A DNA stretch of 39,496 bases from Actinomycetota bacterium. Lineage in GTDB: Bacteria; Actinomycetota; Acidimicrobiia; Acidimicrobiales; Ilumatobacteraceae. Positions 1 through 39,496 of this stretch are shown here, piece after piece. The stretch covers positions 1-39,496 of the forward strand of contig SXKB01000333.1 of assembly GCA_005778215.1 (NCBI GenBank), given 5' to 3'. The position numbers were made by a program, and so were the translations under genes. Numbering within the stretch: position 1 is the stretch's first letter; each line of letters opens with the position of its first letter. A model generated the notes under the pieces. It was given only the letters and a program-made list of their open reading frames with translations. It did not search any database and was not told the DNA's origin.

Positions 1-450
1 ACCGCCTTCCAGGATCTCGAGCGCCTTCGCGTGCGCGACGCGCACCGCACTCTCGATGAGGTCGCGGCCCTGCTCGCTGCCGACCACGTTCGCCACCTGC
101 TCCTTGATCAGGTTGGCGACGGCGGCCTCGATGACCGGACCGAGACGGTCGAGGCCGTCGGGCACGAGCGACTGCACGATGCCGTCGATGTCGACCAGGG
201 CAACGATCTCGGTGGTGATGCGTGCCGACAGTGCGTCGATGACGGCCGGATCCTCCGCTGCCGCATCGACGGCGGCCACGACGCGGTCGGTGCTCAGCAC
301 GGTGCGCTTGGCCCAGATGCCGGTGGTGGCCACCAGAAACAGCACCACCGCGAGCACCGTGGCCACCACGGCGCCGATGCGTCGCGGTCGGCGCGTGCTG
401 GAGGCGGCAGGTGCCGCGGGGGCCGAAGTGGTGTCGGACGCGTCGGTCAT
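1..450 (-). CDS. Membrane protein of unknown function, C-terminus cut by window edge
   Basis: Open on the minus strand from ATG at 450 to the window edge, so only the first 150 residues are visible. The N-terminus is a short Ala/Thr/Ser/Pro-rich cytoplasmic stretch followed by RRPRR and one hydrophobic segment (about residues 27-47). The next part, WAKRTVLSTDR, resembles a family of actinobacterial integral membrane proteins that carry W-x-VLDTDRYV after the first membrane helix; this is recognition from memory, not a search. The visible extracytoplasmic part is helical and amphipathic. The start is supported by TACCGT 8 nt upstream of the ATG, a leaderless-type -10 box. It is divergent from the DUF6325 gene. 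Function unknown. Confidence 0.7.
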   Translation of the reverse strand, partial: MTDASDTTSAPAAPAASSTRRPRRIGAVVATVLAVVLFLVATTGIWAKRTVLSTDRVVAAVDAAAEDPAVIDALSARITTEIVALVDIDGIVQSLVPDGLDRLGPVIEAAVANLIKEQVANVVGSEQGRDLIESAVRVAHAKALEILEGG

Positions 451-458
451 GGCACAGA

Positions 459-464
459 ACGGTA
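459..464 (-). promoter_or_regulatory. Leaderless-type -10 box for the gene starting at 450
   Basis: On the minus strand TACCGT lies 8 nt before the ATG at 450. This spacing puts the transcription start at or next to the start codon. Confidence 0.5.
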
Positions 465-492
465 GGCGTTGCCCGCACGCTCGCACGTCACC

Positions 493-539
493 CGGGCGGG
501 ATGAAGCCCACTTCACCCTGTGGGGGTGATGCCCGCCCG
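493..539. repeat. Nested inverted repeat in a divergent intergenic region
   Basis: CGGGCGGG (493-500) is complementary to CCCGCCCG (532-539). Inside it TCACCC (513-518) pairs with GGGTGA (524-529). The structure lies between two divergent genes. It could be an operator or simply a GC-rich coincidence. Confidence 0.35.
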
Positions 540-615
540 ACGGGGAGGTGACAGACTGAATGGGCTGTCGCGGGCCTCCAGGCCGCCGCGTGGACCTGCA
601 GAGAGGACGCCTCCC

Positions 616-1029
616 ATGACCATCGGACCGGTCGAGTACATCATCATCCAGTTCCCCGGCAACCAGTTCAAGGGTGAGATCGCGCCGGCACTGGCCGACC
701 TCATCGAGAGCAAGACCGTGCGCATCGTCGACCTCGTGTTCATCCTGAAGGACGCCGACGGCAACGTGGTGTGGGACGAATACGACGCCGGCGAGAACGG
801 CGACGGTTTCGGGTTCGCCCACCTCGACGGTGAGGCCGGCCTGCTGAACGAGGACGACATCCTCACCGCCGCCGAGGTGATGGACCCCAACTCCAGTGCC
901 GCACTGCTGGTGTGGGAGGACCTGTGGGCGGCCCCGTTCGCTGCCGCCATCCGCAACGCCGGTGGCGAACTCATCGCCGGTGGTCGCATTCCGCACGAGC
1001 TGGCCCAGCTGGCCGCCGACACCCTCTGA
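616..1029 (+). CDS. DUF6325-like protein of unknown function
   Basis: 137-residue acidic soluble protein starting MTIGPVEYIIIQFPGN. The pattern of a short beta strand (VEYIIIQFP), a helix, IVDLVFILKDADG and a C-terminal helix ending with GGRIPHELAQL matches what I know of the DUF6325 family, which often sits beside SHOCT-domain proteins in actinobacteria. No catalytic residues are evident and there is no signal peptide or membrane segment. GAGAGGAC lies 10 nt before the ATG and acts as a weak ribosome binding site. The SHOCT gene follows 32 bp downstream on the same strand, so the two probably form a transcription unit; the association is typical, the role unknown. Confidence 0.7.
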   Translation: MTIGPVEYIIIQFPGNQFKGEIAPALADLIESKTVRIVDLVFILKDADGNVVWDEYDAGENGDGFGFAHLDGEAGLLNEDDILTAAEVMDPNSSAALLVWEDLWAAPFAAAIRNAGGELIAGGRIPHELAQLAADTL

Positions 1030-1061
1030 CCCACCCGAACACTCACCAGGAGCACACCACC

Positions 1062-1442
1062 ATGAGACGACGTGGCATCGGGCGAATCGGTCGCCCCACC
1101 CTCATCGGCACCGCGGCCCGCACTGCGGTCGTCGCCGGCACCGCCAGCGCGGTGGTCGGCGGCATGCACAACAAGCAGGCGGCGCAGGCACAGACCGAGG
1201 CCGAAGCCGCCGCCTACCGCCAGCAGCAGGAGCAAGCCGCGCTGGAGGCACAGGTGCAGGCCCAGGTGGCCGCGCAGATGGCCGCGCAGCAGGCTGCTCC
1301 TCCCCCGCCGCCGCCTGCCGCTGCACCGACCGGTGGTGACGACACCATGGCGAAGCTGCAGCAGCTGGCCGACATGAAGGCCCAGGGCATCCTCAGCGAC
1401 GAGGAGTTCTCGGCAGCGAAGGCCAAACTGCTCGGCCTGTAG
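1062..1442 (+). CDS. SHOCT-domain membrane-associated protein
   Basis: 126 residues. The N-terminus MRRRGIGRIGRP is basic, followed by a weakly hydrophobic Ala/Val/Gly segment (about 16-35) that may associate with the membrane. A Gln/Ala-rich coiled-coil-prone stretch (about 38-76) follows, then a Pro run, and a C-terminal SHOCT domain (about 95-126: MAKLQQLADMKAQGILSDEE, F, AAKAKLLGL). SHOCT domains are short C-terminal helices thought to mediate oligomerisation. CAGGAG lies 10 nt upstream of the ATG. It is probably cotranscribed with the DUF6325 gene, and this pairing recurs in actinobacteria. Function unknown. Confidence 0.75.
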   Translation: MRRRGIGRIGRPTLIGTAARTAVVAGTASAVVGGMHNKQAAQAQTEAEAAAYRQQQEQAALEAQVQAQVAAQMAAQQAAPPPPPPAAAPTGGDDTMAKLQQLADMKAQGILSDEEFSAAKAKLLGL

Positions 1443-1465
1443 TGTCCGGGGCACCGCCGCCGTCC

Positions 1466-1470
1466 GGAGG
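1466..1470 (+). promoter_or_regulatory. Strong ribosome binding site deciding the P450 start
   Basis: GGAGG at 1466-1470 ends 9 nt before an ATC codon at 1480 that begins the P450 homology. No ATG, GTG or TTG lies between the upstream in-frame stop and the TTG at 1543. Confidence 0.5.
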
Positions 1471-1479
1471 AGCCCCACC

Positions 1480-2712
1480 ATCACACCGCTCGACCTGCAT
1501 TCGCGCGAGTTCCTCGAGGACCCTGCTCCCACGCTCGCGTGGTTGCGCGAACACGATCCGGTGCACCGCAGCCCGCACGGCTACTGGCTGCTGACCCGCC
1601 ACGACGACGTGGCGGCCGCGCTGCGCGACCCGCGATTGTCGAGCGAGTGGACGAAGAAGGGTTCGCTGCCCGGGGTGAGCGCTCGCCATCGCGCCGCGCC
1701 CGACCTCGACGACCCGTTCGTGCGCGCCCAGCAGGTGGTGCTGCACTCGTTCAACATGAAGGACCCGCCCGACCACACGCGGGTGCGACAGCTGGTGCAG
1801 CAGGCCTTCACCCGTGCGGCGGTCGACCACCAACGTGGGCGGGTGGCCGAGCTGGTCGACGAGTGCATCGACCATGGGCTCGCCACCGGCTCGCTCGACC
1901 TGGTCACCGAGTTGGCGTTCCCACTCACCATCACCGTCGCATCGGAGATGATCGGCATCCCCACCCACACCCGCGACCGGTTCCGGTCGTCGTTCGAGGA
2001 CACCGAGCGCCTGGGCGACCCCACCGCCACCGACGAGCAGCGCCAGGCCGCCCGCGACGCGCTGGTGTGGCAGCTCGATGTGATCGCCGACGTGGTCGAC
2101 GAACGGCGCCACACGCCACAGGACGACCTGGTGTCGGCGCTGGTGCAGGCGGAGGACCGGGGCGAGACGCTCACGACCGACGAGATCCTCGCGGCGCTGC
2201 TCACCATCTACACGGCAGGCGGCACCACCACGGAGCGGATGATCTCCAGCGGCATGTTGCTGTTGCTGCGACACCCCGAGCAGTTGGCGCTGCTGCGCGC
2301 CCGACCCGACCTCGTGAGCGGCGCGGTCACCGAGATCCTCCGCTACCACCACCCCAACCAGCAGACCACCACACCGCGCCTCGCACTCGACGACGTCGAC
2401 ATCCGTGGCACGGTCATCCCCGCCGGCAGCACCGTGCGCGTCGCCCTGGGCGCCGCGAACCGCGACCCCGAACGCTGGCAGGATCCCGAGTCGTTCGACA
2501 TCACCCGACCGGAGCTGGTGTCGCTCGGGTTCGGCCAGGGCATCCACTACTGCATCGGGGCGCCGCTGGCTCGCATGCAGACCCAGGTGGCCATCGAGCA
2601 CCTGCTCCGGCGGTGCCCCGTCCTGGCGCTGGCCGACGGCGAGGTGCGTCACGACCCCCGCCGCATGGATCGGTACGAACGCGTGCAGGTGCACGTGGCC
2701 GATCCACACTGA
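1480..2712 (+). CDS. Cytochrome P450 with apparent ATC start codon
   Basis: Soluble bacterial cytochrome P450 monooxygenase, 410 residues if begun at ATC 1480. Seen: heme loop FGQGIHYCIG with Cys about residue 358, ExxR motif EILR about 285-288, and an I-helix AGGTTT about 246-251. The family norm AG-x-(D/E)-T-T has an acid where this protein has Thr, so proton delivery may differ. The first canonical start in frame is TTG 1543, but that would drop P450-like sequence (PLDLHSREFLEDPAPTLAWL), and a good GGAGG site sits before ATC 1480. I therefore place the start at 1480, with 1543 as the conservative alternative. No ferredoxin or reductase partner is nearby. Substrate unknown. Confidence 0.85.
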   Translation: MTPLDLHSREFLEDPAPTLAWLREHDPVHRSPHGYWLLTRHDDVAAALRDPRLSSEWTKKGSLPGVSARHRAAPDLDDPFVRAQQVVLHSFNMKDPPDHTRVRQLVQQAFTRAAVDHQRGRVAELVDECIDHGLATGSLDLVTELAFPLTITVASEMIGIPTHTRDRFRSSFEDTERLGDPTATDEQRQAARDALVWQLDVIADVVDERRHTPQDDLVSALVQAEDRGETLTTDEILAALLTIYTAGGTTTERMISSGMLLLLRHPEQLALLRARPDLVSGAVTEILRYHHPNQQTTTPRLALDDVDIRGTVIPAGSTVRVALGAANRDPERWQDPESFDITRPELVSLGFGQGIHYCIGAPLARMQTQVAIEHLLRRCPVLALADGEVRHDPRRMDRYERVQVHVADPH

Positions 2713-2849
2713 CACCCCGCGATCGGCCACGGCGCGCGGCCGTTGCATGCCCTGACCTGCGTCGCACCGTCGAAGCAGGCTCACGGTTTCGTCAAGTTCA
2801 CAGCGTGACGTGCCGATGAGACGTACATGCACGCGCCCGGGATGCACCC

Positions 2850-4457
2850 GTGAACACGTTCGAGGCACCGCCTCGCGACGCGCGCGTCGCCACCCTGCCC
2901 CCGCCGTTCGTGCCGAAGCTCCCGCCCCAGGTGAAGCTGACGTCGGTGGCCACCATGCCCTCACCGGGGCTGCCGGGCGCACCACCGGGTACGCCCGCGG
3001 CACCCAAGGTGCAGGGTGTACCGATGCACCTGTTGTTCGCGTCGAACGACGCGATGCCGCCCCCCAAGCGGAAGCGGGGCCGAGCCGGAAAGAGGTTCCT
3101 CGGGCTGCTCGTGGTGCTCGGACTCGCCGCGGGCGGCGTGCTGCTGTACCAGCGGCTCCGGCCGTTCGACCCGCCGCATCCCGATGCCTGGGACCCACGG
3201 GTGCAGGAGCTGGTGTCGTTCGTCGAGCAGACACGAGGACTCACCTTCGAGCACCCGATCGCGATCGACTTCCTCACCGAGGAGCAGTTCCTCGCCCAAG
3301 GGCGCGCCGATGCGGCCGCCATCTCGGTGGAGGACGAAGCGCAGGTGCGGTACACCTCCGAGCTGTTCGACGCGTTCGGGCTGGCCACCGCGTACGACCC
3401 CGGCGTGGGGCAGTCGACGCTGAACGCCACCACGACGCTCGGCTCCTACTCCACCGAGACCGACCGCATCACCGTGCGCGGCAACGAACTGACCCCGGGC
3501 GTGCGCGCCACGGTGGTGCACGAGCTCACCCATGCGCTGCAGGCGCAGCACTTCGACCTGCGCGGCAAGGCCGACGACGTGCCGATGCGCAGCATCGCCG
3601 AGGCCGACGCGATGCGCGTGGAGGAGGCCTACCTCGCCAGCCTGCCCCCCGAGGAGCAGGCCGCCGCACGGGCTGCCGACACGATGTCGGCCGACGCGAT
3701 GGGGCAACTGGCCGCCCTGCCATGGCCCGTGGTGGAGTTCCAGTACGCGCCGTACGTGCTGGGGCCGGCGCTGGTGCGTTCGGTGTTCGACCGCCGCGGC
3801 AACGCGGGCGTCGACGACCTGCTCGCCCATCCGCCCACCGAGGAGCAACTGATCGCCACCTGGCAGTGGCGCCCCGACGGCACCGATCCGGTCGTCGGCA
3901 TCACTGCCGTCGCACCGCAGGGTGCCGAGGTGCTGGAGGACAGCACGCCGATGTCGATGCTGGAGATGGTGGTGATGCTCGACGCATGGCTGCCGTGGAC
4001 CCTCGCCCGCAGCGCACTCGACCACTGGCAGTCGGCCGCGTACACGTCGTACCGCAAGGTGCCCGGTGGCCCGCTGTGCGTGTCGGTCACCACCGCGCTC
4101 GAGGGCGACACCGACGCGTTCGTCGCCGCCGTCACGTGGTGGGCCGCCACCATCGGGTCGCCCACTCGTCCGTTCGAACGCGACGGCATGGTGACGTTCG
4201 AGGTGTGTGCGCGCGGTGCCACGGGCACCAACCCCCCGCCGCCGCTGGTGCAGCCCACCACCGCGATGCTGCTCGAGAACTCGGCGGTGCCGCCGACGGC
4301 GAACGACCTCACCACCGCCGCACCGCATCTGTGCGCCGCTCGCACGGTGATCGACGACCCGAACATCGCACCGTTGCTCACGGTGCTGCGGTCGCCGCAG
4401 CAACAGGCACAGGTCGACGCCGCACTTGCCACCGCTCGTGCGACGTGCGGCGGCTGA
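2850..4457 (+). CDS. Membrane-anchored HELTH metallopeptidase-like protein
   Basis: 535 residues from GTG 2850. Order: Pro-rich cytoplasmic N-terminus (1-72), basic KRKRGRAGKR, one transmembrane helix (about 82-100), then a large extracytoplasmic domain. It contains VVHELTHALQAQHF with a zincin HExxH signature (His224, Glu225, His228) and acidic candidates for a third ligand at EADAMRVEE (about 251-259). The remaining domain has several Cys near the C-terminus. I infer a surface zinc peptidase or a derived metal-binding protein; substrate unknown. No clear ribosome binding site precedes the GTG. The 138 bp between the P450 stop and this start hold no recognisable element beyond a weak TACATG at 2824-2829. 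The stop lies 19 bp before the amidase start. Confidence 0.7.
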   Translation: MNTFEAPPRDARVATLPPPFVPKLPPQVKLTSVATMPSPGLPGAPPGTPAAPKVQGVPMHLLFASNDAMPPPKRKRGRAGKRFLGLLVVLGLAAGGVLLYQRLRPFDPPHPDAWDPRVQELVSFVEQTRGLTFEHPIAIDFLTEEQFLAQGRADAAAISVEDEAQVRYTSELFDAFGLATAYDPGVGQSTLNATTTLGSYSTETDRITVRGNELTPGVRATVVHELTHALQAQHFDLRGKADDVPMRSIAEADAMRVEEAYLASLPPEEQAAARAADTMSADAMGQLAALPWPVVEFQYAPYVLGPALVRSVFDRRGNAGVDDLLAHPPTEEQLIATWQWRPDGTDPVVGITAVAPQGAEVLEDSTPMSMLEMVVMLDAWLPWTLARSALDHWQSAAYTSYRKVPGGPLCVSVTTALEGDTDAFVAAVTWWAATIGSPTRPFERDGMVTFEVCARGATGTNPPPPLVQPTTAMLLENSAVPPTANDLTTAAPHLCAARTVIDDPNIAPLLTVLRSPQQQAQVDAALATARATCGG

Positions 4458-4463
4458 ACGTGC

Positions 4464-4469
4464 CACAGT
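4464..4469 (+). promoter_or_regulatory. Weak -10-like box for the amidase gene
   Basis: CACAGT is followed by GCACGGC and then GTG 4477. The same seven-base spacer GCACGGC separates TACCGT from the SDR start at 28037, which supports GTG 4477 as start even though the hexamer lacks the initial T. Confidence 0.3.
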
Positions 4470-4476
4470 GCACGGC

Positions 4477-5928
4477 GTGGACCTGACCGAACTCGGTGCC
4501 GCCGAACTCTCCGAACGCATCCATCGGCTCGAGGTGTCGTGCCGGGAGGTGATGGCCGCATTCCTCGATCGCATCGACGAGCGCAACCCCGCGCTGAACG
4601 CCATCGTCAGCCGCCGCGACCGCGACACGCTGCTGGCGGAGGCCGCCGTGTGTGACGACGAACTGGCGGCCGAGTTCTCGCGTGGCTGGATGCACGGGCT
4701 GCCACTGGCGGTGAAGGATCTGGCCGAGACGCGCGGCATTCGCACCACTTCGGGTTCGCCGTTGCTCGCCGACTTCGTGCCCGACTTCGACGCGCTGGTG
4801 GTGAGCCGTATGAAGTCGGCCGGTGCCATCGTGATCGGCAAGACCAACGTGCCCGAGTTCGGTCTCGGTTCGCACACGTTCAACGAGGTGTTCGGCCCCA
4901 CCCGCAACCCGTACGACACCACGCGGTCGGCCGGCGGCAGCAGCGGCGGCGCCGCGGTCGCGCTGGCCACACGCATGGTGCCGGTGGCCGACGGCAGCGA
5001 CTACATGGGTTCGCTGCGCAACCCGGCGGCGTGGAACCACGTGTTCGGGTTCCGGCCCAGCCAGGGTCGAGTGCCCAGCTTCCCGGCCCGCGACCACTAC
5101 CTCGCCCAACTCGGCACCGAGGGCCCGATGGGGCGCAGTGTGCTCGACATGGCGATGCTGCTCGGCACGCAGGCCGGGTTCGATCGCCGCGACCCGCTGT
5201 GCCTGTCGGGTGGGCTGCCCGAGTTCGGCACCGTGGCCGACGCACGCGCCACGCTCGACGACGATCCGTCGGGCCTGCGCGTCGGCTGGTTGGGCGACCT
5301 CGACGGCCACCTCGCCATGGAGCCCGGCATCCTCGACCGGTGCATCGACGGGCTGCACCGCCTCGAGTCGCTCGGCTGCACGGTGGAACCGACCGCGTTC
5401 TCGATGCCGCCCGACCAGGTGTGGGACGCATGGCTGGTGTGGCGCCACTTCCTGGTCGCCGGTGGGCTGGCGCCGCTGGCCGCCGACCCGACGCGACGCG
5501 CGTTGCTGAAGCCCGAGGCGCAATGGGAACTCGACCGGGGCCTCGCACTCTCGGCCACCGAGGTCGCTCGCGCCGGGTCGACCCGCAGCGCGTTCCACAC
5601 CTCGATCGTGTCGTTGTTCACCCAGTTCGACGTGCTCGCCATCCCCACCGCGCAGGTGTGGCCGTTCCCGATCGAGCAGCGATGGCCCACCCACATCGGC
5701 GAACGCGAGATGGACACCTACCACCGCTGGATGGAGGTCACCGCGTACGCCACGTTCGCCGGACTGCCGGCCGTGAGCGTGCCGGTGGGGTTCGACGAAC
5801 GCGGCTTGCCGATGGGCATGCAGCTCATCGGAGCACCCCGCGCCGACGTCGACCTGCTGTGCCTGGCACACGCCTACGAGGGTGCGCTGCGTGTGACGCC
5901 GGGCCTCCCGCACATCGGCGCCGCCTGA
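4477..5928 (+). CDS. Amidase (amidase signature family)
   Basis: 483 residues. It hydrolyses a carboxamide to acid and ammonia; the substrate cannot be read from sequence. The Ser-cisSer-Lys triad is visible: Lys80 in PLAVKDLAETRG, cis-Ser155 in AGGSSGGAA, and nucleophile Ser179 in DGSDYMGSLRNPA. Length fits stand-alone amidases rather than a GatA subunit, and no gatB/gatC is near. No signal peptide, so cytoplasmic. GTG 4477 gives a family-typical beginning (VDLTELGAAELSERI); GTG 4468 is an in-frame alternative three codons upstream. The short gap to the next gene (21 bp) contains that gene's own promoter, so cotranscription is optional. Confidence 0.88.
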   Translation: MDLTELGAAELSERIHRLEVSCREVMAAFLDRIDERNPALNAIVSRRDRDTLLAEAAVCDDELAAEFSRGWMHGLPLAVKDLAETRGIRTTSGSPLLADFVPDFDALVVSRMKSAGAIVIGKTNVPEFGLGSHTFNEVFGPTRNPYDTTRSAGGSSGGAAVALATRMVPVADGSDYMGSLRNPAAWNHVFGFRPSQGRVPSFPARDHYLAQLGTEGPMGRSVLDMAMLLGTQAGFDRRDPLCLSGGLPEFGTVADARATLDDDPSGLRVGWLGDLDGHLAMEPGILDRCIDGLHRLESLGCTVEPTAFSMPPDQVWDAWLVWRHFLVAGGLAPLAADPTRRALLKPEAQWELDRGLALSATEVARAGSTRSAFHTSIVSLFTQFDVLAIPTAQVWPFPIEQRWPTHIGEREMDTYHRWMEVTAYATFAGLPAVSVPVGFDERGLPMGMQLIGAPRADVDLLCLAHAYEGALRVTPGLPHIGAA

Positions 5929-5935
5929 CCTGGCC

Positions 5936-5941
5936 TACGAT
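5936..5941 (+). promoter_or_regulatory. Leaderless-type -10 box for the gene at 5950
   Basis: TACGAT is followed by 8 nt and then ATG 5950. Confidence 0.5.
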
Positions 5942-5949
5942 CTGCCGCC

Positions 5950-6375
5950 ATGGCGAGCGGCGCGATGACCAGAACGGAACGCGAGGCCTTCCTCACCGAT
6001 GTGCACGTCGGTGTGTTGGCGATCGACGAGCCGGGCCGTGGCCCGCTCGCGATGCCCATCTGGTACCTGTACCGGGACGGGCTCGTGCACATCAGCATGG
6101 ACGGGGATTCCTTGAAGGCCCGGCTGCTCCGCGCCGCCGGCCGGGCCACGATGACCGTGCAGACCGAGACCCCGCCGTACCAGTACGTGTCGGTGGAGGG
6201 TCCGGTCGAGCTGGTGGCACCCACGGGTGACAACCTCGAGATGGCCACCCGCTACCTCGGGCCCGAGCTGGGCCGCTGGTACGCCGACCACAACCCGGTG
6301 GGCCCCGATTCGGTGATCGCGCAGCTGCGTCCCGAACACTGGCGCACCTTCGACTTCGGGAAGGCACTCACCTGA
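5950..6375 (+). CDS. Pyridoxamine 5'-phosphate oxidase-like FMN/F420 split-barrel protein
   Basis: 141 residues. The order of strands and helices (FLTDVHVGVLAID, PLAMPIWYLYRDG, LVHISMDGDSLKARLLR, ATMTVQTE, YVSVEGPVEL) matches the pyridoxamine 5'-phosphate oxidase-like split barrel. These small dimers bind FMN, heme or F420; which one here cannot be told. The helix SLKARLLRAAGRA would contact the cofactor phosphate in relatives. ATG 5950 is preceded by a TACGAT box at leaderless spacing. The histidine kinase gene begins 15 bp after the stop, so the two may share a transcript; a redox or flavin input to the kinase is possible but unproven. Confidence 0.75.
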   Translation: MASGAMTRTEREAFLTDVHVGVLAIDEPGRGPLAMPIWYLYRDGLVHISMDGDSLKARLLRAAGRATMTVQTETPPYQYVSVEGPVELVAPTGDNLEMATRYLGPELGRWYADHNPVGPDSVIAQLRPEHWRTFDFGKALT

Positions 6376-6389
6376 GGAACGCCGACGAC

Positions 6390-7448
6390 ATGCACAGGAA
6401 GCGAGAAGCGTCGCCCGTACCTGCGAAACTGTCCGAGGTGGGGGACCCGAACGACGACCATTGGCTGCTCGAGGTGGTCGAGGCCATGCCCGACGGCGTG
6501 GTCATCGTCGATCAGCGCGGCACGATGACATTGGTGAACCGCGAGATGGAACGGCTGCTCGGCTACCGCCGCGACGAGATGCTCGGCCAGCCGGTCGAGA
6601 TGCTGCTGCCGGTGGAGGTGCGCAGTACCCACCACGAACACCGCGACGGATTCAACGCCAACCCGCACCGCCGTGCCATGGGTGCCGGGCTCGACCTGTC
6701 GGCCCAGCGCAAGGACGGCTCGGTGTTCCCCGTGGAGATCTCGCTGGCGCCGGCCGAGGTGGCCGGTGAGCGCGTGGTCATCGCCACCGTGCGCGACGTC
6801 ACCGCCAACCGTCAGGCCGATGCCGACCTGGCCGCCGCCCGCGAGCGGGTGCTGCTGGCCGAGGACCACGAGCGCATCGCCCGCGACCTGCACGACACGG
6901 TCATCCAGCGGCTGTTCGCCTCGGGCCTCTCGTTGCAGAGCGTGCTGCCCACGGTGCCCGAGACGGCCAAGGTGAAGATCGAGCGCATCCTCGACGACCA
7001 GGACGACGCCATCCGCGAACTGCGCACCGCCATCTTCGGCCTCGCCAGCAAGCGCAGCGCCGGCCGCACGGTGCGCGTCGTGGTGAACGATCTGGTCGAC
7101 GAGTCGGCCCGGGTGCTGGGTTTCCGTCCCACGCTGCACTTCTCGGGCGTGCTCGACACCATCGACGAGGAGTCCACCGCCGAGGTGGCCGCCGTGGTGC
7201 GCGAGGCGCTCAGCAACGTGGCCCGCCACGCTCGCGCCCGCAAGGTGGAGGTCACGCTGAAGCACGCCGACGAGGAACTGCTGCTCACGGTGAGCGACGA
7301 CGGCGAGGGCATTCCGGGCAGCCACCGGTTGGGCAGCGGGCTGTTGAACATGCACGACCGCGCCGAACGGCTCGGCGGGAGCTGCAGCGTCACCTCGGCC
7401 GAGCACGCCGGCACGACGGTGCGCTGGCAGATCCCCATCGGCGACTGA
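6390..7448 (+). CDS. PAS-domain sensor histidine kinase (HisKA_3, DevS/NarX class)
   Basis: 352 residues. One PAS domain (about 25-140, with GTMTLVNREMERLLGY) is followed by a dimerisation domain with phospho-acceptor His168 in ARDLHDTVIQRLF, then an HATPase_c domain with N-box Asn276 (REALSNVARHARA) and G-box DDGEGIP (about 303-309). No transmembrane segment, so a cytoplasmic sensor. The H-box resembles DevS/DosT, but the GAF heme domains of those kinases are absent and PAS takes their place. The probable partner regulator is encoded convergently, its stop 18 bp away, rather than in the same operon. TGAGGAAC upstream is a weak ribosome site. Confidence 0.88.
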   Translation: MHRKREASPVPAKLSEVGDPNDDHWLLEVVEAMPDGVVIVDQRGTMTLVNREMERLLGYRRDEMLGQPVEMLLPVEVRSTHHEHRDGFNANPHRRAMGAGLDLSAQRKDGSVFPVEISLAPAEVAGERVVIATVRDVTANRQADADLAAARERVLLAEDHERIARDLHDTVIQRLFASGLSLQSVLPTVPETAKVKIERILDDQDDAIRELRTAIFGLASKRSAGRTVRVVVNDLVDESARVLGFRPTLHFSGVLDTIDEESTAEVAAVVREALSNVARHARARKVEVTLKHADEELLLTVSDDGEGIPGSHRLGSGLLNMHDRAERLGGSCSVTSAEHAGTTVRWQIPIGD

Positions 7449-7466
7449 CGCCCCGACGGGCCTGGG

Positions 7467-8138
7467 TCACTGCTGCTGCGACGGGTTCCGACCTGCGCCG
7501 GCCTTCACTGCGAACACGGCAGCCTCGGTGCGACGACTCATGCCGAGCTTCATCAGCATGTTCGACACGTAGTTCTTCACGGTCTTCTCGGCCAGGTGCA
7601 GCTCGGTGCCGATCTGCCGGTTGGTGGCGCCCTCGGCGATGAGGTCGAGGATCTTGCGCTCCTGCGGGGTGAGCTTCGCAAGACGCTCGTCCTCCTCCGA
7701 GGGGTGGCGCAGGCGGTGCAGCACCTTGCTGGTGACCGTGGGGTCGAGCAGCGACTCACCTCGAGCGACGCGGCGAATGGCGGTGATGAGGTCGTTGCCG
7801 CGGATCTGCTTCAGCACGTAGCCGGAGGCACCCGCCATGATGGCCTCGAACAGTGCGTCGTCGTCGCTGAACGACGTGAGCATCAGGCACGCAAGACCGG
7901 GCAGCTGGCTGCGCACCTCGCGGCACACCTCCACACCGCTGCCGTCGGGCAGGCGCACGTCGAGCACCGCCACGTCGGGACGCACGGCAGGGATGCGCTG
8001 CATCGCCTCGGCGGCCGTGGAGGCCTCACCGACGACCGAGAGACCGGGCTCGGCCTCGATGAGCTCGCGCACACCACGCCGAACGATCTCGTGATCGTCG
8101 AGCAGGAACACGGTGATGGGCTTGGGAGACTCATCCAT
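7467..8138 (-). CDS. NarL/DosR-type response regulator
   Basis: 223 residues. Receiver domain 6-122 with phospho-acceptor Asp60 (AVLDVRLPDGSG), switch Thr88 (LMLTSF) and Lys110 (YVLKQIRG). LuxR-type helix-turn-helix at about 155-207 (LTPQERKILDLIAEGATNRQ). The receiver end YVLKQIRG and the C-terminus resemble mycobacterial DosR. It is likely phosphorylated by the kinase ending at 7448, and their convergent layout is unusual for a two-component pair. Start chosen at ATG 8138; TTG 8153 would add five residues. The divergent aminopeptidase gene begins 99 bp away, and the gap holds three 8-bp GTCACA repeats that could be an operator. Confidence 0.87.
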   Translation of the reverse strand: MDESPKPITVFLLDDHEIVRRGVRELIEAEPGLSVVGEASTAAEAMQRIPAVRPDVAVLDVRLPDGSGVEVCREVRSQLPGLACLMLTSFSDDDALFEAIMAGASGYVLKQIRGNDLITAIRRVARGESLLDPTVTSKVLHRLRHPSEEDERLAKLTPQERKILDLIAEGATNRQIGTELHLAEKTVKNYVSNMLMKLGMSRRTEAAVFAVKAGAGRNPSQQQ

Positions 8139-8185
8139 AGGGCACCCAGGCAATCACATGGGACCCATCGCTGTCAGGGACCTTC

Positions 8186-8207
8186 GTCACATTGTCACAA
8201 GGTCACA
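8186..8207 (+). promoter_or_regulatory. Three tandem GTCACA repeats, period 8
   Basis: GTCAC occurs at 8186, 8194 and 8202, each followed by A. The middle copy lies in the 9-bp palindrome TTGTCACAA. They sit between the divergent response regulator and map genes; the last copy is where the -35 box of the 8225 promoter would fall. A regulator-binding array is plausible but unproven. Confidence 0.4.
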
Positions 8208-8224
8208 AACTGTGGCATTCGTTC

Positions 8225-8230
8225 TAGAAT
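8225..8230 (+). promoter_or_regulatory. Leaderless-type -10 box for map
   Basis: TAGAAT is followed by 7 nt and then GTG 8238. GTCACA at 8202-8207 is spaced 17 bp as a possible -35 box. Confidence 0.55.
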
Positions 8231-8237
8231 CGCCGCC

Positions 8238-9215
8238 GTGCTGCAGACCACGCCTCCCGCCACCCTTCCCCAGGCCAACGACGCCTGCTGGTGCGGCAGC
8301 GGCCGCAAGTACAAGCGCTGCCACAAGCCGCTGGAAGGGCGTGTGCTGCCGGGCGTCATCAGCCCGATGCGCACGGTGCCGCCGCACATCGAGCTGCCAC
8401 CATACGCCGTCACCGGCGAGGCCCCGCGGTGGGCCGAACCGCGTGTGAAGTCGCCCGAGATCATCGAGCGCATGCGCCACGCCGGCGCGATGGCCGCGGA
8501 GATCCTGCGTCTGGCCGGCGAACTGGTTCGCCCCGGCATCACCACCGACGAGATCGACGTGTTCGTGCACGAGGCCACCATCGAGCGCGGCGCGTACCCC
8601 AGCCCGCTCAACTACCACGGCTATCCGAAGAGCGTGTGCACCAGCGTCAACGAGGTCATCTGCCACGGCATCCCCGACAGTCGGGCGTTGCAGGACGGCG
8701 ACATCGTGAACCTCGACGTCACCTGCTTCGTGGGCGGCGTGCACGGCGACACCAATGCGACGTTCCTGGTCGGCAACGTCGACCCGGTGAGCCGCGACCT
8801 CGTGAAGGTCACCGAGGAGTGCATGTGGTACGGCATCGAAGCCGTGCAGCCCGGTCGACCGCTCAGCGACATCGGCCGCGCCATCGAGCAGCACGCGAAG
8901 AAGCACAAGCTGGGAGTGGTGCGGGCGTTCATCGGCCACGGCATCGGCGAGCAGTTCCACACCGACATCCAGGTGCTGCACTACTACGACGAGCGGGCCA
9001 ACATGATCATGCGTCGGGGCATGACCTTCACGGTCGAGCCGATGATCACCCTCGGCACCTGGCAGCACAAGATGGCATTCGACGACGACTGGACCGCCAT
9101 CACCGCCGACGGCAAGCGCACGGCACAGTTCGAGCACACCCTGCTGGTCACCGACGACGGCGTCGACGTGCTCACCGCCCCCGGCAGCGTCAGCCCCAAG
9201 GCCCCCTGGGCCTGA
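8238..9215 (+). CDS. map: Type I methionine aminopeptidase with N-terminal SEC-C zinc motif
   Basis: 325 residues. Removes the initiator methionine from new proteins. The N-terminal extension carries CWCGSGRKYKRCH (Cys17, Cys19, Cys28, His29), the SEC-C zinc motif that some methionine aminopeptidases use to contact the ribosome. The catalytic domain shows the five metal ligands: Asp160 (VNLDVT), Asp171 (HGDTNATF), His234 (GHGIG), Glu267 (TVEPM), Glu299 (QFEHT). The start is GTG 8238 because TAGAAT sits 7 nt upstream and the SEC-C motif follows closely. It is divergent from the response regulator and convergent with the crotonase gene, with repeat copy A at its 3' end. Confidence 0.93.
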   Translation: MLQTTPPATLPQANDACWCGSGRKYKRCHKPLEGRVLPGVISPMRTVPPHIELPPYAVTGEAPRWAEPRVKSPEIIERMRHAGAMAAEILRLAGELVRPGITTDEIDVFVHEATIERGAYPSPLNYHGYPKSVCTSVNEVICHGIPDSRALQDGDIVNLDVTCFVGGVHGDTNATFLVGNVDPVSRDLVKVTEECMWYGIEAVQPGRPLSDIGRAIEQHAKKHKLGVVRAFIGHGIGEQFHTDIQVLHYYDERANMIMRRGMTFTVEPMITLGTWQHKMAFDDDWTAITADGKRTAQFEHTLLVTDDGVDVLTAPGSVSPKAPWA

Positions 9216-9242
9216 CCCCAGGGCGTCCCGCGCCCCCCGGTT

Positions 9243-9315
9243 TCTGGGCGCGATCTGTTCCGAAATCGCTTCTGGCGCTGATTCGTCCCGGATTCCGGGA
9301 CGAATCACTGCCAGA
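9243..9315 (+). repeat. 73-bp intergenic repeat, copy A (most diverged)
   Basis: 28-bp half module (9243-9270) plus 45-bp hairpin (9271-9315, ends TCTGGC/GCCAGA). The hairpin core GATTCGTCCCGGA/TCCGGGACGAATC is a perfect 13-bp-arm palindrome, while the half module has about 10 differences from copy C. It lies in the convergent gap, 9 nt from the crotonase stop. Confidence 0.85.
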
Positions 9316-9324
9316 TGCAGCGGG

Positions 9325-10119
9325 TCAGTGGCCGGTGAAGTTGGCGGGGCGGCGTTCGAGGAACGACGCCACGCCCTCGCGGTGGTCGTCGCTCTTGAAG
9401 CACGCCGACATCGCCGCGGTGTGGCGCTCCATGTGTTCACCCACGGGCGCGGTGAGGCCCTGGTGGACGAGCGACTTGATCAGGCCCAGGCTGTGCGGTG
9501 ACCCGGCGGCGATGGTGGCCGCCAGCTCCATTGCCGCGGGCAACAGGTCGTCGCTCGGCACCACGTCGAGCACGTAGCCGAGCCGCTGTGCCTCGTCGGC
9601 GTCGATCATCGCGCCGGTGTACAGCAGGCGCAGCGCCGGCTGCAGCCCCACGATCCGCGGCAGCAGCCAGGTACCGGCACCCGTGTCGGGCACGAGTCCG
9701 CGGTGCACGAAGTTCCAGGCGAACCGGGCGTTCGGGCTCGCGAGGCGCAGGTCGCACTGCGAGGTGAACTCGGCGCCCATGCCCACGGCCGGGCCGTCGA
9801 TGGCGCACACGGTGGGCTTGCGGGTCTGGGCGATGGGCCACCACTTGTGACGTTCCTCGGCCGAGCCGCGCAGGCCGCGGGTCTCGCCGGGCACCGTGGC
9901 CAGGTCGGCCAGGTCGGTACCGGCACAGAACGCGCCCGGCACACCGGTGACCACCAACGCCACGGTGGAGGGGTCGTCGTCGGCACGGCCGACGGTCTCG
10001 ATGAACTCGGCGAGCATCGCGTACGTCATCGCATTGCGCTTCTCGGGACGATCGATGGTGATCACACCGACCTTGCCGTCGACGTGGTGGCGGATGAACG
10101 AGCGGGGCGAGTCGGCCAT
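9325..10119 (-). CDS. Enoyl-CoA hydratase/isomerase (crotonase) family protein
   Basis: 264 residues. Crotonase fold acting on acyl-CoA thioesters. The N-terminal IDRPEKRNAMTYAM, oxyanion-hole segment AFCAGTDLADL and AVGMGAEFTSQCDLRLAS are all typical. The Glu of GAE corresponds to Glu144 of rat enoyl-CoA hydratase, but the second catalytic Glu (Glu164, in a PE motif) appears replaced by Phe in WNFVHRGLVPDTGAG. It may therefore be an isomerase or another crotonase rather than a hydratase. Start ATG 10119, with TACCGT 7 nt before it. Divergent from the MATE gene (55 bp), convergent with map. Confidence 0.85.
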   Translation of the reverse strand: MADSPRSFIRHHVDGKVGVITIDRPEKRNAMTYAMLAEFIETVGRADDDPSTVALVVTGVPGAFCAGTDLADLATVPGETRGLRGSAEERHKWWPIAQTRKPTVCAIDGPAVGMGAEFTSQCDLRLASPNARFAWNFVHRGLVPDTGAGTWLLPRIVGLQPALRLLYTGAMIDADEAQRLGYVLDVVPSDDLLPAAMELAATIAAGSPHSLGLIKSLVHQGLTAPVGEHMERHTAAMSACFKSDDHREGVASFLERRPANFTGH

Positions 10120-10126
10120 GCGGCCG

Positions 10127-10132
10127 ACGGTA
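10127..10132 (-). promoter_or_regulatory. Leaderless-type -10 box for the crotonase gene
   Basis: Minus-strand TACCGT lies 7 nt before ATG 10119. Confidence 0.5.
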
Positions 10133-10174
10133 CTCAACCGGCCGTCGCCACCACGACGGGTGCCAACATGGCGT

Positions 10175-11500
10175 GTGCCCATCCTGCGCGACGACCTCGA
10201 ACGACGCATCGTCCGCCTCGCCATCCCTGCACTCGGCACGCTCGCCGTCGAGCCGGTGTACGTGCTGGTCGACACGGCCATCGTCGGGCGGTTGGGCACT
10301 CCGCAACTGGCCGGCATGGCCATCGCCGGCATCGTGCTGCTGAACATGGTGGCCGTGCTGTCGGTGCTGGAGTACGTGACGCCCGACATCGCACACGCCA
10401 TCGGTGCAGGTCGCCCCGAAGCGGCCCGCGAGGTGGCGGCGCACGGACTGTGGCTGTCGGTGCTCATCGGCGTGCCGGCGGGCGTGCTGCTGGCACTGGT
10501 GGCCCGGCCGATCTGCTGGCTCATCGGTGGCCGCGGCGAGGTGCTCGACCACGCCACCACCTACCTGTCGATCTCGGCACTCGGACTGCCGTTCGTGCTG
10601 ATCGCGTTCCTGGGACACGGCGTGCTGCGCGGGTACAACGACCTGAAGACACCGTTGAAGATCGTGGTGGTGGCCAACATCGCGAACCTGGTGCTCGAGA
10701 TCGTCGCGGTGTACGTGCTCGACATGGGCATCGCCGGGTCGGCCGGCAGCACGGTGCTGGTGCAGGCGGTGGCGGCGGGCGCGTTCCTCGTGGCGATGCG
10801 GCCGCACCTCGCCAGTGTGCGGCCGGGTTGGCAGCACTACCAGCCGCTGTTGCGCAACAGCGCGCACATGGCGGTGCGGTCGGTGGCGATGTACACGGTG
10901 TGGAACGTGTCGACGGTGATCGCCGCGCATCTCGACGCACCCACACTCGCGGCCAACCAGGTGGTGACGCAGCTCTTCATGTTCCTCGCACTGTTGCTCG
11001 ACGCATTGGCGGTGCCGTTGCACTCGTTGGTCGCGGGTGAGCTCGGCGCTGGCCGACCACGCGAGGCCGATCGCATCGGGCGGATCAGCGTGCGCCTGTC
11101 GCTGTGGGCCGCCGGCATCCTGTGCGTGATCGTGGTGGTGCTCACCCCGTTCATCCCGTTCGTGTTCAGCAACGACCCGGCAGTGCGGTCGCGGCTGATC
11201 GGCGCGCTGTTGGTGCTGGCACTGATGCAGTTCCCCGGCGCCGTGGCGTTCGCGCTCGACGGCGCGCTGATCGGGGCGCACGACATGGCATGGCTGGGTC
11301 GTCAGGCCATCCGCAACATCGCGGCGTTCGTACCGCTGGCCGTGGCCACGGTGATCTGGCCGCGGCTCGGCCTCGCCGGGCTGTGGGGCGCGCAGCTGTG
11401 CTGGATGGTGACGCGTGCCGTGGTGAACCGTCGGCGATGGACGGTGCTGAGCGCGCGCGACTTCGGACTCGTGCCGGGCAACGTGGCCGCCGCGACGTGA
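10175..11500 (+). CDS. MATE family efflux transporter
   Basis: 441 residues with about 12 hydrophobic helices. Multidrug and toxin extrusion transporters expel organic cations or metabolites in exchange for Na+ or H+. The N-terminal LERRIVRLAIPALGTLAVEP, followed by VYVLVDTAIVGRLGT, matches the conserved first helix of DinF-type MATE proteins, and the segment GVLRGYNDLKTPLKIVV is the typical loop after helix 5. GTG 10175 is chosen as it starts just before the first helix; CAACAT 5 nt upstream is a poor -10 box. Substrate cannot be predicted. It reads away from the crotonase gene and is followed 30 bp later by the DUF427 gene. Confidence 0.9.
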   Translation: MPILRDDLERRIVRLAIPALGTLAVEPVYVLVDTAIVGRLGTPQLAGMAIAGIVLLNMVAVLSVLEYVTPDIAHAIGAGRPEAAREVAAHGLWLSVLIGVPAGVLLALVARPICWLIGGRGEVLDHATTYLSISALGLPFVLIAFLGHGVLRGYNDLKTPLKIVVVANIANLVLEIVAVYVLDMGIAGSAGSTVLVQAVAAGAFLVAMRPHLASVRPGWQHYQPLLRNSAHMAVRSVAMYTVWNVSTVIAAHLDAPTLAANQVVTQLFMFLALLLDALAVPLHSLVAGELGAGRPREADRIGRISVRLSLWAAGILCVIVVVLTPFIPFVFSNDPAVRSRLIGALLVLALMQFPGAVAFALDGALIGAHDMAWLGRQAIRNIAAFVPLAVATVIWPRLGLAGLWGAQLCWMVTRAVVNRRRWTVLSARDFGLVPGNVAAAT

Positions 11501-11530
11501 CATCATCGAGGTGAACGAAGGGAGCCCCCG

Positions 11531-12316
11531 ATGTCGATTCCCGATCTGCAGGCCATGGCCACCGGCGCCACCGCCGACGTGCGGCTCGAGCCGTGCCCGC
11601 GCCGCATCCGCGTGATGGTGGCGGGCCAGTTCGTGGCCGACAGCACCGAGGCGGTGTACCTGTTCGAGAAGGGGCACCTGCCGGTGTACTACTTCCCGCG
11701 CAAGGACGTGCGCTTCGACCTGCTCCAGTCGACGGCGACCAGTTCGCACTGCCCACGCAAGGGTGACGCCGTGTACTGGAGCGTGGTGGTGGGCGACGAG
11801 CGTCGCGACGACGCCGTGTGGGCGTACCCGACGCCGCTGCCGAGCGTGCCCGAGTTGGGCGACCTCGTGGCGTTCTGGTGGGACCGCGTCGATGCCTGGT
11901 TCGAGGAGGACGAGGAGGTGTTCAAGCACGCCCGCGACCCCTACAAGCGCATCGACGTGCTGCAGTCGTCGCGGCACGTCGAGGTGTTCATCGACGGGGT
12001 GAAGGTGGCCGACACCACCCGGCCGCGGCTGCTGTTCGAGACCGGGCTGCCCACCCGCTACTACATCCCGCGGCTCGACGTGCGGGCCGACCTGCTGCGT
12101 CCGTCGGACACCGCGAGCGTGTGCCCGTACAAGGGCACGGCGCACTACCACTCGGTGGCGCTGCCCGACCGGGTGGCCACCGACATCGTCTGGTACTACC
12201 CCGCGCCCATCCCGGAGATCCCGAAGATCGAGCAGTTGCTGTGCTTCTACAACGAGAAGGTCGACATCGTGGTCGACGGCGTGGCCCAGCCCCGCCCGCA
12301 GTCGCCCTGGAGCTGA
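11531..12316 (+). CDS. Protein with two DUF427 domains
   Basis: 261 residues made of two similar halves. Domain 1 (about 17-105) has RRIRVMVAGQFVADSTEAVYLFEKG and VYYFPRKDVRFDLL; domain 2 (about 150-235) has RHVEVFIDGVKVADTTRPRLLFETG and RYYIPRLDVRADLL. Each is followed by a short Cys-Pro motif (SHCPRKGDAVYWSV, SVCPYKGTAHYHSV) and W(A/Y)YP. This is the tandem arrangement of the DUF427 family, whose biochemical role is unknown to me. AAGGGAG upstream gives a good ribosome site. The stop is only 6 bp from the convergent methylase stop. Soluble, no signal peptide. Confidence 0.85.
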   Translation: MSIPDLQAMATGATADVRLEPCPRRIRVMVAGQFVADSTEAVYLFEKGHLPVYYFPRKDVRFDLLQSTATSSHCPRKGDAVYWSVVVGDERRDDAVWAYPTPLPSVPELGDLVAFWWDRVDAWFEEDEEVFKHARDPYKRIDVLQSSRHVEVFIDGVKVADTTRPRLLFETGLPTRYYIPRLDVRADLLRPSDTASVCPYKGTAHYHSVALPDRVATDIVWYYPAPIPEIPKIEQLLCFYNEKVDIVVDGVAQPRPQSPWS

Positions 12317-12322
12317 GGTCGA

Positions 12323-13486
12323 TCAGCGCAACGGCACACCGGCGAGCAGCCGCGCGTTCAGCCGCACCGTGCCCTTGCCCAACCCGCTGCCGGCCGCGTG
12401 GTGGTGGATCCATTCGGTGGTGGCGGGCGACGACAGCACCGCCATCACCCGCTCGGGGTCGGCGGTGGTGCACGTGATGACCGGCACGCCCGGCAGCCAT
12501 TCACCGCGCACGTCGTGCACGGCCTCCACCACGGCCGTCTGGTTGGCGATCAGGATCTTCGGTACCAGTCGTTGTGCAGCCCACCGCTGCAACGCCGGCG
12601 AGAGAAGGTCGAGTGCCACCCTCGGCGCGAGGTAGCGCTGCTTCGCGAACCGCACCGGCCGCGTACCCCAGTGGCACACCCCGGGGTCGATGAGACCACT
12701 GGTCACCAACGGCGGACCATCGACGTCGTCGCTCACGGCGCCCACCAGCCCGTAGTACTGGTCACGGAAGTCGGCGGTGAACGACGCGATGTCACCCAGC
12801 ACGGGCCCGTCGTGCGGTTCGATCGAGCCACCGGTGAGCAGGCCGGCCCACGTGCGCGGCATCGGCATCGGCGGCCGCGGTTCGAACGCAGGGCCGAAGG
12901 CGCGGCGCACCTCGCCGGGTTCGCCGCCCACCTCCCACACGCCGGCCCACACGCGCACGGCAGCGTCGAACATGTGGGTGTCGGTCCACCACATCCACCG
13001 CAGCGCGGCCACCGAGTCGACCTGCGCGCGGATGGCCGCCGCGTCGCGCGTCGACAGCAGCGACTGCGGCAGCACCAGCCCCACCCGGCCACCGGGACGG
13101 GCGAGGCGCATCGCCAGCATCAGGAACTCGGCCGCCGCGTCGGCGTACGGGCCGCCGCCGAATCGGGATCGGCCGCCGCGACTGGTGAGTGTCGACAGCT
13201 GGTTCAGGTACGGCGGGTTGCCCACCACCACGTCGAAGCGACGGTCGCCCCAGTCGCGCTGCAGCGCGTCGCCGTGCTCGAACGCCGTGTCGGGATCGAT
13301 GTCGAGCCCGGTCTGGTGTGGCAACCCGGTGGCCCGCAGGAATCGCCCGTCGCCGCACGCAGGGTCGAGCACGCTGGCTGCGCCGGGGAACACGGCCTCG
13401 CGCACCACGGCATCGACCAGCTCGGGCGGGGTGTACCACGCCCCCAACTGCTTGCGCCGTTGCGGCTCACGTTGGGGTTCGCTCAC
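12323..13486 (-). CDS. Orphan N6-adenine DNA methyltransferase-like protein (NPPY)
   Basis: 387 residues. The N-terminal [19 protein letters not shown] is the hallmark start of gamma-class N6-adenine DNA methylases. AdoMet motif I is [12 protein letters not shown] (about 39-50) and catalytic motif IV is VVGNPPYLN (about 88-96). The C-terminal half would recognise DNA and is not recognisable to me. Relatives are Eco57I/TaqI-like enzymes. No restriction endonuclease or defence gene is adjacent, so it is an orphan methylase by context. GTG 13486 follows a minus-strand TACGCT by 6 nt. It shares a 24-bp divergent promoter region with the pantothenate kinase gene. Confidence 0.82.
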
Positions 13487-13492
13487 GTCGCC

Positions 13493-13502
13493 AGCGTAGG
13501 GT
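13493..13502. promoter_or_regulatory. Symmetric bidirectional -10 element, methylase / coaA
   Basis: AGCGTAGGGT contains TAGGGT on the plus strand (8 nt before GTG 13511) and TACGCT on the minus strand (6 nt before GTG 13486). Both hexamers use the same TA at 13497-13498. Confidence 0.55.
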
Positions 13503-13510
13503 TTGCCCCC

Positions 13511-14464
13511 GTGACCGCACCGGACCCGCTCGGCACCAACGAGCGCTACCTCCATTTCGCCCGGCCCGACTGGGCGGCCCTGCGTGCCAGCACGCCGCTC
13601 ACCCTCGAGCAGGCCGATCTCGACGAGCTGCGCGGCATCAACGAGCGCATCGATCTCGACGAGGTGGCGGCGGTGTACCTGCCGCTCACCCGTCTGCTCA
13701 ACCTGTACGTGGCGGCCACGCAGAACCTGCACAAGGCGTCGGCTGCATTCCTGGGCACGCTCGCGCCGAAGGTGCCGTACGTCATCGGTGTCGCCGGCAG
13801 CGTGGCCGTGGGCAAGAGCACGTTCGCCCGCATCCTGCAGGCGTTGCTCGCTCGCTGGCCCGACCACCCGAAGGTCGACCTCGTCACCACCGACGGGTTC
13901 CTGCACCCCAACCACGTGTTGGAGGAGCGGGGCATCATGAACCGCAAGGGCTTCCCCGAGAGCTACGACACGCGTCGCCTGCTGCAGTTCCTGCGCGAGG
14001 TGAAGAGCGGCGCCGCCGAGGTGAGCGCCCCGGTGTACAGCCACGTGGTGTACGACATCGTCGACGGTGAAGAGGTCACGGTGCGCCAGCCCGACATCCT
14101 CATCCTCGAAGGGTTGAACGTACTGCAGGTGGGTGGCACTGGCGACGCGGCGAACCCCGAGTTCGTGAGCGACTACTTCGACTTCTCCATCTACATCGAT
14201 GCCGAGGAGTCCGACATCGAGGCGTTCTACGTGCAGCGGTTCCTCACGCTGTGCGAGACGGTGTTCCAGAACCCCGACAGCTTCTTCCAGCACTACGCGC
14301 ACCTCACGCGCGACGAGGCCATCGAGACCGCACGGTTCATCTGGCGCGAGATCAACGGCAAGAACCTGCGCGAGAACATCGCTCCCACGAAGGGGCGCGC
14401 CGGCCTGCTGCTGCGCAAGGGCCCCGACCACCGCGTCACCGACGTGTCGCTGCGGCGGTTGTGA
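13511..14464 (+). CDS. coaA: Type I pantothenate kinase
   Basis: 317 residues, the usual length for the bacterial type I enzyme. It phosphorylates pantothenate, the first and regulated step of coenzyme A synthesis. The P-loop [12 protein letters not shown] is at about 93-104, followed by [13 protein letters not shown] with the Walker B-like Asp, the RKGFPESYD loop, and NVLQVG. C-terminal [22 protein letters not shown] is typical of actinobacterial CoaA. GTG 13511 is preceded at 8 nt by TAGGGT. The stop overlaps the start of the downstream lipoprotein gene (TGATG), so the two are translationally coupled. CoA supply fits the many CoA-ester enzymes in this window. Confidence 0.95.
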
Positions 14465-14991
14465 TGCGACGCCGTGCACTCGCAGCGCTGGTGATGGTCG
14501 CGGCGTCGATGCTGTTGGCCGCGTGCGGCGACGACGAGCAGAAGGTGTCGCCGTACGACAAGGTGCCCGTGCCGGCCGTGCCCGACCGCACCATGCCGGT
14601 GCCCGACGCCAGCGCAGCCTTGGCCGACGGCCAGTACTGGGCCACGGCCAACGGCGTCGACGGCGAGGCCGTGCAGTTCGAGATCACGCAGGCGTTCTTC
14701 GGACCCACGTGCGAGGACGAACTCGGTGCCGACGCGTGCGACGGTGAGATGGGCGTGCAGTACCTCCCGAGCCGCGACATCAGCGTCGTGCTCGTCAGGG
14801 TGGACCCGCTCACCGTGGTGAACGAGCAGCGCGAGAACTTCGCCGTACCGGCGGAGGAGTTCGTGCGGTTGGTGGCGGGCGAGGCACCGTCGGCCGACGC
14901 ACCCGAGGGGTTCGCCTACCAGCCGTACCCGTTCCTGGTGACGGTGCTGGCCGGCAACGTGACCGGCGTCCAGCAGATCTGGATGCCCTGA
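14464..14991 (+). CDS. Small lipoprotein of unknown function
   Basis: 175 residues. The N-terminus [21 protein letters not shown] is a lipoprotein signal with lipobox LAAC, the lipidated Cys at residue 21. The mature part is acidic, with a conserved-looking Cys pair (CEDELGADAC) that could form a disulfide outside the membrane. No known domain recognised. The ATG overlaps the coaA stop codon by one base (TGATG), which points to translational coupling with coaA, although a functional link to CoA synthesis is not apparent. It ends 7 bp before the convergent HAD gene. Confidence 0.75.
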   Translation: MRRRALAALVMVAASMLLAACGDDEQKVSPYDKVPVPAVPDRTMPVPDASAALADGQYWATANGVDGEAVQFEITQAFFGPTCEDELGADACDGEMGVQYLPSRDISVVLVRVDPLTVVNEQRENFAVPAEEFVRLVAGEAPSADAPEGFAYQPYPFLVTVLAGNVTGVQQIWMP

Positions 14992-14998
14992 CCGGGCG

Positions 14999-15685
14999 TC
15001 AGAGGCCGAGCCATGCAGGCAGCTCGGTGATCGACCCGAGCTCGGCGAAGTGCTCGTCGTGGTCGACATGCTCCAGCTCCCACAGCAGCGGGTACGGCAC
15101 GTGCACCGCCGTGCCACCGATGGCCATCACCGGGAGGATGTCGCTGCGCACGCTGTTGCCCACCATGCAGAAGGTGGTGGGGTCGATGCCGCGGTCGTCG
15201 AGGACGCGCTGGTACGCACGCGGGTCCTTCTCGAGCAGGATCTCGACGTGCTCGAAGTGGTGCGCCAGACCGCTGGTCTCCACCTTGAACGTCTGGTGGA
15301 TGAGGTCGCCCTTGGTGATGAGCACCAGGCGATAGTGGCGGCCGATCTCGGCCAGCACTTCGGGCACGTGCGGCAGCAGGCGCACCGGTTCGGTGAGCGT
15401 GGCGCGGATCATCTCGACCAACTGCCCGATCACCGACGTGGGCACGCGACCCTCGCTGATGGTGATGGCTGCCTCCACGGCCGACAGTCCGAACGCTTTC
15501 ACGCCGTAGCCGAACGTGTGCAGGTTCTTGCGCTCCACAGCGGTGAGCGCTGCCTTCACGTCGATGCCTTCCGACACGTACGGCGACACCAGCTCCACGA
15601 ACTTCATCTCGCCGGCGTGGAACGAGTCCTCGCTGTGCCACAGGGTGTCGTCGGCGTCGAGGCCGATCACGTCGAACGGTTTCAT
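14999..15685 (-). CDS. HAD family hydrolase
   Basis: 228 residues. Haloacid dehalogenase-fold phosphatase. Motif I is GLDADDTLW with nucleophile Asp10 and acid/base Asp12; a helical cap (about 18-95) follows; motif II Thr is in LVLITKGD; motif III Lys in LLEKDP; motif IV is MVGNSVRSD, where the usual first Asp is Asn but Asp follows later. Substrate unknown. It is the last of three closely packed minus-strand genes: the start lies 7 bp after the stop of the HTH gene, which itself overlaps the small gene before it. Confidence 0.85.
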   Translation of the reverse strand: MKPFDVIGLDADDTLWHSEDSFHAGEMKFVELVSPYVSEGIDVKAALTAVERKNLHTFGYGVKAFGLSAVEAAITISEGRVPTSVIGQLVEMIRATLTEPVRLLPHVPEVLAEIGRHYRLVLITKGDLIHQTFKVETSGLAHHFEHVEILLEKDPRAYQRVLDDRGIDPTTFCMVGNSVRSDILPVMAIGGTAVHVPYPLLWELEHVDHDEHFAELGSITELPAWLGL

Positions 15686-15692
15686 CACAGCC

Positions 15693-16061
15693 TCAGCGGT
15701 GCAGTGCGTTGAGATAGTTGTAGACGGTGATGCGGCTGACGCCCATCGCGTCGGCCACGTCCTCCACGGCGCGGCGCAGCGTGAACGCGCCCCGCTCGTC
15801 GAGCAGGCGGATGGCGCGTTGCTTGTCCTCGCGGCTGAGCGTGGGAAGGGGTGCACCGAGCTCGCGTTCCACCGACTCGATGAGCCGGTCGAGCGCGCCG
15901 TGCAGCGGCGCGGGTCGAACAGCGGCGATGACCGCACCCTCCCACTTCAACGGCAGGTCGCCCGGTTCACGCTCGTCGGCGGCCACCAGCGATGCCCCGA
16001 GTGCTTCCACGATGGGCTTCACCGCCAGCACCAGCGGATGGCGCGGCAGCTTGCTGCTCAC
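15693..16061 (-). CDS. Short HTH_22 (YheO/DauR-like) transcriptional regulator
   Basis: 122 residues. The C-terminal half, from KQRAIRLLDERGAFTLRRAV through EDVADAMGVSRITVYNYL, is an HTH_22 DNA-binding domain as in YheO and DauR regulators. The usual N-terminal YheO PAS domain (around 110 residues) is reduced here to about 65 residues of which only the start, HPLVLAVKPIVEALGASLVA, resembles it. So this is a shortened form, or a divergent sensor domain. GTG 16061 overlaps the stop of the preceding gene by 4 bp, indicating translational coupling, and the HAD gene follows 7 bp later. Confidence 0.72.
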   Translation of the reverse strand: MSSKLPRHPLVLAVKPIVEALGASLVAADEREPGDLPLKWEGAVIAAVRPAPLHGALDRLIESVERELGAPLPTLSREDKQRAIRLLDERGAFTLRRAVEDVADAMGVSRITVYNYLNALHR

Positions 16062-16300
16062 GCAGGATCCCCGAGCTGTTCGGCGTGCAGGCTCACGTGG
16101 GTGGCACCGTTCGCGAACGCTGCAGCCAGCACGGCACCCGACACCTGACCCACCTGGTCGGCCGACACGGTGCACGACGAGCCGAACGGCCCGAACTCCA
16201 CCACGGCGCCCAGTGCCTCGGCGGCAGCCACGGCGGCGCGCACGTGCGGCCCGGGGTTGCCCTCGGTGAAGGGCTCGATGGTGAACTCCAGCAGCAGCAC
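16058..16300 (-). CDS. Small thiamine-binding-like (DUF77-like) protein
   Basis: 80 residues from GTG 16300. The sequence LLLEFTIEPFTEGNPGPHVR, then a helix, then VVEFGPFGSSCTV, a helix and ATHVSLHAEQL follows the alternating beta-alpha-beta order of the DUF77/thiamine-binding (MTH1187/YkoF) family. This assignment is by pattern only. It is the first gene of a three-gene unit with the HTH_22 regulator (4-bp overlap) and the HAD hydrolase; a ligand-binding protein feeding a regulator and a phosphatase would be consistent, but is inference. TACCAT lies 7 nt before the start. Confidence 0.6.
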   Translation of the reverse strand: MLLLEFTIEPFTEGNPGPHVRAAVAAAEALGAVVEFGPFGSSCTVSADQVGQVSGAVLAAAFANGATHVSLHAEQLGDPA

Positions 16301-16307
16301 GGCTGCG

Positions 16308-16313
16308 ATGGTA
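16308..16313 (-). promoter_or_regulatory. Leaderless-type -10 box for the three-gene unit 16300-14999
   Basis: Minus-strand TACCAT lies 7 nt before GTG 16300. Confidence 0.5.
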
Positions 16314-16335
16314 GCGAGGTGACGGGCGTGCCCGG

Positions 16336-16848
16336 TCAGGCGCCCTCGGGCATCCAGAACGTGAACATCCGTTCGGCATCGATGCGGGCGTACTGGGCAC
16401 CGCTCTCCAGCATCGACGCCCAACCCTCGCCGTAGCGCGGCACGTAGATGCTCAGCAGGTGCTCGCGGAACCCGGCGTGCTCGTCGGACAACACGTCGAT
16501 GAGCATCGCCGTGCCGTGCACGGTGACCTGCAGGTGCTCCCCCGGCAGGTGCGAGGCGCTGACGTGCGGGTTGCGGCGGATGTGCCGGAACCGCAACGAG
16601 TCGGGTGCCGACCCGAAGTGGAAGGCACCGCGGTAGAAGATGCCGTCGACGGGGGCAGCGATGGGTCGGCCGTCGGAGCTGACGGTGGCCAGCACGAGCA
16701 GGCTCATGCCCGGCAGCGCCGAACACACGGCCTCGGCCGAGAGGCGGTGGTCCTTGGTGAGCACGTCCTTCAGATGTCGCCCGCCGGCTGCGGCGCTGCG
16801 TTCGATGAGGTCCTGCAGTGCCGCCAGGTCGTCGTCGGTCTCGTACAT
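16336..16848 (-). CDS. Pyridoxamine 5'-phosphate oxidase family protein
   Basis: 170 residues. After a helical N-terminus (DDDLAALQDLIERSAAAGG) comes a split-barrel core: SLLVLATVSSDGRPIAAPVD, GIFYRGAFHFGSAPDSLRF, RHIRRNPHVSASHL, LQVTVHGTAMLID. Such proteins bind FMN or F420 and may oxidise, reduce or degrade small molecules; cofactor and substrate are not evident. The C-terminal MFTFWMPEGA resembles a nucleotide-cofactor contact in relatives. The start is ATG 16848, with TACGCT 6 nt upstream. Repeat copy B lies between it and the WXG100 gene. A second, distant member of the same fold is encoded at 5950. Confidence 0.8.
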   Translation of the reverse strand: MYETDDDLAALQDLIERSAAAGGRHLKDVLTKDHRLSAEAVCSALPGMSLLVLATVSSDGRPIAAPVDGIFYRGAFHFGSAPDSLRFRHIRRNPHVSASHLPGEHLQVTVHGTAMLIDVLSDEHAGFREHLLSIYVPRYGEGWASMLESGAQYARIDAERMFTFWMPEGA

Positions 16849-16854
16849 GTGGCG

Positions 16855-16860
16855 AGCGTA
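16855..16860 (-). promoter_or_regulatory. Leaderless-type -10 box for the gene starting at 16848
   Basis: Minus-strand TACGCT lies 6 nt before ATG 16848. Confidence 0.5.
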
Positions 16861-16878
16861 GATCCGCCCGCATCGGCT

Positions 16879-16951
16879 TCTGGGCGTGATTCGTCCCGCT
16901 TCGGCTTCTGGGCGTGATTCGTCGCGGAAGCCGGGACGGATCGGCGCCAGA
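16879..16951 (+). repeat. 73-bp intergenic repeat, copy B
   Basis: Half module 16879-16906 plus hairpin 16907-16951. About 69 of 73 positions match copy C. The stem has one G-G mismatch and one T-G pair, so it is less perfect than in the other copies. It ends 10 nt from the stop of the WXG100 gene. Confidence 0.85.
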
Positions 16952-16961
16952 TCCCGATCGA

Positions 16962-17228
16962 TCAGCGGCCCATCACCCGCTGCAGGTCGGCACTGCGCGC
17001 GATGCAGTCGCTGCCCGCTGCGTCGAACGCCTGGTTCAGCTTGTGCAGCGCGGTACGGAACGACGTGTTCCACGCCTCCTCGAACTGGTCGCGCGCCGGG
17101 CCCACCCAGGTGGTGCCGCCGAGTGCCGAGCTGACGGTGCTGAGCACGCTGTCGATGCTGTGGATCTGCTGCTGGAGCGAGCGGCCGAGCGACGCGAGTT
17201 GCTCGGGGTTGGCGCCGTACATGGTCAT
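16962..17228 (-). CDS. WXG100 family (ESAT-6-like) protein
   Basis: 88 residues, all helical, with the central W-x-G turn in GTTWVGPARDQFEEAW between two helices. WXG100 proteins are dimeric helical hairpins exported by type VII secretion systems. The C-terminus lacks a clear YxxxD export signal. No EccC ATPase or other ESX component is in the window, so it is an orphan substrate here. AAAGGA before ATG 17228 is a good ribosome site, and a perfect 7-bp GC hairpin (17247-17265) lies in the untranslated leader, so this gene is leadered unlike its neighbours. Confidence 0.85.
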   Translation of the reverse strand: MTMYGANPEQLASLGRSLQQQIHSIDSVLSTVSSALGGTTWVGPARDQFEEAWNTSFRTALHKLNQAFDAAGSDCIARSADLQRVMGR

Positions 17229-17246
17229 GGGAAGTCCTTTCGGGTC

Positions 17247-17265
17247 GCGCCGCCCGGTGCGGCGC
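17247..17265 (-). promoter_or_regulatory. Leader hairpin upstream of the WXG100 gene
   Basis: GCGCCGC (17247-17253) and GCGGCGC (17259-17265) form a perfect 7-bp stem with a 5-nt loop, 18 nt before the ATG. Next to it ACCCA/TGGGT (17268-17280) forms a second small inverted repeat. Both would be in the mRNA leader or promoter. Confidence 0.4.
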
Positions 17266-17310
17266 TCACCCACACTGGGTACGGCGACGCGACGGGATCG
17301 GCAGAATCCG

Positions 17311-17826
17311 TCAGGGCAGATGCAACAACGGCAGCAGCAGCGCCACGTTGTCGGGCACGAACCGCTCGGCGGCCATCAGCGCGTCGAGCGCGGCACGGTC
17401 CACCCAGCGCACCTCCGCGATCTCGCCGTCGGTGAACGTGAACGGCCCGTCGTGCACACAGCGGTAGCCGCGGCCGATGAGCGCGACCGCGTCGTCGGCG
17501 AAGCGGCCCTCGCCCAAACACTCCATCGAGTCGACGTGCACGCCGAGCTCCTCGGCCAGTTCGCGTCGGGCGGCGTCCTCGTACGACTCGCCGGCCGCCA
17601 CCACGCCGCCGGCCGCCAGGTCCCACATGCCAGGCCACACGTCCTTGGTGTCGGCGCGGCGGTGCACCAGCAGGCGGCCGTCACCGCCGAGCACCGCGAT
17701 CGACACGGCCCGGTGTTGCAGGCGACGGGCCCGCATCTCGGCCCGGGTGACGGTGGCGATCACGCGATCGTCGTCGTCGACGACGTCGACCATCTCCGCT
17801 CGTGCGTCGCCTGGTGACCCGGCCAT
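17311..17826 (-). CDS. Nudix hydrolase
   Basis: 171 residues. The Nudix box is GGVVAAGESYEDAARRELAE followed by ELG, fitting G-x5-E-x7-REUxEExGU. Nudix enzymes hydrolyse nucleoside diphosphates linked to another group. The N-terminal EMVDVVDDDDRVIATVTRAEM and LQHRAVSIAVLG are typical of the YfcD subgroup, which is related to isopentenyl diphosphate isomerase; substrate uncertain. ATG 17826 has the minus-strand TAGGCA 7 nt upstream. Divergent from the M20 gene with 23 bp between start codons. Confidence 0.9.
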   Translation of the reverse strand: MAGSPGDARAEMVDVVDDDDRVIATVTRAEMRARRLQHRAVSIAVLGGDGRLLVHRRADTKDVWPGMWDLAAGGVVAAGESYEDAARRELAEELGVHVDSMECLGEGRFADDAVALIGRGYRCVHDGPFTFTDGEIAEVRWVDRAALDALMAAERFVPDNVALLLPLLHLP

Positions 17827-17833
17827 GGGATCC

Positions 17834-17843
17834 TGCCTAGCAT
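17834..17843. promoter_or_regulatory. Shared bidirectional -10 element, Nudix / M20 hydrolase
   Basis: TGCCTAGCAT gives TAGCAT on plus (6 nt before ATG 17850) and TAGGCA on minus (7 nt before ATG 17826), sharing TA at 17838-17839. The minus hexamer lacks the final T. Confidence 0.45.
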
Positions 17844-17849
17844 GCGCGT

Positions 17850-19073
17850 ATGGAGATCAGCACGCTGCAAGAGGAAGCCCGCGACCTGCTCGACGAGACC
17901 GTCGCACTGCGGCGCACGCTGCACCAGTGGCCCGAGCTGGGGAACGACCTGCCGGTCACCCGCGAGAACGTGCTCGCGGCGCTCGACGGGCTGCCGCTCG
18001 ACATCACGCTCCACGAGACCACCAGCGGTATCGCAGCGCTGCTCGACGGCGGCAAGCCCGGTCCCACCGTGCTGCTGCGCGGCGACAGGGACGCGCTGCC
18101 GATGCCCGAGGACACCGGCCTCGACTTCCAGTCGCGGATCGACGGCGCGATGCACGCCTGCGGCCACGACACCCACACCGCGATGCTGGTGGGCGCCGCC
18201 AAGCTGCTGAGTGCCCGCCGCGCCGACCTGCCCGGCCGCGTGCTGTTCATGTTCCAGCCCGGCGAGGAGGGCTTCGGCGGCGCCGAGTTCATGCTCGACG
18301 AAGGCCTGCTCGAACTGCCGCCGCTGGCCGACGGCAGCGAGTCGCCGGTCACCGGCGCCTACGCGTTGCACATCACCTCGAACCTGCCCAGCGGGTGGAT
18401 CGCCGCGAAGGGCGGCAGCATCATGGCCTCGGCCGACACCATGCACATCACCATCACGGGCCGCGGCGGTCACGCCAGCCAGCCGCACGCTGCGCTCGAC
18501 CCCATCCCGGTCGCGTGCGAGATCGTGCAGGCGCTGCAGACCATGGTCACGCGCACCATCGACGTGTTCGACCCGTCGGTCGTGACGGTGGGCCGCATCA
18601 CCGCCGGCACCACCAACAACGTCATCCCCGAGACCGCGTTCATCGAGGGCACCATCCGTGCGGTCAGCGAGCGAACCCGCTCGAAGGTGCGCGACGGCAT
18701 TCGCCGCGTGGCCGAGGGTGTGGCGGCAGCGCACGACGCGCAGGTCGCCGTGGAGTTCCGCGATGGCTACCCGGTCACCGTGAACAACCCCGGCTCGGCC
18801 GACTTCTCGCTGGGCGTTGCCCGCGAGCTGCTGGGCAAGAACTCGGTCATCGAGATGCCCAACCCGGTGATGGGCGCCGAGGACTTCAGCTACGTGCTCA
18901 ACCGAGTGCCCGGGGCAATGATGTTCCTGGGCGGCACGCCGATGGACCGCGACCTGTCGAAGGCCGCGCCGAACCACTCGAACCGCGTCTACTTCGACGA
19001 GGCCGCGATGGTGCAGGGCATGTCGGTGTACTCGGCGATGGCCATCCGCCACCTCGCCGGCAACCCCACCTGA
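17850..19073 (+). CDS. M20 family amidohydrolase (hippurate/N-acyl amino acid hydrolase-like)
   Basis: 407 residues. Zinc- or manganese-dependent hydrolase that cleaves N-acyl amino acids. Visible: RRTLHQWPELG near the N-terminus, GPTVLLRGDRDALPM, the metal-binding segment HACGHDTHTAMLVG with Cys, His and Asp ligands, FQPGEEGFGGAEFM with the catalytic Glu pair, and the lid dimerisation domain with GRGGHASQPHAALDPI. C-terminal MGAEDFSYVLNRVPGAM supplies the last metal ligand. Physiological substrate unknown. TAGCAT lies 6 nt before ATG 17850. Convergent with the mannosidase gene, with a stem covering the stop codon. Confidence 0.92.
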   Translation: MEISTLQEEARDLLDETVALRRTLHQWPELGNDLPVTRENVLAALDGLPLDITLHETTSGIAALLDGGKPGPTVLLRGDRDALPMPEDTGLDFQSRIDGAMHACGHDTHTAMLVGAAKLLSARRADLPGRVLFMFQPGEEGFGGAEFMLDEGLLELPPLADGSESPVTGAYALHITSNLPSGWIAAKGGSIMASADTMHITITGRGGHASQPHAALDPIPVACEIVQALQTMVTRTIDVFDPSVVTVGRITAGTTNNVIPETAFIEGTIRAVSERTRSKVRDGIRRVAEGVAAAHDAQVAVEFRDGYPVTVNNPGSADFSLGVARELLGKNSVIEMPNPVMGAEDFSYVLNRVPGAMMFLGGTPMDRDLSKAAPNHSNRVYFDEAAMVQGMSVYSAMAIRHLAGNPT

Positions 19074-19086
19074 CCGTCGCGGTCAG
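19070..19086. terminator. Hairpin over the M20 stop codon, possible terminator
   Basis: CTGACCG (19070-19076), TCG loop, CGGTCAG (19080-19086). The 7-bp stem includes the TGA stop of the M20 gene and lies between convergent genes. There is no T tract. Confidence 0.35.
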
Positions 19087-19096
19087 CGGAGGCGGC

Positions 19097-22000
19097 CTAT
19101 CGGAGTCGAAGGGTGACGAGTTCGAAGGGCTGGAGCACGATCGCGACGATGCCGTCGGCGGTGTCGATCGGATCGTGCGGCTCCTCCAGCAGGTTGCAGC
19201 GCTGTGCATCGGTGATGCGGAACGGCAGCGTCACCGTGGTGGCGGCCCGATCGCCGCACGCCTCGTAGAGGCGCACGATCACGTCGCCGCTGCCGTCGTC
19301 GGCACGCTTCACGGCGCTCACCTCCACCCCGTCGCCGGTGATGCTCACCAGCGGCGAGGGCAGCTCTTCACGTGCACCGGGTGACACCACCCGCAGCGGC
19401 AGGTTCAACGCCTCCGCCTCGCGCAGCACCTGGTGCAGACCCGGGCCGTGGGGCAGCACGCTGACCGTGACGCGGTGGCGGCCGTGGTCCTGCTCGGGGT
19501 CGGGATACTTCGCCGCACGCAGCAGCGACACGCGGATGCCGCCGTCCTGCACGCCGTGGCCGTAGCGGCCGTCGTTCAGCACGGCCACACCCCACGACGG
19601 TTCGCTGAGGTCGACGTAGCGGTGCGCGCACACCTCGAACTTCGCCGCATCCCACGAGTTGCTGGCGTGGGTGGGACGCATCACGTGACCGAACTGGATG
19701 TCGCATGCTGCCTCGCGAGCGTGCACGGCCAGCGGCACCATCAGCGACAGCAACTGCTCGTCCTCGTGCCAGTCGATGTCGAACGTGATGTCGACGCGCG
19801 GGCTGTCGGCGCGCACGGTGATCCACTGCGTCATCGCCGAGCGACCGAACCGACGCACCACCTCGAGCGTGGCCACCAACGGGCCGTCGTCGAGCACGCG
19901 CACCGACTCGACGCCACCGATGGGCGCGCCGAGACCACGGGTCCAGGCCTCGACGTCCCACGCGTCGTACTCGACCGGTCGATCTGGCGCGACTTCGACC
20001 GCGACCCGCTGGCCGTCGGGCAGCAGCTCGCGGCCGGCGCGCACGTCGATGATCGACGTGATCGAACCCTCGAGGTCCCAGGTGACGGCGACGTGGCGGT
20101 TCGTGAACGAGTGCTCGGTGACCGCCACGGCGTCGTCGATGGGCTGCGCCCACAGGTTGCCGAGGCCCAGCCCTGGCGCCTCGGCCATGCAGGCGTGGCG
20201 GCCGTCGTGCAGTTCCTGGGTGATGCTGCGGCCGGGCGGTGGCAGCTCGCACACCACCACCTCGTGACGCGGGTGCGTGGCGGCGTTGGCCACCGACGGT
20301 CGCTCGCACGCGAGGTGACCGAGCGCCTGCTCGATGATGGCCTCGAGTCGCGGGATGATGCGCGCGTACTCGCGCTCGGTGTCCTCGTACACCCAGGTGA
20401 TGCTGGAGCCCGGGATGATGTCGTGGAACTGCTGCAGCAGCACGTCCTTCCACAGTGCATCGAGCTCGGCGGTCACCTCGGCCGGGATGGCCACGCCGGC
20501 ATCGGCGGCCGACGCCCACCACAGCTCGGCCTCGCGCAGCAGCGCCTCGCACCGCCGGTTGCCCACCTTGGTCGCGGCCTGGCTGGTGAGCGTGCCGCGG
20601 TGCATCTCGAAGTAGAGCTCGCCGCTCCAGCGCGGCACGCGACCGCCGGCGGCGATCTCGGCCTCGACGTGATCGAAGAACTCGTCGGTGGTGCCGAGCG
20701 TCAGCCGCGGCGCGCCGTCGAGATCGGCCAGGCGTGCCGCTCGTTCGATCATCTCGCGGGTCGGGCCGCCGCCGCCGTTGCCGTGGCCGTACGGCATGAG
20801 CGACCAGTCGCTCCAGCCGTGCTCCTTGAAGTTGCGCTCGCTGAACACCATCTCCTCGCCCGACACGGTGGCGTTGTACGTGTCGACCGGTGGGAAGTGG
20901 GTGAGCACCTCCGAGCCGTCGAGGCCCTGCCACACGAACGTGCTGTGCGGGAAGCGGTTCTGCTTGTTCCAACTGAGCTTCTGGGTGATGAATCGGTCGC
21001 AGCCGCCGGCGCGGAAGATCTGCGGCAGCGAGGCCGGGTAGCCGAACACATCGGGGATCCACACCTCCTTGCAGCGGATGCCGAACCGGCTCTCGAAGTA
21101 GCGCTGGCCGTGCACCAGCTGGCGCACGATGCTCTCGCCGCTCGGCAGGTTCATGTCGGCTTCCACCCACATGCCGCCGACCGGCACGAACTGGCCGCAC
21201 TGCACCCGCTCGGTGATGCGTTCGAACAGGCTGGGGTACTGCGTCTCCATCCAGTGGTACTGCACGGCCTGCGAGCACACGAACCGGTAATCGGGATAAC
21301 GGTCCATCATCTGCGTCGCGGAGGCGAACGTGCGCGCGCACTTGCGGACGGTCTCGCGCACGGGCCACAGCCACGCGCTGTCGATGTGCGCATGGCCGAC
21401 ACCGATCACGTGGTGCGCGCCGTCGCGGGCGTGCACCTGCAGCGCGGGCTGCAGCAGCGCGCGAGCGTGTGCGGCCGAGCCGGCGACGTCGTCGAAGTCG
21501 ATGGCGTTGAACGCGGCCTCGAGCTCGCGCAGCACACGTTGGCGGCGTTTGTCGGTGGCGGGCAGCGCCGTCATCAGACCGAGCAGCACCTCCACGTCGA
21601 GCAACAGGTGGAACACCTCGTCGTCGCGCACGGCCAGGAACGCGTGGCGCAGTCGGTACAGCGGGGCGTCGCCCGCGGTGCGCAGCGAGCCGAGGTTGCC
21701 GCCGCGGCCACCCACCATGGGGAACGCCGGGTTCGACGCGGCTTCCACCACGATCTCCAGAGGGCCGGCGGGTGCCTCGGGCAACGGCAGCCCGGTGCGA
21801 CGCGGGTGGATGCCCTGCACCGGATGGCCACGGCCGTCGGCGCCCGGCACCCACACCAGGCCTTCGCTCTGGAACCCGGCCGAGTCGGGGTGGAAGCCGA
21901 GGTCGATGACCGCCTCGAGCTGCGCGCCCACCCACTCGGCCGGCACCTCGGCGGTGAAGCGGAACCACGTGGTGCCCCACGGCCGGCTCCACGACGAACC

Positions 22001-22183
22001 GACGGCGAAGGGCCGAGCGTCGGCCGCGAGGCCCGCCATCGCCTCGGGGTACGACACGGGTTCGCCCGGTGTGTCCCAGGCCTCCACGTGCATCGGCACC
22101 GACGCCGAGTACATCGCCGGCAGCAGCCGCTCCGACAGTTCCCGTCGGATGCGTCGCTCCACCAACACCGAATCGTCGTGCAT
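19097..22183 (-). CDS. Alpha-mannosidase, glycoside hydrolase family 38
   Basis: 1028 residues, matching bacterial/class II GH38 enzymes of about 1000. It releases alpha-linked mannose. An N-terminal beta-sandwich region (about 40-160, SSWSRPWGTTWFRF) precedes the catalytic domain, where GVGHAHIDSAWLWPV supplies zinc ligands (His265 and Asp267 region) and VWIPDVFGYPASLPQ carries the nucleophile Asp378. Another active-site motif is GMWVEADMNLPSGES. The C-terminal beta-domains complete the fold. No signal peptide, so cytoplasmic, suggesting it trims imported oligosaccharides or cell-derived glycans. No sugar transporter is adjacent. Start ATG 22183, with TAGCCT 6 nt upstream. Confidence 0.95.
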   Translation of the reverse strand: MHDDSVLVERRIRRELSERLLPAMYSASVPMHVEAWDTPGEPVSYPEAMAGLAADARPFAVGSSWSRPWGTTWFRFTAEVPAEWVGAQLEAVIDLGFHPDSAGFQSEGLVWVPGADGRGHPVQGIHPRRTGLPLPEAPAGPLEIVVEAASNPAFPMVGGRGGNLGSLRTAGDAPLYRLRHAFLAVRDDEVFHLLLDVEVLLGLMTALPATDKRRQRVLRELEAAFNAIDFDDVAGSAAHARALLQPALQVHARDGAHHVIGVGHAHIDSAWLWPVRETVRKCARTFASATQMMDRYPDYRFVCSQAVQYHWMETQYPSLFERITERVQCGQFVPVGGMWVEADMNLPSGESIVRQLVHGQRYFESRFGIRCKEVWIPDVFGYPASLPQIFRAGGCDRFITQKLSWNKQNRFPHSTFVWQGLDGSEVLTHFPPVDTYNATVSGEEMVFSERNFKEHGWSDWSLMPYGHGNGGGGPTREMIERAARLADLDGAPRLTLGTTDEFFDHVEAEIAAGGRVPRWSGELYFEMHRGTLTSQAATKVGNRRCEALLREAELWWASAADAGVAIPAEVTAELDALWKDVLLQQFHDIIPGSSITWVYEDTEREYARIIPRLEAIIEQALGHLACERPSVANAATHPRHEVVVCELPPPGRSITQELHDGRHACMAEAPGLGLGNLWAQPIDDAVAVTEHSFTNRHVAVTWDLEGSITSIIDVRAGRELLPDGQRVAVEVAPDRPVEYDAWDVEAWTRGLGAPIGGVESVRVLDDGPLVATLEVVRRFGRSAMTQWITVRADSPRVDITFDIDWHEDEQLLSLMVPLAVHAREAACDIQFGHVMRPTHASNSWDAAKFEVCAHRYVDLSEPSWGVAVLNDGRYGHGVQDGGIRVSLLRAAKYPDPEQDHGRHRVTVSVLPHGPGLHQVLREAEALNLPLRVVSPGAREELPSPLVSITGDGVEVSAVKRADDGSGDVIVRLYEACGDRAATTVTLPFRITDAQRCNLLEEPHDPIDTADGIVAIVLQPFELVTLRLR

Positions 22184-22189
22184 GGCCAG

Positions 22190-22199
22190 AGGCTACGGT
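22190..22199. promoter_or_regulatory. Symmetric bidirectional -10 element, mannosidase / MmcQ-like gene
   Basis: AGGCTACGGT holds TACGGT on plus (6 nt before ATG 22206) and TAGCCT on minus (6 nt before ATG 22183), both using TA at 22194-22195. Only 22 bp separate the start codons. Confidence 0.6.
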
Positions 22200-22205
22200 G
22201 CGCGC

Positions 22206-22571
22206 ATGGGACCGTCCGAACGCCCCTCCGACCCTGCCCTGTGGGAGCAGTTGCGAGCCATCTGCGATGCACTGCCCGCGGTGACGTCGAAGCTCAGCCA
22301 CGGCGAACTCGCCTGGAGCGTGGGCACGAAGTCGAAGGCTCGCCAGTTCGCCACCACGTGGGACCACCACCACGACGACCGCAACGCGGTGCTGTTCGCC
22401 GCGCCGCCCGGCGCGCAGGAGGCGCTCGTGGCGGCCGAACCCCTGCGCTACTTCCGTCCGCCCTACGTGGGGGCGAAGGGATGGGTGGGCATGTACCTCG
22501 ACACCGGGCCGGTCGACTGGGACCTGGTCGCCCTGCACCTCACCGACGCCCACGCCCTCCTCGCCCCCTGA
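22206..22571 (+). CDS. MmcQ/YjbR (DUF1801-type fold) family protein
   Basis: 121 residues. LWEQLRAICDALPAVTSKLS, HGELAWSVGTKSKARQFATT and the C-terminal VGAKGWVGMYLDTGPVDWDL match small MmcQ/YjbR-like proteins, a cyanobacterial/actinobacterial DNA-binding-like fold with no established function. ATG 22206 has TACGGT 6 nt upstream and no ribosome site, so a leaderless transcript is likely. It is divergent from the mannosidase gene, and repeat copy C follows 15 nt after the stop. Confidence 0.75.
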   Translation: MGPSERPSDPALWEQLRAICDALPAVTSKLSHGELAWSVGTKSKARQFATTWDHHHDDRNAVLFAAPPGAQEALVAAEPLRYFRPPYVGAKGWVGMYLDTGPVDWDLVALHLTDAHALLAP

Positions 22572-22586
22572 CGGTGCCGCTTGGCT

Positions 22587-22659
22587 TCTGGGCGTGATTC
22601 GTCCCACTTCGGCTTCTGGGCGTGATTCGTCCCGGAAACCGGGACGAATCGGCGCCAGA
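22587..22659 (+). repeat. 73-bp intergenic repeat, copy C (used as reference)
   Basis: Half module 22587-22614 plus hairpin 22615-22659. Stem arms GATTCGTCCCGG and CCGGGACGAATC pair perfectly around AAA-type loop bases; ends are TCTGG and CCAGA. It lies 15 nt after the stop of the gene at 22571 and before the promoter of the CoA transferase gene. Confidence 0.9.
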
Positions 22660-22704
22660 TGCCACCAGCCGCGGCCGGACTCACCGGGGCATCGGCGCGC
22701 CCTC

Positions 22705-22710
22705 TAACGT
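22705..22710 (+). promoter_or_regulatory. Leaderless-type -10 box for the CoA transferase gene
   Basis: TAACGT is followed by 6 nt and then ATG 22717. Confidence 0.55.
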
Positions 22711-22716
22711 CGCCGC

Positions 22717-23946
22717 ATGGACGCTGCCCCCGACACCCGACCGCTGAGCGGCATCCGCGTGCTCGACCTCACCCGGGTGCTCGCCGGTCCGCACGCCGGC
22801 CGCATGCTGTGCGACCTGGGCGCCGAGGTCATCCAGGTGGAGCCGCCCGAGGGCGACATCACCCGCACCACCTGGCCGCGGGTGAACAGCATCTCCAGCT
22901 ACTTCGCCCAGCAGAACGCCGGCAAGCAGTGCGTGTCGATCGACATGGACCACGAGGAGGGCCGCGAGCTGGTGCGCCGTCTGGCCGACCAGTGCGACGT
23001 GGTGCTCGAGACCTTCCGGCCCGGCGTGATGGACCGCCTCGGCCTCGGGTACGACGCCTTGCGCTCTCGCAACCCGCGCATCATCTTCGCCAGCGCCAGC
23101 GGCTACGGACAGACCGGGCCGTGGGTGCATCGACGCGCGTATGCACCGGTGGTGGGCGCGGAGAGCGGGTTCACGATGGCCCAGGGCGATGCCCGCGGCG
23201 GCCACTACGCGAACGACGCGCACAGCCATGCCGACGTGTACACCGCGCTCGAACTGGGCGCCGCGGTGCTGGCCGCGCTGTTCCAACGCGAGCGCACCGG
23301 GCGCGGCGACCGCATCGACGTGGCGATGGCGCAGACCATGCTGTACGTGAACGAGCACGCGCACGACCACCTGTGGGACGACCCGGTGCCCGCCGGTGTC
23401 ATCCGCAGCTTCCGGCCGATGGACTACCCGGTGCTCACCGCCGCGAACGGCGAGAGCGTGGTCATCAGCGGTCACCCGGCCGAGAACAAGACGTTCGACT
23501 TCTACATGATGTCCATCGGACGCGAGGACCTCATCGCCGACGAGCGGTTCACCGACTCGGCAGGTCGGCTCGAGCACCTCAACACCATCTTCGCGGCGCT
23601 CGACGAATGGGCCAGCACGATGCCCGACGCCGACGCCATCGAGGTGGCGATGTCGGCCAACAAGCTGGCCGTGGGCAAGCTGCGCTCGGTGCACGAGGTG
23701 TGCGGCACCGAGTGGGCCGCCGATCGTGAGGCCGTGGTGGAGGTGACCGACCGGGGCGACGGCACCATCCGCATCCCCAACGCACCGTGGCGGTTCGCCG
23801 GCTCCGACGTGCGCACCGGTGGGTCGCCTCGCTACCGCGGCGAGGACAACCGCGTCGTGCTCTCGTCGCTGCTCGGCATCGCCGACGACGAACTCGACCG
23901 GCTCGAGTCGACAGGCGTGCTCACCAGCAGGCTGCCCCGCCGCTGA
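22717..23946 (+). CDS. Family III CoA transferase (CaiB/BaiF)
   Basis: 409 residues. Moves CoA between carboxylic acids. The N-terminus LSGIRVLDLTRVLAGPHAGR and LCDLGAEVIQVEPPEGDITR is diagnostic. The catalytic Asp, which forms the aspartyl anhydride in formyl-CoA transferase, corresponds to Asp173 in AHSHADVYTALELG. Substrates cannot be read. The start has a TAACGT box at leaderless spacing. The kynureninase gene follows 20 bp later with its own box, so the genes may be separately expressed. It belongs to a stretch rich in CoA-ester and amino-acid degradation enzymes. Confidence 0.92.
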   Translation: MDAAPDTRPLSGIRVLDLTRVLAGPHAGRMLCDLGAEVIQVEPPEGDITRTTWPRVNSISSYFAQQNAGKQCVSIDMDHEEGRELVRRLADQCDVVLETFRPGVMDRLGLGYDALRSRNPRIIFASASGYGQTGPWVHRRAYAPVVGAESGFTMAQGDARGGHYANDAHSHADVYTALELGAAVLAALFQRERTGRGDRIDVAMAQTMLYVNEHAHDHLWDDPVPAGVIRSFRPMDYPVLTAANGESVVISGHPAENKTFDFYMMSIGREDLIADERFTDSAGRLEHLNTIFAALDEWASTMPDADAIEVAMSANKLAVGKLRSVHEVCGTEWAADREAVVEVTDRGDGTIRIPNAPWRFAGSDVRTGGSPRYRGEDNRVVLSSLLGIADDELDRLESTGVLTSRLPRR

Positions 23947-23954
23947 CCGGGCCG

Positions 23955-23960
23955 TAGAGT
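23955..23960 (+). promoter_or_regulatory. Leaderless-type -10 box for kynureninase
   Basis: TAGAGT is followed by 6 nt and then GTG 23967. Confidence 0.55.
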
Positions 23961-23966
23961 CGCGAC

Positions 23967-25109
23967 GTGATCACCCGCGACGACGCACTCGCGCTCGATG
24001 CCGCCGATCCGCTGGCCTCGTTCCGCGATCGCTTCCACATCCCGAACCCGTCGGTCGTGTACCTCGACGGCAACTCGCTGGGCATGCCCCCGAAGCGCAC
24101 GCTCGAGCGCATCAGCGAGATCTACCACCACGACTGGGCCACCGATCTGATCCGTTCGTGGGACCACTGGGTCGACATGCCGCAGCGCGTGGGCGACGTG
24201 CTCGCGCCGCTCATCGGCGCGCATCCAGGTGAAGTGGTGGTGCACGACACCACCACGCTGAACGTGTACCAACTCGTCCACGGTGCCATCGGCCTCAACC
24301 CGGGCCGCACGGTCATCGCGATCAGCGAGCACGACTTCCCCACCGACCGCTACGTGGTCGACGGCATCGCCGAGGCGCTCGGCTACACCGTGCGGCACGG
24401 CTTCGACCGGCTCGACGACGTGGCGGTGGTGGTGCGCAGTGTCATCGACTACCGCACGGCCGAACTCGTCGACGTGAAGGCCGAGACCGCTCGAGCCCAC
24501 GCGGCGGGTGCGTTGGTGGTGTGGGACCTGTCGCACGCGGTGGGTGCCATCGAGATCGACCTGCACGACTGCGGCGCGCAACTCGCCATCGGCTGCAGCT
24601 ACAAGTTCCTGAACGGCGGCCCGGGCGCGCCGGCATGGACGTACGTGGCGAAGGAGTTGCAGGCGTCGATCCGTCAGCCGATCTGGGGCTGGTTCGCCAC
24701 CGAGGATCAGTTCGCGATGGGGCCGGAGTTCCGGCCGCGTGCCGACATCGCCCGCATGCTGCTGGGTACCCCCACGATCATGGCCCTGGCAGCAGCGGAG
24801 GTGGGCATCGCCCTGTCGGCCGAGGCCGGCATGCGGGCCATCCACACCAAGGGCAGCGCGCTCACCGGGTTCGCCATCGACCTGTGCGATCAGCTCGGCC
24901 TCGCCACGCCCACGCCGCGCGATCCCGCTCGGCGCGGCAATCACGTGGCCATCGAGCACCCGCAGGCGAAGGCCGTGGTCAAGGAGCTCGCGGCGAGCGA
25001 CATCCTGTTCGACTTCCGCGAGCCGAACATCATCCGCGCCGGCTGCAGCCCGCTCACCACCCGCTTCGTCGACGTGTACGACGGCCTCGCCGCCCTCCCC
25101 CGGCCCTGA
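23967..25109 (+). CDS. kynU: Kynureninase
   Basis: 380 residues. PLP enzyme splitting kynurenine into anthranilate and alanine in tryptophan degradation. The opening VVYLDGNSLGMPPKRT is the kynureninase signature; VVWDLSHAVGAIEIDLHDCG has the cofactor-binding Asp; the PLP-binding lysine is Lys213 in GCSYKFLNGGPGAPAW; WGWFATEDQFAMGPEFRP lines the substrate site; the C-terminal FDFREPNIIRAGCSPLTTRF is typical. Slightly shorter than many homologues (about 400-420). GTG 23967 follows TAGAGT by 6 nt. Tryptophan dioxygenase and formamidase are not in the window. Convergent with the acetoacetyl-CoA synthetase gene. Confidence 0.92.
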   Translation: MITRDDALALDAADPLASFRDRFHIPNPSVVYLDGNSLGMPPKRTLERISEIYHHDWATDLIRSWDHWVDMPQRVGDVLAPLIGAHPGEVVVHDTTTLNVYQLVHGAIGLNPGRTVIAISEHDFPTDRYVVDGIAEALGYTVRHGFDRLDDVAVVVRSVIDYRTAELVDVKAETARAHAAGALVVWDLSHAVGAIEIDLHDCGAQLAIGCSYKFLNGGPGAPAWTYVAKELQASIRQPIWGWFATEDQFAMGPEFRPRADIARMLLGTPTIMALAAAEVGIALSAEAGMRAIHTKGSALTGFAIDLCDQLGLATPTPRDPARRGNHVAIEHPQAKAVVKELAASDILFDFREPNIIRAGCSPLTTRFVDVYDGLAALPRP

Positions 25110-25127
25110 CGCCGGCTCGCCGGTCAG
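25106..25127. terminator. Hairpin spanning both stop codons of convergent genes
   Basis: CTGAC (25106-25110) pairs with GTCAG (25123-25127), and CGGC/GCCG inside extends the stem with a two-base bulge. Both the kynU TGA and the synthetase stop lie in it. No T tract. Possible bidirectional terminator. Confidence 0.4.
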
Positions 25128-27100
25128 GACTGGAGTTCGGGGCGATCGCGGTACTGGTCGAGAGCTTCGGGGTTGGCAAGGGCTTCGGTGTTGCGCACTG
25201 GGCGACCGTTCACCACGTCGGCCACGGCGAGCTCGCTGATCTTGTTGCTGCGGGTGCGCGGCACGTCGGTGACCTGGGCGATGCGCGCCGGCACGTGCCG
25301 CGGTGACGCGTTCACCCGCAGCCGCTGCCGGATGGCAGCCTGCAGCTCGTCGGTGAGGGTGGCGCCCTCGGCCAGCTTCACGAACAGCACGATGCGTGTG
25401 TCGTCGTCGAACTCCTGCCCCACCGCCACGGCCTCGACCACCTCGGGCAACTGCTCGACCTGCGCGTAGATCTCGGCGGTGCCGATGCGCACGCCGCCCG
25501 CGTTCAACGTGGCGTCGCTGCGACCGTGGATGATCCACCCGCCGCGCTCGGTGCGCGAGGCGAAGTCGCCGTGCGCCCACACGCCGGAGAACCGGTCGAA
25601 GTACGCGCCGTGGAACTTGCTGCCGTCGGTGTCGCCCCAGAAGCCGACAGGCACGCTGGGGAACGCGCCACGGCACACGAGTTCGCCCTTCGCGTCGGGC
25701 TCGTCGATCGGCTCGCCATCGGCGGTGTACACGGCCATGTCCATGCCGAGCATCGGTCCCTGGATCTCGCCGGCGTACACGGGCAGCGTCGGATCACCGC
25801 CCACGAAACAGCCGCACAGGTCGGTGCCACCGCTGATGGAGGCGAGGTGCACGTCGGGGGCGACGGCGTCGTACACGTAGGCGAAACCTTCGTCGCTGAG
25901 CGGCGAACCCGTGCTGCAGATGGTGCGCAGTGCGGACAGGTCGTGCGTGTCGCGCGGCCGCACGCCGGCCTTCAGCAGCGAGTCGACGTACTTCGCCGAC
26001 ACGCCAAGCATCGTGAGCCGCTCCTGCTGTGCGACGTCGAACAGGATGGACGGCGACGGGTGGAACGGGTTGCCGTCGAACAGCACGATGGTGGCACCGG
26101 TGCCCAGGATGCCGACGAGCCAGTTCCACATCATCCACCCGCACGTCGTGAAGTAGAGGCAGCGGTCGCCGACGTGGATGTCGGTGTGCAGTTGGTGTTC
26201 CTTGGCGTGCATCAGCAGTACGCCGAGCGACCGGTGGGTGATGCACTTCGGCTTCCCGGTGGTACCCGACGAGTAGAGGATGTAGAGCGGGTGGTCGGCC
26301 GGCATGCGCAGGAACTCCAGCGGCACACCACGGCTGGGCTCGAGATAGTCGTTCCAGCCGACGGCGTTGGGGATGCCGGTGAGGCGCGGCTGCGACGACA
26401 GCACGCCCACCACCACGGTGCGGCGCACCGACGGCAGTTGCGCCACGGCATCGGCGATGCGGTCGAGGCAGCTGAACTCCTTGCCGCCGTAGCGGTAGCC
26501 GTCGGCGGCCACCAGCACGGTGGGCTGGGTCTGGCCGAAGCGGTCGACCACGCCGGCCACACCGAAGTCGCTGGAGGTGGAGGTGAACGTGGCGCCGATG
26601 GCGTTGGCGGCGAGGAACGTGATGACCGTCTCGGCCACGTGCGGCATGTAGGCCGCGACGCGATCGCCGGGCTGCACACCGTCGGCCGCAAGGGCGGCGG
26701 CGAGCGCCGCGACCTCGGCGCGCAGTTGCGTCCACGTGTAGCTGCGATGGTCGCCCGCCTCCGTGATGGCCACGATGGCCTCGTCGCCGGCACCCACCCG
26801 CAACTGCAGCAGGTTCTCGGCCACGCTCACCGACGCATGCGGGAAGAAGCGCCCGTCACGGACCCCCTCGCCGGGCTCGAACACCACGTCGCCCGGGTCG
26901 CCGACGATGCCCGTGAAGTCCCACACCCGACGCCAGAACTCGTCGGGGTGACGCACGGAGAACTCGTGAAGTCGCGCGGCATCCACCACTTCCGGGTGAT
27001 CGGCCGCGACCTCGGTGCGGAACTGGTGCATGCGCGTGCGCGCCACCTGTTCGGCCGACGGTGTCCACAACGGCTTCGATGCCACTTCTTCCCCCTTCAC
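25124..27100 (-). CDS. Acetoacetyl-CoA synthetase
   Basis: 658 residues, family-typical. Activates acetoacetate to acetoacetyl-CoA with ATP. Features: N-terminal PLWTPSAEQVARTRMHQF (typical of this subfamily), P-loop-like YSSGTTGKPKCI (about 272-283), TTCGWMMWNWLVG, ISGGTDLCGCFVGG, adenylate-binding WAHGDFASR and the C-terminal NKISELAVADV with the catalytic lysine. GTG 27100 overlaps the stop of the lyase gene by 4 bp (GTGA); an alternative GTG 27085 has AAGGGGGAAGAA before it. Coupled to the HMG-CoA lyase-like gene, it would recycle the acetoacetate that enzyme releases. Confidence 0.93.
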   Translation of the reverse strand: MKGEEVASKPLWTPSAEQVARTRMHQFRTEVAADHPEVVDAARLHEFSVRHPDEFWRRVWDFTGIVGDPGDVVFEPGEGVRDGRFFPHASVSVAENLLQLRVGAGDEAIVAITEAGDHRSYTWTQLRAEVAALAAALAADGVQPGDRVAAYMPHVAETVITFLAANAIGATFTSTSSDFGVAGVVDRFGQTQPTVLVAADGYRYGGKEFSCLDRIADAVAQLPSVRRTVVVGVLSSQPRLTGIPNAVGWNDYLEPSRGVPLEFLRMPADHPLYILYSSGTTGKPKCITHRSLGVLLMHAKEHQLHTDIHVGDRCLYFTTCGWMMWNWLVGILGTGATIVLFDGNPFHPSPSILFDVAQQERLTMLGVSAKYVDSLLKAGVRPRDTHDLSALRTICSTGSPLSDEGFAYVYDAVAPDVHLASISGGTDLCGCFVGGDPTLPVYAGEIQGPMLGMDMAVYTADGEPIDEPDAKGELVCRGAFPSVPVGFWGDTDGSKFHGAYFDRFSGVWAHGDFASRTERGGWIIHGRSDATLNAGGVRIGTAEIYAQVEQLPEVVEAVAVGQEFDDDTRIVLFVKLAEGATLTDELQAAIRQRLRVNASPRHVPARIAQVTDVPRTRSNKISELAVADVVNGRPVRNTEALANPEALDQYRDRPELQS

Positions 27101-28008
27101 GACCGCCGGGTGCGCGGCCCCGCGTGCGCCACGCGGCTCGGTACAGGGTGGCCGATGAAGCCCTCCACCAGCAACGCCGCGTCGATCAGCGCCTCCACAC
27201 CCAGGCCGGTGCTGATGCCCAGGTCGTCGCAGAGCGCCACCACTTCCTCGGTGGCCACGTTGCCGGCAGCACCGGCAGCGAACGGTGAGCCGCCCAGCCC
27301 GCCCACCGACGTGTCGAAACGACGCACCCCAGCCAGCAGCCCGGCGTACACGTTCACCAGTCCGGTGCCGCGGGTCTCGTGCAGGTGCAGGCCCAGGTCG
27401 GTGCCCAGCACGTCGAACACGTCGCGCAGACGCCGAGGCGTGGCCATGCCGGTGGTGTCGGCGAGTGTGATGGCAGTGGCGCCCTCAGCTCGGAGTCGCT
27501 CCGCCAACAGTGCGAGGTCGGCGGGCTGCACGTCGCCCTCGTAGGGGGAGCCGAACGCGCACGACACCACCGCGTCCACCGGCACGCCCGCAGCAGCAGC
27601 CAGCGCCGCCATGGCGCCGATCTGCTCCACCGACTCGTCGATGGTCATCTTCACGTTGCGCTGGTTGTAGGTGGCCGACGCGCTGATGGTGACGGTGAGC
27701 TCGTCGATGCCGGCTGCCAACGCCATCTCGGCGCCGCGCACGTTGGGCACCAGCGCCGTGCGCACCACACCCTCGGGCCGGCCCACCGCGGCCACCACGT
27801 CGGCGGCGCCGGCCATCGACGGCACGGCGGTGGGGCTGACGAACGCGGCCACCTCCAGGTGCGTGACGCCGGCAGTGAGCAGCGCGTCGATGAGGTCGAC
27901 GCGCTGGTCGACCGTGAGCGGCGACTCGGCCTGCAGGCCATCGCGCGCGCCCACCTCGCGGATGGTGATGCGGTCGGGCAGTGCGGGCACGGCACGCACG
28001 CTAGTCAT
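27097..28008 (-). CDS. Hydroxymethylglutaryl-CoA lyase-like protein (Ser in place of catalytic Cys)
   Basis: 303 residues, TIM-barrel lyase that splits HMG-CoA into acetyl-CoA and acetoacetate, last step of leucine breakdown. Seen: IREVGARDGLQ with the catalytic Arg and Asp, FVSPTAVPSMAG, ADTTGMATP, and HLHETRGTGL with the metal-binding His pair. The signature loop, normally GGLGGCPYA with a catalytic Cys, reads GGLGGSPFAAGAAGNVATEE, so Cys is Ser. Activity may be lower or the reaction different. ATG 28008 begins MTSVRAVPALPD; the coupling with acetoacetyl-CoA synthetase (4-bp overlap) supports the pathway role. Divergent from the SDR gene, 28 bp between starts. Confidence 0.85.
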   Translation of the reverse strand: MTSVRAVPALPDRITIREVGARDGLQAESPLTVDQRVDLIDALLTAGVTHLEVAAFVSPTAVPSMAGAADVVAAVGRPEGVVRTALVPNVRGAEMALAAGIDELTVTISASATYNQRNVKMTIDESVEQIGAMAALAAAAGVPVDAVVSCAFGSPYEGDVQPADLALLAERLRAEGATAITLADTTGMATPRRLRDVFDVLGTDLGLHLHETRGTGLVNVYAGLLAGVRRFDTSVGGLGGSPFAAGAAGNVATEEVVALCDDLGISTGLGVEALIDAALLVEGFIGHPVPSRVAHAGPRTRRS

Positions 28009-28023
28009 GCCGATGCAGCCGGT

Positions 28024-28029
28024 TACCGT
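28024..28029 (+). promoter_or_regulatory. Leaderless-type -10 box for the SDR gene
   Basis: TACCGT is followed by GCACGGC (7 nt) and ATG 28037. On the minus strand the same TA starts TAACCG, 11 nt from the lyase ATG. Confidence 0.5.
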
Positions 28030-28036
28030 GCACGGC

Positions 28037-28780
28037 ATGGATCTGGGACTTCGTGGACGCAGGGCGCTGGTCACCGGCGCATCGAGTGGCTTGGGCCTCG
28101 GCACGGCGCGGGCGCTGGCTGCGGCCGGTGCGCAGGTGGTGCTGGTGGCGCGGTCACAGGAACGCCTCGACGCCGCGGCCGCCGCGGTGGAGGGCGACGT
28201 GCACACCCTGGTGGCCGACGTCAGCGACACCGATCACGTGGCCGACATGGTGGCCACCGCGAACGAGTTGCTCGGTGGCATCGACATCCTCGTCGCGAAC
28301 GCAGGAGGTCCGCCGGCCGGCACGTTCTCGTCGACCGACCTCGATGCCTATCTGCCGGCGCTGCACCTCAACCTGTTGTCCACCGTGGCGATGTGCAAAG
28401 CCACGGTGCCGGCGATGTGCGAGCGCGGCTGGGGCCGCGTGGTGGCCATCACCTCGGTGTCGGTGCGACAGCCGATCCCACACCTCATCCTGTCGAACAC
28501 CGCTCGCGCCGGGCTGACGGGCTTCCTGAAGACACTCGCACTGGAGGTGGCGCCGAACGGCGTGACGGTGAACTCCGTGCAGCCCGGGCTGCATCGCACC
28601 GATCGCCTCGTCGGGCTGTACGACGACCCCGACGCAGTGGCGCAGGGCATCCCGGCGAAGAAGCTCGGCGACCCCGACGACTTCGGCCGCATCACCGCGT
28701 TCCTGTGCAGCGACTCGGCGCAGTTCATCACGGGCGCCGCCATCCCCGTGGATGGCGGCGCATATGCAGGGCTGCAGTAG
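28037..28780 (+). CDS. SDR family oxidoreductase with altered catalytic motif
   Basis: 247 residues. Rossmann-fold NAD(P)-dependent short-chain dehydrogenase. Cofactor motif TGASSGLGLGTA (about 14-25), NAG motif ILVANAGGPP, catalytic-Ser segment VVAITSVSVRQP, and the C-terminal PVDGGAYAGLQ typical of FabG-like members. Where YxxxK is expected the sequence reads HLILSNTARAGLTGF, so Tyr and Lys appear replaced by Ser and Arg (SNTAR). I recall an actinobacterial subfamily with this pattern; its reaction is uncertain. TACCGT lies 7 nt before ATG 28037. Divergent from the HMG-CoA lyase-like gene. Confidence 0.88.
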   Translation: MDLGLRGRRALVTGASSGLGLGTARALAAAGAQVVLVARSQERLDAAAAAVEGDVHTLVADVSDTDHVADMVATANELLGGIDILVANAGGPPAGTFSSTDLDAYLPALHLNLLSTVAMCKATVPAMCERGWGRVVAITSVSVRQPIPHLILSNTARAGLTGFLKTLALEVAPNGVTVNSVQPGLHRTDRLVGLYDDPDAVAQGIPAKKLGDPDDFGRITAFLCSDSAQFITGAAIPVDGGAYAGLQ

Positions 28781-28807
28781 CAGACCCGTGGGGCCGAGCC
28801 GGACGGC

Positions 28808-30427
28808 TCAGCTCGCGATGTACACCGTGAGCAGTGCGTTGTCGATGGCCTGCAGATCGCTCTCCTCCACCGCCGCCGCGGCGATGATCACCAACGTGCC
28901 GGAGTACGTGTCGATGAACGCGCCGTACACGGCGATGGTGTCCGTGCCGCCGCAGTTCTCGAACACGTCGAACTTGCCGCTCATGTAGTCGGTCGCGTAG
29001 TCGTTCCGCGAGGCGAAGGTGCACGACTCCGGGGCGATCGCATCGAGGGTGCCGTCGATGTCGGCCTCGGTGTAGCCCGGTGCGAGCGCCACCATGATGC
29101 CCGGCACGTCCCACGTCTGGTTGAAGCCAGCCAGATCGGGCGACGCCGTGACAGCGGGCCAGGTCTCCGCATCGACCGTCACGCCGCTGCCGTCGACGTC
29201 GGTCCAGTTGCTGGGAACGTCCACCCACACGGTGCCCGAGTCGTCGGAGACCGACATGTAGCTGAACTCCTCACCACCGCTGGTCGGGTCGTCGCCGCCG
29301 GTGACCTCGTTCGCGATGGACGCCTCGAGCTCCAGCGGACGGTCGGGGTTGTTCAGTTCGCCGGACAGGATCTCGTTGGTGTCGAACCGCATCACGCGGA
29401 TGGAGATCGCTCGTTCGCTGCCCTGTGTGCGCAGCACGTCGCAGTAGCCCGCCTTGGTGGCGTAGCCGTCGCGCTCGAGGTCGGCAGGGGTGACGATCTG
29501 GCGACCGCCGAGGTCGGTGACGATGTCACCGGGCTTGATGTTCAGATCACTCGCCGGGCTGCCGGCGCGAACACCACTGACCCACAGACCGGCGAGGCCG
29601 CTGTCGGGGTCGTAGAACGCGCGGCCGTTGATGCCCACGCTGTCCTGATCACTCCCGGTCTTCAGCACGTCGATGATCGGGATCGCCAGCTCGGCGGGAA
29701 TGGAGTAGAAGTGCTCCACGCCCGTGCCGCCGATGTCGCCGCCGGCGTAGTTGACGCCGACCACGTGGCCGGTCTCGTCGACGAGCGGGCCACCGGAGTT
29801 GCCGGGTTCCTGCCGCGCGTCGTGTTCGAGGGTGTAGTCGAGCGATGCCCAACCGGTCTCACCGTTCGCCTCCGCCTTGCTGACCGAACCTCGGGTGAGG
29901 GTGTACTCGGGGTCACCGAGCGGGAAGCCCGCCACCCACACGTCGAGCCCGGGGTCGGTCTCGCCCTCGTACCAGTCGAGGTACGAGTAGCCCTCGCCGT
30001 CGAGGTCGATGACGGCGAGGTCGTTGCACTCGGACACGCCGAGAATGCGGGCGTTCACCGGCCGCTCCACGCCGTCGAGATACACCTCGAGGCTGCCGGC
30101 GCCCTCGACGACGTGCTGGTTGGTGACCACCAGGCCGTCGGGCGAGATGATGAAGCCACTGCCCGACCAGTCGGCGGCCTGCGTGCCTTCGGAGATGTCG
30201 CGGAAACTGCCGCTGGCGACGATGCGCACGGTGGCGTGCACCACCTCGGCCTTGTCGTTCACACTTCCTGCGTCGCCACCACCCGACGTCACATCCACCG
30301 ATGTCTCGCTCCCACCCGCCACGGTGGTCGTGCCGAGATTGTCGCTCGGCGAGCTGGTGCTGCCGCATGCAGCGAGCACCACCATCACCGCAGCTCCAGC
30401 CACACACCTGTACAGAAGCGCCTTCAT
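28808..30427 (-). CDS. Lipoprotein S1C serine protease with PDZ domain
   Basis: 539 residues. Lipoprotein signal with lipobox LAAC (Cys21), a Ser/Thr/Gly-rich linker, a trypsin-like domain (about 60-250) with triad His105 (TNQHVVEG), Asp136 (SECNDLAVIDL) and Ser211 (EPGNSGGPL), then a PDZ domain (about 270-365, with DLNIKPGDIVTDLGG). The C-terminal 170 residues form a separate domain (VWVDVPSNWTDVDG) with a Cys pair that I do not recognise beyond a loose likeness to LpqN/PsbP-type folds. HtrA-type surface quality-control protease is the likely role. GGGAGG lies 7 nt before ATG 30427, so this gene has a leader. Confidence 0.9.
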   Translation of the reverse strand: MKALLYRCVAGAAVMVVLAACGSTSSPSDNLGTTTVAGGSETSVDVTSGGGDAGSVNDKAEVVHATVRIVASGSFRDISEGTQAADWSGSGFIISPDGLVVTNQHVVEGAGSLEVYLDGVERPVNARILGVSECNDLAVIDLDGEGYSYLDWYEGETDPGLDVWVAGFPLGDPEYTLTRGSVSKAEANGETGWASLDYTLEHDARQEPGNSGGPLVDETGHVVGVNYAGGDIGGTGVEHFYSIPAELAIPIIDVLKTGSDQDSVGINGRAFYDPDSGLAGLWVSGVRAGSPASDLNIKPGDIVTDLGGRQIVTPADLERDGYATKAGYCDVLRTQGSERAISIRVMRFDTNEILSGELNNPDRPLELEASIANEVTGGDDPTSGGEEFSYMSVSDDSGTVWVDVPSNWTDVDGSGVTVDAETWPAVTASPDLAGFNQTWDVPGIMVALAPGYTEADIDGTLDAIAPESCTFASRNDYATDYMSGKFDVFENCGGTDTIAVYGAFIDTYSGTLVIIAAAAVEESDLQAIDNALLTVYIAS

Positions 30428-30442
30428 CGAAGTACCTCCCAG

Positions 30443-30493
30443 CTGACGGAATGCTGTGGTTCGATCGTCCGGCGCGCAAGGTCCTTCCGTCAG
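30443..30493. repeat. Separated inverted repeat upstream of the S1C protease gene
   Basis: CTGACGGAA (30443-30451) and TTCCGTCAG (30485-30493) are perfect 9-bp arms with 33 bp between. They lie between the TetR stop and the protease start, in the protease leader or promoter. Confidence 0.4.
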
Positions 30494-30502
30494 GGCCGAT
30501 GG

Positions 30503-31150
30503 TCACAACTGCGATGTCAGGGGCAAGAACCGAGCCGATGATCGGTTCAAACGCAGGGCGGAGTCGTCGACCGCTCGCAGTGCCGCGAGCGCCATGTCGG
30601 TGAGCAGCGGCTGCAACGTGCGCCGCGACGCCGTGCCCACGTACGGGGTGGAGTTGATGAGACCGATCGCTGCCTGCACGGCGGCCACCAGCTTCGGGCG
30701 GCGCACGTTCGGGTGGAGGCGCCGCATCACGCCCACCCACACGTCGACGTACTGCCGCTGCAGCAGTCGTACGCGGTGCGCCTGCTCGGTGTCGAGGTGG
30801 CGGAGTTCGCGGGCGTGCACCACGATGAGGTCGGGGTGGTCGAGCGCGAACACGACCTGTTCGCGCACCAACGCCTGCAGCGCAGCCGACGGGTCAGCGG
30901 CGGCGGACACGCATTCTCGGCCCTGTGCGAGCAGTCGTTCGCTCACATCGCCGAGCATTGCGGCCAGCACGGCGCGCTTGCCCTTGAAGTGCCAGTACAC
31001 CGCGGGACCACTCACCCCGGCCGCGGTGCCGATGTCGTCGATGCTGGTGGCGCCGTAGCCCCGCTCGGCGAACAGGCGGGCCGCCACCTCCACGATCATC
31101 TCGGCGCGCGAAGCACCACCGGCCTGGTCACCAGCTGCCGGAGCTGCCAC
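30503..31150 (-). CDS. TetR family transcriptional regulator
   Basis: 215 residues from GTG 31150. The N-terminal DNA-binding domain shows MIVEVAARLFAERGYGATSI, DDIGTAAGVSGPAVYWHFKG, the standard TetR helix-turn-helix. The C-terminal helical domain (RELRHLDTEQAHRVRLLQRQ, Y) resembles TetR_C_33 regulators of fatty-acid or acyl-CoA metabolism. GTG 31150 has GGAGGT at 31163-31158 with 7 nt spacing, placed inside the glycine-rich 3' end of the DUF2207 gene, which overlaps by 23 bp; ATG 31099 is a shorter alternative. A candidate target is the palindrome before the acyl-CoA dehydrogenase gene at 32926. Confidence 0.87.
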   Translation of the reverse strand: MAAPAAGDQAGGASRAEMIVEVAARLFAERGYGATSIDDIGTAAGVSGPAVYWHFKGKRAVLAAMLGDVSERLLAQGRECVSAAADPSAALQALVREQVVFALDHPDLIVVHARELRHLDTEQAHRVRLLQRQYVDVWVGVMRRLHPNVRRPKLVAAVQAAIGLINSTPYVGTASRRTLQPLLTDMALAALRAVDDSALRLNRSSARFLPLTSQL

Positions 31151-32897
31151 CACCGCCACCTCCACCGACACCGCTGAAGCCACCGCCGCTGAAGCCGCCG
31201 CCGTAGCCACCGAACCCGCTGCCGCCGCTGCCGCCGCTGGCACCACTCACTCGTTGCGGTGCGGTGTACGAGTTCCGCCACAGGGTGGACGCGTAGAACA
31301 GCATCAGCGGCGAGGTGTCGGCGGCGACCACGGGCGGCGGCACGGCGCTGGCCGCGACGGCACGACCCCATGCCGGCGCAGCGCCGAGCGCGACGGCCCA
31401 CGCGCTGTACTCGCGCAGCATCCCGTGCTGCCACGCCCATTCCACATGACGACCCTCGCTGGCCTCCAGGAACCGGCGGAAGCTCTCGGCCTGCAGCGCG
31501 GCGGCGCTGCCGGCGGCGCTGCGACGCGGGAGCAGCGGTCGGTAGGCGAACCAGCCGACGACGCCGGGCACCAGCAACGACGAGGCCAACGTGACGGGGA
31601 TGGAGTGGCGCAGACCGGCGAGCCACGAGATGCCCGAGATGAGGAACACCACGATGGCCAGTACCCACAGGCCTGGATTCGCACCGCGCGGGCTCCCCGG
31701 CGCACCCCGTTCCCACCATCCGGTCTCGCGTGCCGCGATCACTTGCTCGCGCTGGACGTCGGCCCACAGCTCGACCAGCTTCGGCTCGTAGTCACCGAGA
31801 TCCAGCCACGGTTCGTTGCCGAACAGCTTGTCGAGGCGTTGCTTCGTGATCGGCGGCGCCTCGTCGGCGTTCGCGCCGCGCGACAGCCGCGTGCCGTCGG
31901 CCGACAGGTCGAGCACCCCTTGCGCCATCTGGTCGGAGAACCAGGCCGACACCGTGTCGGCATCGATGCGCTCGCGCAGCAGGATCGCTCCCTGCCAGGG
32001 TCGCATGCCGCGCGGTGGCTCGAACTCGGTGGTGGCCATGGCTTCGAGTTCGCGGTCGCTGACCAGCCGGGTGCTGCCCGGGTTGCCGGCCATGAACGCC
32101 GCGTCCACGGCCGACGAGCCGCCCACCACGTTGCGGCCACGGTTGCGCATCAGCTGGTACGAACCCATCGCACCGAGCAGCCCGAGGGCGGCACAGCCGG
32201 CGGCCATGGGAATGCGTGGCGTGTCGCGACGCAGCGGCAGATCGGGCTCGGGAATCTCCACCACGTCACGGGTGCCCACCACGCCGCCGCTCACCGTGAT
32301 GCCGGCACCCGCCGGCAGCGGCTCGAACACGGTGCGGTACACCTCGCCGTCGTCGTCGAGCGAGCAGCCGTCGGTGGCACCCAGCGCACCGGTGGCGCAA
32401 CGCGTGTTCTCGAGCTCGACGCCGGTGACGATCACCTCGAACCGGCCGGTCTCCAGCACCTCACCGGCACCGATGATGTCGAGGTTGAACAGTCCGTTGT
32501 CGAGCTGCGCGGCGGGCAGCGTGTACTCGAGCACGTACCGGTGTTGACCGGAGATGGTGGTGTTCGGGTCACCCACACGGATGCGAGTCTCGATGCCGAA
32601 GTTCTCCACGCTCAGGTCGTCGGGCGCGTCGGGCGATGTGACCGTCACGTCGATGGGGGCACCGAAGTCGTTCGGGATGATGCGCTCGTACCCGTGGCGC
32701 TGGGCGCTGCCGAAGTCCTGGTCCACCACCTCGCGAATGCGCAGGCCGTCACCCAGCGGCGTGACCACCACCTGCTTGGCATCGAACCGTTCCGGCCACA
32801 TGCCATCGCCGGCGAAACCCAGGAGCACCAGCAACGGCGTGCCGAGGGCGGCGACACCGACGACGGCATGCCGCCACTTCGTGATGGGGTTGAGCAC
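31128..32897 (-). CDS. DUF2207 family membrane protein
   Basis: 589 residues. First hydrophobic helix near the N-terminus (VVGVAALGTPLLVLLGFAG), then an extracytoplasmic beta-rich DUF2207 domain (about 35-220; IREVVDQDFGSAQRHGYERI), a second membrane helix (about 235-255), a cytoplasmic part with a winged-helix-like segment, and a pair of membrane helices (about 425-470). The C-terminus is very rich in Gly and Ser (FGGYGGGFSGGGFSG), as in many DUF2207 proteins. Function unknown. GTG 32897 has TACGTT 6 nt upstream. It is followed by the overlapping TetR gene. Confidence 0.85.
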   Translation of the reverse strand: MLNPITKWRHAVVGVAALGTPLLVLLGFAGDGMWPERFDAKQVVVTPLGDGLRIREVVDQDFGSAQRHGYERIIPNDFGAPIDVTVTSPDAPDDLSVENFGIETRIRVGDPNTTISGQHRYVLEYTLPAAQLDNGLFNLDIIGAGEVLETGRFEVIVTGVELENTRCATGALGATDGCSLDDDGEVYRTVFEPLPAGAGITVSGGVVGTRDVVEIPEPDLPLRRDTPRIPMAAGCAALGLLGAMGSYQLMRNRGRNVVGGSSAVDAAFMAGNPGSTRLVSDRELEAMATTEFEPPRGMRPWQGAILLRERIDADTVSAWFSDQMAQGVLDLSADGTRLSRGANADEAPPITKQRLDKLFGNEPWLDLGDYEPKLVELWADVQREQVIAARETGWWERGAPGSPRGANPGLWVLAIVVFLISGISWLAGLRHSIPVTLASSLLVPGVVGWFAYRPLLPRRSAAGSAAALQAESFRRFLEASEGRHVEWAWQHGMLREYSAWAVALGAAPAWGRAVAASAVPPPVVAADTSPLMLFYASTLWRNSYTAPQRVSGASGGSGGSGFGGYGGGFSGGGFSGVGGGGGGGSSGSW

Positions 32898-32903
32898 GAC
32901 CTC

Positions 32904-32909
32904 AACGTA
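32904..32909 (-). promoter_or_regulatory. Leaderless-type -10 box for the DUF2207 gene
   Basis: Minus-strand TACGTT is followed by GAGGTC and GTG 32897 (6 nt). Confidence 0.5.
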
Positions 32910-32925
32910 GCAAGGTGCAACCCCT

Positions 32926-32939
32926 TGAACGATCGTTCA
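32926..32939. promoter_or_regulatory. 14-bp palindrome, probable TetR-type operator
   Basis: TGAACGATCGTTCA is a perfect palindrome containing AACGNNCGTT, a core known from TetR operators such as those of PaaR-type regulators. It lies 9 bp before the -10 box at 32949, i.e. across the spacer of the acyl-CoA dehydrogenase promoter, where binding would repress. Confidence 0.6.
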
Positions 32940-32948
32940 GGCGAGGCG

Positions 32949-32954
32949 TAGGGT
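32949..32954 (+). promoter_or_regulatory. -10 box for the acyl-CoA dehydrogenase operon
   Basis: TAGGGT lies 11 nt before ATG 32966 and 32 nt before ATG 32987. With the second start the transcript would have a short leader carrying GAGGGGG (32972-32978). Confidence 0.5.
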
Positions 32955-32986
32955 GGACCCACCGGATGGCCGAGGGGGCACAGGCG

Positions 32987-34135
32987 ATGACGTGGTTCGA
33001 CGACCAGCACGAGGCGTTCCGGTCGGTGGTGCGCGACTTCGCCCGCCGCGAGCTCGCGCCACACGTCGACCGATGGGAGGCCGCCGGTGAACTGCCGCTC
33101 GACGCGGTGGCGGCGATGGCCGAGCTGGGTCTGTTCGGCATCGTGTTCCCCGAGGAGTGGGGTGGCAGCGGCGGTGACTTCACCTCGCTGTGCATCGCCA
33201 TCGAGGAGATCGGCGCGGTGAGCCAGAGCCTGGGCATCACCCTGTCGGCCGCCGTGGGCCTCGGTGCGAACCCGATCCACTCGTTCGGCACCGACGAGCA
33301 GAAGGCGCAGTGGCTGCCCGACCTGGTGCACGGCCGACGCCTCGGCGCGTTCGGCCTCACCGAGCCCGACGCCGGCAGCGACGCCGGTGGCACGCGTACG
33401 CGCGCCGTGCTCGACGAGTCCACCGGTGAGTGGGTCATCGACGGCAGCAAGGCGTTCATCACCAACTCGGGCACCGACATCACGTCCATCGTCACGGTCA
33501 CCGCGCTCACGGGGCCGGGCGAGATCTCGTCGTTCGTGGTGCCCGCTGGCACGCCGGGTCTGGTGATCGAGCCGGCGTACCGCAAGCTCGGCTGGCACGC
33601 CAGCGACACGCACGGCATCGGGCTGCACGACTGCCGCGTACCCGCCGACCACATGCTCGGCCCGCGCGGCAGCGGCCTGCGCAACTTCCTGGCCATCCTC
33701 GACGACGGCCGCATCGCCATCAGCGCGCTCGCCGTGGGATGCGCGCAGGCATGCCTCGACCTCGCCGTCGCGTATGCGAAGGAGCGCCAGGCGTTCGGTG
33801 GCCCCATCGGCCGATTCCAGGGGCTCGCGTTCCAGCTGGCCGACCTCGCGGTGGCCGTGGAGAACAGCCGCAACCTCACCTACACGGCGGCGGCCCTCAA
33901 GGATCGTGGGCAGCCCTTCAAGCAGGCGGCGGCGATGGCCAAGCTGTACAGCACCGAGACGGCCGTGCACGCGACGCGGGTGGCCACGCAGGTGTTCGGC
34001 GGCAGCGGGTTCATGGAGGACAACCCGGTGGCCCGCTTCTACCGCGACGCGAAGATCCTGGAGATCGGCGAGGGCACCAGTGAGATCCAGCGCCTGGTCA
34101 TCGCGCGAGGCTTGGGCCTGGAGGCTGCGAGTTGA
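32987..34135 (+). CDS. Acyl-CoA dehydrogenase
   Basis: 382 residues. FAD enzyme introducing a 2,3 double bond into an acyl-CoA and passing electrons to ETF. Domains in order: N-terminal helices (FDDQHEAFRSVVRDFARREL), middle beta domain (FGLTEPDAGSDAGG, the FAD/substrate loop; VIDGSKAFITNSG), C-terminal helices (RQAFGGPIGRFQGLAFQLAD, FGGSGFMEDNPVARFYRD). The catalytic base is the Glu of ILEIGEGTSEIQR. ATG 32987 has GAGGGGG 8 nt upstream; ATG 32966 is the alternative. Coupled by a 4-bp overlap to the carboxyltransferase gene, it may act on a branched acyl-CoA, but substrate is not proven. Confidence 0.93.
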   Translation: MTWFDDQHEAFRSVVRDFARRELAPHVDRWEAAGELPLDAVAAMAELGLFGIVFPEEWGGSGGDFTSLCIAIEEIGAVSQSLGITLSAAVGLGANPIHSFGTDEQKAQWLPDLVHGRRLGAFGLTEPDAGSDAGGTRTRAVLDESTGEWVIDGSKAFITNSGTDITSIVTVTALTGPGEISSFVVPAGTPGLVIEPAYRKLGWHASDTHGIGLHDCRVPADHMLGPRGSGLRNFLAILDDGRIAISALAVGCAQACLDLAVAYAKERQAFGGPIGRFQGLAFQLADLAVAVENSRNLTYTAAALKDRGQPFKQAAAMAKLYSTETAVHATRVATQVFGGSGFMEDNPVARFYRDAKILEIGEGTSEIQRLVIARGLGLEAAS

Positions 34136-35658
34136 ACGAGCACGAAGATCTGGAGGCGCGCGTCGATCGGGCGCGGTCGGGCAACCTGCACAAGGAGGGC
34201 GAGAAGCTCGCCAAACAGCACAAGCTGTTCGTGCGCGACCGACTGGCGCTGCTGTTCGACGAGGGCACGTTCGTGGAGGACGGCCTGCTGGCCAACACGA
34301 TGGCCACCGACCTGCCGGCCGACGGTGTGGTCACCGGCCAGGGCAGGGTCGACGGGCGCCCCGCGTGGGTGGTGGCGAACGACCCGACGGTGAAGGCCGG
34401 CTCGTGGGGTGCGCGCACCGTGGAGAAGATCGTGCGCGTCACCGAGTACGCGCTGCGGCACGAGCTGCCGATCTTCTGGTTCATCGATTCGGCTGGCGCG
34501 CGCATCACCGATCAGGTCGAGCTGTTCCCGGGTCGCCGCGGCGCGGGTCGCATCTTCAGCAACCAGGTGAAGCTGAGCGGCAAGGTGCCGCAGATCTGCT
34601 GCCTGTTCGGTCCGTCGGCCGCGGGCGGGGCGTACATCCCGGCGTTCTGCGACGTGGTGATCATGGTGGAGGGCAACGCCTCCATGTACCTCGGTTCGCC
34701 GCGCATGGCCGAGGAGGTCATCGGCGAGAAGGTGACGCTCGAGGAGATGGGCGGCGCTCGCATGCACGCCACCGTCAGCGGCTGTGGCGACAACCTGGCC
34801 GTCGACGACGAGCACGCGATCGAGCAGGCACGCCAACTGTTCAGCTATCTGCCCGAGCGGTGGCGCGAGCGCCCACCGATCGCCGAGGCCGACGCGCCCG
34901 TGCGTACCTTGTCGCGTGCCGAGCTGCCCGCGGTGGAGGCAGCGGGGTACGACATGCACCGCGTCATCGACTGCCTCGTCGACGCCGACTCGTGGTTCGA
35001 GCTGAAACCGCTGTTCGCGCCCGAGCTCACCACCGGTCTCGCCCGCCTCGACGGGCACGTCGTGGGCATCGTGGCCAACAACCCGATGCACAAGGGCGGC
35101 GTGCTGTTCGGCGACTCGGCCGACAAGGCGGCGCGGTTCATCTTCATGTGCGACGCGTACAACATCCCGCTCGTGTTCCTCGCCGACGTGCCGGGGTTCA
35201 TGATCGGCACCCAGGTCGAGCGCGCCGGCATCATCCGCCACGGGGCGAAGATGATCACCGCGGTCACCGAGGCCACCGTGCCGAAGATCTGCGTGGTGGT
35301 GCGCAAGGCGTACGGCGCCGGCCTGTACGCCATGGCCGGCCCGGCGTTCGACCCGCTGGCCACGCTGGCGTTGCCCACCGCGAAGATCGCGGTGATGGGC
35401 CCGGAGGCCGCGGTGAACGCGGTGTACGCGAACAAGATCCAGGCGATCGACGACCCTGACGAGCGCGCCGCCTACGTGGCCGAACGGCGCGCCGAGTACG
35501 AGGAGGACGTCGACCTGTACCGCCTCGCGAGCGAGATGGTGGTCGACGCCGTGGTGCCCTTCGCCGAACTGCGTCGTGAGCTCATCGTGCGCTTCGCCAC
35601 CGCCGACCCGGCCGACCGCGACCACGTGGCCAAGCGCCACACCATCTACCCCGGCTGA
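34132..35658 (+). CDS. Acyl-CoA carboxylase, carboxyltransferase (beta) subunit
   Basis: 508 residues, PccB/MccB-type. Transfers carboxyl from carboxybiotin to an acyl-CoA. It has two crotonase-like halves: in the N half GAGRIFSNQVKLSGKVPQIC and PSAAGGAYIPAFCD form an oxyanion site, in the C half PLVFLADVPGFMIGTQVER and RKAYGAGLYAMAGPAFDP form the other. TTG 34132 is the start: it overlaps the dehydrogenase stop by 4 bp and has GGAGG 7 nt upstream. The alpha subunit with biotin carboxylase is not nearby. Propionyl-, methylcrotonyl- and related acyl-CoAs are all possible; the dehydrogenase pairing favours an enoyl-CoA such as methylcrotonyl-CoA. Confidence 0.9.
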   Translation: MNEHEDLEARVDRARSGNLHKEGEKLAKQHKLFVRDRLALLFDEGTFVEDGLLANTMATDLPADGVVTGQGRVDGRPAWVVANDPTVKAGSWGARTVEKIVRVTEYALRHELPIFWFIDSAGARITDQVELFPGRRGAGRIFSNQVKLSGKVPQICCLFGPSAAGGAYIPAFCDVVIMVEGNASMYLGSPRMAEEVIGEKVTLEEMGGARMHATVSGCGDNLAVDDEHAIEQARQLFSYLPERWRERPPIAEADAPVRTLSRAELPAVEAAGYDMHRVIDCLVDADSWFELKPLFAPELTTGLARLDGHVVGIVANNPMHKGGVLFGDSADKAARFIFMCDAYNIPLVFLADVPGFMIGTQVERAGIIRHGAKMITAVTEATVPKICVVVRKAYGAGLYAMAGPAFDPLATLALPTAKIAVMGPEAAVNAVYANKIQAIDDPDERAAYVAERRAEYEEDVDLYRLASEMVVDAVVPFAELRRELIVRFATADPADRDHVAKRHTIYPG

Positions 35659-35672
35659 GGTGCCGTCGGGTA

Positions 35673-35745
35673 TCTGGGCGTGATCCGTCCCACTTCGGCT
35701 TCTGGGCGTGATCCGTCCCGGAAACCGGGACGGATCAGCGCCAGA
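35673..35745 (+). repeat. 73-bp intergenic repeat, copy D (GATCC variant)
   Basis: Half module 35673-35700 plus hairpin 35701-35745. About 69 of 73 match copy C. The differences include the same T-to-C change in the half module and left arm with the compensating A-to-G in the right arm. It fills the convergent gap, 14 nt from one stop and 9 nt from the other. Confidence 0.9.
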
Positions 35746-35754
35746 TCAGCCCTG

Positions 35755-36747
35755 TCAGCAGTCGCCGGACACGGGGACGGCATCGCTCTGCGCCGCCCAC
35801 TCCTCGGCCGATGCCACCCGCACCGAACGCGCCAACGCAACCAGATCGACGTCACCGGCAGTGATGGCCGAGAGCGTGAACGAACGTCCGTCGGCCTCCC
35901 ACACCAGCAGTTGCGTCGCGGATGCTCCGTCGGTGAAGTACCCGATGGCATCACCGATCTGCACCACCGACCATTCGGGCGAGGCCAACGAGGTCATCGC
36001 CAACTCCTGCTCGTCGTCCCAGCCGATCTCGAGTCGCACCCGCGGTCCGCATGCACCCTGGTACTGCGCGACGGCGGTCGCGTAGATCGGCGCGTCGTCC
36101 GCCGTGCCAGCCGAGAGCAGCGCCATGTCGGCGGGCAACACGGTCGGGTCGAGCGCCGGCAGGTCGTCCTCGAACCGCAGGCCCTGCAACATCGCGACGG
36201 TGGCCGCCAGACCGATGCGTTCGGTCTGCACCGACACCATCTGCGGCTCGGCATCGATGTAGCACCACACCTGTTCGGGCCCGGCATCTGCCTCGGCGGC
36301 CATCACCCAGTTGCCGCACGCGGCCCGGCGGCCGTCGACCTTCGACTCCACCACGCCGGTGGTCTGACCGAGGTGCTCGAAGTCGGGCGCCAGTGCGTCG
36401 TCACCGGCGGTGACCATGACGTGCGGCGCACTCGGGTCGTCGCTCGTGCCGTAGAACGACCACCCCATCCACACTGCGTCATCGGGTGGTGTGGGCGCGA
36501 CGGCTTCGTCGGCGCCGACTGCATCGAGTTGGCGGAAGCCCTCGGGGAGGTCGCCGATCACGTAGCGCAGCTGGGTGAGGTCGGCGTGCGTCGACGGCGT
36601 GAACGAGCCAGTGGCCTCGGCATCGTCGTGTCGGGTCGCCACGATGACGGTGCCTGCGGCAGCAGCCCACATCGCAGCCACGATGCCCAGGAGGATCCAG
36701 CGCGTCCGGCGAGGACGCGGGGATGGTGCAGGGGGTAGCTCGCTCAT
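35755..36747 (-). CDS. Membrane-anchored protein of unknown function, paralog 1
   Basis: 330 residues. Pro/Arg-rich cytoplasmic tail (MSELPPAPSPRPRRTR), one membrane helix (about 17-37), then a roughly 290-residue outer domain. It shares with the gene at 36912 the motifs RR-x-AC followed by a WCY/LCY cysteine (CGNWVMAAEADAGPEQVWCY) and LQGLRFEDDLPALDPTVLP. The paired Cys may form a disulfide. No known domain recognised. It is flanked by repeat copies D and E in opposite orientation. No clear leaderless box before ATG 36747. Confidence 0.72.
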   Translation of the reverse strand: MSELPPAPSPRPRRTRWILLGIVAAMWAAAAGTVIVATRHDDAEATGSFTPSTHADLTQLRYVIGDLPEGFRQLDAVGADEAVAPTPPDDAVWMGWSFYGTSDDPSAPHVMVTAGDDALAPDFEHLGQTTGVVESKVDGRRAACGNWVMAAEADAGPEQVWCYIDAEPQMVSVQTERIGLAATVAMLQGLRFEDDLPALDPTVLPADMALLSAGTADDAPIYATAVAQYQGACGPRVRLEIGWDDEQELAMTSLASPEWSVVQIGDAIGYFTDGASATQLLVWEADGRSFTLSAITAGDVDLVALARSVRVASAEEWAAQSDAVPVSGDC

Positions 36748-36828
36748 GACGGATCACCGCCTTCGTCGTCGGCCGTCAGTGGTTCATCGGCACCGTTCGG
36801 TCTGGTGATCAACACCGTTTTCCGGGTT

Positions 36829-36901
36829 TCTGGCGCCGATTCGTCCCGGTTTCCGGGACGAATCGCGCCCAGATGCCGAAGTGGGACGAATCACGCCCAG
36901 A
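36829..36901 (-). repeat. 73-bp intergenic repeat, copy E (inverted)
   Basis: Same unit on the opposite strand: hairpin 36829-36873, half module 36874-36901. It differs from copy C at 2 of 73 positions although about 14 kb away. It ends 10 nt from the stop of the gene at 36912. Confidence 0.9.
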
Positions 36902-36911
36902 AACCCGCAGG

Positions 36912-37817
36912 TCAGCCGGGGAGGATGGGGTCGCCGTCGTACTGCGGGCGGTCGGGGACGGCGGTCCACTCGTCGCCGGTGGCCGGGCGCACGGTGGCGG
37001 CCAACTCGAGCGCGTCGAGGTCGCTGGATCGCAGCCAGAACACCCGGTCGTCGTCGCGCCACATCACCATCGTGCTGGCATCGTTCTCGGTGACGAACCA
37101 GGTGCGTCCGCCCTGCTCGAGGCGCCGCCATTGCTGCGTGACGCCGCCGTACGCCAGGTCCTGCTCGTCGGCGTGACCCACCACGAGCAGCACGGTGTCG
37201 GTGAGGTTCGGTGCCAGGTACAGCAGGCTGGCCACGTCGCGGTGGTCGGCATTGCCGTTGGCGACCAACCCGATCGGTCGGCGGCTGCCGTCGCCCAGGC
37301 GCTGCATCCCGCCGGGCAACGAGGCCGGGTCCTCCACCGGCAGCCCGTCCACGAACGTGAGCCCTTCGAACACCGCCACCACCTCGTCGACCGTGACGCC
37401 GTTGGCACGCACCTGCATCGAGTGCGCCCCCTCCTCCACGTAGCACAGCACCGTGCCATCGGACTGTGGCGCGCACGCCACGCGACGGCCGGCCACCACG
37501 AAGGGCGTCATGCCCGAGCTCGAGGCGAGCGACTCGAACGGCGGCACCTGGTCGTCGGTGCGCCACACGAACTCCATCGCCGGTCGCGTGGGGTCGTTCG
37601 AGGTGCCGAACGCCTGCACGTGCGCACCGGGGAAGGGCGGACCGGTGTGCACACCCGCGTCCTTCGCAGCGACGGCGATCCAGTCGGCGGGCAGTCCGGC
37701 CACCACGTGGCGCAACTCGGGATCCCGCGCCGACGACAACGGGAACCACACACGAACCGCGCTGACCGCCACCACCACGACCGCGGCAACCGCAACGGCG
37801 ATGATCGCCAGGCGCAC
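36912..37817 (-). CDS. Membrane-anchored protein of unknown function, paralog 2 (start uncertain)
   Basis: 301 residues from GTG 37817, or about 317-321 if it begins upstream. A membrane helix (IIAVAVAAVVVVAVSAVRVW) precedes an outer domain homologous to the gene at 35755: RRVACAPQSDGTVLCYVEEG and FEGLTFVDGLPVEDPASLPG. Paralog 1 has a Pro-rich tail before the helix; here the matching LPEPPAPAPSARRHG lies upstream of GTG 37817, and the only codons that would begin it are ATC at 37865 or 37877. TAGAAA lies 7 nt before ATC 37877. GTG 37817 is the conservative start. Function unknown; the FAD oxidase gene ends 70 bp upstream. Confidence 0.68.
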   Translation of the reverse strand: MRLAIIAVAVAAVVVVAVSAVRVWFPLSSARDPELRHVVAGLPADWIAVAAKDAGVHTGPPFPGAHVQAFGTSNDPTRPAMEFVWRTDDQVPPFESLASSSGMTPFVVAGRRVACAPQSDGTVLCYVEEGAHSMQVRANGVTVDEVVAVFEGLTFVDGLPVEDPASLPGGMQRLGDGSRRPIGLVANGNADHRDVASLLYLAPNLTDTVLLVVGHADEQDLAYGGVTQQWRRLEQGGRTWFVTENDASTMVMWRDDDRVFWLRSSDLDALELAATVRPATGDEWTAVPDRPQYDGDPILPG

Positions 37818-37887
37818 GCCATGGCGACGAGCACTCGGTGCCGGTGCAGGCGGTTCGGGGAGGATGGTCGACTCGATGACGGTGTTT

Positions 37888-39279
37888 CTAGTCGTGCAGA
37901 CCAGCCAGGTGGCCAGCGGTGCGGCCGATCCAGCACGTCTGCTCGCTGCCCTGCCGCTCCTCCCACCAGTCGGCCACGCGGAACAACCGGTACATCGTGT
38001 GCACGCCGGTCCACCGCAACGGCTCGGGTTCCCACGACCGCGACCGGTAGTCCACCCACGGCAAGGTGGTGTGCGGGGTGTCGAGCCCGAGCGAGAGGTG
38101 CGCGAGCGAACGGGCGGCGAGGTACGCGGTGGTGACGCCGTGACCGGCATAGCCGAGCGTGTGGCCGATGCCGGTGGCGCGGTCGAACGACACCGACGTG
38201 CACCAGTCGCGGGTGACGCCCAGTACGCCGCTCCACGCGTACTCGATGCGCGTGTCGACCGACGGGAAGTAGGCACGCAGCCGGGCCGACAGCAGATCGA
38301 TGGTGGCTTGTGGAGTGTGGCCGTCGCCGCCGGTGCCCGAGCCGAAGCGATACGGGTTGCCGCGGCCGCCGATGGCGATGCGGCCGTCGGCGGTGCGCTG
38401 CGCATAGATGAACGTGTGCGCGGCGTCGCTGAGACAGTCGAGACCGGCCCAGCCGACACGCGCCCACTCTTCGTCGGTGAGCACCCGCGTCGCGACCATC
38501 GAGCTGTTCACCGGGATGATGCTGCGCTTGCCGAGCAGCGGGCCGCTGTAGCCCTCGGTGGCGAGCAGGATGTGCGGCGCCTGCACGGTGCCGCCGGCCG
38601 TGGTGACCCAGCCCGGCAGCACGCTGGTGGCGCGAGACCGTTCGTGGATGACGACGCCGCGCGCCTCGAGCACGTCGGCGAGGCCGCGCACCAGCTTCGC
38701 CGGATCGATGCGGGTGACGTCGGGGTAGTGCAGGCCACCGACGGCGCCGTGCACGTCGATGTGCGCAGCCACGCCGGCGGGGTCGAGATGCTGCACGTTG
38801 CCGGCCGGGAGACCGTGGTGCAGGTCGGCGGCGGCACGGGCACGCAGTCGCGCCAGCCCGGCCTTCGTGGTGGCCACCACCAGGTTGCCGCCGCGGTGCG
38901 CGTCGATCTGCAGCCCGTGCTGGTCGGCCACGGCCACCACTTCGGCGATGCCGTCGAGGTACTCGCGTTGCAGACGAGCCACCCCTGCCTCGCCCTCGCG
39001 GCCGGCGGCGTACCTGGCGCGGTTGCCGGCGATCAGCTGCGACAGCCATCCGCCGTTGCGGCCCGATGCACCCCACCCCACACGTTCGGCCTCCAGCACC
39101 ACCACGCGCAGGTCGGGCCGTTCGGCCGTGAGGTGGTACGCCGCCCACAGGCCGGAGAGGCCACCGCCCACGATGGCCACGTCGGCCGTGACCGCGCCGC
39201 GCAACGTGGGCCGCGCCGGCACCGCGGGCAACTGCTGCAACCAGAACGAGACGCCACCGTTCACCACTGCCGACTCCAT
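37888..39279 (-). CDS. FAD-dependent amine/amino acid oxidase-like protein (DAO family)
   Basis: 463 residues. FAD-binding Rossmann motif ADVAIVGGGLSGLWAAYHL (about 32-50) and VVVLEAERVGWGASGRNGGW, the hallmark of the PuuB/DadA-type DAO family that oxidises amines, e.g. gamma-glutamylputrescine. The C-terminal substrate domain contains GTGIGHTLGYAGHGV-type FAD contact (ATGIGHTLGYAGHGVTTAYL). Substrate unknown. ATG 39279 starts MESAVVNGG; ATG 39288 would add three residues. It reads divergently from the thioredoxin gene, 119 bp away, and its stop TAG is followed at 70 bp by the GTG of the next minus gene. Confidence 0.88.
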   Translation of the reverse strand: MESAVVNGGVSFWLQQLPAVPARPTLRGAVTADVAIVGGGLSGLWAAYHLTAERPDLRVVVLEAERVGWGASGRNGGWLSQLIAGNRARYAAGREGEAGVARLQREYLDGIAEVVAVADQHGLQIDAHRGGNLVVATTKAGLARLRARAAADLHHGLPAGNVQHLDPAGVAAHIDVHGAVGGLHYPDVTRIDPAKLVRGLADVLEARGVVIHERSRATSVLPGWVTTAGGTVQAPHILLATEGYSGPLLGKRSIIPVNSSMVATRVLTDEEWARVGWAGLDCLSDAAHTFIYAQRTADGRIAIGGRGNPYRFGSGTGGDGHTPQATIDLLSARLRAYFPSVDTRIEYAWSGVLGVTRDWCTSVSFDRATGIGHTLGYAGHGVTTAYLAARSLAHLSLGLDTPHTTLPWVDYRSRSWEPEPLRWTGVHTMYRLFRVADWWEERQGSEQTCWIGRTAGHLAGLHD

Positions 39280-39325
39280 GCCCGGCATCCTGCCACCCGG
39301 CTCGCGCGAGCTTTTCCTCGACATC

Positions 39326-39352
39326 GGGAATACACCCCGGGGGGTATCGGTT
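39326..39352 (+). promoter_or_regulatory. SigR/SigH-type ECF promoter before thioredoxin
   Basis: GGAAT (39327-39331), exactly 18 bp, then GTT (39350-39352), the consensus of disulfide-stress sigma factors SigR (Streptomyces) and SigH (Mycobacterium). It precedes the thioredoxin start by 46 bp, a usual position for this regulon. Confidence 0.6.
39330..39347. promoter_or_regulatory. CsoR/CstR-like operator within the promoter spacer
   Basis: ATACACCCCGGGGGGTAT is an inverted repeat (8 of 9 pairs) of the ATAC-C4...G4-GTAT type used by copper- or persulfide-sensing CsoR-family repressors. It fills the spacer between the -35 and -10 boxes. Confidence 0.5.
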
Positions 39353-39398
39353 GGACCGCACTGCAACGGCACGACGCCGATCCACGAAGGAGTTCCCC

Positions 39399-39496
39399 AT
39401 GTCCGTCACCCACGCCGACGACGTCTACCGCTTCCAGTCGGAAGTCATCGATTCCACGGTCCCCGTGGTGGTCGACTTCTGGGCCGAGTGGTGCGG
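39399..39496 (+). CDS. Thioredoxin, N-terminal part cut by window edge
   Basis: 32 residues are visible from ATG 39399, ending in VPVVVDFWAEWCG at the window edge. This is the beta-strand and the first half of the WCGPC active site of thioredoxin, a dithiol reductant. GAAGGAG (39386-39392) lies 6 nt before the ATG, a good ribosome site. The upstream promoter has the SigR/SigH form and a CsoR-like palindrome, so expression under thiol or metal stress is likely. The rest of the gene, including the second active-site Cys, is outside the window. Confidence 0.9.
   Translation, partial: MSVTHADDVYRFQSEVIDSTVPVVVDFWAEWC

Follow-up and report, generated by a model that had tools for sequence, protein, structure and literature searches.

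The thioredoxin gene at the end of the window, the whole stretch of 39,496 nucleotides analysed here (contig SXKB01000333.1 of an Ilumatobacteraceae assembly), is preceded by a SigR-type (ECF12) promoter whose spacer probably serves as the binding site of a CstR-type persulfide repressor, so that the gene would be controlled by a disulfide-AND-persulfide gate. The two parts of this element, their fixed register, their recurrence, the four-base centre of the operator (N4) and the classes of the downstream genes are read directly from the letters; the regulatory logic is the proposal that we draw from them. The earlier note had described the joining of a SigR-type promoter with a CsoR-family operator at a single thioredoxin gene; relatives show the two again.

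SigR mediates the general response to thiol oxidation, and is released upon oxidation of RsrA. The consensus of SigR/SigH promoters is GGAAT-N18(19)-GTT, and such promoters drive thioredoxin genes in Streptomyces and Mycobacterium. CstR, for its part, is a sensor of persulfides. To our knowledge, it is not clear how disulfide stress and sulfane-sulfur stress, which overlap in their chemistry, are told apart by the cell; the composite promoter offers a directly testable answer to this question.

Architecture of the composite promoter

The features at the window's end are collected in Table 1. An exact GGAAT-N18-GTT stands before the thioredoxin gene as had been described (39327-39352), with an 18-base spacer at 39332-39349, and belongs to the SigR/SigH type expected upstream of a thiol-redox gene. 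The inverted repeat TACCC-N4-GGGTA, characteristic of CstR-type sites, is present in this spacer with one mismatch in its left half, and is located before a thiol-redox gene, as expected of an operator that serves persulfide or thiol-redox functions. The palindrome had been said to nearly fill the spacer, which holds, as the repeat occupies 16 of the 18 bases, but its extent of 18 bp was wrong: the original version, ATACACCCCGGGGGGTAT (39330-39347), was replaced after alignment with relatives by the 16-mer, because the outer "AT" (39330-39331) belongs to GGAAT. The ATG of the thioredoxin gene lies 46 bases beyond the promoter, and 98 bases of the gene fall inside the window; the partial product matches PF00085 with an E-value of 1.7e-5. 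Positions 32-112 of the thioredoxin ortholog model are matched at the beginning of contig C11, which belongs to the same assembly, so the gene is probably cut by the assembly only.

Table 1. Elements of the composite promoter and neighbouring genes (window coordinates)
Feature	Position	Strand	Basis or remark
-35 element GGAAT, SigR/SigH-type promoter	39327..39331 (GGGAAT from 39326)	+	sequence; recurs at operator-less thioredoxin orthologs
Putative CstR-type operator ACACCC-CGGG-GGGTAT, filling the promoter spacer	39332..39347	.	consensus ATACCC-N4-GGGTAT, one mismatch
-10 element GTT, then G	39350..39352	+	18 bases 3' of GGAAT
Ribosome binding site GAAGGAG	39386..39392	+	by eye
Thioredoxin gene, first 32 codons, ended by contig end	39399..39496	+	PF00085
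Divergent FAD-dependent oxidoreductase (DAO family) gene, outside the control element	37888..39279	-	family assignment of translation

Recurrence and downstream genes

Taken alone, the promoter motif is weak evidence. Two matches to GGAAT-N17-19-GTT were found in the window where 0.52 are expected, which is near chance, as seven of 100 shuffles hold as many; the palindrome, with up to three mismatches, is expected 0.01 times per shuffled window. The second promoter match, a GGAAT-N17-GTT at 968-992 of the minus strand, has no visible palindrome in it.

The composite, searched with up to three mismatches, occurs in 20 of 149 genomes, its own included, against one match for the backwards control, with the reservation that these genomes are related and the occurrences are hence not independent samples. 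The usual form in the relatives is GGAAT-ATACCC-N4-GGGTAT-NN-GTT, in which the centre varies and the promoter elements stay in register. Exact N4 operators number 186 in the same genomes, 14 of which (a manual count over the composite matches) have a flush GGAAT and a GTT two bases on, to be compared with an expectation of 0.003 from base composition. The remaining 172 do not share this register, so the composite represents one way of deploying the operator and cannot be called the rule. The composite of genome G113 (L026) was taken for chance by eye, and is probably a chance hit; the same was concluded for L083 (gap of 5), L128 and L176 in the wider collection described below.

When the GTDB genome collection was scanned for exact matches to GGAATAYACCCNNNNGGGTATN{0,5}GTT, 103 stretches were obtained, including 10 from Demequina and 18 from Mycobacterium, which are therefore not independent. 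The gap before GTT measures 2 bases in 80 stretches, 3 in 18, 1 in two, 4 in one and 5 in two, the spacer being N18 in 80, N19 in 18 and of another length in five. Actinobacterial titles are borne by 99 of the 103; the others are Dichelobacter (L083), Seleniivibrio (L128) and two records of an "uncultured bacterium" (L160, L176). According to the record titles, the composite promoter is found under about twenty genus names, the carriers including Demequina, Mycobacterium, Mycolicibacter, Humibacillus, Phycicoccus, Citricoccus, Kocuria, Kineosporia, Rhodococcus and Nocardioides.

The first downstream protein was read in 100 of these stretches and classified by blastp against hand-picked members. 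It is a thioredoxin in 42 (Pfam also gives 42), a metallo-beta-lactamase/rhodanese protein in 23, a rhodanese in one, a CoA-disulfide-reductase-like protein in 14 and a peroxiredoxin in eight, these classes together accounting for 88 of the 100; three PIG-L proteins, two CstR and seven proteins without class complete the set. We take the metallo-beta-lactamase/rhodanese proteins to resemble persulfide dioxygenases in domain make-up; for the one such protein tested, NCBIfam gave no name above its cut-off. Among the seven without class are a VKOR-family protein (L158), a glutaredoxin (L163) and a YgaP-like protein (L180), as well as L117, for which a wrong frame was picked and whose site is followed, by eye, by a shortened thioredoxin start. 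The proteins downstream in L083, L128 and L176 are PilZ-like or unrelated. The three stretches that gave no ORF (L168, L170, L174) start, by eye, with a FAD/NAD-type oxidoreductase, a thioredoxin and an unread gene, respectively.

In-register recurrence at thioredoxin orthologs, where the composite was indeed found, and before functionally linked genes argues against chance similarity; this explanation, which can draw on the fact that GGAAT-N17-19-GTT alone arises by chance, has a negligible probability.

Several of these loci have features of their own. In Mycobacterium sp. UM_CSW (L117), the thioredoxin frame behind the composite stops early, by eye, as if truncated. In three other Mycobacterium stretches (L108, L110, L111), the composite lies 5' of thioredoxins with a CRPC active site and not CGPC, and a CstR-type gene is close by. 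The PIG-L deacetylase genes preceded by the composite belong to three Acidimicrobiaceae stretches (L097, L101, L121); the PIG-L family includes mycothiol enzymes.

The promoter half and SigR

GGAAT and GTT were also considered as parts of an extended operator. This reading was rejected because both occur without the palindrome, and GGAAT-N18-GTT persists where the palindrome is absent. The thioredoxin ortholog group comprises 14 matches of at least 146 bits, the next match being at 113, in a search that covered 100 genomes and not the full 149. Three of these orthologs are devoid of the palindrome (G097, G122 and G128): the first two possess GGAAT-N18-GTT, and the third has two copies, one with N19 close to the gene and one with N18 further upstream. 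In the same three genomes, neither an exact N4 operator nor a CstR-type gene was found. The best 30 loci of this search were read, 28 of them being readable by script. The nine operator-bearing loci all display the N18 spacing, plus three other spacings. Of the 19 operator-less loci (one of which, L198, lies at a contig start and has no upstream region), nine have N18, one has N19 and one has N26 when N10 to N26 is scanned; the lack of an N18 copy at ten of the 19 speaks against our main reading.

The sigR gene that the earlier note had proposed to look for is present in the genome, and the start of the adjoining rsrA overlaps its end. Both products score just below the NCBI curated cut-offs: SigR reaches about 248 bits (248.2 and 247.6) on TIGR02947 against a cut-off of 251.55, with an E-value of 8.5e-74, and the RsrA-like protein, which harbors an HxxxCxxC motif, reaches 59.9 bits on TIGR03988 against 62.5. 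No second SigR match of this genome appears among the matches listed, down to 104 bits. A SigR match of 1e-60 or better is found in 18 of the 20 composite-bearing genomes, the exceptions being G113 and G027. The latter carries two composites with a best SigR match of only 2.6e-24, which also counts against the main reading.

The operator might be real and GGAAT/GTT not be SigR's, with another ECF sigma factor or an unseen housekeeping promoter serving the gene and CstR as its sole regulator. The two composites of G027, the small share of N4 operators in composite register (14 of 186) and the N4 operator before the genome's own metallo-beta-lactamase/rhodanese gene, which by eye has no GGAAT at the -35 register, all fit this explanation. 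It is nonetheless quite improbable in view of the recurrence of GGAAT-N18-GTT at operator-less thioredoxin genes, the peak of the composites at N18 and the strong SigR match in nearly all carriers.

Operator spacing separates persulfide from copper sites

Within the CsoR family, copper sensors keep a Cys-His-Cys set. CstR proteins keep the two cysteines, but both the His that ligates copper and the Tyr preceding the first Cys are replaced. With this sorting rule, inverted repeats of the form TACCC-Nk-GGGTA (k from 2 to 8) were sought within 400 bases upstream of CsoR-family genes. All 26 sites found upstream of the 43 copper-type genes (25 genes having a site) are N5, and all 37 sites found upstream of the 59 CstR-type genes (33 genes) are N4. 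The split is unchanged with homology-fetched loci only, and without the set from composite-bearing genomes it amounts to 24 of 24 N5 for the copper type and 30 of 30 N4 for CstR. Loci fetched by their repeats give a similar picture: 30 N5 loci contain 19 CsoR-family genes (18 of copper type and one truncated), and 30 N4 loci contain ten, all of CstR type. In the 103 composite stretches, 39 CsoR-family genes were identified, 38 of which have the CstR residues, the remaining one being truncated; the other repeats in these stretches are 52 N4, eight N5, two N3 and one N2.

At the genome scale, N4 operators are found in 53 of the 57 genomes with a CstR-type gene versus 10 of the 92 without, the operator numbers per genome and the list assigning loci to genomes having been compiled by hand. 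The Fisher p for this contrast is not taken as a probability. The ten are G000 (the window's own genome), G009, G020, G041, G054, G063, G065, G086, G109 and G141, among which G065 and G141 contain truncated CsoR-family matches without the His; conversely, G029, G078, G094 and G130 have CstR but no exact N4 operator. CstR was typed in 16 of the 20 composite-bearing genomes, all but G000, G009, G109 and G113. To note, all listed CsoR-family matches below 93 bits were fetched, seven being truncated or untypable (L314, L316, L317, L318, L320, L321 and L322). Of the 74 matches of at least 95 bits, the 33 that were read are all of copper type, the other 41 being presumed so.

This spacing agrees with published sites of Streptomyces. 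The sulfane-sulfur sensor ScCsoR binds ATACC-n6-GGTAT, i.e., N4 (PMC7533328), and the copper CsoR site of S. lividans is described with a 5-nt spacer as TAC-X9-GTA, i.e., N5 (PMC3902906). The N4/N5 rule is not universal: the layout of the M. tuberculosis CsoR site is different, as is that of Thermus TTHA1953, a CstR-like protein that binds TACNNTACNNNNGTANNGTA (PMC10318464).

The earlier note had left the signal at copper or persulfide. The window operator fits N4 with one mismatch, an N5 alignment made by hand takes four, and the copper form TACCC-N5-GGGTA (TAC-X9-GTA) is hence not what the site presents. Given the N4 geometry, the CstR genes near such sites and the genes downstream, the predicted signal resolves to persulfide; copper is rejected on the basis of operator spacing and neighbour genes. 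For the copper sensor CsoR to bind this palindrome and place thioredoxin under copper control is very improbable, even though the sole CsoR-family gene found in the assembly is of copper type, adjoins a gene for an HMA-domain protein and has an upstream site of similar appearance (N5): N4 accounts for none of the 26 sites before copper-type csoR genes, and the 149 genomes contain a single exact N5 composite at N18, which does not precede a thioredoxin gene.

That N5 composite, GGAATATACCC-N5-GGGTAT-N-GTT (L360, G051:C139:6465-6490), is located directly 5' of a gene for an E1-E2 (P-type) ATPase whose start is rich in His, and may be to metal what the other composite is to persulfide. It was the one exact hit of a search for the N5 composite in the N18 register with up to three mismatches, which gave matches in 12 genomes as compared to three backwards-control matches; among the rows it gave, two correspond to N4 composites that are out of register.

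CsoR-family genes and N4 operators in the window's own genome

The window's own assembly (3.5 Mb, 356 contigs) is 75% complete. The CsoR-family gene that the earlier note had called for is there, but it is of copper type (Cys-His-Cys), the only family member found in this assembly, and no CstR-type gene was found in these 75%. An N5 site lies upstream of this csoR, and the HMA-domain protein encoded downstream is probably a copper ATPase. The family member found being a copper sensor, the cognate CstR is only inferred, and its simplest location would be the missing quarter of the assembly. The proposed search of the genome for the palindrome yielded, in addition to the thioredoxin site, five exact N4 operators. 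One of them is 5' of the metallo-beta-lactamase/rhodanese gene mentioned above; another has an MMPL-family gene on one side and a YgaP-like gene on the other.

CstR could alternatively have been lost in this species, leaving a promoter under SigR only with a relic, decaying palindrome, which would account for the lack of a CstR-type gene in the assembly and for the mismatch in the operator's left half. We regard this as unlikely considering the incompleteness of the assembly, the five exact N4 operators kept elsewhere, one of them before the metallo-beta-lactamase/rhodanese gene, and the congeners: a CstR-type gene is present in ten of 14, and in three of the other four (G001, G004 and G011) a typed CstR and an exact N4 operator are both lacking, G001 containing one truncated, untypable CsoR-family match. 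The fourth congener, G009, with seven N4 operators and no CsoR-family match, counts against a CstR-controlled operator.

In the MMPL/YgaP-like intergenic region (G000:C266, L004 1501-1560), two operator-like palindromes are visible in tandem, the YgaP-like product being a small membrane protein.

Proposed mechanism and comparison with known systems

In the unstressed cell, CstR bound to the spacer would block the RNA polymerase carrying SigR, as an operator that fills the spacer should do. Oxidation of RsrA would free SigR at this promoter as it does in general, and persulfidation of CstR would free the operator. Because SigR is freed by RsrA oxidation and CstR would be freed by persulfidation, the gene should need both, and thioredoxin would be made only when the two releases coincide. 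Such a gate would confine this thioredoxin copy to sulfane-sulfur stress, in which thioredoxin would reduce persulfides; under plain disulfide stress it would stay off, and the operator-less SigR-type thioredoxin promoters would respond instead. The recurrence of the composite across actinobacteria suggests that this thioredoxin gene may be turned on only when the thiol alarm and the persulfide sensor agree.

Parts of this scheme have precedents in the literature. Persulfidated ScCsoR, which is CstR-like, leaves DNA (PMC7533328), and one operator holds two tetramers of S. lividans CsoR (PMC3902906). In S. coelicolor, overexpressed thioredoxins raise H2S release, which its authors read as sulfane sulfur reduction (PMC9952706), making thioredoxin a plausible target.

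The element resembles several known systems without coinciding with any of them. It shares with the SigR/SigH thioredoxin promoters of Streptomyces and Mycobacterium a GGAAT-N18-GTT before thioredoxin and a sigR-rsrA pair in the genome, but here the spacer is a putative repressor operator, the related thioredoxin genes being plain. The S. coelicolor ScCsoR (SCO0620) circuit likewise relies on a CsoR-like sulfane-sulfur sensor with two conserved cysteines and the same operator type, and ScCsoR represses its own gene and the persulfide-dioxygenase and rhodanese genes; however, relative to the start of transcription of the dioxygenase gene, its two sites there are at -48 and -9, thioredoxin is outside its four-gene circuit, and SigR is not mentioned in the text (PMC7533328). 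The copper CsoR operators of S. lividans, bound by a protein of the same family, are also G-tract pseudopalindromes with TAC/GTA dyads, but they have a 5-nt spacer and control copper-efflux genes (PMC3902906). The M. tuberculosis CsoR site provides a case of an operator overlapping -35 and -10 promoter elements, though it belongs to a copper sensor with another operator layout in a copper-sensitive operon (PMC10318464). Finally, thioredoxin genes are also polysulfide-induced in S. coelicolor, where this is achieved by the activator AdpA and not by a CsoR-family repressor acting in a SigR promoter (PMC9952706).

Each part, the SigR promoter and the CstR operator, is known; their combination is new as far as found. 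In the open-licence literature that was searched, no paper was found that joins SigR/SigH promoters with CstR/CsoR operators or that states the N4/N5 rule. There is an even chance, in our estimate, that GGAAT-[CstR operator]-NN-GTT is a standard composite of actinobacteria defining, by an AND gate, a part of the SigR regulon that is restricted to persulfide and comprises thioredoxin, metallo-beta-lactamase/rhodanese, CoA-disulfide reductase and peroxiredoxin, and that a one-base change from N4 to N5 would re-address the promoter from persulfide to metal, as the lone N5 composite, found 5' of a P-type ATPase gene, suggests. At least within this order, the N4/N5 split amounts to a simple rule separating persulfide from copper operators.

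A further arrangement was noticed in G137:C5 (L029/L140/L233), where the composite is located 5' of a CstR-type gene and a thioredoxin gene comes next, apparently an autoregulated cstR-trx operon.
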